A DNA stretch of 64,000 nucleotides from NCBI RefSeq assembly GCF_022513585.1, contig NZ_JAKWBF010000002.1, positions 62,001 through 126,000 on the forward strand. The letters are read 5' to 3'. Under the pieces are notes generated by a model. That model had not been told where the DNA came from. It saw only the letters and a program-made list of their open reading frames with translations, and did no database searches. The position numbers and the translations under genes are program-made. The stretch comes from Gordonia gummivorans. Lineage in GTDB: Bacteria; Actinomycetota; Actinomycetes; Mycobacteriales; Mycobacteriaceae. Shown one piece after another: positions 1 through 64,000 of this stretch. The first letter of the stretch is position 1. Every line of letters starts with the position of its first letter.

Positions 1-808
1 AGATCGTGTATCCGTCGTCGCGAATCTTCTTGATCAGTCCCATGAGCGCCGTCTTCTCGCTCGGGTTGAAGCCGGCGGCCGGTTCATCGAGGCAGAGCAG
101 TTTGGGTTCGGTCGCGAGTGCCCGCGCGATCTCGAGACGCCGCTGATCGCCGTAGGGCAGATTGGACGCCTTCTCCGCCGCACGCGGTCCGATGCCCACG
201 AACTCCAGCAACGCCATGCCGCGATCGACTGCATCGCGTTCTTCACGGTAATGGCGTGGTGTGCGGAAGATTCCCCCGAAGACCGACGTCTTGTGTCGGG
301 CGTCGGTGCCGACACACACGTTCTCCAGCGCCGTCATCTCACCCCACAGCCGCACGTTCTGGAAGGTGCGCGCGATTCCGCGGCGAGTGATCTTGTGCTG
401 CTTGAGTTTTCCGAGTGGCGCCTGATCAAAGGTGATGATTCCCTTGGTGGGCCGGTAGACACCGGTGATCGCGTTGAAGCAGGTGGTCTTGCCCGCACCG
501 TTGGGTCCGATGAGTCCGAGGATCTCGCCGCGCTTGATGTCGAAGCTGATGTCGTCGAGTGCGGCCAGCCCGCCGAACTCCACGGTGAGACCCTCGACCT
601 TCAGTAGCGTCTCACCCTCTTCGGCAGCGATCTCGCGTTGCGGCGCAACGGCTTCGGCAACGGCTTCCGGATCGGCAAGAGCGGGGTCGACGTCTGCTGG
701 GTTCACCACCACGGTGGCCTCGACGTCGGCGTGGGCTTCTGCCAACTGCTCGGCGAGGTCGGGTGTCGAGGGCGTCTGTTCTGGCTCGTCGGGCAAGCGG
801 TGCGTCAT
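1..808 (-). CDS. livG: Branched-chain amino acid ABC transporter ATP-binding protein LivG (3' end outside window)
   Basis: This is the cytoplasmic ATPase of a LIV-type importer for leucine, isoleucine and valine. The ATG lies at 808 and overlaps the livM stop as ATGA; the reading frame is open to the window edge. About 65 acidic, Ala/Glu-rich residues precede the ABC domain, which is unusual for LivG and may be a low-conservation extension. The Walker A motif GPNGAGKTT, the signature region YGDQRRLEIARAL and the Walker B motif LLCLDEPAAGFNP are all visible. The C-terminal LivG-specific tail and the partner livF are not in the window. A later start inside the acidic stretch is possible. Confidence 0.93.
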   Translation of the reverse strand, partial: MTHRLPDEPEQTPSTPDLAEQLAEAHADVEATVVVNPADVDPALADPEAVAEAVAPQREIAAEEGETLLKVEGLTVEFGGLAALDDISFDIKRGEILGLIGPNGAGKTTCFNAITGVYRPTKGIITFDQAPLGKLKQHKITRRGIARTFQNVRLWGEMTALENVCVGTDARHKTSVFGGIFRTPRHYREERDAVDRGMALLEFVGIGPRAAEKASNLPYGDQRRLEIARALATEPKLLCLDEPAAGFNPSEKTALMGLIKKIRDDGYTI

Positions 809-2022
809 GCGCGGGCCTCCTCACTGCCCGACGGTGCGGGCGCTGGTGTGCGCCGCGCAACCGAATACACTTGCCGACCGAAGGTGATCAATCGTGCTCG
901 GGCCGGGAACAGCCCTTGCGGGCGGAAGATCATGAGCACCACGAGTGCGAGCCCGAAGAAGAGGTACTTGTATTCACTCAGCGCCTGCCCGCCGACCTCG
1001 ACGCCCTGAACACGCGCAGGCAGGTACACGATGATGAACGCACCGGCGATGACCCCGAGCTTGTTTCCCTGACCGCCGAGGACGACGGCGCACAGGAACA
1101 GCATCGAGTTGATGACCGTGAACGCTTTGGGATCGATGTACTGCACTTGACCCGCATAGACCGCCCCGGACAGCCCGCCGATTCCCGCACCGATGACGAA
1201 CGCCCAGAGCTTGTATTTGAAGGTCGGCACTCCCATGATTTCTGCGGCATCCTCATCCTCACGGATGGCGACCCACGACCGGCCGACGCGACTGCGCTCG
1301 AGATTTCCGACGACGATGAGCACGATGATCACCGCGACTATCCCAAGCCAGTACCACCACACGCCGTAGTTGAGGTCGGTCCTGTTGTTGGCGGTCGAGA
1401 ACACACCGCCTGGGCTCTCGTCACTGCGGCCGAGTTCGGGGTACAGGACGCCCTGCAGGCCCGACGCCCCGTTGGTGACCTCGGTGAGATTGTCGGCGAG
1501 CAGTCGCACGATCTCACCGAAGCCGAGCGTGACGATGGCCAGGTAGTCGCCGCGCACACGGAGGGTCGGCGTGCCCAGGATGAGCCCGGTGACACCGGTG
1601 ATCACGATCGCGAGCGGAACACACGCAAGCCAGGCCCAGGGGCCCGAGAAGAACCCATGGTCTGGGCTGTTCCACAGCGGACTCGACGGACTGGTCATCA
1701 GCGCAACGACGTAGGCACCCACTGCGTAGAAGCCGACGTAGCCGAGGTCGAGGAGGCCGGTTTGTCCGACCACCACGTTGAGGCCGATGGCAATGAGCGC
1801 GGTCATGGCGAACGTCGCCATGACCACTCCGAAGTTGGTGGCCGTCGTGGTGATCAGCGGCGGATTGATGACAGGCAGCAGCGCCAGGAGAAGGATCAAT
1901 GGCGCACCGACCAGCCACTGCTGTACGCGCGGAAGTGCCTCCCACCACGTGCGGATCGCGTCGCCGAGTCCGTGGCGCTCGGGGGCCTGGGGCGTTGTCG
2001 TGCCGACCGGTTGCGTCGTCAT
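805..2022 (-). CDS. livM: Branched-chain amino acid ABC transporter permease LivM
   Basis: A 405-residue integral membrane permease of the LIV/HAAT family that forms the channel with LivH. Most of the protein is hydrophobic helices. The conserved cytoplasmic loop that contacts the ATPase is seen around 'IREDEDAAEIMGV', the EAA-like loop of LivM proteins. The N-terminus has about 30 polar residues before the first helix. It overlaps livH by ATGA and livG by ATGA, so the three are translationally coupled in one operon. Confidence 0.95.
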   Translation of the reverse strand: MTTQPVGTTTPQAPERHGLGDAIRTWWEALPRVQQWLVGAPLILLLALLPVINPPLITTTATNFGVVMATFAMTALIAIGLNVVVGQTGLLDLGYVGFYAVGAYVVALMTSPSSPLWNSPDHGFFSGPWAWLACVPLAIVITGVTGLILGTPTLRVRGDYLAIVTLGFGEIVRLLADNLTEVTNGASGLQGVLYPELGRSDESPGGVFSTANNRTDLNYGVWWYWLGIVAVIIVLIVVGNLERSRVGRSWVAIREDEDAAEIMGVPTFKYKLWAFVIGAGIGGLSGAVYAGQVQYIDPKAFTVINSMLFLCAVVLGGQGNKLGVIAGAFIIVYLPARVQGVEVGGQALSEYKYLFFGLALVVLMIFRPQGLFPARARLITFGRQVYSVARRTPAPAPSGSEEARA

Positions 2023-3065
2023 ACCCTCGCCTTTCCGAGCTTCTCACCCAGAATGCCCGTCGGACGGAACATCAGCACCAGGATCAGCAATGCGAAGGCC
2101 ACCACGTCTTTCCATTGATTGCCGAACAGCACCGATCCGTAGTTCTCCATCACGCCGAGCAGCAGCCCACCCAGCAGAGCTCCGCGGACATTGCCGATGC
2201 CGCCGAGGACCGCGGCGCAGAACGCCTTGATGCCCAGGATGAACCCGCCATTGAAGATGATCCCGTTCGGGACACGCAGCGTGTAGAGCAGTGCTGCCGC
2301 ACCGGCCAGAAGACCACCGATCAAGAAGGTGAGCAGAATGACCCGGTCCCGCGACACGCCCATGAGCAGGGCCGCATCCGGGTCCTGCGCCACCGATCGA
2401 ATCCCGCGCCCTAGCCGGGTGTTGTTGATCATGAAGTCGGTGCCCAGCGCCAGAATCACGGCCGAGAAAATGATGACCATCGTCAGGTTGGTGACCGGGG
2501 CTCCGAAGATCGTGAACTGTTCGACCGGCGCGACCAAGCGAATTGTCGGCTGAGCCGACGAGCCGCCCAGCGGTGGCTCGACCGGGGCCTTCGGCAGCAC
2601 GTAGTGCACGAATTCCTGCAAGACGAACGACATGCCGATGGCGGTGATGAGGAAGGCCAACGGCTTGGCGTTTCGCCGTCGCAGCGGCCGATAGGCCACG
2701 AACTCCAACCCCATGGCCGCACTGCCGGACACGATCATGCCGAACAGACCCGCCAGCACCAGATAGACCACCGTCATCAACGTGCCCTCGGCGTACGTGT
2801 TGCCGGACGGAGTGAATCCCAGCAGCAGCAATCCGACGTAGGTGCCGAACATGCCGAGCATGAAGACCTCGGAATGCGCGAAGTTGATGAGCCGCAAAAC
2901 GCCGTAGACAAGCGTGTAACCGACCGCCACCAGGGCGTACACGGAGCCGTACGTCAGGCCCTCGATGGTCAGATACCAGAAGCTGTCGACAAGCGATCCG
3001 ACGTCGAATCCAATGGTCGACGCCACCGCTGTTGTCGTCTCGGCCACCAGGTAGGTGGTGGTCAT
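2019..3065 (-). CDS. livH: Branched-chain amino acid ABC transporter permease LivH
   Basis: A 348-residue membrane permease of the LIV family. The diagnostic LivH segment 'LRLINFAHSEVFMLG' and the coupling loop 'RSVAQDPDAALLMGV' are present, followed by the C-terminal 'AAVLGGIGNVRGALLGG' stretch. It is a little longer than typical LivH because of extra N-terminal residues and a periplasmic loop (about residues 85-95). It follows the binding-protein gene after 103 bp that contain an inverted repeat, and overlaps livM. Confidence 0.95.
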   Translation of the reverse strand: MTTTYLVAETTTAVASTIGFDVGSLVDSFWYLTIEGLTYGSVYALVAVGYTLVYGVLRLINFAHSEVFMLGMFGTYVGLLLLGFTPSGNTYAEGTLMTVVYLVLAGLFGMIVSGSAAMGLEFVAYRPLRRRNAKPLAFLITAIGMSFVLQEFVHYVLPKAPVEPPLGGSSAQPTIRLVAPVEQFTIFGAPVTNLTMVIIFSAVILALGTDFMINNTRLGRGIRSVAQDPDAALLMGVSRDRVILLTFLIGGLLAGAAALLYTLRVPNGIIFNGGFILGIKAFCAAVLGGIGNVRGALLGGLLLGVMENYGSVLFGNQWKDVVAFALLILVLMFRPTGILGEKLGKARV

Positions 3066-3104
3066 TCGTCCCCTTCAGCCGTCATCGTTCACGGGTGTAC
3101 TTCA

Positions 3105-3159
3105 CAAACACTCGGTGCGCCCGAACGCCGGTGGGCGGCACGGACGCACCGAGTGTTTG
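3105..3159. terminator. 15-bp perfect inverted repeat between the binding-protein gene and livH
   Basis: Arms CAAACACTCGGTGCG (3105-3119) and its exact complement (3145-3159) are separated by 25 bp. There is no T-run, so it is not a classic intrinsic terminator. Its place just after the binding-protein gene suggests a partial terminator or RNA-stabilising hairpin that yields more binding protein than permease, as in many ABC operons. That role is an inference. Confidence 0.55.
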
Positions 3160-3168
3160 GTTGATGCG

Positions 3169-4389
3169 TTACTTGACCTCGTACACCCAGATCAGCGATG
3201 TCGAGAGCTCGCCGTTGGTCTGCCACGAGTACTGACGCGCAAGACCCGCGCCCTTGTATTGCCCGATGTACTGCAGGAGCTTCGGTCGGGTGGTGTTGCC
3301 CTCCTCGATGCCCTTCATCATGATGGCCGCGATGTCGTAGGCCTCGACGGAGTAGACGCCCGGAGCCTGGTTGAACGCCGACTGGTACTCCTGCGCGAAC
3401 TGCGAGGGAGCAGGACCACACGGGCACGACAGGTAGGCACCCTTCGCCGAGTCGCCCGCCTGCGCGGTGAACTGCGGATCGTTGGCACCGTCACCCGACA
3501 CGAAGGTCACGTTCGGGGCTGCGGTCTTCAGCTGCTGTGCGAGCGGCGCTGCCTCCGCGTAGTACCCCGCGTAGAACACCGCATCCGGTTGTGCCGCTGT
3601 AACTTTCGAGATGACCGCCGAGAAATCGCGCTCACCCTTCTTCACATCGCCGGAGCAACTGGCGTCGGCCTTGGCGCCCAGCGCCTCGGTCACCGCATTC
3701 TCCAGGCCCGCGCCGTAGTCGGTGTCGTCCTTGATGACGCACACCTTTTGCTTGCCGAGCTTGCCGGTCAGGTAGTTGGCGACGGCGGGACCCTGCACGT
3801 CATCGTTCGCCAGCCCGCGGAAGAAGGTCTTCCAGCCGTTTCCAGTGAGGCCCGGATTGGTGGCCGACGCCGTCACCGACACCAGCCCGGCCTGATTGAA
3901 GATGCCGCCGGTCGCCTTGGTCTCGCCCGAGAAGGCAGGACCGATCAGTCCGATGATCGAATCATCGTTGGTGATCTGCGGGGCTACCTGAGTTGCCTTC
4001 TGCGGATCGCCTTCGGTGTCGAAGGTCTTCAACGTGATCTGGCAGTTCGGGTTGGCCTTGTTGTGCTGGTCGACGGCCAGTTGAGCGCCGTACTTGATGT
4101 TGATGCCCAGAGCCGCATCGGCACCCGTGAGGGCACCGGCCATCGCGATGGTCGCGGGCGCACAGGTCTGGCCGCCGGGTTCGGCGGGATTGAGCGCGTT
4201 GGCCTCCTGTACCGCGGGCTGTTCCTCGCCTGCGGTATTGATCTGGGCCACAGGCGAGATCGTCAGTCCTGAGCCGGCAGATCCACTGGATTCAGATCCC
4301 GAATCCGTGGATTTGCTACTACATGCCGAAACGGCGAGTACAGCTGCCAGCGTCGTCGCCAGTGCAACTGTCGTCACGCGACGGTGCAT
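3169..4389 (-). CDS. Branched-chain amino acid ABC transporter substrate-binding lipoprotein
   Basis: A 406-residue type I periplasmic-binding-fold protein of the LivJ/amide-binding family. The first 22 residues are a signal peptide ending in the lipobox AVSAC, so Cys23 should be lipidated and the protein anchored outside the membrane. The linker after it is Ser/Gly-rich. Family features include 'GALTGADAALGINIKYGAQLAVD' split into 'GALTGADAALG' and 'YGAQLAVD', and 'IGLIGPAFSGETKA'. It is the first gene of the liv operon; an AG-rich ribosome-binding site (AGAGAGG) precedes the ATG. Confidence 0.94.
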   Translation of the reverse strand: MHRRVTTVALATTLAAVLAVSACSSKSTDSGSESSGSAGSGLTISPVAQINTAGEEQPAVQEANALNPAEPGGQTCAPATIAMAGALTGADAALGINIKYGAQLAVDQHNKANPNCQITLKTFDTEGDPQKATQVAPQITNDDSIIGLIGPAFSGETKATGGIFNQAGLVSVTASATNPGLTGNGWKTFFRGLANDDVQGPAVANYLTGKLGKQKVCVIKDDTDYGAGLENAVTEALGAKADASCSGDVKKGERDFSAVISKVTAAQPDAVFYAGYYAEAAPLAQQLKTAAPNVTFVSGDGANDPQFTAQAGDSAKGAYLSCPCGPAPSQFAQEYQSAFNQAPGVYSVEAYDIAAIMMKGIEEGNTTRPKLLQYIGQYKGAGLARQYSWQTNGELSTSLIWVYEVK

Positions 4390-4558
4390 TGTTCAGTACC
4401 TCTCTCCAAGAGCCGGCCCGACCCCGCGGTCGAGAGATCTGCTGAGCAGACCTTGAGAAAACATAGACCGCCCAAGCGCTGGGTGCGATGGATTGGGCGC
4501 AAACTCCCACGACAAACGCGGTGAGGTTTTCCCAGAATTTACGAGGCTCGCAATTCGC

Positions 4559-5176
4559 TCAGCCCTGGGGACCGAGCGTCTCCACGACGACTTGCGCCAC
4601 CGCCTTCATCGTCGTCCGACGATCCATCGCTGCGCGCTGAATCCACTTGAACGCCTCGGGTTCGGACAAGCCCTGTTTTTCCATCAGCAAGCCCTTGGCC
4701 CGCTCGACGACCTTGCGTGTCTCCAGACGGTCGTTGACCGTCGCGACTTCACGCTCGAGCATCTTGAGTTCTTGGTAGCGACTCACCGCGACCTCGATCG
4801 CCGGGACCAGATCAGCCTTGGTGAACGGCTTCACCAGATATGCCATCGCGCCGGCGTCGCGAGCCTTCTCGATGAAATCGCGCTGGCTGAATGCCGTCAG
4901 CATCACCACCGGCGCCAACCGTTTCTGGGCGATCTCGGTGGCCGCGTCGATCCCGTCGCGGATCGGCATCTTGATATCCATGATCACCAGGTCGGGACCC
5001 AGGCTCTCGGTGAGTTCGACGGCCGCCTGACCGTTGGGCGCCTCCCCCACGACGTCGTAACCCTCTTCGCGAAGCATCTCGATGAGGTCCATCCGAATCA
5101 GCGAGTCGTCCTCGGCGACGAGCACCTTGTGTGCCGTCGTCGCACCGTCGGCATGTGCCTTGACGCTGTCGGTCAC
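4559..5176 (-). CDS. pdtaR: Two-component response regulator with ANTAR RNA-binding output (PdtaR)
   Basis: A 205-residue response regulator. The N-terminal receiver domain has the acidic pair EDD, the phospho-acceptor Asp in 'LVIMDIKMP' and the conserved Lys in 'YLVKPF'. The C-terminal ANTAR domain (from about residue 140, 'RKVVERAKGLLMEKQG', with a tail 'AMDRRTTMKAVAQ') binds paired hexaloop RNA hairpins and acts as an antiterminator. In mycobacteria PdtaR works with the kinase PdtaS. I chose the GTG at 5176 because it gives the 205-residue length known for PdtaR and sits 8 nt after GAGGGG; GTG 5182 is the alternative. The ATG at 5311 is far upstream and encodes Pro/Arg-rich non-family sequence. 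Confidence 0.9.
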   Translation of the reverse strand: MTDSVKAHADGATTAHKVLVAEDDSLIRMDLIEMLREEGYDVVGEAPNGQAAVELTESLGPDLVIMDIKMPIRDGIDAATEIAQKRLAPVVMLTAFSQRDFIEKARDAGAMAYLVKPFTKADLVPAIEVAVSRYQELKMLEREVATVNDRLETRKVVERAKGLLMEKQGLSEPEAFKWIQRAAMDRRTTMKAVAQVVVETLGPQG

Positions 5177-5330
5177 CGTCACTTCCCCTCCTCGATGTCG
5201 GCGACCCCGCAGGTCGGGCCGCCGAGCAAGGCCCGGCAGCACGGAGGTCGATGGTGGCAGAGTACCGGGTGACGTGCCCACCGGCCGATCATCTAGAGTT
5301 GGCTGTTGCAACCGGCACCGTCGCGCGCAT

Positions 5331-5407
5331 GCCCTCGTAGCCCAATTGGCAGAGGCAACGGATTCAAAACCCGTCCAGTGTGAGTTCGAGTCTCACCGAG
5401 GGCACCA
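5331..5407 (+). tRNA. tRNA-Leu (anticodon CAA), CCA encoded; integration target
   Basis: The acceptor arms GCCCTCG and CGAGGGC pair, the T-arm is GTGAG-TTCGAGT-CTCAC, and the CCA is encoded (5405-5407). The seven-base anticodon loop TTCAAAA places CAA at 5365-5367, giving Leu. The variable region is only about five bases, whereas bacterial tRNA-Leu usually has a long variable arm. The anticodon stem also has an A-C mismatch at its last pair. Identity is therefore read from the anticodon and is slightly tentative. From base 5350 onward the gene is identical to the 58-bp copy at 15731-15788, so its 3' part is supplied by the inserted element. Confidence 0.85.
5350..5407 (+). repeat. attL: left 58-bp attachment repeat
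   Basis: Identical over 58 bp to 15731-15788. It spans the anticodon arm, the T-arm, the acceptor 3' strand and the CCA of tRNA-Leu. The bases to the left of 5350 belong to the chromosomal 5' part of the tRNA. Confidence 0.92.
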
Positions 5408-5426
5408 GAAAGACCAGTTCAGAGCC

Positions 5427-6644
5427 TTAATCGGCATCGCCGACGAGGCGCAGACCCTTCTCAGTCCGCAGCTGGTCCGCAGCAGAATCGAACGAGTCCG
5501 CAATCCGGTCCAGGTCATCCGGGAACAGGTGCCCATATCGGTCGAGCGTGAGGGTCGCAGTTTTGTGCCCGAGCAGCGTCTGTAGGACCTTCACGTTCCC
5601 ACCTGCCTGTATCGCCAGCGACGCGCACGTGTGGCGCAGCTCGTGCGGTGTGAGTCCCTTCTCCCCTATCGCCTCGGCCGCGGTGTCGAACACCCAGCGC
5701 ACCTGCCCCTCGGTCAGCCAAGAACCCTCACGGCCCGGAAACACCAACTCGCCAGCGCCCCGCACGCCGATCTCGGTCCTCAGCAGCGGAACGAGGAACT
5801 TCGGCACCGGCACCTTGCGGCTGGTCCGATTCTTCGGCGCTCCCTCGACCTGTCCCTGCCCGGTCACGTAGGTGACCGAGCGACTCACCGTGATACGCCG
5901 AGCCTTGAGGTCGACCGACCCGACGCGCAGCGCCGCCGCCTCACCGAAACGCAGGCCGCAGTACGCCAGCACCAGGACGAAGGTGCGGTAGTGGCCTGAC
6001 GCCACCGCGAGCCGGTGAGCCTGCTCGTGCGACAGGTAGCGCTGCTCGACCTCGGTCCTGTCCGGGAGGTCGATGCCCTCGGCAGGATTGACTGCCAGAT
6101 ACTTCGACCGCACCGCGAACTTCATCACAGCGCCGACGACCTGGTGCGCCTGAATCACCCGCGAGGCAGACAGGCCGCGCTTGGCGAACCGAGTCGACCC
6201 ACCCTTGACCGACAGCCCCGAGACCCACACCTGCATGTCGTCGTAACGGACGTCCCGCAGCGGCACATCTTCCCAGCGCGGAAGAATCACCGTGTCGAGC
6301 AGACTCCGGTATCCCGCAACGGTTTTCGGCTTGCGATTCGCCTTCGTCGCAATCCACTTCTCGGCCACCGCCCCGAACGTCTGCGTCGACAGGTCGGGGT
6401 CGGTCCACGTGCCGGTGACCTGACCCGAAATCTCTTTGTTGAGCCAGTTCTGTGCGTCTGCCTTGCGCCCGAAGCTCTTGGTGCGCTCCCGGCCATCATC
6501 AGCGACATATCGCGCCATCCAGCGCAGACCTTTGCCATTGCGAGCGGTCGGCACCCTGGTCTCGTTGTTGTCGTCATCGCGGACGGTTTTCGTCCAACGG
6601 TCCTCGACGCCCGCCCGCCTATTGCGTCTCATCTCCACCGTCAT
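5427..6644 (-). CDS. int: Tyrosine recombinase (phage integrase)
   Basis: A 405-residue site-specific recombinase that would integrate and excise the element at the tRNA-Leu. The N-terminal arm-binding domain contains 'WMARYVADDGRERTKSF'. A SAM-like core-binding domain follows, then the catalytic domain with Arg in 'CGLRFGEAAALR', the HxxR box in 'HELRHTCAS', 'LLGHK' and the nucleophile Tyr in 'LDRYGHLF'. The stop lies 20 bp from the tRNA, the usual int-att arrangement. The ATG at 6644 overlaps the repressor gene by 26 bp; ATG 6632 is also possible. Its 3' coding end contains two tandem arm-type repeats (5462-5482). Confidence 0.94.
   Translation of the reverse strand: MTVEMRRNRRAGVEDRWTKTVRDDDNNETRVPTARNGKGLRWMARYVADDGRERTKSFGRKADAQNWLNKEISGQVTGTWTDPDLSTQTFGAVAEKWIATKANRKPKTVAGYRSLLDTVILPRWEDVPLRDVRYDDMQVWVSGLSVKGGSTRFAKRGLSASRVIQAHQVVGAVMKFAVRSKYLAVNPAEGIDLPDRTEVEQRYLSHEQAHRLAVASGHYRTFVLVLAYCGLRFGEAAALRVGSVDLKARRITVSRSVTYVTGQGQVEGAPKNRTSRKVPVPKFLVPLLRTEIGVRGAGELVFPGREGSWLTEGQVRWVFDTAAEAIGEKGLTPHELRHTCASLAIQAGGNVKVLQTLLGHKTATLTLDRYGHLFPDDLDRIADSFDSAADQLRTEKGLRLVGDAD
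5462..5482 (+). promoter_or_regulatory. Left candidate integrase arm-type sites (tandem decamers)
   Basis: CAGTCCGCAG at 5462-5471 is followed 11 bp on by TGGTCCGCAG at 5473-5482. The same decamer pair with the same 11-bp pitch and orientation occurs near the right end (15618-15638). Paired direct repeats flanking an att core are typical of integrase arm sites; function is inferred. Confidence 0.55.
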
Positions 6645-7260
6645 CCTTCTTCGTTTTGGCAGCATCGAGGTACGAATTGAGGCTGCCCCACACGTCGTAT
6701 CCCAAGGCATCTTCGGCCGCGTTCATGCTGGCAGCGAATGTTCGCCCCCTGCGCTCATGCTCGTCTGCCTTCTGGTCACCAAGGGTCACCGAATCAGGGA
6801 TTTCGAACTGGGACGCGGCGTGGATCGCATTCATGGCCCTGTAGGCGTGCTCGTAAAACTCCGGCCCGATGGCCTTGAGGTCTTCCGCACCAACGAAATC
6901 CAGACCGTCGAGCCCACTGAACGCCGCATCGACCTCGCCCATATACTCCGCAAGCCGCCACTGAGAGCGTCGGCTCACTTCAACGACCTTCCGGATGGGG
7001 TAAACCAGGTCGTCCTCGGTGCGTTCCTTGAGTCCCAGAAGCCAATCGACCGAAACATCGAAGAGCTTCGCGATGCCGGCCGCTTCGTCAATCCTCACCG
7101 CCCGGTCGCCGGCCTCAATTTTCGCAATAGTGGTCGAGTGCATCGGAATCCCGTTGTCCGTCAACATCTTTGCCATTGCGCTCTGTGACCACTCCCTGCT
7201 CTCGCGCTCGGTTTTGAGCCTCTCCCTGAAATAGACCTCGGTGCGTTCACGTCTTCCCAT
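6619..7260 (-). CDS. Helix-turn-helix repressor (Cro/CI-like, XRE family)
   Basis: A 213-residue protein with an N-terminal XRE-type helix-turn-helix (about residues 10-75), visible in 'SQSAMAKMLTDNGIPM' and 'TTIAKIEAGDRAVRIDEA', ending in 'SVDWLLGL' as in many lysogeny repressors. The C-terminal two thirds have no family I can name; no LexA-type Ser/Lys protease motif is visible. It is transcribed divergently from the excisionase operon, so it is the likely master repressor. I chose ATG 7260 because a promoter lies 7 bp upstream; the longer frame to 7443 reads into the opposite operon. Confidence 0.85.
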   Translation of the reverse strand: MGRRERTEVYFRERLKTERESREWSQSAMAKMLTDNGIPMHSTTIAKIEAGDRAVRIDEAAGIAKLFDVSVDWLLGLKERTEDDLVYPIRKVVEVSRRSQWRLAEYMGEVDAAFSGLDGLDFVGAEDLKAIGPEFYEHAYRAMNAIHAASQFEIPDSVTLGDQKADEHERRGRTFAASMNAAEDALGYDVWGSLNSYLDAAKTKKDDGGDETQ

Positions 7261-7364
7261 ATTCGCAACTCTACTGTTTTCGCATTGACCAACACAACCA
7301 CCGCAAACTACAACGGTGTTAGTTCCAATTCGGGAACACTGCGAAATCAGAAAGGAACGAACCG
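7261..7364. promoter_or_regulatory. Divergent promoter and operator switch region of the satellite
   Basis: Rightward: TTGACC (7285-7290), 18 bp, TACAAC (7309-7314). Just downstream is the inverted repeat GTTCC-n6-GGAAC (7322-7337), a candidate operator. Leftward, read on the minus strand: TTGTGT, 18 bp, TAGAGT, then 7 bp to the repressor ATG. The repressor mRNA would thus start at or next to its initiation codon (leaderless). These are hand-read matches to the sigma-70 consensus. Confidence 0.5.
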
Positions 7365-7541
7365 TTGGACAAGGACTATCTCGACGCCAACGAGCTGGAA
7401 GGGATGACCGGCACGCCCGCAAGCACGTGGCGCTACTGGGCACACATCGGCGACGGACCTCAAAGCATCAAGCTCGGCCGCCGACGCGTGTGGAAGAAGT
7501 CGACCGTCCTCGACTGGCTGGCAGCGAAGGAGAGCGCTTAG
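7365..7541 (+). CDS. Excisionase / AlpA-like MerR-type DNA-binding protein
   Basis: A 58-residue protein starting with TTG at 7365, 8 nt after an AAAGGAA ribosome-binding site. It has a compact winged helix of the excisionase/AlpA type: 'LDANELEGMTGTPASTWRY', then 'SIKLGRRRVWKKSTVLDWL'. Such proteins direct excision and can activate satellite operons. It is the first gene of the rightward operon, directly opposite the repressor, the usual place of AlpA or Xis in satellites. The non-ATG start explains why simple gene finders miss it. Confidence 0.8.
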   Translation: MDKDYLDANELEGMTGTPASTWRYWAHIGDGPQSIKLGRRRVWKKSTVLDWLAAKESA

Positions 7542-7543
7542 AC

Positions 7544-7903
7544 ATGACCGACCTAAAAGGGAACGGCCCCGCTGGTGACGGGGCCGCTCAGACATCCAAG
7601 GCGTGGACTTACCGAGAGCATAGCGCAGCGATGCGACGTCGCCGAGCCGCCGCGCTTCGGCTCGAACCAATCCGGTGCCCTGCCTGCCAGGCGTGGCACC
7701 GGGACCCGCTCGAACACCGTTGCACCGGTCCTCGGCTGCCGGTCAACGACTGCCCGCAGCACGGCATCGTGCTCGGCGCGTGCCCGTTCACCCATGACTG
7801 CGGGTGCGAAGACCCGATGCGCAAAGGCCACCGCAATGACACGTGCACCCAGCTCGGCGAACTCCCGCCGCCACGCGTCGGACCTGGGAGCCGCCGCCGA
7901 TGA
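7544..7903 (+). CDS. Cys/His-rich hypothetical protein of the satellite
   Basis: A 119-residue protein of unknown family. Cys and His are clustered as CPACQAWH, HRC, 'CPQHGIVLGACPF' and HDCGC, suggesting two small zinc-binding units. The N-terminal 40 residues are basic and polar. The ATG follows the excisionase stop by 2 bp and the stop overlaps the next start as ATGA, so it is translated between the excisionase and the ATPase. A DNA-binding role in replication or control is a guess from composition and place. Confidence 0.7.
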   Translation: MTDLKGNGPAGDGAAQTSKAWTYREHSAAMRRRRAAALRLEPIRCPACQAWHRDPLEHRCTGPRLPVNDCPQHGIVLGACPFTHDCGCEDPMRKGHRNDTCTQLGELPPPRVGPGSRRR

Positions 7904-8964
7904 CCGGATGCATCCCACCTAAGGGTACGGTTGCAACCCAACGCCCTGACCTGCACGTTTACAACGGCGCATCCGAAGTGCAGCCGGCCCCTGAACCTGA
8001 CGAGGGTGTCAACCCGGATGCAACCGAGATGCACGACCAATGCGGCTACGTCGATGTCGCGGCACTCCTCGACGACGGCATACCCGAGCCGCCAGCTCCC
8101 GGCATCTGCAAACGCCGCGACGGCACAGGCATCTTCTACGCCCGCCAGTACAACGTCGTGTTCGGCGACCCCGAATCGGGCAAGACTCTGCTGTGCGACT
8201 TCGCGACCGTCGAGGCCCTGGCAGAAGGTGGCCGTGTGCTGCGCCTGGACCTTGACCACAACGGTCCCGAGTCCACCGTCAGCCGGCTCATCGACTTCGG
8301 AGCCGACGAGGACACACTGCGCGACCCCGACAGATTCCTCTACGTCGAACCCGTCGACCGTGTGCAGATGGCTCGCATCGTCGAGCACATGGAGACCTGG
8401 CAGCCCGTCCTGGTCATCGTCGACAGCATCGGTGAACTCATGCCGCTCTACGGCGCAGGCAGCAACTCAGCCGACGAATTCACCGACGTGCACACACGAG
8501 TCATCAAGCCACTGACCAGAACTGGCGCGTGTGTCGTCGCCATCGACCACCTGTCGAAGGGAGCCGACTCCCGCAAATTCGGAGCCACCGGCACCGCAGC
8601 CAAGAAGCGCGCCATCGGCGGCACTTCCATCCGGGTCACCGTCGACAGCGCATTCACCCCCGACAAAGGCGGCTCGGCATACCTCGCCATCCACAAGGAC
8701 AGGCACGGCGGCCTACGCCGCCGATCACCAGGTGGAGACCGGGAACCGTTGGCCGGCAAGTTCACCATCCTCGGCGACGAACGCTTCATCAGCGCCCCGG
8801 ACGCCAACGAACGCAACCCCGCCGAACGTGCCGACCCCGAGGACGTAGCCGCAATGGACGCCCTCGAACCACCACCCAAGTCAGCACGAGACGCACGAGA
8901 ACGCCTGAAGTGGAACGACTCTCGCACACGCCTCGCCTACAGGAACTGGAAGGACCTGCAATGA
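7900..8964 (+). CDS. RepA-like hexameric helicase / AAA ATPase (replication)
   Basis: A 354-residue RecA-fold ATPase of the phage RepA/AAA_25 type. Walker A is GDPESGKT (about residue 90), followed by 'LRLDLDHN'. Walker B is 'VLVIVDSIGE', and a sensor segment 'VVAIDHLSKG' follows. The last third is polar with a helical tail 'KSARDARERLKWND' like the DNA-binding end of RepA helicases. It would unwind DNA to replicate the excised element. No separate primase is seen, so a host or helper primase may be used. It overlaps neighbours on both sides by 4 bp. Confidence 0.82.
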   Translation: MTGCIPPKGTVATQRPDLHVYNGASEVQPAPEPDEGVNPDATEMHDQCGYVDVAALLDDGIPEPPAPGICKRRDGTGIFYARQYNVVFGDPESGKTLLCDFATVEALAEGGRVLRLDLDHNGPESTVSRLIDFGADEDTLRDPDRFLYVEPVDRVQMARIVEHMETWQPVLVIVDSIGELMPLYGAGSNSADEFTDVHTRVIKPLTRTGACVVAIDHLSKGADSRKFGATGTAAKKRAIGGTSIRVTVDSAFTPDKGGSAYLAIHKDRHGGLRRRSPGGDREPLAGKFTILGDERFISAPDANERNPAERADPEDVAAMDALEPPPKSARDARERLKWNDSRTRLAYRNWKDLQ

Positions 8965-9287
8965 CAACCGGAACTATCCGCCGCCAGCCAGACGGCGAAC
9001 TCTACATGGACGACCAGGCCACAGCCCTGCTGTTCGGCGTCGACATGGACACCATCACCTTCGTGTCGAAGAGGAGTGGACGAGCAGCGATGAACCTGCC
9101 CGACCAACTCCGCAAGGCTGGCATCCGCAGGCGCAAGGAATACGAGGCCATGACCGGCGACCCCAACCCGGACATGCTCGGATGCCTCGTCTACCACGCC
9201 CACCTCGAAGGCATCGGCCTCATCTACGACAACGGCGAAGGCGACCTCATCACCCTCGTCGAACCCACCAACCAGGAGGACCAGTGA
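8961..9287 (+). CDS. Hypothetical protein (108 aa) of the satellite
   Basis: Not recognised. The sequence starts 'MTTGTIRRQPDGELYMDD' and has a short helical middle and an acidic C-terminus. It starts at an ATGA overlap with the ATPase and ends at a GTGA overlap with the next gene. With its neighbour it occupies the spot before the HNH nuclease where a small terminase subunit could sit, but no helix-turn-helix typical of TerS is evident. Confidence 0.7.
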   Translation: MTTGTIRRQPDGELYMDDQATALLFGVDMDTITFVSKRSGRAAMNLPDQLRKAGIRRRKEYEAMTGDPNPDMLGCLVYHAHLEGIGLIYDNGEGDLITLVEPTNQEDQ

Positions 9288-9499
9288 CCACGCCAGCCGA
9301 CATGCCCGACGTCGCCGCCTACACCACGATCAGCCGCACCGAACACCGCAGACTGCAGCACACCGCAGCCAAGCGCCTCGAAGGCATCGGCCGCAAGGTG
9401 CGGCTGATGGACCCCGACAGCCTGATCCTGCTGCACCAGGCCCTCGACGACTTCCACGACGAGTCACGCGAACTCCGAGCCGAACAGGAGCAAGCATGA
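9284..9499 (+). CDS. Small helical hypothetical protein (71 aa) of the satellite
   Basis: A GTG start overlaps the previous stop. Most of the protein is predicted helix with charged repeats ('HRRLQHTAAKRLEGIGRKV', 'LDDFHDESRELRAEQEQA'). No family recognised; it could be a DNA-binding or adaptor protein. The stop overlaps the HNH start by 4 bp. Confidence 0.65.
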   Translation: MTTPADMPDVAAYTTISRTEHRRLQHTAAKRLEGIGRKVRLMDPDSLILLHQALDDFHDESRELRAEQEQA

Positions 9500-9903
9500 C
9501 CGCCAAACCCTGCATCGTCTGCGGCACACCGGCATTCGGCACCCGCTGCCCCGACCACCGACTGCCAGACCACCAGCCACCGGCCAGCGCACGCGGATAC
9601 GACACCGCATGGCGAAAACTCTCCGCACGCGCCCGCCGACTACAGCCGTTCTGTTCGGACTGCGGAGCCGTCGACGACCTCCAAGCCGACCACAGCCCCG
9701 AAGCATGGCAGCGCAAAGCCGCGGGCAAGACCATCCGGCTCCAAGACATCGACGTCGTATGCGGACCATGCAACCGGACCCGAGGCGCAGCACGCACCAA
9801 CGGCAAGCTCCTGACCAGGGGGGATGCCCCAACCGAAGCGGACCACTACCGCGCGGCCAAGCCGCAGAGGGCAATGAAGGCCGGTGCTGATGCGCTCGGG
9901 TAA
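9496..9903 (+). CDS. HNH endonuclease next to the terminase
   Basis: A 135-residue HNH nuclease. The zinc Cys pairs 'CIVCG', 'CSDCG' and 'CGPCN' and the metal-finger core 'LQADHSPEAW' with 'IDVVCGPCNRTRGA' are visible. In HK97-type phages and capsid-forming satellites an HNH protein works with the terminase to cut cos sites. Its position directly before the large terminase gene supports that role and hints at cos-type packaging. Confidence 0.88.
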   Translation: MTAKPCIVCGTPAFGTRCPDHRLPDHQPPASARGYDTAWRKLSARARRLQPFCSDCGAVDDLQADHSPEAWQRKAAGKTIRLQDIDVVCGPCNRTRGAARTNGKLLTRGDAPTEADHYRAAKPQRAMKAGADALG

Positions 9904-11362
9904 CAAGGGGCGACTCGAGAATGCCGAGGTGCCGCTGCCTTTTCGGCCTCGTACCGACGTGGAGTCGGAGCGGTTCCTGAAGTTCTGCGAGAAGTTCTTG
10001 CGGGTGCCGAAGGGGACCGGTGCGAAGAAGGTGTTTCGACCGCGGGATTGGCAGGTCGACATCGTGTCGGACGTGCTCGATTCGGGTGCTCGCACGGTTG
10101 GCATCATGCTCCCGCGAGGCCAGGGCAAGACGACGCTGACCGCCGCCATCGCGCTCTACGTGTTCTTCTGCTGGGGAGAGGCCGCGAACGTCGTGTGTGT
10201 CGCGGTAGATGAACGGCAGGCCGGTCTGCTGTTCAACGCGGCCCGCCGCATGGTCGAGCTGTCCGACGACCTGTCGAGCCGGTGTTACGTGTATGCCGAC
10301 CGCCTCGTGTTGCCGCTGACCGACAGCACGTTTCAGGTTCTCCCGGCCTCACCGGCCGCGCTGGAAGGGCTGGAATACGTGTTCGCGGTGGTCGACGAGG
10401 CCGGTGTGGTCAAGCGTGATGTTTTCGAGGTGGTGCAGCTCGCGCAGGGCAAGCGGGAGCGGTCGGTGCTTGTCGCGATGGGCACTCCGGGACCGGACCC
10501 GAACGATCAGGTGCTGGTTGACCTCCGCAACTACGCCGCCGAGCATCCCGAGGACACGTCGCTGCGGTGGCGCGAGTACAGCGCGGCCGGTTTCGAGGAC
10601 CATCCTGTCGACTGTCCGCACTGTTGGCAGCTGGCGAACCCGGCCCTTGACGACTTCCTGCATCGCGACGCGGTTACCGCGCTGCTGCCTCCGAAGACAC
10701 GAGAGAGCACGTTTCGGCGGGCACGCCTGTGCCAGTTTGCGACTGACACCGACGGTGCGTTTCTGCCGGCTGGTGTGTGGGACGGACTGTCGACCGGCCA
10801 GCCTGTCCCGGATGGTGTCGAGGTGGTCGTGGCGCTCGACGGCAGCTTCTCCGATGACACGACCGCGCTGCTTGTCGGCACCGCGACGACCGAACCGCAT
10901 TTCGACAAGCTGCGGGTGTGGCAGCGGCCACCGCGTGACGACTCGTATCGGGTGCCGGTCGCCGAGGTCGAGGACGAGATCCGCAAGGCGTGCACCCGGT
11001 GGCGCGTCGTGGAGATCATCGCCGATCCGTTCCGTTGGACTCGTACGCTGCAGGCTCTCGAATCCGAAGGGCTGCCGGTCGTCGAATTTCCGCACAGCCC
11101 AGCACGGTTGACTGCCGCGACTGGCGACCTGTACTCGGCAGCGCTGAACGGTCGCATGTCGCATTCCGGTGACACGACGCTCGCTGAGCATGTCGCGGCC
11201 GCGGTCATCACCGAGGACGCCCGCGGTATCCGACTCAGCAAGTCCAGCCGCTCCCGAGCGGCCCGAAAGATTGACCTCGCCGCGTGCTTGGTCATGGCTC
11301 ACTCGCGCGCCACCTGGCGAGCAACCCACCAAAAGCGAAAGAAGACAAGGAGTTTCAAATGA
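9890..11362 (+). CDS. terL: Terminase large subunit (TerL)
   Basis: A 490-residue DNA-packaging motor. The ATPase domain has Walker A PRGQGKTT (about residue 76) and Walker B 'FAVVDEAGV'. The RNase H-like nuclease domain has acidic residues in 'VVALDGSFSDDTT', 'IIADPFRW' and a C-terminal 'RKIDLAACLVMA'. Full length for the family. It starts inside the HNH gene (ATG 9890, or GTG 9884) and its stop overlaps the portal ATG. Its own terminase means the element packages itself rather than relying on the helper's. Confidence 0.93.
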   Translation: MRSGNKGRLENAEVPLPFRPRTDVESERFLKFCEKFLRVPKGTGAKKVFRPRDWQVDIVSDVLDSGARTVGIMLPRGQGKTTLTAAIALYVFFCWGEAANVVCVAVDERQAGLLFNAARRMVELSDDLSSRCYVYADRLVLPLTDSTFQVLPASPAALEGLEYVFAVVDEAGVVKRDVFEVVQLAQGKRERSVLVAMGTPGPDPNDQVLVDLRNYAAEHPEDTSLRWREYSAAGFEDHPVDCPHCWQLANPALDDFLHRDAVTALLPPKTRESTFRRARLCQFATDTDGAFLPAGVWDGLSTGQPVPDGVEVVVALDGSFSDDTTALLVGTATTEPHFDKLRVWQRPPRDDSYRVPVAEVEDEIRKACTRWRVVEIIADPFRWTRTLQALESEGLPVVEFPHSPARLTAATGDLYSAALNGRMSHSGDTTLAEHVAAAVITEDARGIRLSKSSRSRAARKIDLAACLVMAHSRATWRATHQKRKKTRSFK

Positions 11363-12693
11363 CTGAACTACTCACCACACTGCTGCAGAAGCTCGAAGAA
11401 CCATCGGCCCGCTACGCCGACCTCGAACGGTACTACACCGGCCGGCAGGCGCTGGCGTTCCTCGCTCCCGAGGCCCGCACCGCGCTCGGAGACCGCTTCG
11501 GCCGCATGGCCTCCAACATTCCGCGCTTGGCGGTCACCTCGCTCACCGAACGACTGCGGGTCATCGGCTTCACCGGAGTCGACATCTGGGACGACTGGCT
11601 ACGCAACGACCTCGACCAAGAATCTGGGATCGCGCACCGCGAGGCCCTACTGCTCGGCAGCTCGTACGTGATCGTGTGGGCCGACCGCTACGGCCGGCCG
11701 AAAGTGAGCATCGAATCGGCACGACAGGTCACCACCCTGCACGACCCCGGTACCCGCACCATCACCGCTGCGGTCAAACGCTGGGAAACAGCGAACACGA
11801 CCGAGGCGGTCCTGTACCTGCCGAACGAAATCGTGCGGCTACGCGCCGAGCAGACCGGCGCAACCCCGAACGGCCTTAAGGTCGTCGAGTCGCTGGCGAA
11901 CCCGCTCGGCGTCGTCCCGGTCGTCCGGTTGCTCAATGCCGACCGACTACCGCTCGTGGACAACGTGTTTCGCCACGACTGGGGGTCATCGGAGATTGAC
12001 GACCTGATGCCGCTGGTCGACGCCCTCAACAAATCGCTGACAGACATGATGGTCACGAGCGAGTACGTCGGCCGGCCGCGGCGTTGGGCCACCGGAATCG
12101 AGCTCGAAGAGTCCCCGGTCCTCGATGACGACGGCAACCCGACCGGCGACACCGAAGCGGTGAACCCGATCCCGGAGGGTGACCGGGCGATGATCTCGGA
12201 GAACCACGAGGCGAAGTTCGGTCAGCTCGATGCCGCGCGCCTCGACGGGTACGAGGCGGCCGTCCGGGTACTGCTTGGCCAGATCATGGCGGTCTCAGCG
12301 CTCCCCGCCCACTACATAGGACAGTTGGCCGACACTCCGGCATCGGCCGATGCGCTGCGGGCTGCTGAGGCGTCGCTGACCGCGAGAGCCGAAGCCCGAC
12401 AGCAACAGTTCGGTCGGTCCTGGGAGGACGTGGCGCGGCTGATCGTCGCGGTCCGCGATGGTGCCGACCCGCTGACTGTCGACTGCCGGGTCTCGTGGGC
12501 TGACGCCGCGACCCGCAGCGTCGCGCAGGAGGCCGACGCGGTGGTCAAGCTGTACTCTGCGGGTCTGCTCCCAGCCTCGTATGCGCTGCAGCGTCTCGGC
12601 TACGGCGACGACGAGATTCGAGCCATCAGCGCGGCCCGACGAGCCGACAGCCTCGACGTCGCCGCGATCGACCTCGGCAAGCTGGTCAACTGA
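11359..12693 (+). CDS. Phage portal protein (SPP1 gp6-like)
   Basis: A 444-residue portal, the dodecameric DNA channel at one capsid vertex. It fits the SPP1 gp6/DUF1483-type family: an N-terminal 'FGRMASNIPRLAVTSLTERL', a stem and crown region with 'DALNKSLTDMMVTSEYVGRP', and the conserved end 'DALRAAEASLTARAEARQQQFG'. A good ribosome-binding site (AAGGAG) lies within the end of terL, and starts and stops overlap both neighbours. Confidence 0.9.
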   Translation: MTELLTTLLQKLEEPSARYADLERYYTGRQALAFLAPEARTALGDRFGRMASNIPRLAVTSLTERLRVIGFTGVDIWDDWLRNDLDQESGIAHREALLLGSSYVIVWADRYGRPKVSIESARQVTTLHDPGTRTITAAVKRWETANTTEAVLYLPNEIVRLRAEQTGATPNGLKVVESLANPLGVVPVVRLLNADRLPLVDNVFRHDWGSSEIDDLMPLVDALNKSLTDMMVTSEYVGRPRRWATGIELEESPVLDDDGNPTGDTEAVNPIPEGDRAMISENHEAKFGQLDAARLDGYEAAVRVLLGQIMAVSALPAHYIGQLADTPASADALRAAEASLTARAEARQQQFGRSWEDVARLIVAVRDGADPLTVDCRVSWADAATRSVAQEADAVVKLYSAGLLPASYALQRLGYGDDEIRAISAARRADSLDVAAIDLGKLVN

Positions 12694-13328
12694 TGGCCGG
12701 CTACCAAGAGTCGCTGACCGCGCTCGCCGCGGGAGCAGTCCGCCAGGTCGTCGCCGCCTACCTGTCATTCCTCGACGGCCTGCTGACCCGTGACGAGACC
12801 GTGCGCTACATCGCCTCGGCTATCGCGGTCGCCAACGGTCGCGCTCGAGCGCTCGCCGACGTCGCAATGGCTACCGAGGTCATGGCGCAGCTCGGCGAAG
12901 CCGTCCCGGTCCAGCCGTTGGAGCGGGTGGACGACACCGAACGTCTGATCCAGGCCGTAACCACCATCTTCGACGAGAGTGAACCCGAGGTCGTCGACCT
13001 GGACACATCCACGGAGACGACCGCACCTGCGGAACCCGCGCCGCGGGTCCGGGTCCGGCTGGAGCGCCTTGCCAAGAGTGAGCCGCTGGAGCAGGCAGCC
13101 GACGCGGCATCGGAGGCGCTGGCGAAGACACCTCAGGTGACCGGCTGGACCCGGCAACTGTCGGCGAACGCCTGCCAGCTCTGCCGGTGGTGGTGGCGCG
13201 AAGGCCGCATATGGCCGGCCGAACACCCCTTTCAACACCACAAGGGTTGCGCCTGCACACCGAAACCTGTTGTCACAGATCAGATTCAAGAAACCCGCTA
13301 CACCAAGAAACTGAAAGGAATCCGATGA
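12693..13328 (+). CDS. MuF-like minor head protein
   Basis: A 211-residue protein placed directly after the portal. Its C-terminus has the Cys/His/Trp cluster of MuF head-morphogenesis proteins ('CQLCRWWWREGRIWP', 'HPFQHHKGCACTP'). The middle is acidic and Pro/Glu-rich, the N-terminus helical. MuF proteins are minor capsid components that sit near the portal and may enter cells with the DNA. No fused toxin domain is seen. Confidence 0.82.
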   Translation: MAGYQESLTALAAGAVRQVVAAYLSFLDGLLTRDETVRYIASAIAVANGRARALADVAMATEVMAQLGEAVPVQPLERVDDTERLIQAVTTIFDESEPEVVDLDTSTETTAPAEPAPRVRVRLERLAKSEPLEQAADAASEALAKTPQVTGWTRQLSANACQLCRWWWREGRIWPAEHPFQHHKGCACTPKPVVTDQIQETRYTKKLKGIR

Positions 13329-13753
13329 CCGAGAACATCGAGCCCGAACCGCAAGAGGTCGACGAAGGTAGGGCACCAGCTCCCACCCCTGACGACGAAG
13401 GGGTACACGACAGCGTGCAGCCCGACGACGAACCAGAGACCTTCCCTCGCAAGTACGTGGAGGACCTCCGGCAGGAGAACGGCAAGTGGAGGCAGAAGGC
13501 TCAGCGCGCCGACGACCTCGCGACCCGCCTGCACGCTGCGCTCGTCGCCGCTGACGGCCGGCTCCAGGACCCCACCGACCTGCCGTTCGACGAAACCCAC
13601 CTCGACGGCGACAACCTCACCACGGCCATCGACGAGCTAATCGTCCGCAAGCCTCACCTGAAAACCCGCCGCGTTCTCGGAGACGTAGGGCAAGGTGAAA
13701 CAACCTCGACCAGCTCGGTCGATCTCGCCGCGCTCATGCGCGGCGGCAGATGA
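13325..13753 (+). CDS. Capsid scaffolding protein
   Basis: A 142-residue acidic protein with a disordered N-terminus (Glu/Asp/Pro-rich, residues 1-38) and a short coiled coil 'YVEDLRQENGKWRQKAQRAD'. This composition and the position between MuF and the major capsid protein fit a scaffold that guides shell assembly. No prohead protease gene is present anywhere in the element. Starts by ATGA overlap. Confidence 0.75.
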   Translation: MTENIEPEPQEVDEGRAPAPTPDDEGVHDSVQPDDEPETFPRKYVEDLRQENGKWRQKAQRADDLATRLHAALVAADGRLQDPTDLPFDETHLDGDNLTTAIDELIVRKPHLKTRRVLGDVGQGETTSTSSVDLAALMRGGR

Positions 13754-13767
13754 TGGAAAGGTGACAA

Positions 13768-14208
13768 ATGCCGGAGGAACGGAACTGGGTTGAGACGCCA
13801 CACTACGACTTCGATCGGGATTGGCATATCAGCGGCGTCATGGAAGGCGACATCGTCAACGGCAAGAGCCTTGAGAGTCTTGCAGGTCTTGGAACCGGCT
13901 GGATGATCGTCGGCCTAAACATCTATCCACCTCGTGCGAGCGCGGATAGCTGCGACTCAAAGGGAGTCGTGCACGTCCACGCCGTCAACACGGAAGAACT
14001 CGGCCTCGACACGTACGAGGCTGTCCAGCGGTACGGTGCCGAGCACGGCGGTCTGCCGGTTACGGACATCTTGCTCCACGACGTTTCGTTACAGGATGTC
14101 TTGAGACAAATGGCGAAAATCCACATCCACATACGCGGGCATGGGCATGCGAACCTGAAGCTGTACGAGGTCAAGCGGACCGACTTTCCCAACATCGAGT
14201 ACACGTGA
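13768..14208 (+). CDS. Hypothetical protein inserted in the capsid operon (146 aa)
   Basis: Not recognised. It begins 'MPEERNWVETPHYDFDRDW', is Asp/Glu and Tyr-rich, and has a His-rich patch 'IHIHIRGHGHANLK' near the end. It has its own ribosome-binding site (GAAAGG) after a 14-bp gap and is followed by a 10-bp-stem hairpin, so it breaks the otherwise overlapping capsid gene order. That is how extra (moron-like) genes often look. It may be a decoration, size-control or interference protein; nothing in the sequence decides. Confidence 0.75.
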   Translation: MPEERNWVETPHYDFDRDWHISGVMEGDIVNGKSLESLAGLGTGWMIVGLNIYPPRASADSCDSKGVVHVHAVNTEELGLDTYEAVQRYGAEHGGLPVTDILLHDVSLQDVLRQMAKIHIHIRGHGHANLKLYEVKRTDFPNIEYT

Positions 14209-14230
14209 ACTAAACTCGCTGCGTTATCAT

Positions 14231-14261
14231 CGAGGGGACCGGCCTGGTGCTGGTCCCCTCG
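14231..14261 (+). terminator. Hairpin before the major capsid gene
   Basis: A 10-bp stem, CGAGGGGACC (14231-14240) pairing with 14252-14261, with an 11-base loop. No T-run follows. It could terminate part of the upstream transcription or protect the 5' end of a separate capsid-gene mRNA. Confidence 0.5.
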
Positions 14262-14315
14262 AATCGTCCTGGTGGCGAAGGTGAACCGAATCCCTTCCCT
14301 CACTAGGAGACCCGC

Positions 14316-15155
14316 GTGACCACGCAAACCACTGCCACGTTCCCCACCCTGCAGCAGACCGAAATTCAGTCGCTGCTCGTCCAGCCCCTCGAATCCGAGA
14401 GCGTCTTCCTCGCCTCCGGTCCGAAGATCATCGACACCAACGGCCCGATCCGAATCCCGCGCGTAGCGTCCGGCCTCACCGTCGGATTCGTCGCCGAAGG
14501 CGGAACCATCCCCGAATCGAGCGTCGGGCTCGACGAGGTGACCATGCTCCCGAGCACCCTCAAGAGCCTCAAAGTCATTTCCCGCGTCACGGCCGAAGTG
14601 CTCCGCAGCTCCGCAGCCGCGCTCGATTCCATTCTGAAGCAACGCCTTTCGACCGACACCGCCGCCGCCCTCGATGCCGCGCTGTTCACCGGCACCGGCA
14701 GCTCCAACACCATCAAGGGACTGCTCAACCAGACCGGAGTCGCGACCGGCACCCTCGACGCCGACGACTCCGACAGCCTGCTCGACGGCATCGGCGTGGC
14801 ACGCGCCAACGAGGTCAAGCCCAACCGCTGGTTCCTGTCGCCGGCCGACTACCTGTCGGTGCGGAAGATCAAGGACGCTGACGGCCGCTACATCCTGCAG
14901 CCGGACCTCACCGCCACCGGTCAAGAGGTGTTGTTCGGCGTGCCGGTCACCATCACCAGCCGAATCCCGACCGGTAAGGCCGTCCTCGCCGACATGAACC
15001 TCGTCGCCGTGGCGCGCGACATGTCGCCGAGCATCACCATCGACTCGTCGCGCTACTTCGACACAGACGAGACCGCGCTGCGCGTCGTGTGCCGGTACGA
15101 CCTCGCGCTGCTGCAGCCCAAGGCGGTCACCATCCTCACAGCGTCGGGCAGCTGA
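14316..15155 (+). CDS. Major capsid protein (HK97 fold)
   Basis: A 279-residue shell protein, short for the HK97 fold because it lacks a long N-terminal delta region. Family-like stretches are 'IRIPRVASGLTVGFVAEGG', 'LKVISRVTAEVLRSS' (P domain and spine helix) and 'VRKIKDADGRYILQPDL', 'LFGVPVTITSRIP' (A domain). The GTG start has AGGAGA 7 nt upstream. Many copies would build the element's own small capsid around its 10-kb genome. Confidence 0.9.
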   Translation: MTTQTTATFPTLQQTEIQSLLVQPLESESVFLASGPKIIDTNGPIRIPRVASGLTVGFVAEGGTIPESSVGLDEVTMLPSTLKSLKVISRVTAEVLRSSAAALDSILKQRLSTDTAAALDAALFTGTGSSNTIKGLLNQTGVATGTLDADDSDSLLDGIGVARANEVKPNRWFLSPADYLSVRKIKDADGRYILQPDLTATGQEVLFGVPVTITSRIPTGKAVLADMNLVAVARDMSPSITIDSSRYFDTDETALRVVCRYDLALLQPKAVTILTASGS

Positions 15156-15475
15156 TGGTCGACGGGCAAGCCGTCGCCGACTTCCTCGGCCGTGGCAGCG
15201 AAGAAGCCCTCGCAGCGATGGCCGAACAACACGCGGCCATCGTGACGGCGATGGCGCAGGCATACACCCGCGGGGGAGGCTTCACAAACGGTGAGCCGAC
15301 CGACGACGTGGCCGCGGTCATCACGACCGCGACCGCACGCCTGCTCACCAACCCGGGCCAGCTCGACACCGACGACAGCATGGGGCCGATGCGCGTCGTG
15401 ATCCGGGGCAGCTTCACCGGATGGACGCTCGCCGAGCTGTTCGTCCTGAACCGCTACCGGAAGCGGGCGCAATAG
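15155..15475 (+). CDS. Head-completion / head-tail connector protein
   Basis: A 106-residue protein starting by overlap with the capsid gene stop. The helical N-terminus 'VADFLGRGSEEALAAMAEQH', the middle 'VAAVITTATARLLTNPGQL' and the end 'LAELFVLNRYRKRA' resemble gp6/gp15-type connectors that close the portal and form the tail-docking surface. It is the last gene of the operon; no tail gene follows, so this would be the interface to a helper tail. Confidence 0.78.
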   Translation: MVDGQAVADFLGRGSEEALAAMAEQHAAIVTAMAQAYTRGGGFTNGEPTDDVAAVITTATARLLTNPGQLDTDDSMGPMRVVIRGSFTGWTLAELFVLNRYRKRAQ

Positions 15476-15572
15476 ACCTGGTGGGCGTCAAGCCCGACCA
15501 TTCGGGCAAGGGCGGCCAGGACCGCAGTCCAGGGCGCTGCGCGAGCCCAACCCCTGCGCCCACCGGACACGA

Positions 15573-15607
15573 CGAGACCCCGGCAGTCGCAAGCTGCCGG
15601 GGTCTCG
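15573..15607 (+). terminator. Strong terminator at the end of the satellite operon
   Basis: A 14-bp perfect GC-rich stem (CGAGACCCCGGCAG at 15573-15586, complement at 15594-15607) with a 7-base loop, followed by TTG. It lies about 100 bp after the last gene and ends late-operon transcription before attR. Confidence 0.85.
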
Positions 15608-15617
15608 TTGCGACCGC

Positions 15618-15638
15618 CAGTCCGCAGCCAGTCCGCAG
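15618..15638 (+). promoter_or_regulatory. Right candidate integrase arm-type sites (tandem decamers)
   Basis: Two perfect copies of CAGTCCGCAG (15618-15627 and 15629-15638) with 11-bp pitch, matching the pair at 5462-5482. In the excised circle the two pairs would flank the 58-bp core on either side. Confidence 0.55.
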
Positions 15639-15730
15639 TAGTTTCACGAACGGTCAACGCGGGCCAACGTCACCAACACTCTGACCTGCATGTTTCCAAC
15701 ACCGCCAACGGCGACAAACACAACAAACGC

Positions 15731-15788
15731 CAGAGGCAACGGATTCAAAACCCGTCCAGTGTGAGTTCGAGTCTCACCGAGGGCACCA
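15731..15788 (+). repeat. attR: right 58-bp attachment repeat
   Basis: Perfect copy of 5350-5407. It is the displaced 3' part of the original chromosomal tRNA-Leu, still followed by the old terminator at 15791-15812. Confidence 0.92.
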
Positions 15789-15790
15789 TG

Positions 15791-15812
15791 AAACCCCTGT
15801 TCAGCGGGGTTT
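15791..15812 (+). terminator. Original tRNA-Leu terminator, displaced by the insertion
   Basis: Stem AAACCCC (15791-15797) pairs with GGGGTTT (15806-15812) around an 8-base loop, followed by TCT. It lies 3 bp after the 3' tRNA fragment and would have ended tRNA transcription before integration. The reconstituted tRNA at the left end now lacks this terminator. Confidence 0.8.
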
Positions 15813-15958
15813 TCTGCTCGCCACCCGACAACATGAAATGCCGGGTCATCGGCGTCAACCTGGCTTCCGCGATGCCGCGGAGGTAAGCGAGAACCGTCGG
15901 TCGCTCACGAATATCCCGCTTGCGCAATCCTTCTGGTGCGCGGGTGGGAGTTCTCCGG

Positions 15959-16339
15959 TCAGCCGTCGGCGTGGCCGACGCACTGTTCCGCGGGAAGATG
16001 ACTGTGGGCCCACTTGACCAGCGCCTCGAAAACGGGTGAGATCGCCAGTCCGTCGTCGGTGAGCGCGTAGGTCACGGCGACTGGAGGTCCGGGGTCCACC
16101 TTGCGCTCGACGAGATTTGCTCTCGTCAGTTCGTTGAGTCGGTCCGACAGCATCGAATCGCTGATGCCCAGTCCGCGCTTGAGCTCGGCAAAACCTGCCG
16201 GCCCGTGCATCAACGTGCCCAGCAGAAGTCCGTTCCAGCGTTTGCCCAGAAAGGTGAACGCCCGGGTCAGCGTCGCATCGCAGGCGGGGGGCTGACCATC
16301 CGTCGACGATGCCACCGATGCAGCGCGACGAGTAGGCAT
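15959..16339 (-). CDS. HxlR-family transcriptional regulator
   Basis: A 126-residue winged-helix regulator of the HxlR/DUF24 family. Recognisable parts are 'FLGKRWNGLLLGTLMHG', 'FAELKRGLGISDSMLSDRL', 'LVERKVDPGPPVAVTYALT' and 'VFEALVKWAHSH'. Cys18 near the N-terminus is where redox- or aldehyde-sensing HxlR proteins carry their sensor Cys. It is divergent from a nitroreductase gene and shares a palindromic operator with it, so it probably controls that enzyme. ATG 16339 gives the normal family length; the frame stays open further upstream but reads across the nitroreductase. Confidence 0.9.
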   Translation of the reverse strand: MPTRRAASVASSTDGQPPACDATLTRAFTFLGKRWNGLLLGTLMHGPAGFAELKRGLGISDSMLSDRLNELTRANLVERKVDPGPPVAVTYALTDDGLAISPVFEALVKWAHSHLPAEQCVGHADG

Positions 16340-16373
16340 GGGTCCGATCTTAGCAACTCTCGGTTTGGACTTA

Positions 16374-16390
16374 ACTACTAGATTAGTAGT
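16374..16390. promoter_or_regulatory. HxlR-type operator palindrome
   Basis: ACTACTA (16374-16380), 3 bp, TAGTAGT (16384-16390), a perfect palindrome in an AT-rich divergent promoter region. HxlR regulators commonly bind ACTA-rich palindromes, so this is the likely binding site. Confidence 0.7.
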
Positions 16391-16432
16391 ACCATCAAAT
16401 TGAAGAGCCACACTGATTATAGGAGTAAATCG

Positions 16433-17053
16433 ATGAGTGTAGATCTTGGGTATGACCTCGAACAGCTGGACGAGCGCGGCCGATCGCTGCTGTTCACCGA
16501 AGCGCGAACCGCCAATTCGTTTGCCGACATCCCCGTCTCCGACGACGAGTTGCAGGGCATCTGGGATCTCGCCCGGTGGTCTCCGTCGGGCGCCAACGCG
16601 CAGCCCCTGCGCGCGTTGTTCATCCGAACCCAGGGCGGGCGCGAACGACTGGCGCCGCACATGATGGAGACCAACGGCGACAAGGTTCTCGCCGCCCCCG
16701 CGCTGGCCATCCTGGCCTACGACGGACGCTTCTACGAACAGTTCCCAACGACATTCCCGGATCGTGCCGAGATGTACTTCCAGCACTTCTCCTCGATGCC
16801 GGAGGACGTCGTCAAGGACATGGCCGAGTACAACGCCGCTCTGCAGTCCGGTGTGTTCCTCATGGCGGTCCGCGCACAAGGGCTCGCTGCCGGCCCGATG
16901 GGCGGATTCGACCGCGCTGGTGTCGACGCGGAGTTCTTCGCCGGCACGACGTGGAAGAGCCATCTGGTTGTCACCATCGGACACCCCGGGGACAACCCGT
17001 GGTTTGACCGACTGCCGCGCGTCCCGGCGGAGACCGCCCTCGCCTGGGGGTGA
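16433..17053 (+). CDS. Nitroreductase-family protein (RutE/HadB-like)
   Basis: A 206-residue FMN-dependent reductase of the malonic semialdehyde reductase-like nitroreductase subfamily. The N-terminal 'LLFTEARTANSFADIPVSD' and 'WDLARWSPSGANAQPLR' bind FMN; 'GVFLMAVRAQGLAAGPMGGFD' and 'SHLVVTIGHPG' are family marks. It would reduce toxic carbonyl or nitro compounds with NAD(P)H in the cytoplasm. An AGGAG site lies 7 nt before the ATG. Divergent from the HxlR regulator. Confidence 0.9.
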   Translation: MSVDLGYDLEQLDERGRSLLFTEARTANSFADIPVSDDELQGIWDLARWSPSGANAQPLRALFIRTQGGRERLAPHMMETNGDKVLAAPALAILAYDGRFYEQFPTTFPDRAEMYFQHFSSMPEDVVKDMAEYNAALQSGVFLMAVRAQGLAAGPMGGFDRAGVDAEFFAGTTWKSHLVVTIGHPGDNPWFDRLPRVPAETALAWG

Positions 17054-17125
17054 TCCATACCGACGGCAATAGACGTCGGTATGGATCGCGAGCGAGCGCC
17101 CGAAACCGAGCGCGAGCCGTGGCGA

Positions 17126-18294
17126 CTACATCTCGCGGCGAATGGCACCCTCGGCGCGCAGGTCGGCCAGCGTCGGGTAGCCGTTGATCGCCATCAGGAG
17201 ATCGGCCTCGGCCAGCACCGACCGGAGGTGATGCACCAGCCCGTCCGCGCCGCCGACGGCCAGCGCGTATGCATAAGAGCGTCCGAGACCGACCGCGGTG
17301 GCCCCGAGCGCCAGCGCGAGGACGACGTCGCTCCCGTTGCGCACCCCCGAATCGAACAGGACCGGCGTATCGCCCGCGGCGGCCACCACGCCGGGAAGTG
17401 CTGCAAGGCGGGTAGTCCTCCATTCGCCTGGCGCCCAACATGATTCGAGCAGTAGATCGCGTCGGCACCGACGTCAATGGCGCGGCGGACGTCGTCGGGG
17501 TGACATACCCCTTTCGGAATGACGAGGAGATCGGTCACCTCTCGAATCCAGGCGAGGTCGTCCCAAGTGACCGGCTGCCCGAAGTTCGCCGCCCACGTCA
17601 GGATCGCAGTGGGCAGGTCCTCCTCCGGGCTCTTGGCGAGCTTGGCAAGGAAATTGGGATCGGTGAAGTAGTTGGAGACGCACATCCCACGCAGCTGCGG
17701 AAAGTTGGATGTAATGAGGTCACGCGGCCGCCAGCCAGGCGTCCAGGTGTCGAGGGTGACCGCGATTCCCTTGTACCCGGACTGCTCGGCACGGCGGATG
17801 AAGCTCAGCGCGAGGTCACGATCCCTGGGCATGTACAGCTGAAAGAAGCCCGGCGTCTCCTGGTGGACGGCACCGGTCTCCTCGACCGGGTCCATGGACA
17901 GCGTGGACTGCACGGCCGGGATTCCGGTGCGGTCGGCGGCGCGTGCGACCGCGAGATCGCCGTGGAACTCCTGTGAGCAGATCCGGATCACCCCGATCGG
18001 CGCCATGAATACCGGCGACGGCAGCGTCATGCCGAACAATTCGACGGACAAGTCACGTTCGACCGCCCCCACACCCATTCGGGGCACTACGCCCCACTTC
18101 TCAAAGGCATCGACGTTTGCCCGCTGCGTCCGCTCGTTCCCACACCCACCGGCGACATAGGACCAGATCCAGGGCGGCAACACCTCCTGCGCCCGGTGTT
18201 CCAGGGACTCCGAATCCACGGGATACCTCGGAAGCCGGCCCTGGGTGCCGGCCAGGTATATCTCGAGTTGAAAAGCCCCGTAATCGGGTGTCAT
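17126..18294 (-). pseudogene. FMN-dependent alpha-hydroxy-acid oxidase (lactate 2-monooxygenase-like), frameshifted
   Basis: The 5' frame (18294 down to about 17390) encodes a lactate monooxygenase-type TIM barrel: 'WIWSYVAGGCGNERTQ', 'VFMAPIGVIRICSQEFHGD', 'LDTWTPGWRPRDL'. The frame then shifts at about 17390 near 'ALQHFP'; the true continuation '[19 protein letters not shown]' to '[11 protein letters not shown]' is in another frame to 17126. One missing C in the CAC-CTT-CCC region would explain it. The catalytic motif expected as SNHGGRQ reads SNHVGRQ, a second damaging change. The ATG at 18294 has a good GAGGAGG site. Either real inactivation or a sequencing error. Confidence 0.85.
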
Positions 18295-18646
18295 GTCAGT
18301 GCCTCCTCGTGGCGCAAGCCTGGGCGCCCAGATCAGCCTCCGAGTCTGGGCCGAAGCCTTGTGACTGTGGTCACAACGCGACGTTCGACTGGGTCGCTGA
18401 GCCCGACAAGCCGGCACGCCCGTCGCCAAGGGCCCGCGTGTCGACTTCTGGGAATCCGGGCCCGAGCACGCGTGAAGCGCCTGATCCGCCTTTCACCTGG
18501 TATTTCATCCCAATCGTGGCATTTGTCGCTCGCGGCGTGACGGGTGAGCCCCCTCACGTCCACCCCCTTCTCGCTGGCTTCGCCGACCTTTCCGTGAGTA
18601 GCCTCGCCGTGTCCTTGCCGATACCGAACTGTTACCAAAAGACGAA
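18295..18646. other. 352-bp divergent region with a CRP-type site
   Basis: No coding sequence. It holds the CRP/GlxR-type palindrome at 18359-18376 and the promoters of the oxidase pseudogene (left) and M23 peptidase (right). The remaining sequence has several C-rich stretches and no riboswitch that I can recognise. Confidence 0.6.
18359..18376. promoter_or_regulatory. CRP/GlxR-type binding site
   Basis: TTGTGACTGTGGTCACAA fits the consensus TGTGA-N6-TCACA without mismatch and is a perfect 7-4-7 palindrome. It lies 65 bp upstream of the oxidase start and 271 bp upstream of the peptidase. Actinobacterial CRP homologues bind this sequence. Confidence 0.75.
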
Positions 18647-19309
18647 ATGGACAACGACGTGCCACGAAACCAACTGAACGCACACAACTCGACAAAGCCC
18701 GTCACCCGCGCCTGGACCACCAAGGTCAAGACCGGCGCCGTCGTAGCCTTCGCGGGCACGATCGGCCTCACCATCGGAGGCGCAGCCCACGCGGCGGCGC
18801 AGCCCGCTCCCCCGATGCCCAAGCTGCCCGCGAACGTGACACTTCCGCCGCAGGTCGACAACCTGGCGCGCGGCATTCTCCCCCCGAACATCCTTCCGCC
18901 GCGCGTTCTCCCGCACGTGCCGGGCCGCGCCGTGGCGCCGACCAGCGGCACCGTCACCTCGGGCTACGGCGAACGCTGGGGCAGCCACCACAACGGAGTC
19001 GACATCGCCAACAAGATCGGGACCCCGGTCTACGCGGTGACCGACGGAGTCGTCCTCGAATCCGGTCCGGCGTCGGGCTTCGGCCAGTGGGTCCGCGTTC
19101 GGCAGGACGACGGCACCACCGGCGTCTTCGGCCATGTCGACAAGAGCTTTGTCCACGCCGGACAGAAGGTCAGCGCCGGCCAGAAGATCGCCACCGTCGG
19201 AAACCGTGGCCAGTCCACCGGGCCGCACCTGCACTACGAGGTCTGGGACAAGAGCGGCAACAAGATCAATCCGCAGGTCTGGCTGAACAAGCGCAACGTC
19301 CACCCGTGA
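18647..19309 (+). CDS. Secreted M23-family peptidase (LytM/lysostaphin-like)
   Basis: A 220-residue exported cell-wall peptidase. Residues 1-50 hold a signal sequence with hydrophobic core 'TGAVVAFAGTIGLTIGG' and an AHA-like cleavage site. A Pro-rich linker (about 55-95) follows, then the M23 domain with zinc and catalytic motifs HHNGVDIA and HLHYEV. All key His/Asp residues are present, so it may cut peptidoglycan cross-bridges; some M23 proteins only bind. GTG 18659 is an alternative start; no clear ribosome-binding site precedes either. Confidence 0.88.
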   Translation: MDNDVPRNQLNAHNSTKPVTRAWTTKVKTGAVVAFAGTIGLTIGGAAHAAAQPAPPMPKLPANVTLPPQVDNLARGILPPNILPPRVLPHVPGRAVAPTSGTVTSGYGERWGSHHNGVDIANKIGTPVYAVTDGVVLESGPASGFGQWVRVRQDDGTTGVFGHVDKSFVHAGQKVSAGQKIATVGNRGQSTGPHLHYEVWDKSGNKINPQVWLNKRNVHP

Positions 19310-19335
19310 CCCGCTGACCAACCAACGCGGCCCGG

Positions 19336-19362
19336 GCGGAATCGTCGCTACGACGATTCCGC
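19336..19362. terminator. Bidirectional terminator between convergent genes
   Basis: 12-bp perfect arms (GCGGAATCGTCG at 19336-19347, complement 19351-19362) with a 3-base loop CTA that also forms the stop codon of the leftward gene. It serves the rightward peptidase gene and overlaps the 3' end of the leftward one. Confidence 0.65.
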
Positions 19363-19758
19363 GGAACTCGCGACGACGCGACCCCGGTCGAGGACCTCGT
19401 TGAGCACGCGTGTGGCCGCCTCGACGTCTGCGGTGGGCAAGCCACCCCAGATCGGCGCGGTCAGCCGGGAGATCCTCGCTCCTGTTTGATCGAGGAACTC
19501 CCGGCCGCGCATGGTCAGCGCGTCGCCATCGAGCAACCCCTTCTCCGCCAGGCCACCGATGATCTGCTCGGCATCGGCAAAACGTGCCCGATCTGAGACG
19601 ACCGCGGACAGGCCGGCGGGTCCGTTCGTGTTCTGCGCCGCGATCCGCAAGGTGACCCATTCCCTCTCGGAGATATTGGAGTCGCGCAGTACGGACTCCA
19701 GTAGTGCGCCGAGCGTCTTCTCGACCTGACCGATCAACTGGGGCCCGAACTCGATCAT
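19348..19758 (-). CDS. MarR-like winged-helix regulator (136 aa)
   Basis: A probable MarR-type regulator: 'NISEREWVTLRIAAQNTNGPA', a recognition region with 'DRARFADAEQIIGGLAEKGLL', and the wing 'LTMRGREFLDQTGA'. The match is weaker than for its divergent neighbour. ATG 19758 follows GAGGAGAGC; the frame is open to 19800. It is divergent from another MarR gene across an 88-bp region with two palindromes, so they may cross-regulate. Confidence 0.7.
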   Translation of the reverse strand: MIEFGPQLIGQVEKTLGALLESVLRDSNISEREWVTLRIAAQNTNGPAGLSAVVSDRARFADAEQIIGGLAEKGLLDGDALTMRGREFLDQTGARISRLTAPIWGGLPTADVEAATRVLNEVLDRGRVVASSAESS

Positions 19759-19783
19759 CCCGCTCTCCTCGCCGTCTTTATTC

Positions 19784-19828
19784 GTTGGTTGCACCAACAA
19801 TACTCCGATAACGTTGGCCTGGCCAACG
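19784..19828. promoter_or_regulatory. Twin GTTGG palindromes in a divergent MarR promoter
   Basis: GTTGG-n5-CCAAC (19784-19798) and CGTTGG-n5-CCAACG (19812-19828) have centres 29 bp apart. The shared half-site and position between two MarR-type genes mark them as operators. Confidence 0.7.
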
Positions 19829-19846
19829 AACTGGTACGGTCACGAC

Positions 19847-20260
19847 ATGACGGATCGTCTCCGGCACCAGGCCACGTGGCTGATGAGTCGCGCGAACCTT
19901 CGCGCTCACACCCTCCTCCAGCAGGCGTTCTCCGCAGCCGATTCGCGGCCATACTTCTACCGCATCATGGCGACCCTGGAATCGGCAGATCGACTGAGCC
20001 AGGCCGACATCGGTCGAGCGACTGGCCTCGATCGCAGTGACGTGACCATCTCGCTGCGAACCCTCGATGCGCAGGGTTTCATTGCGCGAGAGTCGGATTC
20101 GACCGACGGTAGGCGAATGCTGGTCCGCCTGACCCCTGCCGGGCACCGCGAACTCGATCGCCTGGCCTCAGTCCTCGCCTCGGTACAAGAGGGATTCTTG
20201 GCGCCGTTGGCACCGACCGAACGAGAGACCCTGACACAGTTGCTCGACCGCCTCGGCTGA
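19847..20260 (+). CDS. MarR-family transcriptional regulator
   Basis: A 137-residue regulator with the classic MarR core: helix-turn-helix 'LSQADIGRATGLDRSDVTISLRTL' split as 'LSQADIGRATGLDRSDV' and 'ISLRTLDAQGFIARESD', then wing 'STDGRRMLVRLTPAGHREL'. It binds as a dimer, probably at the GTTGG palindromes just upstream. Its targets may be itself, the divergent gene, and perhaps the oxidoreductase pair downstream on the other strand. Confidence 0.9.
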   Translation: MTDRLRHQATWLMSRANLRAHTLLQQAFSAADSRPYFYRIMATLESADRLSQADIGRATGLDRSDVTISLRTLDAQGFIARESDSTDGRRMLVRLTPAGHRELDRLASVLASVQEGFLAPLAPTERETLTQLLDRLG

Positions 20261-20375
20261 TCCGAAGAGTACTGCTGTTGAGACGACAATGGACTCTCGC
20301 CAGGGGCTTCGAGGCTCGTCGTCAGGGCTCCTCACACCTCGGCCATCGGAGGGTCGATGCTCGCTGGAGTGGGGT

Positions 20376-21088
20376 TCACCCGAAGCGTTCAGTCCTGATC
20401 CGCGCAGCGTCGTGTCCCGCCGCGATCATCGCCCGCGCGCAGTGCTCGACGAAATCCGTAGGGCCACAGATGAAGACGGTCGGTTGACGCTCGGGCGCGA
20501 TCGTGACGGCGCCGAGTTCATCTGCGGTCGCGCGACCGGGACGACGCGGATCACCGTCAGGTGCATTCCGGGTGTGGAAGTACGTGATCGGCATCCGGTG
20601 GTGTGACGACAGCTGATCGAGCTCGGCACCGAAGTAGCGTCGATCCGGGGCTCGTAGAGAGTAGACGAGGTTGAACGGCACCGACGGCGCGGCGACCTCG
20701 CGGAGACGAATCATCGACATCAGCGGCACGATTCCCGAGCCGCCACCGATCAACTGCACCGGCTCGGTGCCGGCCGGGTCCCACGTGAACCAATTTCCGT
20801 GTGGACCGCTGATCTCCAGAGGGTCGCCTCGTTCCACGACATCGACAAGGTAGGGCGACACCTCCCCGTCGTCGGCCCTCTCGACAGTGACCTCGATGGT
20901 GCGGGTCTCACGAACATCGGACAGCGAGTAGGCACGCGAGGTGGAATAGCCGTCCTCGGCGGTCAGTCGGATGTCGACATGTGCACCCGCGTCGGCCTTA
21001 AACGGTTCGCTCAAGGCCAATCGGAAGGAGCGGGCGGTCGGCGTTTGCAGCTCGGCTGCGATCACCGTGGTGACCTGCCAGTGGGTGG

Positions 21089-21092
<4 letters not shown>
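20376..21092 (-). CDS. FAD/NAD(P)H-dependent ferredoxin-reductase-type protein
   Basis: A 238-residue flavoprotein reductase. FAD binding by 'SRAYSLSDV', the NAD(P) Rossmann start 'LIGGGSGIVPLMSMIR', and the end 'TVFICGPTDFVEHCARAM' are present. There is no plant-type [2Fe-2S] domain. It overlaps the upstream molybdenum oxidoreductase gene by 4 bp; such pairs are common, the reductase feeding electrons to the molybdoenzyme. Confidence 0.9.
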
Positions 21093-21685
<593 letters not shown>

Positions 21686-21727
21686 CGGGCGCAACCCCCA
21701 CTTTCACGATCACTTCCCCTTTCACCA

Positions 21728-21760
21728 TATACCGAGGTAGGGGGCTTGCGGCAAGGCCCC
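21728..21760 (+). promoter_or_regulatory. helR promoter with rifamycin-associated element (RAE)
   Basis: GGGGCTTGCGGCAAGGCCCC at 21741-21760 matches, as I recall it, the published rifamycin-associated element found before rifamycin-resistance genes in actinobacteria. A possible -10 (TATACC, 21728-21733) ends 7 bp before it, so the element overlaps the transcription start, as reported for RAE promoters. It makes helR probably rifamycin-inducible. Confidence 0.8.
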
Positions 21761-21808
21761 CATCGTGGTGCACCATGGTCGACTCCGCCACCTCACGGAA
21801 GAGACTGC

Positions 21809-23956
21809 ATGCCGTTCGACCGCCCCATCTTCACCCTTGCCGCCGACCATCCCGCTCACGCCAACCCGACTCTGATCACCACTGACACCGAATGGATGGC
21901 GCGTATCGCCCAACACCTGGAGCACTCTGTCAGCACGCTCACCGCCCGGCTCGACGAGCTGCGCCGAACACTGTCGGGCAACGAATGGCAGGAGGCGTCC
22001 GATCGTGATCTGGAGATCCGCGGTCTGACCTCGAGACTCGCCGTACTCCGACGCCACGAGCGCGACGTCTGCCTCGGGCGTTTCGTCTGTCGCGATGGCA
22101 GCATCGTCTACATCGGCCGCGTCGGTCTCGTTGACTTCGACGGCGACGTACTGCTCGTCGATTGGCGCACTCCGGAGGCCGAGCCATATTTCGGAGCGAC
22201 GCAGGCTCATCCCGCAGACCTGGAGAGTCGGCGTAGGTATCGCTGGTCGCAGGGCAGCATCGTCGACTTCTGGGACGAGATCCTGGTCGACGCCCCGCTC
22301 ACCCACCCGGTCGCTCCGGACGACGATTCCGCGTTCCTTGCCACGCTGTCGGTCGGACGTTCGCCTCGGATGCGCGATGTCCTCGGCACTATCGCATCAG
22401 ATCAGGACCTCGCGGTGCGCGCGCCGTCGCAGGGCGCACTCGTCGTCGACGGCGGTCCCGGAACGGGCAAAACCGTTGTCGCACTACATCGTGCCGCGTA
22501 CTTGCTTTACGCCGACGAGCGCGTGAGCGGGCACCGTGGCGGCGTGCTGGTGGTGGGACCGCACGAGCCGTATCTGGGCTACGTCGCCGACGTCTTGCCC
22601 AATCTCGGTACCGACGGGGTGCGGCTGTGCACACCGAACGACATCGTCGCCGAGGGCGAACAGTCTCGGCCAGAACGCGATCCGGGCGTGGCGCACCTCA
22701 AGGGCTCGCTGGCGATGGTGCGCGCAGTGGAACGCGCGGTGCTGTTCTATGAGCAACCACCGTCGACGACCACGGTCGACACACTCTGGGGCGAAGTCAC
22801 GTTCACGGCCGCCGACTGGTCGGAGGCCTTCGATGCCGCCGGCGACGCGCCACACAACGAAGCCCGCGAACACATCTGGGAGACGCTGAGCGATATCGCC
22901 GTGGATTCGATTCGCGCCGTTGTCGGGGACATCGCGAGTGAAATGGTCAGCGCCGCACTGCAGTCCGACGAGGACCTGGCTGCCCTGGTCAGCCGCTCCT
23001 GGCCCATCGTGCACGCCACCGACATCGTCGGCGATCTGTGGACGGTTCCGGCATTCCTGCGCTGGTGCGATCCCGACCTCACCGAGGACCAGGTCCGGCT
23101 ACTCCAACGCCCCGATGGAGCGGCGTGGACATCCGCGGATCTCCCCCTCCTCGATGCTGCCCGTCGCCGCCTCGGCGACCCCGGGGCCGAGCAGCGTCGT
23201 CGGCGCCGCGCAAAGGTACTGGCCGCCCAGCGGGCAGAAATGGATGACGTGGTGAGCCACTTGATTTCATCGAGAGAGTACGACGACGGCGAAGGCTTGA
23301 TGTCGATGCTCCGGCAAGGTGACCTGCGCGACGCGCTCGTCGACGAGAGCGAAGTGCCTCGTGCAGATCCCGACCTGTTGGCCGGTCCCTTCGCACACAT
23401 CATCGTCGACGAAGCGCAGGAACTCGCCGACGCACAGTGGCACATGCTGACCGACCGATGCCCGTCCGGGAGCATGACCGTCGTCGGCGACCGCGCACAG
23501 GCTCGGCGAGGGTTCTCGGAGTCGTGGACAGAACGCCTCACCCGCATCGGGCTGGGCGAGGTCCGAATCGCGCCTCTCAGCGTCAACTACCGCACCCCGG
23601 CGGAGATCATGGAGACCGCCGAACCCATCATCCGCGCCGCCCTCCCCGACGCCAATGTGCCCACCTCCATACGCCGATCCGGCCGGCCCGTCGGGCACAT
23701 TCCGATCGTCGACCTCCACGGGTTCCTGGACAAGTGGCTCGCGGATCATCCCGACACGACGGCATGTGTCATCGGCGACGCCACGTTCGACGAGAGGCCG
23801 CGCGTCCGGTCACTGAGCCCCGAACGAGTCAAGGGCCTCGAATTCGACCTGGTCATCGTGGTGCGGCCGGAAGACTTCGGCTCTGGTATCACCGGATCGG
23901 TGGACACCTATGTGGCCATGACCCGGGCCACGGCAGAATTGGTCATCGCACGGTGA
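21809..23956 (+). CDS. helR: HelR-type RNA polymerase motor ATPase (HelD family), rifamycin resistance
   Basis: A 715-residue UvrD/Rep-like superfamily 1 protein that acts on RNA polymerase, not DNA. An N-terminal coiled coil with 'SVSTLTARLDELRRTL' enters the secondary channel. 'GRVGLVDFDGDVLLVDWRTP' is typical of HelD proteins. Motif I is GGPGTGKT (about residue 215), motif II 'IIVDEAQELADAQW', motif III 'MTVVGDRAQARRG', and motifs V-VI 'VKGLEFDLVIVV' and 'YVAMTRATAEL'. HelR dislodges rifamycin from RNA polymerase. The ATG at 21809 follows GGAAGAG; the frame extends upstream across the RAE, which argues for this start. Confidence 0.88.
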   Translation: MPFDRPIFTLAADHPAHANPTLITTDTEWMARIAQHLEHSVSTLTARLDELRRTLSGNEWQEASDRDLEIRGLTSRLAVLRRHERDVCLGRFVCRDGSIVYIGRVGLVDFDGDVLLVDWRTPEAEPYFGATQAHPADLESRRRYRWSQGSIVDFWDEILVDAPLTHPVAPDDDSAFLATLSVGRSPRMRDVLGTIASDQDLAVRAPSQGALVVDGGPGTGKTVVALHRAAYLLYADERVSGHRGGVLVVGPHEPYLGYVADVLPNLGTDGVRLCTPNDIVAEGEQSRPERDPGVAHLKGSLAMVRAVERAVLFYEQPPSTTTVDTLWGEVTFTAADWSEAFDAAGDAPHNEAREHIWETLSDIAVDSIRAVVGDIASEMVSAALQSDEDLAALVSRSWPIVHATDIVGDLWTVPAFLRWCDPDLTEDQVRLLQRPDGAAWTSADLPLLDAARRRLGDPGAEQRRRRRAKVLAAQRAEMDDVVSHLISSREYDDGEGLMSMLRQGDLRDALVDESEVPRADPDLLAGPFAHIIVDEAQELADAQWHMLTDRCPSGSMTVVGDRAQARRGFSESWTERLTRIGLGEVRIAPLSVNYRTPAEIMETAEPIIRAALPDANVPTSIRRSGRPVGHIPIVDLHGFLDKWLADHPDTTACVIGDATFDERPRVRSLSPERVKGLEFDLVIVVRPEDFGSGITGSVDTYVAMTRATAELVIAR

Positions 23957-23993
23957 GCGAGTATGCAGGGAAACGAGGATGCAGGAGCAGGCG

Positions 23994-24806
23994 ATGGACC
24001 ATCGACGTCTGACAGTCAACTGTTCGATCCTCTTCCGGTCGTTGCCACTGCATCAGCGCCCGCAGGCAGCCCGAGAAGCCGGTTTCGACGCCGTCGAGTT
24101 CTGGTGGCCGTTCGAGTCCGCAGTGCCCAGAGACAGCCATGTCGACGCGTTCGTCACGGCGATCGGCGACGCCGGTGTTCGACTGACCCATTTGAACTTC
24201 GCTGCGGGCAACCTCGCGGCTGGTGACCGCGGCCTGGTCTCCGATCCTCGAGCATCCGGCGAGTTCCGAGACAGCGTCGACGTGGCGGTCGGCATCGGTA
24301 AGCTTTTGGGGACAGTCGGTTTCAATGCGCTCTACGGCAACCGGATCGAGGGCGTCGGTGCCGACAGCCAGGATCACCTGGCCGCCGAGAACCTCGCATT
24401 TGCCGCGCGGGCCGCGGCGACGATCGACGCGGACATTCTGATCGAGCCCCTCAGTGCGATTCCCACGTACCCGCTGCGGCGTGCCGCCGATGCGATACAA
24501 GTCATCGAGCGCGTGCGACGAGAACACGGGTGCCGCAACCTCAAGCTGCTCGCCGACCTCTACCATCTGGCGGTCAATGGCGAGGATCTCGGGATGGTCT
24601 TATCCGGTCTCACCGATGACATCGGTCACGTGCAGATCGCCGATGCTCCCGGCCGAAGCGAACCCGGCACCGGGACATTGGATCTCGCCGGCCACCTGAG
24701 GACCCTGGCGGCCGAAGGCTATCGGGGATGGATCAGTCTCGAGTACGAGGCGACGCGCCCGGATCCGTTCGACTGGCTCCCGGGGTTCGCCTGGGGCACA
24801 ACGTAA
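23994..24806 (+). CDS. hyi: Hydroxypyruvate isomerase (TIM barrel)
   Basis: A 270-residue AP endonuclease 2-type TIM barrel of the hydroxypyruvate isomerase family. It interconverts hydroxypyruvate and tartronate semialdehyde. Family marks include 'NCSILFRSLPLHQRPQAARE', 'GFDAVEFWWPF', 'HLNFAAGNLAAGDRG', 'LIEPLS' with the metal Glu, 'LLADLYHLAVNGED' and 'GHVQIADAPGRSEPGTG'. ATG 23994 lies 7 nt after AGGAG. Followed after 24 bp by the reductase gene of the same pathway. No glyoxylate carboligase is nearby. Confidence 0.9.
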   Translation: MDHRRLTVNCSILFRSLPLHQRPQAAREAGFDAVEFWWPFESAVPRDSHVDAFVTAIGDAGVRLTHLNFAAGNLAAGDRGLVSDPRASGEFRDSVDVAVGIGKLLGTVGFNALYGNRIEGVGADSQDHLAAENLAFAARAAATIDADILIEPLSAIPTYPLRRAADAIQVIERVRREHGCRNLKLLADLYHLAVNGEDLGMVLSGLTDDIGHVQIADAPGRSEPGTGTLDLAGHLRTLAAEGYRGWISLEYEATRPDPFDWLPGFAWGTT

Positions 24807-24830
24807 TCAGCAACCGACCAGGGAGCGGAA

Positions 24831-25712
24831 GTGACATCGATCGCATTCATCGGACTCGGCGTGATGGGCAGCCCCATGGCGATCAACATGGTCCGGGCCG
24901 GCCATCGGGTCGTCGGCTTCAACCGGACACCGTCGCGAGCCGCAAATCTCGTGGAGGCCGGGGGCACGGCCGCGGATTCGATCGCCGAAGCGGTTTCCAA
25001 CGCCGAGTTCGTCGCCACCATGGTGCCCGACTCCGCCGATGTCGAATCGGTTCTGACCGGCCCCGACGGTGTCTTCACCCATGCCGCACCGGGAACCGTG
25101 GTCATCGATTTCTCCACCATCAGCCCTCACGTGGCCATGGGCATGGCCGACGCAGCAGCCGAGCACGGCCACGTCTTTCTCGACGCACCGGTCTCCGGCG
25201 GCGAGGAGGGCGCCATCGACGCAAAGCTGTCGATCATGGTCGGCGGACCCGACGACGCGTTCGCGAAGGCCCGGCCCGTGTTCGATGCGGTCGGTACCAC
25301 TGTCGTTCACGTCGGATCCAGCGGCAGTGGCCAACTCGTCAAGGCCGCCAATCAACTGATCGTCGCAGCGAACATAGCGGCACTGTCCGAGGCCATCGTC
25401 TTCCTCGAAGCCCACAACGTGGACACGTCGTCTGCTGTTCGCGTCCTCGGTGGTGGGCTTGCCGGGTCGACGGTTCTCGACCACAAGGCGCAGCGGATGA
25501 TCGACCGCGACTTCGCTCCGGGCGCACGAATTGACTTGCACCACAAGGATCTCGGGATCGTCACCGCGTCGGCACGCGACGCCGGGCTCGCGCTTCCGGT
25601 CGGAAACCTCGTCGCCACGCTGATGGCGTCGGCACGCGCCAACGGCGACGGCGGACTCGATCACAGCGCACTGTTCCGCGGCGTCGAACGACTGTCCGGG
25701 CGACTCGGCTGA
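24831..25712 (+). CDS. 2-hydroxy-3-oxopropionate (tartronate semialdehyde) reductase
   Basis: A 293-residue beta-hydroxyacid dehydrogenase reducing tartronate semialdehyde to glycerate. The N-terminal NAD(P) motif is 'FIGLGVMGSPMAINMVRAG', the substrate motif 'FLDAPVSGGEEGA', and the catalytic Lys lies in 'GSGQLVKAANQ'. Full length. The GTG start follows GGGAGCGGAA. Operon with the isomerase; together they form part of a glyoxylate or hydroxypyruvate to glycerate route. Confidence 0.92.
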   Translation: MTSIAFIGLGVMGSPMAINMVRAGHRVVGFNRTPSRAANLVEAGGTAADSIAEAVSNAEFVATMVPDSADVESVLTGPDGVFTHAAPGTVVIDFSTISPHVAMGMADAAAEHGHVFLDAPVSGGEEGAIDAKLSIMVGGPDDAFAKARPVFDAVGTTVVHVGSSGSGQLVKAANQLIVAANIAALSEAIVFLEAHNVDTSSAVRVLGGGLAGSTVLDHKAQRMIDRDFAPGARIDLHHKDLGIVTASARDAGLALPVGNLVATLMASARANGDGGLDHSALFRGVERLSGRLG

Positions 25713-25746
25713 GAGCCTCCTACCCGTTAGCCGCGTTCCTCGCCAC

Positions 25747-25772
25747 AAACCGCTAGTGTGGTCGGAAACCGC
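25747..25772 (-). repeat. 19-bp-pitch AAACCGC repeats, locus 1
   Basis: AAACCGC at 25747-25753 and 25766-25772, exactly 19 bp apart. Reverse-complemented, the stretch 25741-25779 matches 42022-42060 at about 34 of 39 positions, including the same pitch. Confidence 0.6.
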
Positions 25773-25855
25773 TGGTGCGCATAGGGTTTATGACCATCCA
25801 CGCGGCTTCTGACATTGCGCCACGCCGATAGCCGGCACCCACGACAACCGGTGCC

Positions 25856-26133
25856 GAGTTGGAGAACGCGAGTGCTGCAGCACTCGCGTTCTCCAACTCA
25901 ACTCGAGTTCTCGTAGATCAACGTGGTAGGTGGCCAGACAGAAGCCCAGGCCGCGCCCGACCGGGCGGTGATGTGCCATGGATGCCCTCAGGCCACACCC
26001 TGTGCCGAATCGGGTAAACCGTGTGCTGCAGCGCACAGATTCTCCAACAGGACACAGAGTGTCCGGCGCGCCTCCCGCGACAGTCTGCATCTCTCCAGGT
26101 CATAGCGGTGGTCACCGAACTCGTCGAGTCAGC
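25856..26133 (-). repeat. 277-bp dispersed intergenic repeat, copy 1, with 44-bp perfect palindrome
   Basis: Positions 25856-25899 form a perfect 44-bp palindrome centred on CTGCAG. A second imperfect palindrome with the same CTGCAG core is at about 26021-26036. The whole stretch, reverse-complemented, aligns along its length with 41295-41571. It contains no start or stop pattern conserved with the other copy, so it is not a transposase gene but a non-coding repeat. Confidence 0.85.
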
Positions 26134-26394
26134 GGCCCCGTCGAGGTGGTCGTGGTGAACGCGGGCGATTGCGGCGTCGTCACTCGCGTGAGGCATCCGC
26201 CCCAGAATCGTCAGAAGGCACCCCGGGACACGATCGACTTTCCACCGCCGTGATCCGAAGGCCCCCGCGCACCTCACCGCAGGTCAAACCTGCCGTCGGA
26301 CAATCCAGGGCTCCCGACGATGACACAATATGGCTCGAAATCGTCGGAGTCGATGCGGTGAACGATCAGCGCAGGTACGGGTTGGGTGAGTCGG

Positions 26395-27699
26395 GTGAGT
26401 AAGTACGCGATCATCGGGGCAGGGCCCAGCGGGCTGGCAGCCGCACGGGCATTGCAAGCTGCGGGCATCGCATTCGTCGGGTTCGAGGCGGCGTCCGGGG
26501 TCGGTGGGCTGTGGGACATCGACAACCCGCGCAGCACCGTGTACGAGTCCGCTCATCTGATCTCCTCGCGAACCACCACCGAGTTCAGCGAGTTTCCGAT
26601 GAACAGCACGATCGAATATCCGGGTCACCGCGTGCTCAAGCGCTACTTCGACGACTACGCCACCCATTTCGACCTCACGCGGCATTTCCACTTCGACACC
26701 CGTGTGGATCGAGCTGAACCCAAGGGCGACGGATGGTTGCTCACGGTCACCACACGTGACGGCGAAGTCACCGAGTTCGTCGATGGTGTGATCGCGGCCA
26801 ACGGCACCCTGGCCGAGCCGAATGTGCCGGAGTTCGCGGGCGAGTTCACCGGTGAGATCCTGCACTCGAGCAACTACAAACGTGGAGAACAACTCGCCGG
26901 CAAACGAGTGCTGCTGGTCGGCGCGGGCAACTCCGGCTGCGACATCGCCGTCGACGCCGTCCACCACGCCGATACCGTGGACATGAGTGTGCGACGCGGC
27001 TATTACTTTGTGCCCCGATATCTCTTCGGGCGTTCATCAGACACCCTCAACCAGGGCCGGCCACTGCCCCGGCGTATCAAACAATTCATCGACACCCGCC
27101 TTCTGAAGCTGTTCACCGGTGACCCCATTCGGTTCGGTTTCCCCACACCGGACCACCGGATATACGAGTCGCATCCGGTCGTGAACACGGCGATCCTGAA
27201 TCACCTGGGCCAGGGTGATCTGCGGATCCGCCCGGACGTCGAACGCTTCGACGGCACCACGGTCACCTTCCGCGACGGCAGCAGCGGGGACTACGACGTA
27301 CTCCTACTGGCCACCGGCTACCGACTCGACTACCCGTTCGTCGACTCTGCCCTGCTGAACTGGACCTCGGACGCACCCGAACTGTTCATGAACATCTTCC
27401 CGCCGGACTTCTCCGGCCTGTTCGTGATGGGAATGGTCGAGGCGTCCGGTTTGGGATGGCAAGGACGGTACGAACAGGCCGAACTGATCGCGGCCTACCT
27501 ACACGCCGTCGAGCACGACCCGGCCGCTGCCGAAGCGTTTCGGTCCCGGGTTCGCGAGAATCCGTGGCCGGACCTCACGGCAGGCTATCGCTACCTCGGC
27601 CTGGCGCGAATGTCCTACTACGTCAACAAGGACGCCTACCGTCGAGCTGTGCTGAAGGAAACTGCGGTGCTTGCGGGCGAGACCGGAGCACACCCATGA
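26395..27699 (+). CDS. Flavin-containing monooxygenase / Baeyer-Villiger-type
   Basis: A 434-residue FAD/NADPH monooxygenase. FAD motif 'YAIIGAGPSGLAAARAL', the FMO signature 'FTGEILHSSNYK', the NADPH motif 'VLLVGAGNSGCDIAVDA', and the late 'LLLATGYRLDYPF' are all present. It would oxygenate a small nucleophilic or carbonyl substrate. GTG 26395 gives the natural 'MSKYAIIG' start; GTG 26386 is also possible. First gene of a three-gene operon with a BASS-type transporter and an epimerase. Confidence 0.92.
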   Translation: MSKYAIIGAGPSGLAAARALQAAGIAFVGFEAASGVGGLWDIDNPRSTVYESAHLISSRTTTEFSEFPMNSTIEYPGHRVLKRYFDDYATHFDLTRHFHFDTRVDRAEPKGDGWLLTVTTRDGEVTEFVDGVIAANGTLAEPNVPEFAGEFTGEILHSSNYKRGEQLAGKRVLLVGAGNSGCDIAVDAVHHADTVDMSVRRGYYFVPRYLFGRSSDTLNQGRPLPRRIKQFIDTRLLKLFTGDPIRFGFPTPDHRIYESHPVVNTAILNHLGQGDLRIRPDVERFDGTTVTFRDGSSGDYDVLLLATGYRLDYPFVDSALLNWTSDAPELFMNIFPPDFSGLFVMGMVEASGLGWQGRYEQAELIAAYLHAVEHDPAAAEAFRSRVRENPWPDLTAGYRYLGLARMSYYVNKDAYRRAVLKETAVLAGETGAHP

Positions 27700-28655
27700 C
27701 ACTCGCCGCCGGTATCGACGAGGTCACCGTCAACTTCACGCCAGGATCGCTGACTCTCTTGAGCATCCTGCTCGCGTTCATCATGTTCGGTATCGCCCTG
27801 GACACCACACCACGGGACTTTCGGGTGGTCGCACGGCATCCGCGCCCATTCGTCCTCGCCATCGCGGCCCAATTGCTGATCCTGCCGGCGATCACCTTCG
27901 TGTTGACGTTGATCCTGCCCGTAACCCCCTCGATGGCGTTGGGCATGCTGCTGGTGGCGTGCTGCCCACCGGGCAACATCTCGCAGATCCTGACGCATCG
28001 TGCCGGGGGCAATGTGGCGTTGTCGGTCTCGATGACCGCCGTGAGCAATGTGATCTACATAGTCGCTCTGCCACTGAGCATTTCCTTCTGGGGATCCATC
28101 CACCCCGACGCCGGCGATCTGCTGACCGACGTCCGACTCGACCCAATGCGCATGTTGGTCGAGATCGCACTCATTATCGGGGTGCCCTTCGCGTTGGGCC
28201 TAGGACTGCGAAGCGCGTACCCACGCTTCGCCGACCGCGTGCAACCCACCGTGAAATGGGTTGGGCTGCTTGCTCTTGTCGGGTTCGTCGTGGCCGCCTT
28301 GGCCGGAAACTGGGAGGCCTTCGTCTCTCACCTCGGCATCATCTTGGTGGTCGTCGCCATCCACGACTCCGCGGCACTGGGGATCGGGTGGTCGACCGCG
28401 GCGGTCGGTGGCCTCGGCACTCGTGAGCGCAAGGCGATGACCTTCGAGGTCGGCATCCGCAATGCCGGCCTGGGACTCGGTCTGGTGATGACCTTCTTCG
28501 ACGGACTGGGCGGGATGGCAGTCGTGGCCGGCTGGTGGGGAGTGTGGGACGTCCTCGCCGGGTTGGTGCTGGCAACTGTGTGGGGCCGTCACACGCTCAG
28601 GCGGACCGGCTCGGCGAAAGGTGACGCTGCCGTGGCCAATCCGGTGGCGTCCTGA
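27696..28655 (+). CDS. Bile acid:sodium symporter family (BASS) transporter
   Basis: A 319-residue membrane protein with about nine hydrophobic segments. BASS marks are 'FIMFGIALDTTPRDF', 'LVACCPPGNISQILTHRAGGNVALSV' split as 'LVACCPPGNISQ' and 'AGGNVALSVSMTAVSN', and 'TFEVGIRNAGLGLGL'. It would import an organic anion with sodium. It overlaps the monooxygenase stop by ATGA and ends on the epimerase start, so it probably carries the operon's substrate or product. Confidence 0.9.
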   Translation: MTLAAGIDEVTVNFTPGSLTLLSILLAFIMFGIALDTTPRDFRVVARHPRPFVLAIAAQLLILPAITFVLTLILPVTPSMALGMLLVACCPPGNISQILTHRAGGNVALSVSMTAVSNVIYIVALPLSISFWGSIHPDAGDLLTDVRLDPMRMLVEIALIIGVPFALGLGLRSAYPRFADRVQPTVKWVGLLALVGFVVAALAGNWEAFVSHLGIILVVVAIHDSAALGIGWSTAAVGGLGTRERKAMTFEVGIRNAGLGLGLVMTFFDGLGGMAVVAGWWGVWDVLAGLVLATVWGRHTLRRTGSAKGDAAVANPVAS

Positions 28656-29608
28656 TGACCAACGTGCTGGTGACCGGCGGGGCCGGCTTCCTCGGGTCGA
28701 CTGTGGTGCGTGAACTCGTCGGACGTGACGAGGTGGACACGGTGGTGTCCGCGGACATCCGGATACCCGACGCACCCCGTGCGGGCGTCGTCGACGTGCT
28801 CCTCGACGTCACCGATCCCGATCGCATCGAGCCGCTGCTGCGCGAGCATCACATCGACGTGGTCGTGCACCTGGCCGCCATCGTCAATCGTGGACGGGAC
28901 GTCGACCTGGAGTACCGGGTGGACGTGACGGGAAGTGCGAATGTGCTGCGCGCGTGTGTCTGTGCGCAGGTTCGGCGAATCGTGGTGTCGAGTTCGGGTG
29001 CGGCATACGGCTATCACCCGGACAATCCGGGGTGGATCAGCGAGGACGAACCGACGCGAGGCAACGACGAGTTCCCGTACTCGCGGCACAAGCGACTGGT
29101 TGAAGAGATGCTGGCCCGCACGCGCGTCGAGCACCCGGGACTCGAGCAGGTGGTGTTTCGGATCGGCACCATCCTCGGCCCCACCGTCGCCAATCAGATC
29201 ACCGCCCTGTGGGATGGCAAGCGAATCTTGGCGATTCGAGGTTCGGACTCGCCGTTCGTCTTCGTCTGGGTCGACGACGTGGCGCGTGCCATGGCGCGCG
29301 CCGCCACCGACGGGCCGGCCGGGATCTTCAACGTCGCCGGCGACGGCGCATTGACCGTCGAACAGATCGCCGCGCGACTCGGCAAACCGCGCTTGACAGT
29401 TCCTGCACCGCTGTTGGCCGCAGGGCTGCTCGTGGCGCGTGCGTTGCGTCTGACGCCCCACGGTCCCGCCCAGGTCCGGTTTCTGCGCTACCGCCCTGTG
29501 CTGGACAACACCCGCTTGAAGTCCGAGTTCGGATACACCCCGGAGCTCACCACCGCCGACGCATTCGACGCGTACCTGAACACACATCCGGACGTCGTCG
29601 CACGCTGA
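28655..29608 (+). CDS. NAD-dependent epimerase/dehydratase (extended SDR)
   Basis: A 317-residue extended SDR. NAD motif 'VLVTGGAGFLGSTVV', the active-site 'VVSSSGAAYGY' and catalytic YxxxK in 'FPYSRHKRLVE' are visible; 'VFVWVDDVARAMARA' and 'GIFNVAGDG' follow. The substrate may be a nucleotide sugar or a steroid-like ketone; context with an FMO and a BASS transporter favours a lipid or steroid-type substrate, but this is inference. Confidence 0.9.
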   Translation: MTNVLVTGGAGFLGSTVVRELVGRDEVDTVVSADIRIPDAPRAGVVDVLLDVTDPDRIEPLLREHHIDVVVHLAAIVNRGRDVDLEYRVDVTGSANVLRACVCAQVRRIVVSSSGAAYGYHPDNPGWISEDEPTRGNDEFPYSRHKRLVEEMLARTRVEHPGLEQVVFRIGTILGPTVANQITALWDGKRILAIRGSDSPFVFVWVDDVARAMARAATDGPAGIFNVAGDGALTVEQIAARLGKPRLTVPAPLLAAGLLVARALRLTPHGPAQVRFLRYRPVLDNTRLKSEFGYTPELTTADAFDAYLNTHPDVVAR

Positions 29609-30075
29609 GCGGCGCCCATCGGCCACCGGGCCATTGATGTCCCACGCACGGGACCCCGAGCGAACCGGCGACAGGTGCGGCTGCCACGAACAGTGTTGTC
29701 TCGCAGATGAATCGGTAGGCCAGCATGGCGCCGTTCGACATACCGAAGACGAACACTCTCGACTCGTGGATGTCGACCGTGCGTTTGACGTCGGCGACAA
29801 CCTGTTTGACGAAGCCGACATCGTCAACGCCGTGCAGAGAAGCCGTGCCACAGCACGCCCCGGCGTTCCAGAAACCATTCAGTCCGTCGGGGAAGGCCGC
29901 GACAAAGCCACCACGGTCGGCCGCCGCATCCCCAACCGAAGCGTTCCTCGGCCTCGTGTCCGCTGCGAAGTGCACCGTGCAGCACCACGACCAGCGGGGC
30001 CGGAACCCGCAGACCGGCAGGCCTGTACAGGTCGTAGCCGCGGTCACCGATCCGATGGATGTCAGGAGTGGAGGG
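29609..30075 (-). pseudogene. Remnant of an LpqC-like esterase / PHB depolymerase
   Basis: The 5' part reads 'GYDLYRPAGLRVPAPLVVVL' and 'HGALRSGHEAEERFGW' in one frame. An extra G in the TTGGGGATG run (about 29940) moves the rest, 'FVAAFPDGLNGFWNAGACCG', 'FVFGMSNGAMLAYRF', to another frame. The nucleophile motif GMSNGAM is kept, but the gene stops at the epimerase gene's end and lacks the C-terminal third with the catalytic Asp and His. No start or signal peptide remains. Confidence 0.75.
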
Positions 30076-30081
30076 CGAGCA

Positions 30082-30297
30082 CTAGCGTTGCGCGACGCGC
30101 ACCCACTTCATCCCGGAGTATCCGGTGTTGGTGCAGCGCACTGTCTGACCGCCGGGAGCCGTGCGGAACTTGCCTTCCTCGGACAGCAAGCAGGGTGCCC
30201 CGACGCGTGGTTTGGTGGCGGCATCGGCATGCCCGGCCACACCGAGAACGGTTCCGCCTGCGATGAGGACCGACAAGACGAGGGTGCGCATTTTCAT
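30082..30297 (-). CDS. Small secreted protein (71 aa)
   Basis: An exported mini-protein. Residues 1-26 are a signal peptide ('LVLSVLIAGGTVLGVAG', cleavage after HADA). The 45-residue mature part has two Cys, which could form a disulfide, and a Gly/Trp-rich end 'NTGYSGMKWVRVAQR'. No named family, though short secreted actinobacterial proteins of this shape exist. A SH3-like fold is possible. Confidence 0.7.
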   Translation of the reverse strand: MKMRTLVLSVLIAGGTVLGVAGHADAATKPRVGAPCLLSEEGKFRTAPGGQTVRCTNTGYSGMKWVRVAQR

Positions 30298-30375
30298 GGG
30301 CTGGATGGTAGTTCGAGTGCCTGGTAGTCAACAAAAACGGGTCATTCATTCGGCAACATCGGTGCCGGAGTAGAT

Positions 30376-31881
30376 CTACTTCGCGTGTTCGTCGGTCAGG
30401 TAATGCGCCGACGCGGCCGACCTGGGTGAGAGGTCGGCGGTGCGCAAGTCCACCGCCGGTAGTCGGGTGACGAGTTTGTGTCCCCACCACAGCCCCAGAA
30501 ACACGAACAACGCGCCGTAGGCGGTCAGCCATAGTTCGAGATTGCCTGCGCTGCCGTCGCGGATGGCGGGCAGGTTCTGGCCGGCGATGACGGCCACGCA
30601 CATGACCAGCGCGATGATCGGGCCGGCCGGATACAGCCATGCCTTGTACGGCAGGTCGTCGAGCGGTCGCTCTTGCGCATGCCAGGCCCGCCGGAAGCGG
30701 TAATGGGCCCAGGCGATTCCCATCCAGGTGACGAAACCGGCCACCGACGACGCGGTGACAAGCCACACGTACGCACGTCCGTCGCCCACCCTGCTGGCGA
30801 GGAAGCAGAGAGCTCCGATGGCCGCGGTGGCGGCCACTGCCAGTATCGGGACTCCGGTGCGAGTGACGTGCGCGAAGGCGCGTGGAGCGCTGCCTTCCAG
30901 GGACAGGCCGAACAACGCCCGGGTCGCGGCAAACAGGCTGGCGTTGCCGGCCGAGAGAATGGCGATCAGGATCACGGCGTTCATCATCGACGCGGCGACC
31001 GAGATGCCCGCCTGACTGAACACCAGGGTGAACGGCGCGATCGCTATGTTCTCCTCGGAGGCATTCAGCAAGTTGGGATTGGTGTACGGGATCAGGAATC
31101 CGATGATGGTCAGGGTTCCCACGTAGAAGAGCAGGATCCGTACGAAGACCGTGCGGACGGCACGCGGGATGGCTGTCTTCGGATTGACCGCCTCACCTGC
31201 CGCGACCGCGATCATCTCCGTGCCCTGGAACGCGAAGCCCGCGATCAGGAACACCGACAGCATGCCGAGCGGAAAGTCGACGAACGGCGCGTCGCCGACC
31301 GTCCAGTTGCTGAACCCGGGCGAGGGCATGTCACCGACGACACCGAGAATCAACAGGACGCCCACGAACAGGAAGACCACCACCGCAATCACCTTGATGG
31401 TGGCGAACCAGAACTCCGCCTCACCGAAGGCCTTGACCGCGAACAGGTTCAGAGCCAACAGACCCGCCAGGAAGACCACCGACCAGACCCACGACGGGAC
31501 GTCGGGCAGCCAGTACTTCATGATCAGCCCGGCAGCCACCACCTCCGCGGCGAGAGTGATGGACCAGTTGAACCAGTAGTTCCATCCGGCCGCGAAGCCG
31601 AAGGACGGGCTCACGAAGCGCTTGCCGTACTCCTCGAACGGGTTGCTGCACGGGATGTACGCCGACATCTCGCCCAGGCTCTGCATGAGGAAGAACACCA
31701 TAGCGCCCATGAGCAGGTATGCCGTGATCGCGCCACCCGGTCCGGCGTCGGCGATGGTCGCACCCGACGCCACGAACAGACCGGTACCGATGGCGCCGCC
31801 GAGGGCGAGCATGCTGATGTGACGGGTTTGCAGCCCCTTGCGCAGGGACTCGTCCGGGGTGATCCCGAGAGGACTCGACAT
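30376..31881 (-). CDS. APC-family amino acid permease (LysP/GabP/AnsP-like)
   Basis: A 501-residue amino-acid/proton symporter with 12 predicted membrane segments. The signature first helix is 'HISMLALGGAIGTGLFVASG', followed by 'PGGAITAYLLMGAMVFFLM' and 'SLGEMSAYIP'; 'FAAGWNYWFNW' and 'AFQGTEMIAVAAGEAVNP' are typical of the lysine-permease group. Substrate cannot be decided; lysine or another cationic amino acid is likeliest from the FAFQGTE stretch. Single gene. Confidence 0.92.
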   Translation of the reverse strand: MSSPLGITPDESLRKGLQTRHISMLALGGAIGTGLFVASGATIADAGPGGAITAYLLMGAMVFFLMQSLGEMSAYIPCSNPFEEYGKRFVSPSFGFAAGWNYWFNWSITLAAEVVAAGLIMKYWLPDVPSWVWSVVFLAGLLALNLFAVKAFGEAEFWFATIKVIAVVVFLFVGVLLILGVVGDMPSPGFSNWTVGDAPFVDFPLGMLSVFLIAGFAFQGTEMIAVAAGEAVNPKTAIPRAVRTVFVRILLFYVGTLTIIGFLIPYTNPNLLNASEENIAIAPFTLVFSQAGISVAASMMNAVILIAILSAGNASLFAATRALFGLSLEGSAPRAFAHVTRTGVPILAVAATAAIGALCFLASRVGDGRAYVWLVTASSVAGFVTWMGIAWAHYRFRRAWHAQERPLDDLPYKAWLYPAGPIIALVMCVAVIAGQNLPAIRDGSAGNLELWLTAYGALFVFLGLWWGHKLVTRLPAVDLRTADLSPRSAASAHYLTDEHAK

Positions 31882-31938
31882 TCGCTGAGCTTAACCGCGA
31901 TTCGACGGCCTGACGCGCATTCCCTGACGGACACACCA

Positions 31939-32685
31939 CTAGCGACGAAAGAGCTTGTTCCCCAACCACACCAACGGGTCGTATCGACGATCGACCACCC
32001 GTTCCTTCATCGGGATCAGCGCGTTGTCGGTGATCTTGATGTGTTCGGGGCACACCTCGGTACAGCACTTGGTGATGTTGCACAGTCCCAGACCATGCTC
32101 GGTCTGTGCCGAGTCGCGGCGTTCGGCGACGTCGAGCGGATGCATGTCGAGTTCGGCGATTCGCATCAGGAAACGAGGTCCGGCAAAGTTCTGCTTGTTC
32201 TCCTCGTGGTCACGGACCACATGGCAGGTGTCCTGACATAGGAAGCACTCGATGCACTTGCGGAACTCCTGCGACCGTTCCACGTCGACCTGCTTCATCC
32301 GGTACTCCCCCGGCTCCAAGCCTTCGGGTGGGGTGAACGCCTGGATCTCGCGGGCTTTCGCATAGTTGAACGAGACGTCGGTGACCAGATCGCGGATCAC
32401 CGGGAAGGTGCGGAGCGGTGTCACCGTGATGACCTCGTCCTCGGTGAAGGTCGACATCCTGGTCATGCACAGCAGCCTCGGGCGACCGTTCACCTCCGCC
32501 GAACACGAGCCGCATTTGCCGGCCTTGCAATTCCAGCGCACAGCCAGGTCGGGGGCCTGTGTGGCCTGCAGACGGTGGATGATGTCGAGCACCACCTCGC
32601 CGTCGTTGGCGAGCACCGTGTAGTCCTGGAGATCACCGCTGTCGGTGTCCCCGCGCCACACCCGAAACTTCGCGTCGTAGCCCAT
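31939..32685 (-). CDS. sdhB: Succinate dehydrogenase iron-sulfur subunit (Sdh1 type)
   Basis: A 248-residue electron-transfer subunit. The [2Fe-2S] site is in 'CKAGKCGSCSAEVNGRPRLLC' as CKAGKCGSC and the later C. The other clusters use 'CIECFLCQDTCHVV' and 'CNITKCCTEVCPEHI'. It passes electrons from the SdhA flavin to quinone via SdhC. Last gene of the sdh operon, 18 bp after sdhA. Confidence 0.95.
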   Translation of the reverse strand: MGYDAKFRVWRGDTDSGDLQDYTVLANDGEVVLDIIHRLQATQAPDLAVRWNCKAGKCGSCSAEVNGRPRLLCMTRMSTFTEDEVITVTPLRTFPVIRDLVTDVSFNYAKAREIQAFTPPEGLEPGEYRMKQVDVERSQEFRKCIECFLCQDTCHVVRDHEENKQNFAGPRFLMRIAELDMHPLDVAERRDSAQTEHGLGLCNITKCCTEVCPEHIKITDNALIPMKERVVDRRYDPLVWLGNKLFRR

Positions 32686-32703
32686 CTTGTCTCCTCGTGA
32701 CCG

Positions 32704-34632
32704 TCAGTTCTCCCCGTGGCCGTCCGCGTCGGGGTGCCCGGCGATCTCGTCGGCGGTGTAGTACTTCTCGATTTCGGAGAAATCGAACAGCTCCAGCAGG
32801 TCCGGGCGCATCGGGATCTGATCTTCGCGGACCACGGTGACCTCGGGGACCGGCGAATCGTCACCGGCGTCAGCGGTGCACACCAGCAGCGTGTTACGCC
32901 ACGTCGCGTCCATCGCCGGGTGGTCGTCGCGGGTGTGACCGCCTCGGCTCTCGGTACGGATGAGTGCCGCCTTCGCGACGCATTCACACACCAGCAGCAT
33001 GTTGCGCATGTCGACCGCCAGATGCCAGCCGGGGTTGAACTGCCGGTGACCCTCGACCTGCATGCCGCCCAACCGGTTTCGCATCTCTTCCAGGTCGGTG
33101 ATCGCCTCTTGCACCTCCGCCTCTTTACGGATGATGCCCACCAGGTCGTTCATGAACTGCTGCAGTTCGGTGTGCAGTGTGTAGGGATTCTCGGGCTTCC
33201 CTTGGGCCGGAGGATCGAAGGGAGCCAGCGCGAAGGAAGCTGCACGCTCGACGTCTTCGGCCGCGATCTCCGGTCGTCGGTCCAGCGATTCGACATAAGA
33301 CGCGGCGCCCAGTCCGGCCCGGCGCCCGAACACCAGCAGGTCCGACAATGAGTTGCCGCCCAACCGATTTGACCCGTGCATTCCACCGGAGCATTCCCCT
33401 GCGGCGAACAGGCCGGGCACGCGCGACGCAGCGGTATCCGGGTCGACCTCGATCCCACCCATCACGTAATGACAGGTCGGACCCACCTCCATGGGCTCGG
33501 CGGTGATGTCGACGTCGGCCAACTCCTTGAACTGGTGGTGCATCGACGGAAGCCGGCGAACGATCTCGTCGGCGGGCATGCGGGAGGCGATGTCGAGGTA
33601 GACACCCCCGTGGTCGGTGCCACGGCCCGCCTTGACCTCTTCGTTGATCGCCCGGGCCACCTCGTCACGGGGCAGCAGATCGGGAGTGCGCCGCGCACTG
33701 TCGTTGTCGGCAAGCCATTTGTCGGCTTCCTCTTCGGTTTCGGCGTACTGCCCTTTGAACACCGGCGGGATGTAGTCGAACATGAAGCGCTTGCCCTCGG
33801 TGTTCTTCAAGACACCACCGTCACCTCGAACACCTTCGGTCACCAGGATGCCCTTGACCGACGGCGGCCACACCATGCCTGTCGGATGGAATTGGATGAA
33901 CTCCATGTTGATGAGGCTCGCGCCGGCGCGCAGGGCGAGTGCATGTCCGTCGCCGGTGTACTCCCATGAGTTGGACGTCACTTTGAACGACTTGCCGATG
34001 CCGCCGGTCGCGAGCACCACCGCGGGTGCCTCGAACAGGACGAAGCGGCCCGATTCGCGCCAGTAGCCGAACGCGCCGGCGATGGCGTCGCCGTCTTTGA
34101 GTAGCTCGGTGATCGTGCATTCGGCAAACACCTTGATCCGCGACTCGTAGTCTCCGGTGGCCGCGTAATCCTCTTGCTGCAGCGAGACGATCTTCTGCTG
34201 CATCGTCCGGATCAGTTCGAGGCCGGTCCGGTCGCCGACGTGGGCGAGCCTCGGGTAGGTGTGACCCCCGAAGTTGCGCTGGGCAATCCGCCCGTCGGCC
34301 GTTCGATCGAACAGGGCGCCATAGGTTTCCAGCTCCCAGACCCGATCCGGCGCTTCCTTGGCATGCAGTTCGGCCATGCGCCAGTTGTTGAGGAACTTAC
34401 CTCCGCGCATGGTGTCTTTGAAATGCGCCTGCCAGTTGTCCTTGGAGTTGGCGTTGCCCATCGATGCGGCACAACCACCCTCGGCCATCACCGTGTGTGC
34501 CTTGCCGAACAACGATTTGCACACCACGGCAACCGAATAGCCCTTCTCACGAGCCTCGATGACCGCACGCAGCCCGGCACCGCCCGCACCGATGACGACG
34601 ACGTCGTAGCTGTGGCGTTCCGGTTCAGTCAT
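32704..34632 (-). CDS. sdhA: Succinate dehydrogenase flavoprotein subunit (Sdh1 type)
   Basis: A 642-residue flavoprotein oxidising succinate to fumarate. FAD motif 'VVVIGAGGAGLRAVIEA', the covalent-flavin region 'KAHTVMAEGGCAASMGN', the active site 'HYVMGGIEVD' and 'GLFAAGECSGGMHGSNRLGG' are present, with the catalytic Arg in 'RTESRGGHTRDDHP'. The long spacing inserts match the mycobacterial Sdh1 class. Cytoplasmic face of the membrane complex. Confidence 0.95.
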   Translation of the reverse strand: MTEPERHSYDVVVIGAGGAGLRAVIEAREKGYSVAVVCKSLFGKAHTVMAEGGCAASMGNANSKDNWQAHFKDTMRGGKFLNNWRMAELHAKEAPDRVWELETYGALFDRTADGRIAQRNFGGHTYPRLAHVGDRTGLELIRTMQQKIVSLQQEDYAATGDYESRIKVFAECTITELLKDGDAIAGAFGYWRESGRFVLFEAPAVVLATGGIGKSFKVTSNSWEYTGDGHALALRAGASLINMEFIQFHPTGMVWPPSVKGILVTEGVRGDGGVLKNTEGKRFMFDYIPPVFKGQYAETEEEADKWLADNDSARRTPDLLPRDEVARAINEEVKAGRGTDHGGVYLDIASRMPADEIVRRLPSMHHQFKELADVDITAEPMEVGPTCHYVMGGIEVDPDTAASRVPGLFAAGECSGGMHGSNRLGGNSLSDLLVFGRRAGLGAASYVESLDRRPEIAAEDVERAASFALAPFDPPAQGKPENPYTLHTELQQFMNDLVGIIRKEAEVQEAITDLEEMRNRLGGMQVEGHRQFNPGWHLAVDMRNMLLVCECVAKAALIRTESRGGHTRDDHPAMDATWRNTLLVCTADAGDDSPVPEVTVVREDQIPMRPDLLELFDFSEIEKYYTADEIAGHPDADGHGEN

Positions 34633-34712
34633 CTAGCCAAGACCCCCTACTGTGAAATCGATTGCACGACAGTGATTGTGAACATGTCAGTCGTTGTGAA
34701 ATCCAAGGGGTG

Positions 34713-35537
34713 TCACCCTACGAATCTCAGGTCAGAGATCGTGTCGCTGGCCACCAGCATGATGTAGAAGTCGGTGAGCACCAGGGTGCCGAGGGTGATC
34801 CAGGCGAACTGCATGTGCCGGGTGTTGAGCTTCGACACCTGGGTCCAGATCCAGTACCGGACCGGGTGGGCCGAGAAGTGCTTGAGCCGGCCTCCGGTGA
34901 CATGCCGGCACGAATGGCACGACACGGTATAGGTCCAGAGCAGCAGCACATTCGCCACCAAGATGACGTTGCCCAGCCCAAAGCCGAACCCGCCGTCTTT
35001 CCCGTGGAACGCGGTGATCGCGTCGTAGGTGTTGATCAGCGAAACGATCACCGCGACATAGAAGAAGTAGCGGTGCACGTTCTGCACGATGAGCGGTAGC
35101 CTGGTCTCTCCCGTGTAGCGGCCGTGCGGCTCGGCCACCGCACAGGCCGGCGGGGAGAACCAGATCGAACGGTAGTAGGCCTTGCGGTAGTAGTAGCAGG
35201 TCAGGCGGAATCCCAGCAGGAACGGGAGCACCACGAAACCGAGCGGGATCCACATCGGGAGTTCCGGAAACGGGGTCCCGAAATGACTCGAACCCGGCAC
35301 GCACGACTCACTCAGGCACGGCGAATAGAACGGCGTCAGATAGTGATAGTCGGCAACCCAGTACGCGCTGCGAACAAACGAACGCACCGTCGCATAGACG
35401 ATGAAAGCCGACAGACCGAGCACCGTCAGCAGCGGCGACAGCCACCACCTGTCGACCCTCAGGGTTCGCGCCAGAATGCGCGCCCGTCCCGGAGAAAAGA
35501 CCCCGGTTGCCTCCCGCTCAGCTGCGGGGGCGCTCAC
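34713..35537 (-). CDS. sdhC: Succinate dehydrogenase membrane anchor (Sdh1 type)
   Basis: A 274-residue membrane anchor with about five helices, as in mycobacterial Sdh1 (single anchor instead of SdhC+SdhD). His residues in 'YHYLTPFYSPC' and 'SCHSCRHVTGG' are candidate heme or quinone-site ligands. GTG 35537 overlaps the upstream small gene by GTGA. The gap to sdhA is 80 bp. Confidence 0.93.
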   Translation of the reverse strand: MSAPAAEREATGVFSPGRARILARTLRVDRWWLSPLLTVLGLSAFIVYATVRSFVRSAYWVADYHYLTPFYSPCLSESCVPGSSHFGTPFPELPMWIPLGFVVLPFLLGFRLTCYYYRKAYYRSIWFSPPACAVAEPHGRYTGETRLPLIVQNVHRYFFYVAVIVSLINTYDAITAFHGKDGGFGFGLGNVILVANVLLLWTYTVSCHSCRHVTGGRLKHFSAHPVRYWIWTQVSKLNTRHMQFAWITLGTLVLTDFYIMLVASDTISDLRFVG

Positions 35538-35827
35538 TTCGTTCGCTCACGCGAGTGGAAGCCCAGCCCTTCGTCTTGTGCACCGAGCCACGCCGACTCA
35601 TCCGACTTGCTGTCCGGTACGTATATGACGTCGTCCTTGCCGCTCTTGGCCTTGAGGAGGGGCGGCGGCGCATGTTCGAAGTCGTGCAGATCGATTTCGA
35701 GCCGGTCGAGGTCGTTCGTCATCCGTCGAACGGCGTCGACATCGCCATACCGTGCTTTGAGCTTGACGATGTGGTGCCGCAGCGTCCCGATGCTCCGATG
35801 GAGTTCATTCATCTCGGCCGTTACCAT
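35534..35827 (-). CDS. Conserved 97-aa leading gene of the sdh1 operon
   Basis: A soluble 97-residue helical protein ('LHRSIGTLRHHIVKLKARYG', 'DLDRLEIDLHDFEHA') with a disordered Lys/Asp-rich tail. A gene of the same size leads the Sdh1 operon in Mycobacterium. Function unknown; its coupling to sdhC suggests an assembly or accessory role. AGGGAG ribosome-binding site before ATG 35827. Confidence 0.85.
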   Translation of the reverse strand: MVTAEMNELHRSIGTLRHHIVKLKARYGDVDAVRRMTNDLDRLEIDLHDFEHAPPPLLKAKSGKDDVIYVPDSKSDESAWLGAQDEGLGFHSRERTK

Positions 35828-35847
35828 GGGACTCCCTCCAAGAACTA

Positions 35848-35863
35848 TGTGATACGCACCACA
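35848..35863. promoter_or_regulatory. CRP/GlxR-like site before the sdh operon
   Basis: TGTGATACGCACCACA differs from TGTGA-N6-TCACA at one position. It lies 21 bp upstream of the first sdh gene, where binding would affect the operon promoter. GlxR is known to regulate sdh in corynebacteria. Confidence 0.5.
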
Positions 35864-35942
35864 GTACCGTCGGGGACCCCTCAGTCAACGACATTCCACT
35901 ACAACATGTCGTATTGACCTCTCCTGGGTACCCTTCCTCGCA

Positions 35943-35964
35943 AGCATGCGAACAAATGCATGCT
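35943..35964. promoter_or_regulatory. AGCATGC inverted repeat in the sdh / membrane-protein divergent region
   Basis: AGCATGC (35943-35949) and GCATGCT (35958-35964) are separated by 8 bp in the divergent region, and could be an operator for the rightward gene at 36031. Confidence 0.4.
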
Positions 35965-36030
35965 CGTGGAGGCGCCGCAGAGGTGACCGGCTCCCGAACC
36001 TGAGCGTTGCCCGACCGGAAGGGAACCGAG

Positions 36031-36729
36031 GTGGCGGACGACACCGCGCCCGACGACACGGGGCCGGGCGAACAGAGACCACGCGCGGAACGACGCTGGG
36101 CCGCATCGGCGTGCGTTCTCGTCTCGATGTCGGTGCCGTTTCTTCTGCCCGGCCACTACGGCCCGGGCACCGACTGGTTCATCCCCTGGTTCTTCCCCAC
36201 CATTCAGGGAGTGGCACTCCTCGCTCTCGTGATCGCGGACCCCGGCCGCATCGACCGGCCCGGTCCGTGGGTTCGCGGACTGTCGCTCGCGTTGGTCGCA
36301 ACGATCGCCGCGGGCGCGGCGTGGGGATCGGCGAGACTGGTCTGGGATCTGCTCCACGGCAGCCCGCAGACGACCAACGCCCTGGAACTCCTCGTGTCCG
36401 GTGCGCTCGTCTGGATCCAAACCATCATCGCGTTCGCGTTCCTGTATTGGGAACTCGACAACGGCGGGCCGGTCAACCGGCATCTGCATCCCCGCGAGTA
36501 CACCGATCTGGCGTTCCCCCAGCAACTCAATCCCGAACTTGCCGCTCCGGGCTGGCGGCCGGTGTTCTTCGACTACCTCTACCTCGGCCTGAACAACGCC
36601 ACCGCGTTCAGCCCGACCGATGTCCTGCCACTCGCCCGATGGGCGAAGCTCGCCATGGCTGTGCAGTCGATGCTGTCGATCGTCATCCTGAGCCTCGTCG
36701 TCGCCAACGCGGTCAATCTGCTCGGCTGA
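36031..36729 (+). CDS. Conserved membrane protein (232 aa)
   Basis: A four-helix membrane protein. Helices: 'AASACVLVSMSVPFLLPG', 'GVALLALVIADPG', 'LALVATIAAGAAWGSARLV', 'SGALVWIQTIIAFAFLYWEL', then 'MAVQSMLSIVILSLVVANAV'. The motif 'FAFLYWELDNGGP' and the helix-loop 'DYLYLGLNNATAFSPTD' are those of a conserved DUF1345-like family of unknown function; the last resembles ion-channel pore surroundings. GTG 36031 follows AAGGGAACC; an in-frame TTG at 36007 is less likely. Confidence 0.82.
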   Translation: MADDTAPDDTGPGEQRPRAERRWAASACVLVSMSVPFLLPGHYGPGTDWFIPWFFPTIQGVALLALVIADPGRIDRPGPWVRGLSLALVATIAAGAAWGSARLVWDLLHGSPQTTNALELLVSGALVWIQTIIAFAFLYWELDNGGPVNRHLHPREYTDLAFPQQLNPELAAPGWRPVFFDYLYLGLNNATAFSPTDVLPLARWAKLAMAVQSMLSIVILSLVVANAVNLLG

Positions 36730-37696
36730 CACCATCCGCCGGGCCATGGGCGTTCCCGGTCGTCGCGCGCGCTCGAAAGACTGCCGGCGAGACACCGTGT
36801 TGCCGCTTGAACGCCGCGCTGAAGGCAAACGGGCTGCCGTAGCCGACCTGTCGCGCAATCGATGTCAGGGTCTGCTCTGGATCGGCGAGGAGGTCGGCGG
36901 CGGCCGACAGCCGCCAGTCGGTGAGGTAGGTCATCGGGGGCACACCGACGAGGTCGGTGAAGCGTCTGGCCATCGCCGCGCGTGACACGCCGGCCGCGGT
37001 GGCCAGCGAGGCCACCGTCCATGGCTGGTCAATCCCGTTGTGCAGCAGGCGTAGAGCATGGCCGACGACCGGGTCGGAGTGTGCGCGATACCATTTTGCG
37101 GCGCGAACATCGCCGCGTTCCATGGCTTGTCGCAGCCCCGTGATGAGAAGTAGATCGAGCAAACGGTTGAGGACGGCGTCTTGGGCAGGCGAGTCACGGA
37201 CGATCTCGTCTTCCATGAGCGCGATCAGCGGATGGTCGCGCAGGGACACCAGGGTGAAACGGTCGAGAGCGTCGAGAAGGCGTCGGCTCACCTCCCCACT
37301 CGCATACGTGCCGATCAGCATGATCGCTTGCGCCGCAGTATCGTCGGCGCAGTTTCCCCACGAACGCACGCCGAAGCACATGTCCTCGGCGACACTGTGC
37401 GTGCCCGTCGGGTCGAAGCACTGACCACCGGTGTCGATGCGCGCAACCCACTCGTGTTCGGGTTCGTCGGCGATCACATACGGATGAGTCCCACGCACCA
37501 GCGCGACATCGCCGGGTCGCACCCGATAGCTCACACCGTCGTCATAGGACAGCGTCGACTCCCCTCGCGTGACCGCCACGACGGTGAGCGGAGCCGTGTC
37601 CTCGATGCGAACCGACCAGGGCGACGCCATCACCATGCGCAGCATCATGGGGCTGTGCGCGCGCGGACCGTTCAGCAGACTTCCCAGAGCATCCAC
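36713..37696 (-). CDS. AraC-family regulator with cupin sensor
   Basis: A 327-residue regulator: an N-terminal cupin (about 20-170, 'GVSYRVRPGDVALVRGTHPY') and a C-terminal AraC domain with two helix-turn-helix units ('VASLATAAGVSRAAMARRF', 'LTSIARQVGYGSPFAFSAAF' and 'QHGVSPAVFR'). It belongs to the cupin_6 group. It is divergent from an NAD(P)-binding protein gene, its likely target. The GTG at 37696 is uncertain; the frame extends to 37819, past the divergent gene's start. The 3' end overlaps the convergent gene by 17 bp. Confidence 0.85.
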   Translation of the reverse strand: MDALGSLLNGPRAHSPMMLRMVMASPWSVRIEDTAPLTVVAVTRGESTLSYDDGVSYRVRPGDVALVRGTHPYVIADEPEHEWVARIDTGGQCFDPTGTHSVAEDMCFGVRSWGNCADDTAAQAIMLIGTYASGEVSRRLLDALDRFTLVSLRDHPLIALMEDEIVRDSPAQDAVLNRLLDLLLITGLRQAMERGDVRAAKWYRAHSDPVVGHALRLLHNGIDQPWTVASLATAAGVSRAAMARRFTDLVGVPPMTYLTDWRLSAAADLLADPEQTLTSIARQVGYGSPFAFSAAFKRQHGVSPAVFRARATTGNAHGPADGVSRAD

Positions 37697-37788
37697 GACC
37701 ACGAGAGTACGCCGCGATGAGACGATCGGACATGCAACTGATCCTATGAGCCATGGATCGTCTCGCCTGAGGGCGGTGTACTCGATGC

Positions 37789-38664
37789 ATGACACAACTC
37801 TCGACACTCCCCGACGCAACCATTCAACGCCCCGACCTTCGCCCGGCCCTCATCGTCGGCGCGTCCGGCAAGACCGGACGGCGCATCGCCGATCGACTCG
37901 ATGCGCGCGGGGTTCCCGTCCGCCGGGCCGGCCGGTCAACCGAACCCCGGTTCGACTGGACCGACCGCACCACCTGGGCGTCCGCTCTGGAAGACGTTGG
38001 TCTGGTGTACATCTCCTATCAGCCCGACCTGATCGCCGACGGAGCGGTCGCCGACATCGCGGAGTTCGTGCGACTCGCCGACAAGGCGGGTGCGGCACGG
38101 CTCGTTCTGCTTGCCGGGCGCGGTGAACCCGAGGCCGAGCATGCCGGCCGTGTCGTGCATGCCGCGCAGGCAGATTCGACCGTCCTGTCCTGTGCGTGGT
38201 TCGACCAGAACTTCTCCGAAGGCGGCTTCGCCCCGGAGGTCGACGCCGGGTCGTTGACGCTGCCGGTGGGCGAGATTGGTGAACCGTTCATCGACGCCGA
38301 CGACATCGCCGACGTGGCCGTCGCCGCTCTCCTCGACACGACGTCAGACGGTGAGAACCCACACGCCGGCAAGACCTACGACCTGACCGGCCCGCGGCTA
38401 CTCACCTTCGCCGAGGTGGCCACCGAACTCGGCGGGGCCACCGGAGCCGCAATCGCCTTCCACCGCGTGACCCACGATGAGTACCGCGCGATACTGGCAT
38501 CGGCAGGTCTCGACGCGCCGACGATCGAACTCATGTCCACCCTGCTGACGAACCTCTTCGATGGGCGGAACTCCAGCGTGACCACCGATGTCGCCGACGT
38601 TCTCGGCCGCCCGGCCCGCGACTTCACCTACTTCGCCGCCGCCTTCGCGGAGCGTCATCGATGA
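37789..38664 (+). CDS. NmrA-type NAD(P)-binding protein
   Basis: A 291-residue atypical SDR of the NmrA/NAD(P)H-azoreductase type: 'LIVGASGKTGRRIADRL', 'RLVLLAGRGEPEAEH', 'CAWFDQNFSEGGF', 'PFIDADDIADVAVAAL', 'TYDLTGPRLLTFAEVATELGG'. The catalytic YxxxK is absent, so it may sense or shuttle redox state or reduce quinones. Divergent from the AraC gene. Confidence 0.88.
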   Translation: MTQLSTLPDATIQRPDLRPALIVGASGKTGRRIADRLDARGVPVRRAGRSTEPRFDWTDRTTWASALEDVGLVYISYQPDLIADGAVADIAEFVRLADKAGAARLVLLAGRGEPEAEHAGRVVHAAQADSTVLSCAWFDQNFSEGGFAPEVDAGSLTLPVGEIGEPFIDADDIADVAVAALLDTTSDGENPHAGKTYDLTGPRLLTFAEVATELGGATGAAIAFHRVTHDEYRAILASAGLDAPTIELMSTLLTNLFDGRNSSVTTDVADVLGRPARDFTYFAAAFAERHR

Positions 38665-38676
38665 TGTCCGACAACG

Positions 38677-40059
38677 TCATCCGGACTCCGCGGCCATCCG
38701 TCCGGCTCGCACGGCCTCTGCCAGCACAGCATGGTCGGCCTCCACGTGGTCGGCGTAGCGAACCGCGAAGCGGCCGATGACCTCGTCGAGTTCCTGGTCG
38801 CCGGCGAGGTAGCCACTCAACAGCCGAGGATCGAGCGAGCGTGAATGTGCGCGGGCGAGCAGCGCCCCGGCGAGTCGGCCGTAGTCGTCGAGGTGATCTG
38901 CTTCCAACGCACTCGGGTCGATGTCACCCTTCAGATTCCGGAACTGGCGCACGATGTACGGGATTCCGTCGATGGTGGTCCAGCCAAGCAGAATGTCGGT
39001 CTCGGCCTGAACGAGCCTGGCGCCGTGCACAATCCGCTTGCCCTCGTGTGACGGCTCTGCCGCCGACAGATATGGCGCCAGCGACGACGGTTGAGCCTGC
39101 TCGATCTGCAGGACGAGTACCTCGTCGGTGTTGCCCAGCAACAGCGCGACATAACTGCGGAGGCCGACGCTTCCGGTACCCACGATCCGAAATGCCACGT
39201 CGGCCACCGAGTAGCGGCCGATCAGGTTGCGCCGGGATTCACGCAACGTGTCGACGTACCGCTCGAGTCCATCGATCACAGCGTCGGCCACGTCTGCGTC
39301 CACCGAGGTGAGCGTGGGTGGCTCTTCGACGAATCTGCGGTGCTTGACACCCGTTTCGTGGTCGTCGAAGTGTGCGGTCCACTTCTCTGCCACCCGCGCG
39401 CTGGTGTTGCGGCTGGCCTTCTTCGCGGCCTTGGCGAAATCGTCGAGCAACGCATCCGCCTTGGCGCGCGTGATGACCGACTGATCGGGCAAGGCACTCC
39501 AGGATTGGAGGAAGGGTTGCTGCGCGAGTTCACGAATGGTTCGCCGGTAAGACTTCACCGCGTCCTCGGCGGCCTCCACGCACTCCGTGTCGGGCACACC
39601 ACCTTCCCGACCCGCGAGCACCAGGCTGGTCGACAGCCGTTTGAGATCCCACTCCCACGGGCCGACGATCGTTTCGTCGAAATCGTTGATGTCCATGACG
39701 ATGTCACCCTCTGGGGTGCCGTATAGACCGAAGTTGGCGGCATGGGCATCGCCGCACAGCTGCGCTTCGATGCCGCTCACCGGAGACGCGGCCAGGTCAG
39801 CCGCCATGAGTCCGGCCGAGCCGCGGTAGAACGCGAACGGTGACGACACCATTCGGCCGATGCGGAGTGGAATGAGGTGCGGCAGCCGACCACGATTGCT
39901 GGCGTCGATGAAGTCGAGGACACCGGGGCGCTCAACGGATTCGACGACCCGGTCGTGTGCCTCGATCGGGATGGTGTGGCGCAGTTGCTTGCCGCGCTCG
40001 AACAGGGACGTTCCGCTGACTGTCTGACGCAGGTTCACCTGCGACTTCTCCTTGGCCAC
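38677..40059 (-). CDS. DUF2252 family protein
   Basis: A 460-residue DUF2252 protein with a kinase-like fold. Conserved 'MVSSPFAFYRGSAGLMAADL', 'QLCGDAHAANFGLY', 'DINDFDETIVGPWEWDLKRL' and 'RIVGTGSVGLRSYVALL' are visible; GDAHxxNFG and DxNDFDE correspond to the catalytic and metal loops of aminoglycoside-kinase-like proteins. Substrate unknown. Single gene. Confidence 0.92.
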   Translation of the reverse strand: MAKEKSQVNLRQTVSGTSLFERGKQLRHTIPIEAHDRVVESVERPGVLDFIDASNRGRLPHLIPLRIGRMVSSPFAFYRGSAGLMAADLAASPVSGIEAQLCGDAHAANFGLYGTPEGDIVMDINDFDETIVGPWEWDLKRLSTSLVLAGREGGVPDTECVEAAEDAVKSYRRTIRELAQQPFLQSWSALPDQSVITRAKADALLDDFAKAAKKASRNTSARVAEKWTAHFDDHETGVKHRRFVEEPPTLTSVDADVADAVIDGLERYVDTLRESRRNLIGRYSVADVAFRIVGTGSVGLRSYVALLLGNTDEVLVLQIEQAQPSSLAPYLSAAEPSHEGKRIVHGARLVQAETDILLGWTTIDGIPYIVRQFRNLKGDIDPSALEADHLDDYGRLAGALLARAHSRSLDPRLLSGYLAGDQELDEVIGRFAVRYADHVEADHAVLAEAVRAGRMAAESG

Positions 40060-40158
40060 AAGGAGAATCTAACCGGATCAGTGGTGCGGCCTGCGTTGTC
40101 TGAACGAATCTGCTTTCGTCCCCGACGAAACCGGTGATCGGCGTGTTTGAATACTGCA

Positions 40159-41286
40159 ATGTTCGGACTGCTCTCACCGTGCCGCCACGCGTTCGACGAT
40201 GAGTTGATGTCGCAGTGGCGCAGTCACATGTGCGGGTTGTGCGTGTCCTTGCGCGACAACCACGGCCAGGCAATGCGCCTGACGACCAACACCGATGCGG
40301 TCATGGTGTCCGTGCTGACCGCGGCACAACGCGTCGAGGCGCCCGCCTCCACGGAGGTGGGCAGGTGCGCGCTGCGCGGAATGCGCCCGGCCACGGTGGT
40401 CGCCGCGTCGGAACCTGGAGTGCGACTGGCGACCACCACGTCGCTCACCCTCGCCGCCGCAAAGGCTTTCGATGTCACCGCCGAACAGGACCACGCGCTG
40501 GCACCTCGGTCTCGGGTGCGGTCGGCAGCGCTGCGCCAGGCGGGCCGGCGCCTCCGCTCGAGTGCCGGCGCAGACGAGTCGACCGCGATGCAGCTCGGCG
40601 TCGACGATATCCTCGAGACGCTGTCTCACCAGGCCGAAATCGAGTGTGATAGTTCAGAACTCGACCAGATCACCCAGGCATCCGGTCAGGCCTGCGCGCA
40701 GGTGTTCGCATCCTCCGCCGAGTTGTCGGGAACGCCCGCCAACGCCGACCATCTCGCGGCAATCGGATTCGACTTCGGCCGCATCGCGCATCTCCTCGAT
40801 GCCATCGACGACTACGAATCCGATCACGAGTCAGGCAGCTTCAATCCTCTCCGGGCCACGGACACGTCACGCGAGACCGCGCTCGCGGAATGTCGCACGC
40901 TCGCCGACGCGATTCGAACCCGCTATGCGAAACTGACCGTCCACGACGACCGGTTGCTCAGGGTCCTGCTGCTCGGCGGACTTCAGCGCGCGATCGGCAG
41001 GCGCGAACCCCGATCCGAGTGTCGCGCAACCCATCACCATCGCATCCCGACCGCCGCCGACACCCAATGGCCACCGATGCGACCACCCAACTATCCCGAT
41101 GACTGGCCCTACCCGCCGCCATTCAAACCGAACCGCAAGCTCCACGAACGCATCCTGCCGTTCATCGGTGTCTCGTGCTTCGGCAAGGCCTGCGTCGTCG
41201 ACCATTGGAACCACTGCAGCGACAAGTGGAAAGACGCCGCGTGCGACGACTGCGACTGCTGCGATTGTTGCGACTGCTGCGATTAG
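40159..41286 (+). CDS. DUF5685 family protein with Cys-rich tail
   Basis: A 375-residue helical protein of the DUF5685 family, starting 'MFGLLSPCRHAFDDELMSQW' and 'RSHMCGLCVSLRDNHG' with conserved Cys pairs. The core has 'GFDFGRIAHLLDAIDDYESD'. After a Pro-rich linker (about 300-325) the end is 'CDDCDCCDCCDCCD', a tandem Cys/Asp run that could bind a metal cluster. Some DUF5685 proteins resemble isoprenoid-synthase folds. TTG 40147 is an alternative start. Confidence 0.82.
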   Translation: MFGLLSPCRHAFDDELMSQWRSHMCGLCVSLRDNHGQAMRLTTNTDAVMVSVLTAAQRVEAPASTEVGRCALRGMRPATVVAASEPGVRLATTTSLTLAAAKAFDVTAEQDHALAPRSRVRSAALRQAGRRLRSSAGADESTAMQLGVDDILETLSHQAEIECDSSELDQITQASGQACAQVFASSAELSGTPANADHLAAIGFDFGRIAHLLDAIDDYESDHESGSFNPLRATDTSRETALAECRTLADAIRTRYAKLTVHDDRLLRVLLLGGLQRAIGRREPRSECRATHHHRIPTAADTQWPPMRPPNYPDDWPYPPPFKPNRKLHERILPFIGVSCFGKACVVDHWNHCSDKWKDAACDDCDCCDCCDCCD

Positions 41287-41294
41287 CGCCTGTC

Positions 41295-41571
41295 GGCTGA
41301 TCGACGAGGTCGGTGACCACCGCTCTGAACTGGGCAAATGCAGCAGGCCGAGGAGTCGCTCCTGACACTCTGTGTCCTGTTGGAGAATCTGTGTGCTGCA
41401 GCACACGGTTGACCCGATTCGGCACAGGGTGTGGTCCGAGGCCACCCATGGCACACCACCGCCCAGGGCGGCCTCGGCTTCGGTCTGGCCATGTCCCGCG
41501 TCGTCCTGCGAGAACTCGAGCCGAGTTGGAGAACGCGAGTGCTGCAGCACTCGCGTTCTCCAACTCGGCTC
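41295..41571 (+). repeat. 277-bp dispersed intergenic repeat, copy 2, with 54-bp perfect palindrome
   Basis: Inverted relative to copy 1 (25856-26133). It ends with a perfect 54-bp palindrome at 41518-41571 centred on CTGCAG, extending copy 1's 44-bp one by five compensating pairs at each side. An internal palindrome GTGTGCTGCAGCACAC lies at 41391-41406. Confidence 0.87.
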
Positions 41572-41670
41572 CGGTTGTCGCGGGTGCCGGCCGCGCGGAG
41601 GCTCCGGGCCGCATGGGCGGCCACGTTCTTCCTGTCTCCACGATCGCCGACGACGTCGGCGGGTGGGTCG

Positions 41671-41715
41671 CTGATCCGAAGAGTCTGGTGACCACCGCGC
41701 TGACCTGGTCAAATG
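41671..41715 (+). repeat. Partial third copy of the dispersed repeat (5' part)
   Basis: 'GGTGACCACCGC' followed by 'TGACCTGGTCAAATGC' matches the first 45 bp or so of copy 2 ('GGTGACCACCGC', 'TGAACTGGGCAAATGC'). Only the start is repeated. Confidence 0.6.
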
Positions 41716-41741
41716 CGTCGGTGCCGTGCCCGCAAAATCTA

Positions 41742-41832
41742 GGGGAAGAGTTTCTTCCCCGGGTTTCACAGTCGTCCGCGAGAAATTTCTGGAGGAGGAC
41801 ACCAAGGGTAGGGGAAGAAGTTCTTCCCCTAC
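41742..41832. repeat. Two GGGGAAGA palindromes
   Basis: GGGGAAGA-GTT-TCTTCCCC (41742-41760) and a 12-1-12 palindrome with the half-site GTAGGGGAAGAA (41808-41832), about 70 bp apart and sharing the core GGGGAAGA...TCTTCCCC. They could be operators or hairpins of a repeat unit. Confidence 0.6.
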
Positions 41833-42026
41833 TTTTCGTGGGTGCCGCGAGCGTGTGAAGCGTTCGACGGGACGCGTCGGTCGACAATGCGCGGGCTCGA
41901 CGAGGCAGGTGGCAGCGCCCTCGATGTGAGGTGTCTGCGCGCGGGCGAGATGGCGTCCCGAGGCGCGACATCGGCGTGGCGTGAGTGCAGAAACTGCGTG
42001 TCTGGTCAGAAACCCGGTGCACACCA

Positions 42027-42072
42027 GCGGTTTCCGACCACACCTGCGGTTTCTGGCGACAAGTGCGGTTTC
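42027..42072 (+). repeat. 19-bp-pitch GCGGTTTC repeats, locus 2
   Basis: GCGGTTTC at 42027, 42046 and 42065, exactly 19 bp apart. The same sequence and pitch occur, inverted, at 25747-25772. Two further GAAAC-type inverted half-sites lie at about 41989-42013. Confidence 0.65.
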
Positions 42073-42133
42073 TGCGGCGAGACCGCGCTCCTCCCACTGT
42101 GAAACTATGATCACGTCGAAAAGGAGGTGGTCC

Positions 42134-42421
42134 ATGTCTGAGACACCCGTATCCGAAGTACACGGCGCCAACGGCGAATCGATTCTCTGCGATGGCCTCA
42201 CGGTCGCCAAGTTCCGGCATCACGGCAAGGACGAGGCCGCCCGTAATCCGGTCTCGACCTTTCGGGAACTGAAGATCTCGGAGAACACCTCGCTGTTCGG
42301 CAAACCCCGCAAACCGCGGGAGTTCACGGTCCTGCTCGCGATGTCGTCGATCATGAGTCTCACCGTCGACGAGGCCGGCAAGGCCGCGGTCGAATCGATG
42401 GTTGCCGGATTCCGACAGTGA
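42134..42421 (+). CDS. Small conserved-looking protein (95 aa)
   Basis: No family recognised. A near-perfect ribosome-binding site AAGGAGG lies 6 nt before the ATG. The protein is soluble, with 'LCDGLTVAKFRHHGKDEAAR', 'FGKPRKPREFTVLLAMSSIM' and 'VDEAGKAAVESMVAGFRQ'. It may be a small helix-beta fold. Codon use fits the host. Confidence 0.72.
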   Translation: MSETPVSEVHGANGESILCDGLTVAKFRHHGKDEAARNPVSTFRELKISENTSLFGKPRKPREFTVLLAMSSIMSLTVDEAGKAAVESMVAGFRQ

Positions 42422-42437
42422 ACCGCCGGGACGGGAT

Positions 42438-43199
42438 TCAGCTCGACGGGCGGCGGTAACGTTCGACGAACCGCTGCAGGATCGCGGCTGGGTGGCGGGC
42501 ATCGCGTTCGCGGGCCGCGGCTTTCAGCGAGTCGGCCTCCTCCGGTGCGAAGTATCCGAACTCGCGGTAGACGTCGATCCGGGTCGACAGGCTGTCGGCG
42601 TCGAGTTCCGGATGAAACTGGGTTGCGTAGACGTTGTGCCCCACCCGAAAGGCTTGCACGGGGCACGTGGGCGAGGTCGCGAGGTGGACCGCGACGTCCG
42701 GCAATGTCGCGGCAGCTTCCTTGTGACCCCCGTAGGCGTCGAAAGTGTCTGGTACATCGGCGAACAGCGGATCACGCCGACCTTCGTCGGTCAGGCTGAC
42801 CGTCACCGCCCCGACCGGTTCGCTGTACGCGCGATCGATCGTTGCCCCGATCGCCGAACCGACCGCACCGACTCCGTAGCAGCAACCCAAGAACGGGAAA
42901 TCGGCCTCGACGACCCGGCCGACCAACTCCAGCAACTCCCCCTCGACACGACGCTGGGTGTCGGTCTTGGTGTCCTGCGGGTCGCTCACGTTGTACGGAC
43001 CGCCGCCGAGAATGATGGCCGACCAGTCGTCCAGATCGATCGACCCAAGCGAACGTTGTGTGAGGTTGACGGCCGCGATGTCTGCCGGCGCGAGGCCACC
43101 GAGGCGTATAACCGACCGGTACTCATCGTCGGCCGCTTCGGTCTCGGCGCGGATCGACAGCAGCAGAAACGGCAGGTTGGACATCGTCATGTACGGCAC
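42438..43199 (-). CDS. Class I glutamine amidotransferase (GMP synthase-like)
   Basis: A 253-residue amidotransferase-fold protein: 'IILGGGPYNVSDP', nucleophile Cys in 'FLGCCYGVGAVG', and the catalytic His/Glu in 'ATQFHPELD'. Such stand-alone GATases hydrolyse glutamine or gamma-glutamyl compounds. No synthase partner is adjacent. Start possibly ATG 43190 rather than GTG 43199. Confidence 0.88.
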   Translation of the reverse strand: MPYMTMSNLPFLLLSIRAETEAADDEYRSVIRLGGLAPADIAAVNLTQRSLGSIDLDDWSAIILGGGPYNVSDPQDTKTDTQRRVEGELLELVGRVVEADFPFLGCCYGVGAVGSAIGATIDRAYSEPVGAVTVSLTDEGRRDPLFADVPDTFDAYGGHKEAAATLPDVAVHLATSPTCPVQAFRVGHNVYATQFHPELDADSLSTRIDVYREFGYFAPEEADSLKAAARERDARHPAAILQRFVERYRRPSS

Positions 43200-43265
43200 A
43201 CTACCTACGTCGCCACCCCGCCAGACACCAAGACCGCGGGCGGAAACCCGCGCTTTGACCCAAAG

Positions 43266-44156
43266 TCATCTGACCGGGAGGTCGATGTCGACCAGAACGA
43301 ATTGGCGCACCCGGCCGGCGATCCCGGCCGTGCACGTCGACAACAGGGGCTCGGAGAACTGCTCACCGAGCACCACGTCGATCGGGCCGAGTTTCCCGGC
43401 GAGCCGCACCTGAATCTGATGATCGGCGTGCGTGACCGCGAGCGGCGCAAGGGAATCGATCAGATCGTCACCGGTCTCTTGCCGCACGAAATACTGTGCC
43501 GCCTGTACCGCGTGGGGCAGCGAGGTTCGGCCACGAAGCAGGGAATTGTTCAGCCGCCCTTGGGTATAGCGTCGGATCAGATCCGCGGCGTCCGCCGCTG
43601 TGTCGACGCGGCCGTAGCACAGGCCGTGCGGCAGCACGATCATCGTCGCGGCGAATCGGTCACCGCCCAGGTGCGAACACTCCCACGTCCATTCCGGGTA
43701 TGCGGCGGCGATCGCCGCCGTCGCAGCCCGTCCGCGCACCGCGCAGCACCGGTCGTGTTTCCCGTGAGCGCATACGGCGATCACCGGATCGGCAGATGGT
43801 TCGCCGTCCGACCCGTCCAGGGCCAGATCCAGGTAGCCCTCGGGCCCGGCGACCTCGCCACCGAACACCGCCTCCGCACCCGGTTCGGCGTGCGCGATGA
43901 ACCATCGCCAGCGCGGGGTGGCGTCACGTCGACCGGGTCGGCGGATGGCGACGATACGCATCTTGGCGGTCTCGACGCGGCGGACAATCGACCAGCCCAG
44001 GTCGGGGTCGATGGTGGTGGGTGACGTCAGGAACGCGGAGTGCCCCCACGGACCCGACAGCTCGAGCAGCACCCAGGAAACTCCCGCCGAGGCCGTCCCG
44101 TACATCGGGTCAGCACGATCGATGGACTGGTCACTGCACGGGCGGCGCTCAGCCAT
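43266..44156 (-). CDS. Sucrase/ferredoxin-like protein (thioredoxin-fold Fe-S)
   Basis: A 296-residue Suc_Fer-like protein. The signature 'VCAHGKHDRCCAVRGR' carries the Cys residues that bind a [2Fe-2S] cluster in thioredoxin-like ferredoxins; 'WECSHLGGDRFAATMIVLP' and 'GLCYGRVD' are family marks. It starts inside the stop of the cupin oxygenase gene (ATGA), so the two are co-translated. It may supply electrons for the oxygenase; inference. Confidence 0.87.
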   Translation of the reverse strand: MAERRPCSDQSIDRADPMYGTASAGVSWVLLELSGPWGHSAFLTSPTTIDPDLGWSIVRRVETAKMRIVAIRRPGRRDATPRWRWFIAHAEPGAEAVFGGEVAGPEGYLDLALDGSDGEPSADPVIAVCAHGKHDRCCAVRGRAATAAIAAAYPEWTWECSHLGGDRFAATMIVLPHGLCYGRVDTAADAADLIRRYTQGRLNNSLLRGRTSLPHAVQAAQYFVRQETGDDLIDSLAPLAVTHADHQIQVRLAGKLGPIDVVLGEQFSEPLLSTCTAGIAGRVRQFVLVDIDLPVR

Positions 44157-45418
44157 CAGCTGCGCTCGGAATCGCCGGATGCAAACGAGTCAGACGAGGC
44201 CGATTCCGCGGGCCGGGACACCACGACCACCGCTTCACGCAGGAGTCGACGTAGTACGACGAGGGCGTCGTGGGTGTCGAGGCCGGGTAGTTCTGGCGCG
44301 GTGTACACATGACCAGTCTGCAGTGCTCGCAGAGCTGGGGCACACAGCCCGGGGAAGGTCACCACGCGGTCAGGTAGCCGCAACTCGACTCGTTCGCCGT
44401 GTACCCGCACGGACGCGATGAGCCCGCGCCGCCATCGCACGGCAGTGTCGTCTCCGAGGGCGGAGACCTCACGCAGTGTCGCGATGGGTCGCACGGCCGC
44501 GGGGCGAGTTCGTTCGGAGAAGCGCGCGGTGACCTTTGCGCCCACCGCCTCATCGAAGAAGGTCTCGCGCTCCCGAAGAACGTCGATCAACCCGGCGACC
44601 GCCTTGGTGGCGATCGCCGTGGTCTCATCCGGGTCGGTGAGATCGACGCCCATCGGAAGCGAGCTCCGTAGTTCGGAGTTGGCTGCGAGCTTGTCCGTGA
44701 CCGCTCGGACGACATCGAAGACGGTGATCGCCGCGACACCGATTGTGAGGTGAATCGACGTGTGTCCCAGCGCTTTCGCGGAGTGCACCCAACCGCGCGG
44801 CAGATAGAGGGCATCCCCGGGTTCGAGGACCGTGTCGAGGATCGGCTCGTCGCGGACGCGTTCCTCGATCGCTTCGCGATGATCGGTCCACGGTTGTGAG
44901 ACAAGCGGATCGGTGTGCACCGGCGCGTGCACCGTCCACCGTTTGCGGCCGTCGGCCTGCAGGACGAAGACGTCGTGCACGTCGTAATGCGGATCGAAAC
45001 CTCGATTTGCCGGTGGCGTGATGTACGCGTTCGCCTGCACCGGGTGGCCGAGGTCGTCGATGAGTCCACGCACGAAATCGATGATCGGGGGCCACAGTCG
45101 GTGCAGGCCTTGCAGCACGATCGTGGCGCCTGCCGCGAATTCGGCCAGCACCTTGGCCGAATCGACCTGGTCGGGCATCTCGGCACCGAATCCGGCCGGC
45201 CCGGCGTAACAGTCGCGCGAGATGAGATCGCCGTCCTTGGCCATCCGGATGAACGGCGTGCGCACCCCGCGTTCGGCGATCAGTTCGTCGACGTTCTCCG
45301 ACGACAGCAGATCGCCGAAATCACGGGGCAGCGCCGCAGAACGAGTGAGCAGCGGACGTCGACCCCAGACCTCGCGCGCGAACACGTTCGCATCGGTGCT
45401 GATGCAGCGACTCAGCAT
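44156..45418 (-). CDS. JmjC/cupin_4 oxygenase (ROXA/NO66/MINA-like)
   Basis: A 420-residue Fe(II)/2-oxoglutarate protein-hydroxylase-type enzyme. The iron motif is H144-x-D146 in 'PHYDVHDVFVLQADG' with a distal His in 'PRGWVHSAK' (about residue 212); 'RKRWTVHAP' follows as in ribosomal oxygenases. The C-terminal 150 residues hold helical dimer and winged-helix-like parts typical of MINA53/NO66, which hydroxylate His, and YcfD, which hydroxylates Arg. ATG 45418 comes 25 bp after the repeat-peptide gene. The frame extends to 45697 but only as an out-of-frame read of that gene. Confidence 0.88.
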   Translation of the reverse strand: MLSRCISTDANVFAREVWGRRPLLTRSAALPRDFGDLLSSENVDELIAERGVRTPFIRMAKDGDLISRDCYAGPAGFGAEMPDQVDSAKVLAEFAAGATIVLQGLHRLWPPIIDFVRGLIDDLGHPVQANAYITPPANRGFDPHYDVHDVFVLQADGRKRWTVHAPVHTDPLVSQPWTDHREAIEERVRDEPILDTVLEPGDALYLPRGWVHSAKALGHTSIHLTIGVAAITVFDVVRAVTDKLAANSELRSSLPMGVDLTDPDETTAIATKAVAGLIDVLRERETFFDEAVGAKVTARFSERTRPAAVRPIATLREVSALGDDTAVRWRRGLIASVRVHGERVELRLPDRVVTFPGLCAPALRALQTGHVYTAPELPGLDTHDALVVLRRLLREAVVVVSRPAESASSDSFASGDSERS

Positions 45419-45443
45419 CGTTCTCGAGTGATTACGTTGCGGT

Positions 45444-45710
45444 TCAGGCAGTTCCGTCGGCACCGCCATCGTGACCATCGGGGTTCGACCCGCCATCGGC
45501 CGGACCTTCGCCGGGATCGGCGCTGCCGTCGGCGCCACCGTCATGTCCCCCGGGGTTGGAACCACCGTCGGCCACGCCCTCACCCGGTGCGGCGCTGCCA
45601 TCGGCGCCACCGTCGTGACCCCCTGGGTCGGAACCACCGTCGGCCACACCTTCACCGGGTTCGCCGACGCCCGTACCACCTGTTTCGATGTCATCATCTT
45701 CGATTGCCAT
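45444..45710 (-). CDS. Tandem-repeat Gly/Asp/His peptide, candidate oxygenase substrate
   Basis: An 88-residue protein: an acidic leader 'MAIEDDDIETGGTGVGEP' and three 24-residue repeats with the core 'GGSDPGGHDGGADGS', each having one His (32, 56, 80). It contains no Cys, Lys, Arg or aromatic residue. A good GAGAGG site precedes ATG 45710. It is directly upstream of the JmjC oxygenase, on the same strand, 25 bp apart. The pattern of a leader plus identical cores next to a modifying enzyme is that of RiPP precursors; alternatively a structural repeat protein. Confidence 0.72.
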   Translation of the reverse strand: MAIEDDDIETGGTGVGEPGEGVADGGSDPGGHDGGADGSAAPGEGVADGGSNPGGHDGGADGSADPGEGPADGGSNPDGHDGGADGTA

Positions 45711-45837
45711 CGGACATCCTCTCGTCATGTCGGAGTCGCGCGGATCCGGACTCCTCTCTCCAATATGGCGAGATCCATCTGAGGTTTCGTTGGTTTGACC
45801 AGATTCGCGTCTCATTCGTCACGCGAATCCGCTCCGA

Positions 45838-46680
45838 TCAGAGTTCGGTCATGATGTCCGACGGAGAGGACGCCACATCGTCGAGGATTCGAATGTTCGC
45901 GGCAACATCGCGGCTCTCTCGGTCGGCGATGGCCTTGATTGCCGCGTCGAGCACACCGACGATGCCCGGCGGGTCGAACACCGACGCGCACTGCCGCGAC
46001 ACTTGAATATCGCGGGCAAGGATCGTCGGGCGTCGCGCGAACGACGGTTCGAGGGCCAGGACCGTCGCGAATCGCCAGGCACTGTCCCGCAACGCCTTGA
46101 TCGCCTGGTTGATCACGAAGATCTGATTGTCCCGGAGCACCGCGTAGATGTCGGCCAGTGCCGGCGAGATGTCGTTGATGTCGGCGACGACCCCGTTGAT
46201 CTGACTCGCCAACACCGCGTTGATGACGTCGAAATCATGCTTGACCGCGCGTAGGCCGCGCCGGCCCGTCACGTCGAGCGCGGCGATCCCGAGATCGAGG
46301 ACGATGTGGCTGGTGATACCAGAGAGCATGTGCTGCACCACGATTGGTTTGACATCACTCGCGTGGTCGAACGTGGTGCGCCACGACCGCGTCGGCTTGG
46401 GGCACTCGCTCGGATGGAAGTATCCGTTGAACGCGTCGAAATACCTGGCGGCGAAGGCGACGTCGAGTCGTTCCAATCGCGGACCGTCGTCGAATGCGCC
46501 GTCGTCGATGGCCTTGCCCACGGCGAGCGTGATCCGCTTGTACAGCGCGGCGAAATAGCCCAGACGGCTGGCCTCGGCACCGGCCCATTCGAGGATGCCG
46601 TCGAGTGCCGCCACCACGTCGTCGATGGTGGTGACGGTCGGGACCGGCTGCGGAACAGCTTGCGCCACATTCGGGGGCAT
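45838..46680 (-). CDS. DUF5995 family protein
   Basis: A 280-residue helical protein. Motifs 'YFAALYKRITLAVGKAIDDGAF' (as 'YFAALYKRITLAV'), 'FAARYFDAFNGYF', 'HMLSGITSHIVLDLGIAAL' and 'HDFDVINAVLASQ' mark the DUF5995 family of unknown function. His and Asp spacing suggests a metal site. ATG 46680 preferred; the frame is open to 46788, overlapping the upstream regulator gene. Confidence 0.85.
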   Translation of the reverse strand: MPPNVAQAVPQPVPTVTTIDDVVAALDGILEWAGAEASRLGYFAALYKRITLAVGKAIDDGAFDDGPRLERLDVAFAARYFDAFNGYFHPSECPKPTRSWRTTFDHASDVKPIVVQHMLSGITSHIVLDLGIAALDVTGRRGLRAVKHDFDVINAVLASQINGVVADINDISPALADIYAVLRDNQIFVINQAIKALRDSAWRFATVLALEPSFARRPTILARDIQVSRQCASVFDPPGIVGVLDAAIKAIADRESRDVAANIRILDDVASSPSDIMTEL

Positions 46681-46765
46681 GAAACCGATTGTCGGCTGTT
46701 CGGTGGCATTGCGACAGTGTGGACGCCGCCGAGTCGGTTGATGAACCGACTCAGCGTGGTGCGGC

Positions 46766-48373
46766 TCAACGTGTCTGGTCGAGAACAAACCGCTTGATGT
46801 GGCCGGTCACCGTGTCCGCGGCGGCGAACCACACCGCGTCGACGCCGTCGACGAGTTGAAGAGTCGCGTTCGGCAGGTGGTCGGCCAGGTGGCGGCTATG
46901 ACCCGGATCGACGTTGGTGCAGGCTCGACGATGAATCACCAGGACACGGGACTCTATGTCGGACAGCCTGTTTCGAAGGTCCGTGGTCGTCGCGGCCAGT
47001 CGAATCGCCCGCGCGGTTCCCGGCCCCGCCCCACGACGACCGATCCTTTCCCACCATGCGCGAAATCCAGGGTCGGCCGCCAAACTCGGTGCCACCAGCG
47101 AGGCTGTGTCCACCGGCTGAGTTCGCGCCGGGTCAACCGTCTCGTCGATGAGATCTCGCGCCGTCATCGGATCGAGGCCATGTGGGTAGTCCGGACCTCG
47201 CTGATAGCGCGCGTAGCAGTTGACCAAGACGCACCCAGCGATGTCGGCCGGGTGCCGCGCCGCATACTCCAGCGCGATCAGACCGGTGTCGAAGTTGGCG
47301 ACCAGGATTGGCCTCTGCAGGCCGGCCGACTCTGCGACACTTTCCACGTCGTGCACCCAGACGTCGAGGGGCGAGCGTCGGTCGAGTGGTTCGGACAAAC
47401 CCACCCCACGTCGGTCGAGACAGACGAGTCGGGCCACCGAAGCGAGGTCGCGGTGCGCGGCGCGCACATGCGGCTCGTCGAGAATCCCGTCGATCGTGAT
47501 CATGGCGGGATTGAGCAGCAGGACGTCGGGCCCCGCGTCCGACAGCGCGACGTAGGCCGTGGCGCCGTCGGCGGTGTACCGAGTAACTGTCGGCGGCCCT
47601 CCCCCGCGTTCGACGCTCGACTCGGCGGGCGGCTCCAGCCCACCCAGAACCCGCGCGTGCGCAGCGACCAATGCGGGTCCTGGGTCGAGTCCGACGTCGA
47701 GCAGCGCAGCGCGTGCACGGGACACCGCCGCCAGCGCCTCGGCTTGCCGGTTCGAACGGCTCAGGGCGACAACGTAGTCCACCCACGACGACTCATCGAC
47801 CGGATCGGCAGCCGTGATCGCTGCCAACTCTCCGAGCGCACGGTCGGGGTGATCGCCGCGAGCCAGGGACGCCAGATGCTCGCGCACCAGTTGTGTACGC
47901 TCACGTTGCCAACCGACCAGCAGTGCCTGTCCGCCACGAGTCGCGGGCAACTCCGGATCACCTCGCCAGCGCGCTCGTGCATCCGCGAGAATCGTTGCAG
48001 CCGAGTCAGATTCGGTGGGAACCAGGTGTCGGGCCCGCTCCCGGAGGTCGCGAACCTCGCTGATGTCGGTGGCGACGTCCAGGCGATAGGCATTCCCGAC
48101 GGTCACGATCCCGTCGGGCAGGCCGGCATCGCCCAATGCTCGTCGGATGCGCGAGATGTGGGCGCGTACGGATTTCGCCACCGACGGCGGTGGATCATCC
48201 CAGAGCACATTGGCAATCTCGGCAAGTGAGAGCGTGGCGGGCCGGTGAAGTGCCAACAATGTCAGCACCTCACGCGCCTTGCGTTCGAGCACCAACCGGC
48301 ACTCTCCTGCCGCACTCGCAGTCACCTCGGCATCGACGATGCGAAGGCCACCCAGCACGCCGATCACGGTCAC
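46766..48373 (-). CDS. SARP-type regulator fused to an alpha/beta-hydrolase domain
   Basis: A 535-residue fusion. Residues 1-95 are an OmpR-type winged helix ('LERKAREVLTLLALH', 'SVRAHISRIRRALGDAG'), 96-250 a bacterial transcriptional activation domain ('LREHLASLARGDHPDRALGE'-like helices), 270-535 an alpha/beta hydrolase ('LLNPAMITIDG', 'LVCLDRRGVGLSEP', 'VLVIHRRACTNVDPGHSR'). The nucleophile elbow reads ANFDTGL, with Asp in place of Ser. It is divergent (73 bp) from an FAD oxidoreductase/NmrA pair that it probably controls; the hydrolase part may sense a ligand. Confidence 0.87.
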   Translation of the reverse strand: MTVIGVLGGLRIVDAEVTASAAGECRLVLERKAREVLTLLALHRPATLSLAEIANVLWDDPPPSVAKSVRAHISRIRRALGDAGLPDGIVTVGNAYRLDVATDISEVRDLRERARHLVPTESDSAATILADARARWRGDPELPATRGGQALLVGWQRERTQLVREHLASLARGDHPDRALGELAAITAADPVDESSWVDYVVALSRSNRQAEALAAVSRARAALLDVGLDPGPALVAAHARVLGGLEPPAESSVERGGGPPTVTRYTADGATAYVALSDAGPDVLLLNPAMITIDGILDEPHVRAAHRDLASVARLVCLDRRGVGLSEPLDRRSPLDVWVHDVESVAESAGLQRPILVANFDTGLIALEYAARHPADIAGCVLVNCYARYQRGPDYPHGLDPMTARDLIDETVDPARTQPVDTASLVAPSLAADPGFRAWWERIGRRGAGPGTARAIRLAATTTDLRNRLSDIESRVLVIHRRACTNVDPGHSRHLADHLPNATLQLVDGVDAVWFAAADTVTGHIKRFVLDQTR

Positions 48374-48446
48374 ATCACCAGTGTCACCCGGTCACCGCAT
48401 CCAGACCACATCCATTTCGGGCGAATGCGCTGATCTCCTATTGGAC

Positions 48447-49967
48447 ATGAGCACGTACTACACAACCAATCGCTCGACGAGGCTGGTTTCCCGATTGAGC
48501 GCACGCGTCGATTGTCCCGTCATCACGCCCACCGACACGGACTACGATTCCGCGCGTCTGGGATGGAATCGCACCGTCACGGCGTCGCCCGACGTTGTGG
48601 CAATGCCTTACGGCCGCACAGACATTCAGGCGGTGGTGCGAACGGCGCGTGAGCTCGATGTCCCGCTGCACGTCCAGGCCACCGGGCACGGCACGCTGAC
48701 ATCGAGCACTTCTGGACTACTCGTCAACCTATCGTCGATGAACGACGTGCACGTCGACACCGAACGCATGCTCGCGACCGTCGGGCCAGGGGCAACCTGG
48801 AACGACGTCAACCGCGCTTCTGCCGCACATGGACTCGGATCGCTCTCCGGTCGTTGTGGAACGGTCGGAGTCACCGGCTACACCCTCGGCGGCGGGTCGG
48901 GCTGGCTGTCACGCACCTACGGATACGCGGCCGACTCCGTTATGGAAGCCGAGATCGTCACCGCCACAGGATATATGGTCACCGTCGACCGGTACCGGCA
49001 CGACGATCTCCATTGGGCGATCCGGGGTGGCGGCGGCAACTTCGGCATCGTCAGTTCACTCACGTTCCGGCTGTTCCCCGCTCAGCGTGTCTTCTCCGGG
49101 ATGTCGTTCTTCCCTGCTGAGCGTGCTGCCGACATCTTCCGCGCCTATCGTGACTGGTCGCTCGACGAGCCTGACGGGATGAACACCGCGGTGCTCCTGA
49201 TGCGCCTGCCACCTGCGCCGACGATTCCCGACGCGGTGCGGGGACGCCAGGTGGTCGCGCTGCGGGCCTTCGCACTGTGCGACGAACGGGAGGGTCGTCG
49301 TCAGCTCCACGCGGTCCTGCAAGCGGCCGGGCCGGCGCTGCACGACGGATTCGCCGAGCGCGGGTTCGCCAATGCGAGCACCGCCACCAACGGACCGGAC
49401 GCCCCACCCATGCCACACCGTCAGCTGATCCACCTGTTCGACAGCCTCGACGACGACGTGATTGCGCGCGTCATCGACGACGAAGGCCGGGCACCGGACT
49501 CACCGTATGCGTTCATCGAGCTGCGACATTGGGGTGGCGCGATGTCCGAGCCGGCGTCGGACGCCGGGCCTGCCGGGCACCGGGACACCCCGTTCTCGAT
49601 CCTCGCGGTGGCGCCGTACTTGACACCGGACCGGCAAGGCGTCGACTCTGCGGTCGATCGTCTCGATCAGATATGCCGTGCGCGCGCCACCGGCGGTTCC
49701 TTCTTGACGCTGCTGACCCGGCCAGAGCTCACCGCAACGGCCTTCACCGACAGGCACTTCCGCAAGCTTCGAGACATCAAGTCACGGTGGGACCCCGACG
49801 ACATCTTCCGGCCCTCCCACCACGTCCCAGCACTGCCCGACCACCGGGCACACATCAATCAAGGAGTGAGCACATGTCCACAATTCTCGTCACCGGAGCC
49901 ACCGGCAACGTCGGTTCCCGCGTGGTCGCCGACCTCGTCGCGGCCGGGGTCCGACCGCGCGTCTTGA
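48447..49967 (+). CDS. FAD-linked oxidoreductase (BBE-like)
   Basis: A 506-residue berberine-bridge-type flavoenzyme. FAD domain 'LHVQATGHGTLTSSTSGLLV' (the His usually gives a covalent link), 'VGPGATWNDV', 'RCGTVGVTGYTLGGGSGWLS', then 'WAIRGGGGNFGIVSS'; the C-terminal BBE motif is 'FRKLRDIKSRWDPDDIFRPSH'. The frame continues 94 bp into the next gene, adding about 35 unfamily-like residues after the BBE motif. Divergent from the SARP-hydrolase regulator. Confidence 0.9.
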   Translation: MSTYYTTNRSTRLVSRLSARVDCPVITPTDTDYDSARLGWNRTVTASPDVVAMPYGRTDIQAVVRTARELDVPLHVQATGHGTLTSSTSGLLVNLSSMNDVHVDTERMLATVGPGATWNDVNRASAAHGLGSLSGRCGTVGVTGYTLGGGSGWLSRTYGYAADSVMEAEIVTATGYMVTVDRYRHDDLHWAIRGGGGNFGIVSSLTFRLFPAQRVFSGMSFFPAERAADIFRAYRDWSLDEPDGMNTAVLLMRLPPAPTIPDAVRGRQVVALRAFALCDEREGRRQLHAVLQAAGPALHDGFAERGFANASTATNGPDAPPMPHRQLIHLFDSLDDDVIARVIDDEGRAPDSPYAFIELRHWGGAMSEPASDAGPAGHRDTPFSILAVAPYLTPDRQGVDSAVDRLDQICRARATGGSFLTLLTRPELTATAFTDRHFRKLRDIKSRWDPDDIFRPSHHVPALPDHRAHINQGVSTCPQFSSPEPPATSVPAWSPTSSRPGSDRAS

Positions 49968-50776
49968 TCCGGGATACCGCCCGGCCGGTCAACCCATGGC
50001 TTGACGACGACTGTGTCGAGGTGGCGTTCGGCGACTTCGACGACGTCAGCAGTGTCGACGCCGCGATGAGCGGAACCGATCGGGTCTTCCTCACCTCCGC
50101 CGACGGACCGGACAAGGTCGCACACGAGAGCGCCGTCATAGCCGCGGCGCAACGCACAGGCGTCGAGCGGATCGTCAAACTCTCGGCGATGCACGCTCGC
50201 ATCGGGTCGCCATTGCCCGCCTTCGACTGGCACGGGCGGATCGAACTCGAACTCGCCGACAGCGGGGTGCCGCACGTCCTCCTGCGTCCGGCGTTCTTTC
50301 TGGACAACCTGCTGATGGTTGCCCCGGGCGTGGCGGCGACCGGACACCTCGCTGCACCGACCGCAGGCGCACGGGCGGCAATGATCGACGTCCGCGACGT
50401 TGCCGCGTCTGCTGCGGGCGCGTTGATGTCGAACCGTGACTTGCGCGCCGGCTACTCGCTCACCGGACCGGAATCGGTGACCTTCGCCGAGGTCGCCGAT
50501 GCCCTCGGTATCGCCACCGGACGGTCCGTCGTCTTCGACGACCTCACACCAGAGGAAGCCGCGCCCCGATTTGCGGGCGCCGGCCTGCCACCCTGGCTCG
50601 CTGCTCAGCTCAGCGGCGCGTTCGGCGTCATTCGCGACGGCGGGTTCGACGCGGTCTACGATGGGGTTTCAGAGCTGACCGGGCGCCCGGCGCACGACAT
50701 TTCTTCGTGGGTGCACATGCACGCCCCAGCGTTCGCCGAACCTGCCACGGCTACCACGGCCGCGCGTCAAACCTGA
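49874..50776 (+). CDS. NmrA-type NAD(P)-binding oxidoreductase
   Basis: A 300-residue atypical SDR: 'ILVTGATGNVGSRVVADLV', 'VEVAFGDFDDVSSVDAAM', 'IVKLSAMHARIGSPLPAFDW', 'MIDVRDVAASAAGAL' and 'GYSLTGPESVTFAEVADALG'. AAGGAG lies 7 nt before the ATG, inside the previous gene. Likely same operon as the FAD oxidoreductase. Related in family to the protein at 37789. Confidence 0.9.
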   Translation: MSTILVTGATGNVGSRVVADLVAAGVRPRVLIRDTARPVNPWLDDDCVEVAFGDFDDVSSVDAAMSGTDRVFLTSADGPDKVAHESAVIAAAQRTGVERIVKLSAMHARIGSPLPAFDWHGRIELELADSGVPHVLLRPAFFLDNLLMVAPGVAATGHLAAPTAGARAAMIDVRDVAASAAGALMSNRDLRAGYSLTGPESVTFAEVADALGIATGRSVVFDDLTPEEAAPRFAGAGLPPWLAAQLSGAFGVIRDGGFDAVYDGVSELTGRPAHDISSWVHMHAPAFAEPATATTAARQT

Positions 50777-50826
50777 GATCGTCAGCCGCTTGACGTGCCT
50801 TTGGGTACCGGACGTAGCGTGGTGCC

Positions 50827-51459
50827 ATGACCTTTGCGGGATTTCCCGAGGCGGCGCTCGACTTCTACGACGATCTCGAGATCGACAACAGTAAGGTCTT
50901 CTGGGAAGCGCACAAGGAGATCTACACGAACGCAGTCGCCGCGCCGATGGCGGCTCTCACCGATGAACTGGCCGGGGAATTCGGTCCGGCCAAGATCTTT
51001 CGGCCCTACCGAGATGTCCGGTTCGCCAAGGACAAGACGCCCTACAAGACGCACCAGGGTGCGTTTGTCGCAGTGGGCCCGGCCACCGGGTATTACGTCC
51101 AGATCGGCGCACCCGGAGTGCGCGTCGGGGCGGGGTATTACGAAGCACTGGCCGAACGGTTGGCCGCGCTGCGCAAAGCCATCGACCACGATCGCCACGG
51201 ACCGCAACTCGAGCGCATTCTCAAGAAGCTCAACACATCCGGCTGGGAAATCGGCGGCAATCGGCTCAAGACGGCACCGCGCGGATGGGATTCCGACCAT
51301 CCCCGGATCGATCTGCTTCGACACAAATCGCTCACAGTCGGCAAGGATTACGGTTTCGACGAGGTCATCCACGGTCGCGCGCTCGTCGGCAAGATCCGCT
51401 CCGACTGGCGGGCGACAACACCACTCGTCGAGTGGATCGCCCGCCACGGAGCCAACTGA
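50827..51459 (+). CDS. DUF2461 (TIGR02453) family protein
   Basis: A 210-residue protein of the DUF2461 family: 'FYDDLEIDNSKVFWEAHKE', 'IFRPYRDVRFAKDKTPYKTH', 'GYYVQIGAPGVRVGAGYYE'. Function unknown; conserved across bacteria and yeast. Single gene. Confidence 0.92.
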   Translation: MTFAGFPEAALDFYDDLEIDNSKVFWEAHKEIYTNAVAAPMAALTDELAGEFGPAKIFRPYRDVRFAKDKTPYKTHQGAFVAVGPATGYYVQIGAPGVRVGAGYYEALAERLAALRKAIDHDRHGPQLERILKKLNTSGWEIGGNRLKTAPRGWDSDHPRIDLLRHKSLTVGKDYGFDEVIHGRALVGKIRSDWRATTPLVEWIARHGAN

Positions 51460-51553
51460 CGTCCGCCGAGCGCCATCGTCAACCCAGCGTCTCAGAACAC
51501 CAAGGGACCAAATACTCCTGCGCGGTCGGCTCGGCGATCGTATCGTCACACGC

Positions 51554-51655
51554 ATGGAAAGCATGTGGATGATGCCCGCCGTTGCTCTGTTGTCCAGCGT
51601 GATCATCGGGATCGGTTTCTTCATCGGAATCCCGGGCAAGAAGGACCGCGACTGA
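51554..51655 (+). CDS. Possible 33-aa single-helix membrane peptide
   Basis: ATG 51554: a short N-terminus 'MESMWMMPA', one helix 'VALLSSVIIGIGFFIGI', and a basic end 'PGKKDRD', the layout of small membrane proteins. No good ribosome-binding site. Supported only by composition. Confidence 0.4.
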   Translation: MESMWMMPAVALLSSVIIGIGFFIGIPGKKDRD

Positions 51656-51684
51656 CACCCGCTTCGGCGCCCACTCCCTCACCA

Positions 51685-51729
51685 CCGCAATTGCGACAGC
51701 GGCGGCGTTGGGAGCTGCCGCAATTGCGG
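51685..51729. terminator. 11-bp inverted repeat, possible terminator
   Basis: CCGCAATTGCG (51685-51695) and its complement (51719-51729), 23-base loop. It follows the small frame; no T-run. Confidence 0.4.
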
Positions 51730-51805
51730 CGCATCACGATTCGAACGCCGTCTTTCTCAACCTGACACCACGCGCGGACACGTCGTAATAGCATCGAGAA
51801 AGGTG

Positions 51806-51835
51806 CACGGGCACCGTGGAACTGCGGTGCCCGTG
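51806..51835 (+). promoter_or_regulatory. Leader hairpin upstream of the PTS gene
   Basis: CACGGGCACCG (51806-51816), 8 bases, complement 51825-51835; then 'GTGCACGAAAAGGTGCATCG', a second weaker repeat. It sits 69 bp before the PTS start. PTS genes are often controlled by RNA antiterminators, so this may be a regulated terminator, though it lacks a T-run. Confidence 0.45.
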
Positions 51836-51903
51836 AGTGCACGAAAAGGTGCATCGCACCCGTGTTTCGGCACTCATAGGTTTCAGGCACTCAAAGGAGA
51901 GTC

Positions 51904-54027
51904 ATGGCCACGAACTCCGCAGCCGATATCGTCGATAGTGTTGGCGGTCCCGGCAATATCGAAAGCCTCACCCACTGCGCAACTCGATTGCGTTTCCAAC
52001 TGCGCGACTCGTCGCATGTGGATCAAGAAGTCGTCGAATCGGTTCCAGGCGTGCTCGGTGCCGTACCGCAACAGGGCAACCGTTATCAGGTGGTCATCGG
52101 CGGCGCTGTCGAGTCGGTCTACAACGACATCATGGCGCTGCCCGAGATGAAGGCCCGCGACTCCGCGGCCGCCATCAAGGCCGCCGAGCGCTCCAAGGGT
52201 CCGCGCGGGAAGTCCGCCTGGCTCGACTCACTGTTCGAGTACCTGTCCGATTCCTTCCGACCGATCCTCGGCGCTCTGCTCGGCGCATCGCTGTTCATCA
52301 CGTTCATGTCCCTGATGAGCACGCTCGACGTGATCCCGAACTGGTCGAATCCCGATGAGGCATCGCAACTCTCACCGTCTTGGCAGTTCGTCAACCTGTG
52401 CTGGCAATGCGTTTTCGTGTTCCTGCCCCTGATGATCGCCTACAACGCGTCGAAGAAGGTCGGCGCCGACCCGTGGGTCGGTTTCTCGGTGATGGCGGTG
52501 CTGATGCTCCCGCAGTTCGCCAACCTCGAGCAGTACACGCACAAGGTGACCGTCGCGGGACAAGAAATCCAGATCGTCGACGTCTTCGGGATCCCGCTGA
52601 CCTTCTTCGACTACAGTTCGCAGGTGTTCCCGCCGTTGATCATGGCGGCAGTTCTCGGCTACCTGACCCGCTTCTTGAAGAAACTGATTCCCGACAATGT
52701 CCAGCTGATCTTTGTTCCGTTCCTCGCGATGCTGGTCATGATCCCGTTGACGGCATTCCTGATCGGGCCGTTCGGCGTCTACGTCGGTGCCGGTCTGGCG
52801 GACATCTTGAAGTCGATCAACGATTTCTCGCCGTTCATCTTCGCGATCGTGGTGCCACTCGCCTACCCGTTCATGGTTCCGCTGGGTCTGCACTGGCCGA
52901 TCAACGCGATCATGCTGCTCAACATCCAGCAGCTCGGCTACGACTACATCCAGGGCCCGATGGGTGCATGGAACTTCGCCTGCTTCGGCGCGACGGCAGG
53001 CGTGCTCGTGCTCGCCTGGCGCCAACGTGACCGGCAGATGAAACAGACCGCGACGGGCGCGCTGGCCGCCGGTTTGCTGGGTGGCATCTCGGAACCGTCG
53101 TTGTACGGCATCCACCTGCGATTCAAACGGATCTACCCGCGATTACTGGTGGGCTGCTTCGTCGGTGGACTCATCATCGGCATCGGCGGCGGTGTCACGA
53201 CCAACGCGTTCGTGTTCACCTCGCTGCTGACCATCCCGGCCTTCGACAGCGTGGTTCTCTATGGGATCGCCGTTGCCGCGGCGTTCTTCACCGCCATGGT
53301 TCTGGTGATGATCTCTGGTTTCCGCACACCCGAACAACAGGCCGAGTTCGAGGCCATCCGCGACGCGGAAGAGCAGGAACGAGCCGAAGCCAAGGGGACC
53401 TCTCCGGTCTCAGGACCGGACGGTGGAGGCGGTGGCGGCGCCGGGCTGGCGGCGGGAGCTGCGGCCGGGGCGGCAGCGACCACAGCGGTGATCGACAGGC
53501 CCGACAGCGCCACAGCGACGCTGTCCAAAGCAGACGCCGACACCAAGGTTGCCGGACCGGTGACCGAGATCGGCGCGCCACTCGAGGGTGAAGCGGTACC
53601 CATCAGCGACGTCCCCGATCCCGTCTTCGCCAAGGGCACGATGGGGAGTGGTGCGGCGATCAAGCCTTCCGGCGACACGGTGTACGCGCCCGCCGACGGC
53701 ATGGTGGTGGCCGCACAGCCGACGGGTCACGCCTTCGGTCTCGTCCTCGACGGCGGAATCGAGTTGCTGATCCACGTGGGCATCGACACCGTGCAGATGA
53801 AAGGCGACGGCTTCGACGTGAAGGTCAAAGCCGGCCAGAAGGTCACCGCCGGAACACCATTGGTGACGTTCGACAAGGCCAAGATCGCGGCGGCCGGGTA
53901 CTCCGACATCACACCCGTCGTCATCATGAACACGAAGAAATTCCCGTCGGTCACCCAGATCGGCACCGGCCAGGTGTCGGTGGGCGATCCACTCATCGCC
54001 GTCGAAAAGCCGGCGCCGAAGGAGTAG
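51904..54027 (+). CDS. PTS sugar permease EIIBCA (glucose/beta-glucoside/sucrose family)
   Basis: A 707-residue phosphotransferase permease in the order B-C-A. EIIB (1-90) has active Cys25 in 'SLTHCATRLRFQLRD'. EIIC (about 110-470) is a multi-helix channel with 'ITFMSLMSTLDVIPNW' and 'TGALAAGLLGGISEPSLYGI'. A Gly/Ala-rich linker (about 490-550) leads to EIIA with His624 in 'ELLIHVGIDTVQMKG'. It imports and phosphorylates a sugar; glucose, as for corynebacterial PtsG, or a beta-glucoside/sucrose. AAAGGAG precedes ATG. Confidence 0.93.
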   Translation: MATNSAADIVDSVGGPGNIESLTHCATRLRFQLRDSSHVDQEVVESVPGVLGAVPQQGNRYQVVIGGAVESVYNDIMALPEMKARDSAAAIKAAERSKGPRGKSAWLDSLFEYLSDSFRPILGALLGASLFITFMSLMSTLDVIPNWSNPDEASQLSPSWQFVNLCWQCVFVFLPLMIAYNASKKVGADPWVGFSVMAVLMLPQFANLEQYTHKVTVAGQEIQIVDVFGIPLTFFDYSSQVFPPLIMAAVLGYLTRFLKKLIPDNVQLIFVPFLAMLVMIPLTAFLIGPFGVYVGAGLADILKSINDFSPFIFAIVVPLAYPFMVPLGLHWPINAIMLLNIQQLGYDYIQGPMGAWNFACFGATAGVLVLAWRQRDRQMKQTATGALAAGLLGGISEPSLYGIHLRFKRIYPRLLVGCFVGGLIIGIGGGVTTNAFVFTSLLTIPAFDSVVLYGIAVAAAFFTAMVLVMISGFRTPEQQAEFEAIRDAEEQERAEAKGTSPVSGPDGGGGGGAGLAAGAAAGAAATTAVIDRPDSATATLSKADADTKVAGPVTEIGAPLEGEAVPISDVPDPVFAKGTMGSGAAIKPSGDTVYAPADGMVVAAQPTGHAFGLVLDGGIELLIHVGIDTVQMKGDGFDVKVKAGQKVTAGTPLVTFDKAKIAAAGYSDITPVVIMNTKKFPSVTQIGTGQVSVGDPLIAVEKPAPKE

Positions 54028-54032
54028 CCGGG

Positions 54033-54440
54033 TCAGCCGACCTTTCCGTCGACGTAGTACCAGCGCCCGGACACCCGCGTGAACCGACTGAGTTCGTGCA
54101 GGGTGCCCGGGCCGTCTGGCGTCCGGTAGTAGGCAGTGAATCCCACTTCACCCGCCGAATCGAAAGGGGTTCCGGCACTGACCGATTCGACGTCCAGTCG
54201 GTACCACCGCAGGTCGTCGGCGAGGTCGAGTTCCCTGGGCCGGGTGTCGGGGTGCCAGGTGTCGAGCAGGTAGTCGCGATCACCGCGGGCGAAAGCGGTG
54301 AAACGCGAACGCATCAGGGCCTGTGCGGTCGGTGCCGGCCGCACCCGGCTCAACAGTGGTCCACAGCATTCCCCGAAAACCAGTCCAGAGCAGCACGGAC
54401 ACCGCAGCGAATTCGGGTCGGGCCGATCGGTCGCGGTCAT
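54033..54440 (-). CDS. YchJ-family protein with SEC-C-type zinc motif
   Basis: A 135-residue YchJ/UPF0225 protein. The N-terminal zinc motif is 'CPCCSGLVFGECCGPLL', followed by the NTF2-like domain 'TAQALMRSRFTAFARGDRDY', 'WYRLDVESVSAG', 'VGFTAYYR', 'SRFTRVSGRWYYVDG'. Function unknown. Convergent with the PTS gene, 5 bp apart. Confidence 0.92.
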   Translation of the reverse strand: MTATDRPDPNSLRCPCCSGLVFGECCGPLLSRVRPAPTAQALMRSRFTAFARGDRDYLLDTWHPDTRPRELDLADDLRWYRLDVESVSAGTPFDSAGEVGFTAYYRTPDGPGTLHELSRFTRVSGRWYYVDGKVG

Positions 54441-54643
54441 CTCGTGATCTTAGTGGTGCTGTTCATAAATTCGTCCGGGGTATTTGGACGGGGCCACTTG
54501 GGTCCGGCCGACGCCCGACCTCGCACTGCCGACATCGCGCAGCCGATTCGACGGCCATCATCGGGCCGACCTGGTAGACAAAATTCAGGAGTATCGAACA
54601 GGAACCGGATCGGGGCCGGCCGAGAAAGGAAGGCGGAATACCC

Positions 54644-54865
54644 ATGGGAGACCACGTCTACAAGGTCGTGGAGATCGTCGGCTCGTCGACGTCGAGCACC
54701 GACGACGCCATCCGCAGCGCCATCGCCCGCGCTGCTGAGACACTCGACCACCTGGACTGGTTCGAGGTGACCGAAACACGCGGTCACATCGCGGACGGAC
54801 AGGTCGCGCATTTCCAGGTGACCCTCAAAGTCGGCTTCAAGCTCGGGACCGCCGACGAGTCGTGA
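54644..54865 (+). CDS. Dodecin (flavin-storage protein)
   Basis: A 73-residue dodecin: '[20 protein letters not shown]', '[20 protein letters not shown]' and '[11 protein letters not shown]'. Twelve copies make a hollow shell storing flavin (and in mycobacteria CoA); Trp in 'LDWFEV' stacks on the flavin. Overlaps the next gene by GTGA. Confidence 0.95.
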
Positions 54866-55770
54866 GCCAACCAACCCGACCGTCCGCCGGGTACGTCGAA
54901 CATCGCTACGGCGGTGTCTCGGTCCTGATGGCCGACAACGGCGGAGCCGTCCCCTACGGCAACTCGGTCGTCGTGCATGGTTCGTCGGGGACGCTGGTGA
55001 TAGATCCGTCGCTGGCACTGGACCGCGACCCGGTGGGCGCCGACGCGGTGCTGATCAGCCACGCACATGAGGACCACATCGCCGGGGTGCGCCATTTTGC
55101 GGCACCCACGTACACGCACGGACTCGACGCCGCTGCCGTCGCATCGCTCGAGGTGATGGTGGATCAGTACGGTCTCGACACGCAGGCCCGCGCTGAGATC
55201 GAGCAGTACATGGCCGACAGGTTCGAACTGGCACCCACCCGGCGGGTCGAGGGCATCGACGGCGGACACGTCTTCGACCTCGGTGACCGCACCGCGAGGG
55301 TGATCCACCTACCAGGGCACACCCCTGGTCACAGCGGAGTACTGGTGGAGCCCGACGGGTTCTTCTATGTGGCCGACATCGACCTCACATCGTTCGGGCC
55401 CATGTACGGCGACATCGGCAGCAGCGTCGACGACTTTTTGGCCTCCATCGCGGTCGCCGACGCGGTGGACGCCCGTTGGTTCGGGACCTTCCACCAGAAG
55501 GGTGTGATCGACGGCCGCGCCGAGTTCCGGACGCGGCTCGCCGCATATCGGGACAAGCTCCTCAGTCGCGAAGAGCGTTTGCTCGAGTTCCTGGACGAAC
55601 CACGCACGATGGATGACATCGTCGGCCACCGACTTGTCTACCGCCCACACGTGCAGGCGCCCTACGTGCAGGCCGTCGAGACACGGACGGCGCAATTGCA
55701 CCTGGAACGGCTGATCGGTGCCGGCGCGGTCGCCGAAGCCGAGCCCGGCGTGTTCCGGCGGGTGGCGTGA
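54862..55770 (+). CDS. Metallo-beta-lactamase-fold hydrolase
   Basis: A 302-residue MBL-fold hydrolase with '[15 protein letters not shown]', '[18 protein letters not shown]', '[15 protein letters not shown]' and late His in 'FGTFHQKG'. Both zinc sites are complete. The C-terminal 70 residues contain a winged-helix-like tail ('[19 protein letters not shown]'). Substrate unknown. GTG start, coupled to dodecin. Confidence 0.92.
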
Positions 55771-55787
55771 CCCTGATCCGTCGGCGG

Positions 55788-56620
55788 TCAGATCCCGGCG
55801 GCCGCGACAAGCCGGTCGGCCAGCCGCGGTGACACGGCGGAGACCGCACGCAGCAAGCCGGCGTACGCGGGATACAGCTCGACCGGGCGAGTCGCGATGG
55901 CCCGCTCCACCCAGCGTGCGGCCTGGTCGGGAGTCAAGGTCGGCAGCGCGTCATAGTCGGCGGTCGGTGCGATCATCGGGGTTCTGACCAACGGAAAACC
56001 CAAGCTGGACACCGAGATCCCCGACTCGCGTTCTTCAGCACCGAGACTGCGCCCAACGCCGACAGCGCCGCCTTGGAAGAGTGATAGGCCGAGAACTTGG
56101 GCATCACCCCGCTGTGGTTCCCCACGTGCTGATGTTGATGATGTGGCCGGCTCCCCGTGCCCGCATCGCAGGCAACAGACCCAACGTCAGACGCACGGGG
56201 CCGAAGTAGTTGAGGGCCATCGTTCGCTCATAGTCGTGCACACGATCGGTGGCATCCCGGGCCCGTCGCCGTATCGATCGCCCTGCGTTGTTGATCAGGA
56301 CGTCGGGTGAGCCGAACCGTTCGCCGATGGCGGCGACCAGGGCATCGATCTCGTCCGGTTTGGTCAGATCACAGGAGAACCACGATGCGGTACCACCATC
56401 GGCATTGATCGCGTCGCCACGTCGCAGTCAGTTTGTCGGGGTCACGCGCGACGAGCAGCAGCGTTGCGCCACGTGCGGCGAGTCGATGCGCGATCGCCTC
56501 GCCGATCCCGGAGGAAGCTCCCGTCAACACAATGGTGGTGCGGTTGAGTCGCGGTTCGCCACGAAATCCGGACAACATCGATCTCGGCGACGGGAGTGGG
56601 TTCAGAGCGAGGTCTTCGAA
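55788..56620 (-). pseudogene. Short-chain dehydrogenase, frameshifted in at least three places
   Basis: The N-terminal frame has 'TIVLTGASSGIGEAIAHRL' and 'TLLLVARDPDKL'. It shifts near 56420, after 'ATW'. The middle ('GHIINISTWG' then 'NHSGVMPKFSAYHSSKAALS', including YxxxK) shifts near 56125 because a G-run is one short. The end ('ESGISVSSLGFPLVRTPMIA', 'VELYPAYAGLLRAV') shifts again near 56035. All pieces belong to one SDR gene of about 280 codons. Real decay or poor base calls. Confidence 0.8.
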
Positions 56621-56670
56621 CACCACCCCACGGTACGGGTCGACACCGCGTGTGCTCGGCGTCGGCCTCC

Positions 56671-57516
56671 TCAGGACGACGACGTCGGAATGGCGCTGAG
56701 GAACCTGCTCATCTCTTCCGCGACGATCTCCGGCTGATCGAGCATCGAGAGGACGGCGGCGTCGGGCACCTCGCGATACTGCGCCCCGGGGATGAGGCCG
56801 GCGAGACGGCGGCCGTGGTCGAGCGGCATCACCTTGTTGGCCGACCAGAGCACGAGGGCACGTCCACCGAAGCCCGCGAGTGCTTCCGTTTGGCGTACGA
56901 GGTCGGCGGCGTCGAACCTGGTGCGGAGGTAGGAACGCACATCGCGGCGGATCAGCTTGTCCCGCAGCACCGGGTCGGTCCATCGGCGCATCAGTGCGTC
57001 AGGTAGCGGGCTCGACGCCATCTGTCCGTACAGGACGGGCAGCCGACGCAGCCAGCTCACCCGCAGCGGTCGGATCCCGATCACCAGGCCACCCGGGATG
57101 CGCCCGGCGAGCGCGACCAGTCGACCGGGCAGCCCTGGCGGGAAGTTCTCGAATGCCTCGCACGGCAAGATGACCAGCTGGGCCACCCGGTCGTCTCGCC
57201 CCATCGCCGTCAGGAACAGACCACCTCCCCAGTCGGTGTGCACCAGGGTGACGTCGACGAGGTCGAGTGCCTCCAGAAAGTCGGCGACGAGTCCGGCCAT
57301 GCCGGTCATCGAGAGATCCGCGTCCGCATGCATGGGGAGTCGGTGAGAGCCGAACGGCAGAAGCGGTCGGATGTACCGAAACCCGCTCGGCAGCAACGGC
57401 ATCACCCGATCCCACAACGACTGGTCCATCAGAAGTCCGTGGAGGAGGACGACCGGCGGCCCGTCCCCGTCGACGAGATACTCCACCTGCCCACTCGGAA
57501 CGTCGACGACCGGCAT
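56671..57516 (-). CDS. Alpha/beta hydrolase, haloalkane-dehalogenase/epoxide-hydrolase-like
   Basis: A 281-residue hydrolase: 'PPVVLLHGLLMDQSLWDRV' (oxyanion HG), nucleophile Asp in 'LVHTDWGGGLFL', acid/late parts 'RALVLWSANKVMPLDHGRRL'. Asp at the nucleophile elbow is typical of dehalogenases and epoxide hydrolases. The final His that would complete the triad is not clear ('VPDAAVLSMLDQP' where PDAGH is usual), so activity is uncertain. Divergent from a TetR gene with a shared operator. Confidence 0.87.
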   Translation of the reverse strand: MPVVDVPSGQVEYLVDGDGPPVVLLHGLLMDQSLWDRVMPLLPSGFRYIRPLLPFGSHRLPMHADADLSMTGMAGLVADFLEALDLVDVTLVHTDWGGGLFLTAMGRDDRVAQLVILPCEAFENFPPGLPGRLVALAGRIPGGLVIGIRPLRVSWLRRLPVLYGQMASSPLPDALMRRWTDPVLRDKLIRRDVRSYLRTRFDAADLVRQTEALAGFGGRALVLWSANKVMPLDHGRRLAGLIPGAQYREVPDAAVLSMLDQPEIVAEEMSRFLSAIPTSSS

Positions 57517-57545
57517 GCCCAGACCCTTTCAGCGGCGTTTCCCGA

Positions 57546-57577
57546 CTAGAACGTCCATTCTAGAGTGTTCGTTCTAG
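57546..57577. promoter_or_regulatory. TetR operator between hydrolase and TetR gene
   Basis: CTAGAACG (57546-57553) and CGTTCTAG (57570-57577) are inverted copies flanking a central ATTCTAGA. The repeated TCTAG half-sites in the 70-bp divergent region are typical of TetR/LmrA-type operators. Confidence 0.72.
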
Positions 57578-57586
57578 GATGGGAAG

Positions 57587-58192
57587 ATGAAGACCGAGGA
57601 TCGCATCGTCGTGGCCATGGCGGAGATCATGCGCCGCCAGGGTTACAGCGGGACGGGGATGAAACAACTCGCCGAGGCGGCGGACGCGCCGATCGGCTCC
57701 ATCTACCACCACTTCGCGAACGGGAAGCGCGACGTCGCCGCCGAGGCGATGCGTCGATCGGGGGCCGCCTACGGCGAACTCGTCATATCCCTCCTGGCTC
57801 CGCAGGGTGACATCGCCGAGGCGCTGATCGCGGCGTTCACACTCGCCGCCGAGACGATCGCCGAGAGCGATTGGATGAACATGTGCCCGGTGGGCACGGT
57901 GGCCGCCGAGATCGCCGACACCGAGCCCGAACTGCGTGGTGTCGCAGCGGGTGTCATGACCGGTTGGGTCGAGAGCGGCGCCGAACTGCTGCGGTCCCGA
58001 GGCCTCGGCGACTCCGATGCGCGCGCTTTGGCCGACGCCATCGTGTCGGGACTCGAAGGCGCGTTCATCGCCGCGCGCGTCCGCCGATCCACCGAACCGC
58101 TGCTGGCGACCGGCCGGGCCCTGGCCGCCTTCGCAAAGACTTTGCCGGTCAACGAGTCTCGACCGTCGGCCGATCACAGCTCGGCGAGGTAG
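57587..58192 (+). CDS. TetR-family regulator (LmrA/YxaF-like)
   Basis: A 201-residue repressor: helix-turn-helix 'GYSGTGMKQLAEAADAPIGSIYHHFANGKR' (as 'MKQLAEAADAPIGSIYHHF'), and the ligand domain with 'NMCPVGTVAAEIADTEPELR', the LmrA/YxaF C-terminal type. It likely represses the divergent hydrolase. Its 3' end overlaps the convergent TetR gene by 19 bp. Confidence 0.9.
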   Translation: MKTEDRIVVAMAEIMRRQGYSGTGMKQLAEAADAPIGSIYHHFANGKRDVAAEAMRRSGAAYGELVISLLAPQGDIAEALIAAFTLAAETIAESDWMNMCPVGTVAAEIADTEPELRGVAAGVMTGWVESGAELLRSRGLGDSDARALADAIVSGLEGAFIAARVRRSTEPLLATGRALAAFAKTLPVNESRPSADHSSAR

Positions 58193-58848
58193 GCATCCAC
58201 CTTGTCGGCCTTCACGAGAGCCGGTAGGACAAAGCGCAACTGTGCGGAGATGTACTGGTCGAGGTCGAACCCGGGCGCGAAATGCCAGTGCTTGAGTGCC
58301 CATCCGTGGGCAAGCATCATCAGGTCGAAGACCACGAGGTCGACGTCGACGTCGTTCATCACTCCACTGCCGATGCCCGCGGTGATCGCGGCCCGCATGG
58401 GTGCCGACGTCTCGACCTCGAGTTCCTTGATGCGTTCGCGGCCCTCGGCGTCCAGAGTCCTACTCTCGCGGTACGTGAGGACGACGGCGTCGCGATTCTC
58501 GTCGACGATGGTCACGTATTGGCGAAAGCCGGCTATCAGTTGTTCCACCGGGTCGTCGCCCACGCGGTCCATGGCCGGCTGTAGTTGATCCCGGAACGTC
58601 TCCAAGATGTCGACGATCGCGGCCAGCAGGATGTCCTCTTTGCTGCCGAAGTACTTGTAGAACAGGCCGACGCTGACCTGCGCCTCCTCGGCGAGTGCCT
58701 GCATCGACATCTGATGAAACCCGGTGCGCCCCATGACGACGACGGCCGCGTCGAGCAGCTGCCGTCGGCGAGAGGACACGCGGACCGCGCGCACCGCATC
58801 CTCGACGGCCAGGTCTGCCGACGATCGTGCGGCCGTTGTCTTGGCCAT
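58174..58848 (-). CDS. TetR-family regulator
   Basis: A 224-residue TetR protein: 'RRQLLDAAVVVMGRTGFHQM', 'QALAEEAQVSVGLFYKYF', 'SKEDILLAAIVDILETF'. Next to fatty-acyl-CoA-type catabolic genes it may be their repressor, as FadR/KstR-like TetR proteins often are. ATG 58848 follows GAGGAGGGC. The long N-terminus (about 35 residues before the helix-turn-helix) is basic. Confidence 0.9.
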   Translation of the reverse strand: MAKTTAARSSADLAVEDAVRAVRVSSRRRQLLDAAVVVMGRTGFHQMSMQALAEEAQVSVGLFYKYFGSKEDILLAAIVDILETFRDQLQPAMDRVGDDPVEQLIAGFRQYVTIVDENRDAVVLTYRESRTLDAEGRERIKELEVETSAPMRAAITAGIGSGVMNDVDVDLVVFDLMMLAHGWALKHWHFAPGFDLDQYISAQLRFVLPALVKADKVDAYLAEL

Positions 58849-58940
58849 CTGCCCTCCTCGGTTGCGGGATGAATCGACGTTCATTCACTATGACATGGTC
58901 AGCTCACCAGCGCCTTCGAGGCTCTCGGCTGGCGCCTCGA

Positions 58941-59081
58941 GCACCTCAGGCAGCGGGTGGAACCTCCAGTTTTCGACGCTCAGGCAGCGGGTGGGCGACC
59001 CGAGCACCTCAGGCAGCGGGTGGAACCTCCAGTTTTCGACGCTCAGGCAGCGGGTGGGCGACCCGAACACCTCAGCAGCGG
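58941..59081 (+). repeat. 63-bp tandem repeat (2.2 copies)
   Basis: Copies at 58941-59003 and 59004-59066 are identical, with a third broken copy to about 59081. Each unit contains two CAGGCAGCGGGTGG elements. It lies between the TetR start and the end of the acyl-CoA dehydrogenase operon. Confidence 0.8.
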
Positions 59082-59098
59082 GGGCGGGTTTCCGGAGA

Positions 59099-60244
59099 TC
59101 AGATCCCGAGATCCTTGGCGACGATGGTCTTCATGATCTCGGTGGTCCCGCCGTAGATCGTCTGGATGCGGGCGTCGACGAAAGCCCGGGACACCGGGTA
59201 CTCGCGCATGTACCCGTAGCCGCCGTGCAACTGCAGGCAGCGATCCGCTGTGCGCACCTGCAGCTCGGTTGCCCACCACTTCAACTTCGCCGCCCGCGCC
59301 GCGGTCAGCTTGCCGTCGACATGCTCGGCGATGCAGTCGTCGAGAAAGGTTCGTGCGATGTCGAGTTCGGTGGCGATCTCGGCGAGCACGAACTGGGTGT
59401 TCTGGAACGACGAGATCGGCGATCCGAAGGCCGTCCGCTCACGCACGTAATCCAGCGTTCGCGCGAACGTGCCCTCCGCGGCGGCAACCGCACCGATCGA
59501 CAGCGACAGCCGTTCCTGTGGAAGGTTGCGGACGAGCTGGTAGAAGCCCTCGCCCTCGGCGCCGACCCGGTTGGCGACGGGCACCCGCATGTCACTGAAC
59601 GCCAATTCGCTGGTGTCCTGCGCGTGCAGGCCGATCTTGTCGAGTTTGCGGCCACGCTCGAACCCCGGGGTGTCGGCCTCGACGACGAGCAGGGTGAGGC
59701 CCTTGTGCTTGTCGGTCCCGGTGCGGGTGGCCACCACGAACAGGTCGCCGTTGCGCCCATTAGAGATGAAGGTCTTGGACCCATTGACCACATAGTGGTC
59801 GCCGTCGAGAACGGCGGTGGTGCGGATACCCGTCAAGTCGCTGCCTGCACCGGGTTCGGTCATCGCGATGCCGAGGACGGTCTCGCCACTGACCACACCG
59901 GGAAGCCAGCGCGCCTTCTGCTCGTCGTTGGTCAGCTCGACCAGGTACGGCAGTACGACGTCGTTCTGCAGCGAGAAGGCGATCGCCTCGGCCGCGGCAC
60001 CGGTTCGCGCAGTCTCCTCGATCACGATTGCGTGGTACCGGAAGTCGTCGACGCCGGGGCCGCCGAACTCCTCGGGTACGGGGAATCCGAGGAGCCCGTT
60101 CTTACCTGCCTCGGTGAAGAGAGTTCGGTCCCACTGGCCGACCTTTTCCCAGTCTTCGTGTGCGGGCGTGATCTGGTCGTCGACGAACTTCGCGACGGTC
60201 TCCCGGAAGTGCTTGTGCTCGATGTCGTGTGTGAGGGTGCTCAT
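59099..60244 (-). CDS. Acyl-CoA dehydrogenase (AliB-like candidate)
   Basis: A 381-residue FAD enzyme: 'VLGIAMTEPGAGSDLTGIRT' (FAD/acyl site), 'YVVNGSKTFISNGRNGDL', 'QLHGGYGYMREYPVSRAFVD' and 'RIQTIYGGTTEIMKTI'. The catalytic Glu is in 'YGGTTE'. It would oxidise an acyl-CoA to an enoyl-CoA. In this operon, cyclohexanecarboxyl-CoA or a cyclohexenyl-CoA is plausible. 22 bp after the next dehydrogenase gene. Confidence 0.9.
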   Translation of the reverse strand: MSTLTHDIEHKHFRETVAKFVDDQITPAHEDWEKVGQWDRTLFTEAGKNGLLGFPVPEEFGGPGVDDFRYHAIVIEETARTGAAAEAIAFSLQNDVVLPYLVELTNDEQKARWLPGVVSGETVLGIAMTEPGAGSDLTGIRTTAVLDGDHYVVNGSKTFISNGRNGDLFVVATRTGTDKHKGLTLLVVEADTPGFERGRKLDKIGLHAQDTSELAFSDMRVPVANRVGAEGEGFYQLVRNLPQERLSLSIGAVAAAEGTFARTLDYVRERTAFGSPISSFQNTQFVLAEIATELDIARTFLDDCIAEHVDGKLTAARAAKLKWWATELQVRTADRCLQLHGGYGYMREYPVSRAFVDARIQTIYGGTTEIMKTIVAKDLGI

Positions 60245-60266
60245 CAGTCGTCCTTAGTGGTGCTGT

Positions 60267-61490
60267 TCAGCGGAAGGCGTTCTCGCCGGTGAGGGCCTGA
60301 CCGAGCACGAGCTGGTGCATTTCGGGTGTGCCCTCGTAGGTGAGCACCGATTCCAGATTCACCATGTGCCGGATCACGGGGTACTCCAAGGAGATTCCGT
60401 TGCCACCCAGGATGGTGCGGGAGGTCCGGCAGATCTCGATGGCCTCGCGGGTGTTGTTGAGCTTGCCGAAGCTGACCTGATCGGGGCGCAACCCGACGGT
60501 GTCCTTCAGCCGGCCCAGGTGCAGTGCAAGCAGCTGCCCCTTGTGCAATTCGACCGCCATGTCGGCGAGTTTGGCTTGCGTCAACTGGAATCCGGCCAGC
60601 GGACGTCCGAACTGGGTGCGCTGCACCGCATAGTCACGCGCTGCCTCCCAGGCCGAGCGCGCCGCACCGATCGCGCCCCAGACAATGCCGTAACGTGCCT
60701 CCGACAAGCTCGACAGCGGGGCCTTGATCCCCTTGCCCTTGTGGAGGTCGTCGTTGCCGGGCATCAGCGCGTCGGCCGGCAGCCGGACGTTGTCCAGAAC
60801 GATCTCGCCGGTCGTCGAAGCGCGCAGGGACAGTTTGTGTTTGATCTCCGGCGTGCTGACTCCCGGGGTGTCGGTCGGCACGATGAATCCGCGAACACCG
60901 ACGTCACCGTCGCCGAGATCGGTCTTGGCCCACACGACGGCGACATCGGCGATGGGCGAATTGGTGATCCACATCTTTCGGCCGTCGAGGATCCAGTCGT
61001 CCCCGTCGCGCCGGGCGCGGGTCTTCATCGACGCAGGATCGCTGCCCGCGTCGGGTTCGGTGAGACCGAAACAACCGATCGTGGTGCCTTCGGCCATCGA
61101 CGGCAACCACCGCTGCTTCTGCTCTTCGCTGCCGTTGTTGTAGATGGAGAACATCGCGAGTGAGCCCTGCACCGACACCATCGATCGGATGCCCGAATCG
61201 GAGGCCTCGAGTTCCAGGCAGGCCAGCCCGTAATGCACCGATGACGCTCCACCGCAGCCGTATCCGTCGAGGTGCATACCGAGCACTCCGAGTTGACCGA
61301 ACTCCTTGAACAGATCGCGGGCGATCGGGATGCCACCGTTCTCGAACCACTCCGCGATGTGCGGGGTCACGTTCTCGGCCAGGAATCCGCGAACCGAATC
61401 GCGCAGCGCGAGTTCGTCGTCGGAATATCCGAGGTCCAGATTCAGCGGATCGGCGACGGAGAACTTGGGTGTGGTGGTGACGGTGCTCAT
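60267..61490 (-). CDS. Acyl-CoA dehydrogenase (glutaryl-CoA dehydrogenase-like)
   Basis: A 407-residue dehydrogenase of the glutaryl-CoA-like branch: 'GCFGLTEPDAGSDPASMKTR', 'WILDGRKMWITNSPIADVAV', 'GGNGISLEYPVIRHMVNLES' and catalytic Glu in 'LTYEGTPEMH'. Operon partner of the other dehydrogenase and, by an ATGA overlap, the CoA ligase. Confidence 0.92.
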   Translation of the reverse strand: MSTVTTTPKFSVADPLNLDLGYSDDELALRDSVRGFLAENVTPHIAEWFENGGIPIARDLFKEFGQLGVLGMHLDGYGCGGASSVHYGLACLELEASDSGIRSMVSVQGSLAMFSIYNNGSEEQKQRWLPSMAEGTTIGCFGLTEPDAGSDPASMKTRARRDGDDWILDGRKMWITNSPIADVAVVWAKTDLGDGDVGVRGFIVPTDTPGVSTPEIKHKLSLRASTTGEIVLDNVRLPADALMPGNDDLHKGKGIKAPLSSLSEARYGIVWGAIGAARSAWEAARDYAVQRTQFGRPLAGFQLTQAKLADMAVELHKGQLLALHLGRLKDTVGLRPDQVSFGKLNNTREAIEICRTSRTILGGNGISLEYPVIRHMVNLESVLTYEGTPEMHQLVLGQALTGENAFR

Positions 61491-63187
61491 CGGGTGACTC
61501 CCTCGGTTGTCTGGGTTGCCTGGGTTGTCTTGGGCGCACTGAACGCGCCGGCGGCCATCTCTCCGGCCGCGGATTCGGTTGCCTTGTAGTGCAGCTTCTT
61601 TCCGGTGGCCGACACCGGCAGCGCATCGATGATGCGGTAGGCGCGCGGTCGCTTGAACTGCGAGAGCATCGGATGGTTACGGCAGTAACTGTCGAGATCC
61701 TCCGGTGTCGGCGCTGCTCCGTCGACCGGCAGAATGTAGGCGACGACGAGTTGGCCCCAGCGCTCGTCGGGTACCCCGACGACCAGCGAATCCGCCACGT
61801 CGGGATGGCCGTTGAGGGCTTCCTCCACCTGGACCGGATGCACGTTCTCACCACCGGAGATCAGCATGTCGTCCTTGCGGCCGACGATGGTGACGTACTC
61901 GTCGCTGTCCCAGGTCGCCAGATCGCCGATGTGCAGCCAGCTGCCGTGGTACTTCGCCTTCTCCTGCAGCGGCGAGTCGTAGTAGGCGGCAGCGCATTTC
62001 GGCGACCTGATGATCACTTCGCCAACCTCGTTGCCGTCGCGGGCGACGATCTCGTCGGGGTCGGCCAGATGCCCGTCGTCGTGCACCTTCACCACGCGGA
62101 CGTCGTCGTCGAGGCACGCACGCCCCGCGGTGCCGGCATGATCGGGCAAATCGGTGGGACGCAGGAAGGTGTTCCAGAATCCCTCGGTACTGCCGTAGCC
62201 GTTAAAGATCCGCGGTGTGAGCACGTCCTGATAGTGCAGTGCGGCTTCGCGTTCCAGCGGCGCACCCATCGTGACGATGCCACGCAGGCTCGACAGGTCT
62301 CGTGGCCTCGCCTGCTGCACAGTGGCCAGCATCGCCAGGTTGGTCGGTGCCCCGATGAGGAAGGTCAGCCGGTAGCGCTCCACCCAGTCGAGTGTCTGCT
62401 CCGGGTCGAAGGTGCGCATCGGCACCAGCGACGAACCGAGGTAGAAGGTGGGATTGGGTCCCGCGCAGTAGAGTCCGCCGCGGTGGAACCACGGCGTCAT
62501 GTTCAGCGTCCGATCCTCCGGCGACAGCGGGAAGTGCATGATCACGTCGTGCGCGGAGAAGATCTCGATGGCGCTGTTCATCGGCACCGCCTTGGGCATG
62601 CCGGTGGTGCCCGACGTGTAGAGACGGGTCGTCTCGTCGAACACCCCGCGCGCGACGGTCGGGACGGGGCCATCCGACGGCAGGTCGGTGAACCGGATGG
62701 ACACCGAACCCGGTACCAGATCACCGGATCCGACGCCGACGAGGATCTCCGGTGTGTGGTCGGCGCGTTCGATCGCATCGGTGACCATCGCGGTGAAGTC
62801 GGTGTCGTACACGTAGACCTTGGGCCGGCTGACGTCCAGGATCACCGCGGTCTCTCCGGCCGCGAGCCGGAAGTTGACCGGGGAGCCGACCGCCCCGGCC
62901 GCCTGACAGGCGAGGTAGAGCTGCGCGAACTCCGGACCGTTGAGCAGCTGGTAGGCCACCACGTCGCCCTCGCTCACACCGCGCTGCGCCAAACCAGCGG
63001 CGATCGCGTCGACCGCGGCGCCGAGCTGGGCGTAGGTCCACTCGGTGTCGGTCAGCGGGTCGATCATCGCAATCGCATTGGCGTATCGGGATACGTTGCG
63101 GCGGAATCCGTTCAGATAGGTGAACTCGTGCTCGAAGAAGGCACGGTACTGGTGTGCGTCGTACACATACTCTTGTGTGTCGCTCAT
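61487..63187 (-). CDS. Acyl-CoA synthetase (AMP-forming; AliA-like candidate)
   Basis: A 566-residue ANL-family ligase: P-loop 'TRLYTSGTTGMPKAVPM', 'FNGYGSTEGFWNTFLR', 'GSWLHIGDLATWDSDEYVTI', 'GRKDDMLISGGENVHPVQVE' and the adenylation Lys in 'VSATGKKLHYKAT'. It would activate a carboxylic acid to its CoA ester as the first catabolic step. Alicyclic acid (cyclohexanecarboxylate) suits the BadH-like neighbour. Confidence 0.9.
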   Translation of the reverse strand: MSDTQEYVYDAHQYRAFFEHEFTYLNGFRRNVSRYANAIAMIDPLTDTEWTYAQLGAAVDAIAAGLAQRGVSEGDVVAYQLLNGPEFAQLYLACQAAGAVGSPVNFRLAAGETAVILDVSRPKVYVYDTDFTAMVTDAIERADHTPEILVGVGSGDLVPGSVSIRFTDLPSDGPVPTVARGVFDETTRLYTSGTTGMPKAVPMNSAIEIFSAHDVIMHFPLSPEDRTLNMTPWFHRGGLYCAGPNPTFYLGSSLVPMRTFDPEQTLDWVERYRLTFLIGAPTNLAMLATVQQARPRDLSSLRGIVTMGAPLEREAALHYQDVLTPRIFNGYGSTEGFWNTFLRPTDLPDHAGTAGRACLDDDVRVVKVHDDGHLADPDEIVARDGNEVGEVIIRSPKCAAAYYDSPLQEKAKYHGSWLHIGDLATWDSDEYVTIVGRKDDMLISGGENVHPVQVEEALNGHPDVADSLVVGVPDERWGQLVVAYILPVDGAAPTPEDLDSYCRNHPMLSQFKRPRAYRIIDALPVSATGKKLHYKATESAAGEMAAGAFSAPKTTQATQTTEGVTR

Positions 63188-63292
63188 TGCTGATCTCCGA
63201 TGATCGATCCGGTTGACGACTCAGCCGGTCTGTGTCGATGAGGATGGCCGGCTCGGCAAGTGCAGTTCTGATTGCATGTTCGTCACGTCCGC

Positions 63293-64000
63293 CTAGCCGG
63301 CCATGGTGAGTCCGCCGCTGACGCTGATCACCTGGCCGGTGATGAACGACGCCGCGGGTGAGGCGAAGAACAGGACGGGTGCGGCGACCTCGTCGGGCCG
63401 GGCGAGCCGGCGGAATGGAATCGCCTTGACGAGAGCCTCTTTGAGCTTGTCCGGCTGCGCCTGGAACAGCGGCGTGTCGGTCGGTCCGGGGCAGACGGCG
63501 TTGACGGTGATCTGATACCGCGCCATCTCGCGGGCGAGCGACTTCGAGAGCGCGATCACGCCACCCTTGGCGCCGGCGTAGATGCTCTCCCCCGCGCTTC
63601 CGACCCGACCCGCGTCGGACGCAAGGTTGATGACCCGACCGCCCTGCCAACCGTCGGACTTGGATGCCTCCACCATGCCGGGGAGGAACGCGCTGGCCAT
63701 GTGGACCGGCCCGAGATAGTTGATCGCGACCACCTTCTCGGCGAATTCCGTTGTTGCGTTGAGGAACTGGTCGGTGCGGTCCCAGCCGGCCGCGTTGACG
63801 AGGATGTCGGGCACACCGACCTCCGCGTTGACGGCGTCGCGTAGTTCGTCGACCTTGGCGCGGTCGGCGACATCGACGGACATCGGGACGATGTTGGAGT
63901 TCTCGGCGGCGGTCTGCTTGGCGGCGTCGAGGTTCATGTCGGCCGCCACGACGGTGGTGCCCTGCTCGGCGAACGCGAGTGCGATGGCCTTGCCGATGCC
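63293..64000 (-). CDS. badH: BadH-like SDR (2-hydroxycyclohexanecarboxyl-CoA dehydrogenase), 5' end outside window
   Basis: At least 236 codons of a classical SDR, open at the window edge. 'GIGKAIALAFAEQG', 'DILVNAAGWDRTDQFL', 'NLASDAGRVGSAGESIYAGA' with catalytic YxxxK, 'VCPGPTDTPLF', and 'FITGQVISVSGGLTMAG' closely follow BadH of Rhodopseudomonas, as I recall it. The glycine-rich start of the Rossmann fold is beyond 64000. First gene seen of the operon. The exact substrate is inferred. Confidence 0.85.
   Translation of the reverse strand, partial: GIGKAIALAFAEQGTTVVAADMNLDAAKQTAAENSNIVPMSVDVADRAKVDELRDAVNAEVGVPDILVNAAGWDRTDQFLNATTEFAEKVVAINYLGPVHMASAFLPGMVEASKSDGWQGGRVINLASDAGRVGSAGESIYAGAKGGVIALSKSLAREMARYQITVNAVCPGPTDTPLFQAQPDKLKEALVKAIPFRRLARPDEVAAPVLFFASPAASFITGQVISVSGGLTMAG

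Follow-up and report, generated by a model that had tools for sequence, protein, structure and literature searches.

The question raised by this locus is whether a short, repetitive peptide encoded directly upstream of a JmjC-type oxygenase and a sucrase/ferredoxin-like (Suc_Fer-like) gene is the substrate of that oxygenase and, if so, which of its residues would be modified. The window, i.e. the whole 64,000-nucleotide stretch of Gordonia gummivorans DNA that was analyzed, carries the three genes on its minus strand in the order peptide, JmjC_2, Suc_Fer-like (Table 1). An earlier note on this DNA had described an 88-aa peptide with an acidic start and three 24-aa repeats, with one histidine in each (His32, His56 and His80), followed by a JmjC oxygenase and an Fe-S-type gene. 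The ORF at 45444-45710 bears out this description of the peptide, and the two neighboring products match PF08007 (E 6e-29) and PF06999 (E 1e-15). The 4-bp overlap claimed for the oxygenase and Fe-S genes is actually 1 bp (TGATG, with the shared base 44156); in many relatives, the offset between the JmjC and Suc_Fer genes is about -4.

Table 1. Positions of the features of the peptide-oxygenase-Suc_Fer locus in the window.
Feature	Position	Strand	Remarks
Repeat peptide, precursor-like, 88 aa, without Cys	45444..45710	-	Acidic N-terminus and three 24-aa repeats; homologues; dN/dS 0.079
Leader-like N-terminus MAIEDDDIET	45681..45710	-	Local version of the family motif [LI]x[DN][DE][DE][IM]xT (alignment)
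Repeat 1, GEGVADGGSDPGGHDGGADGSAAP	45585..45656	-	
Repeat 2, GEGVADGGSNPGGHDGGADGSADP	45513..45584	-	
Repeat 3, GEGPADGGSNPDGHDGGADGTA	45447..45512	-	
JmjC_2 (PF08007) Fe(II)/2OG oxygenase, 420 aa	44156..45418	-	HxD...H = H144/D146/H212; wHTH/RRE-like C-terminal domain, ~327-400
Suc_Fer-like (PF06999) thioredoxin-like-ferredoxin protein	43266..44156	-	CX8C ... HX3D variant
RBS-like GAGAGGA 5' of peptide	45717..45723	-	Same 7-mer enriched upstream of homologues
Probable promoter element CATATTGG at -57	45760..45767	-	Matches CATAGTGG, at -49 to -58 in most Gordonia homologues

The JmjC frame remains open to position 45697, giving a 513-aa ORF that crosses the repeats in another frame, and the peptide could therefore be suspected of being a frame artefact. 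This explanation was rejected, since selection acts in the peptide frame and homology to other oxygenases begins only after the peptide, at MLSRC (45418), about 25 nt past the peptide stop. The peptide reads MAIEDDDIETGGTGVGEPGEG...DGTA, and TRF detects a 72-bp array at 45454-45663 with 2.9 copies and a score of 266. Codon-aware comparison of 359 pairs gave a median dN/dS of 0.079, indicating strong purifying selection, while the shifted frames of the same gene display the opposite pattern, with non-synonymous change exceeding synonymous change. Membership in a known peptide family was rejected as well, as no Pfam or NCBIfam model covers the peptide; a search with three precursors at E values up to 10 returned nothing beyond a 5.9-bit chance match. 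The genome of G. gummivorans holds a single copy of each of the three genes, so a multi-copy cassette in the host was dismissed, and so was plasmid carriage, the best plasmid matches being Streptomyces cupins of only ~30% identity. Elsewhere in the window, positions 40147-41286 (+) encode a DUF5685 protein with a Cys-rich tail, CDDCDCCDCCDCCD.

A near-relative set of 80 loci from Gordonia, Mycobacterium/Mycolicibacterium, Dietzia, Rhodococcus, Williamsia and Antrihabitans was fetched by means of the oxygenase. The earlier note had made its proposal depend on the peptide being conserved beside the oxygenase in other genomes, and such conservation was found, the peptide lying directly 5' of the oxygenase in 79/80 of these loci. 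Using an objective acidity criterion, an acidic peptide was found just upstream at 129/136 family loci, compared to 5/2555 random positions (0.2%). Together with a substitution pattern confined to the peptide frame, this recurrence puts the peptide beside the oxygenase far beyond chance. At two of the 79 loci, L007 and L045, the peptide frame is broken and the oxygenase apparently intact, where sequencing error and loss are indistinguishable. Suc_Fer follows 3' of the oxygenase in at least 75 of 81 loci, and some family members have no Suc_Fer within the stretch fetched. In an order-level scan, the genomes with the oxygenase and those with the peptide coincide in the window's GTDB family (15/15), the peptide not being found in the remaining sampled genomes of that family; the two are thus co-inherited.

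The trio recurs together through Actinomycetota. Matches to the JmjC profile were obtained in 59/397 genomes drawn from the phylum and in 155/250 from the order; some of the weaker ones are JmjC relatives that do not belong to the trio family. Within ±4 kb, no gene besides the trio is widely conserved, a dedicated protease or exporter included, and the neighbors differ from genome to genome; a larger biosynthetic cluster was rejected on account of these variable flanks. The linkage of the trio favors the peptide as the substrate of the oxygenase and does not imply a ribosomal one, and we are confident that the peptide serves as a substrate in some way.

Judged from its sequence, the peptide has the features of a RiPP precursor, i.e. 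a short encoded peptide with a conserved leader and a variable core, adjoined by candidate modifying enzymes. The consensus of the near relatives is MA[LI]xDDDITTS..[GEGxADGGSNPxGHDGGADG(T/S)A]2-3, and the leader motif [LI]xD[DEN][DE][IM]x[TS] is kept in most wider members, with distant forms such as LTDEDIxT. Two types of core are found upstream of the oxygenases across the phylum. The DGG core, seen in the window's order and class, consists of xDGGADGG with or without HDGG; one branch of this type (L091) has just one HDGG, after which ADGG is repeated in a long array. The DX core, which occurs in deeper lineages and some members of the order, has Asp at every second or third residue, as in L119 (LTDEDIRTTGSTMPSPTADTSDGDASDASDGDASD...) or in another form, DGTDGDATD.... 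When mapped on the JmjC tree, a quick tree with uncertain deep branches, the DGG and DX types change 2 and 3 times, compared to 23 and 21 times in shuffles, which indicates that the core type is inherited with the enzyme. Odd cores occur at three wider family loci, L094, L113 and L115; two of these, L115 (PTEDDENLDAPGEHSQDTGDE, twice) and L113 (SADGTDQGVxGGTYGPRDA), have non-canonical repeat cores behind the same leader, illustrating a wide diversity of cores. At another locus, L149 (G514:C19:73000-76300), the peptide next to a JmjC relative without Suc_Fer is a different one, MPEEFSLGADDVEVTRTPPASADFVIADNDPSDPVLVIADNDPSDPVL, which contains two exact repeats and may belong to a JmjC-linked peptide group of its own.

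The AF2 model of the oxygenase has a pLDDT of 94, and its closest folds in Foldseek are NO66, MINA53 and YcfD (NO66, E 7e-26). In the C-terminal domain of the model, strands 336-340, 343-347 and 352-356 are followed by helices (bbb-aaa), the order of RRE-like domains. A Pfam-recognised RRE or PqqD domain at this C-terminus was rejected, as the domain gave no match to either in Pfam. Fusions of an RRE-like fold to PF08007 have been reported, and their bacterial homologues occur in RiPP-like contexts (PMC12710340). The C-terminal winged-helix/RRE-like domain of the JmjC enzyme would probably hold the leader, a role that, given the lack of a Pfam RRE match, we infer. A winged helix is, to our knowledge, present in all ROX enzymes, so its presence does not in itself point to leader binding.

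The Suc_Fer partner was likewise modeled with AF2 (pLDDT 95), and the nearest folds are thioredoxin-like [2Fe-2S] ferredoxins (a weak match, E 0.08, probability 0.98). Aim32-type proteins bind [2Fe-2S] via CX8C...HX3H (PMC8482512). The partner keeps CX8C (C129, C138), while HX3H, the second half of this Apd1/Aim32 cluster motif, is absent from the oxygenase-linked Suc_Fers, 41/42 of which have HxGGD (HX3D) in the alignment. A separate scan of the phylum found HxGGD or C in 11/11 oxygenase-linked copies and HxGGH in 17/17 unlinked ones, a difference with a P of 4.7e-8 if the copies were independent, which is overstated because they are related by descent and some of the genomes overlap those aligned. 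A second difference lies in GxRDxCC, the form found in nearly all unlinked copies, which reads GxHDxCC in the linked Suc_Fers. By these signatures, the oxygenase-linked Suc_Fer is a dedicated variant, a putative Fe-S protein. Its role is guesswork, since an ordinary 2OG oxygenase, as far as we know, requires no Fe-S partner.

Upstream of 56/77 peptide genes, mostly mycobacterial (L004-L066 and others), lies a GTTT-N13-18-GGxxA element, compared to 1.5 expected from shuffles. The SigF consensus is GTTT-N14-19-GGGTA (PMC4694148), and the likeness suggests control by a stress sigma factor and hence stress or stationary-phase expression in mycobacteria. Gordonia, including the window, has CATA[G/T]TGG at about -57 in place of the SigF-like element. 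Metal-regulator boxes were rejected, as IdeR- and Zur-like patterns are found upstream of 0/77 peptide genes, with SigF-like promoters in mycobacteria instead.

Which residue the oxygenase would modify was considered from both core and enzyme. The earlier note had proposed hydroxylation of one His per repeat, which would make the enzyme act as MINA53 and NO66 do in Gly-rich ribosomal loops. Among 208 mycobacterial-type repeats, His is indeed kept in 200, and NO66 and MINA53 are the nearest solved structures. MINA53 and NO66 are selective for His in vitro (PMC9994133), and NO66 positions its target His with Tyr328 and Ser421 (PMC4556315). Y132 and S221 of the oxygenase appear to align with these two residues, so, judged by the pocket alone, His may be the target in the DGG clade. 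The same repeats, however, have two Asp columns conserved in 208/208 and a third in 207/208, and at the His position the exceptions are Ala, in the last repeats of Dietzia, and a single Gln; L092, a relative from the class, has Gln there in all three repeats. ADGG units expand without His, as in L091 and L141, and core His is absent from 23/53 wider precursors, while 130/130 precursors have at least 6 core Asp and no Cys. Throughout the deeper half of the family, the cores are Asp-alternating and mostly lack His, and the oxygenase beside them has the same catalytic and pocket residues. The iron triad HxD...H is kept in 50/50 members, and the triad, N130, Y132 and R53/R58/R107 are found in 24/24 members of the His-containing clade and 26/26 of the His-free clade, with S221 in 23/24 and 26/26, respectively. 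Asp is, by this comparison, the sole candidate residue common to all cores and, with the pocket also shared, is favored as the site. Oxidation at C-3 of Asn, Asp and His is known from FIH, a related JmjC enzyme (PMC9994133). The earlier assignment is weakened by the His-free cores; it is probably wrong or incomplete, and we consider hydroxylation of the single His of each repeat unlikely.

Two further explanations concern the chemistry and the substrate. The JmjC enzyme and Suc_Fer may go beyond hydroxylation and desaturate, cross-link or otherwise oxidise Asp, with the Fe-S partner serving a second electron step. Such a step would give a purpose to a dedicated partner with an altered ligand signature beside a 2OG enzyme that does not need one, and RiPP-macrocyclising 2OG enzymes are cited in PMC12710340 (ref. 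45). Members without a detected partner exist, however, and the second step has no positive support, making this explanation quite improbable. Alternatively, the peptide may merely work alongside the oxygenase, as an acidic regulator, metal buffer or chaperone, and the true substrate of the enzyme would lie elsewhere, e.g. in a ribosomal protein. Near relatives of the enzyme do act on ribosomal proteins, and the lack of a protease or exporter conserved nearby is consistent with a peptide of this kind. Yet the core type tracks the enzyme tree, the leader motif stays constant while the cores diverge, and the presence and absence of peptide and oxygenase match in the window's GTDB family. These traits are typical of an enzyme and its substrate, and we regard a peptide that is not the substrate as very improbable.

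The reading we favor, with a modest degree of confidence, is a RiPP-like trio: guided by the leader and helped by a dedicated Fe-S-type partner, the JmjC enzyme would beta-hydroxylate the repeat core at many of its Asp residues. The conserved linkage supports the earlier proposal of a peptide-modification cassette, in which a MINA53/NO66-like oxygenase and an Fe-S-type partner accompany a repeat peptide. In the proposed mechanism, a ribosomal peptide with a conserved acidic leader (MAxxDDDIxT locally, LTDEDIxT elsewhere) and a repetitive Asp-rich core would be held through its leader by the C-terminal winged-helix/RRE-like domain. With Fe(II), O2 and 2-oxoglutarate, the JmjC domain would then hydroxylate the Asp residues of the repeats at C-beta, each 24-aa unit of the window's peptide having three Asp-Gly sites. 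The outcome would be a peptide with abundant beta-hydroxy-aspartate, and the His next to Asp may perhaps be modified too in the DGG-type clade. The Suc_Fer partner might provide electrons or iron, or carry out a further oxidation step. As no exporter or protease is conserved nearby, the product is proposed to be an intracellular, stress-regulated, metal-binding peptide. Metal binding by the final product is the simplest guess, albeit a doubtful one. We put forward only tentatively, as somewhat less than an even chance, that the trio represents an undescribed phylum-wide class, in which the JmjC enzyme and a re-liganded Fe-S partner turn Asp-repeat cores into poly-beta-hydroxyaspartate, or into a further oxidised or cross-linked form, and the resulting peptides, produced under stress, act inside the cell as a metal ligand or redox factor.

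A cassette so widespread and conserved should have a basic physiological role. The trio provides a compact system of two enzymes for hydroxylating a peptide at many sites and a natural test of how a leader steers a JmjC enzyme, and its Fe-S-type partner is a new one in which the ligand motif is swapped. The earlier note knew of no described RiPP class with this trio, and none was found in the open-access literature searched, nor was a description of JmjC, PF08007 or PF06999 with a RiPP or precursor peptide.

The best matches of the oxygenase in both sequence and fold are the ROX hydroxylases MINA53/RIOX2, NO66/RIOX1 and YcfD, which share the JmjC_2 domain, the HxD...H site and the winged-helix C-terminus. 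In contrast to these, the present enzyme has the genes for a small acidic repeat peptide and Suc_Fer as linked neighbors, and carries the family-invariant residues R53, R58, R107, Q103 and H148. Among RiPP enzymes, BipG of the biphenomycin pathway is likewise a 2OG oxygenase of the JmjC type with a ribosomal precursor as its substrate (PMC12707348). BipG, however, is an ornithine hydroxylase whose cluster includes MNIO, rSAM and TldD-type genes, which are not conserved at the trio, and its system has no repeat core. CinX of cinnamycin is a RiPP Asp beta-hydroxylase, and enzymes with this activity usually modify one site. Asp beta-hydroxylation in a ribosomal peptide, the reaction proposed for the trio, is also carried out by SmaO of graspetide group 18, and in the corallotides a 2OG oxygenase acts once per repeat on a long repetitive precursor (CorA/CorC) (PMC13097080). 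SmaO- and CinX-type hydroxylases reside among lanthipeptide or graspetide enzymes and have no Suc_Fer partner, unlike the trio; in the CorA/CorC system, Lys is hydroxylated after graspetide cyclisation, whereas the trio has no ATP-grasp ligase. The partner, finally, has PF06999 and CX8C in common with the Apd1/Aim32 sucrase/ferredoxin-like [2Fe-2S] proteins and differs from Aim32 in its ligand motif, HX3H (PMC8482512) being replaced by HX3D and GxRDxCC by GxHDxCC.
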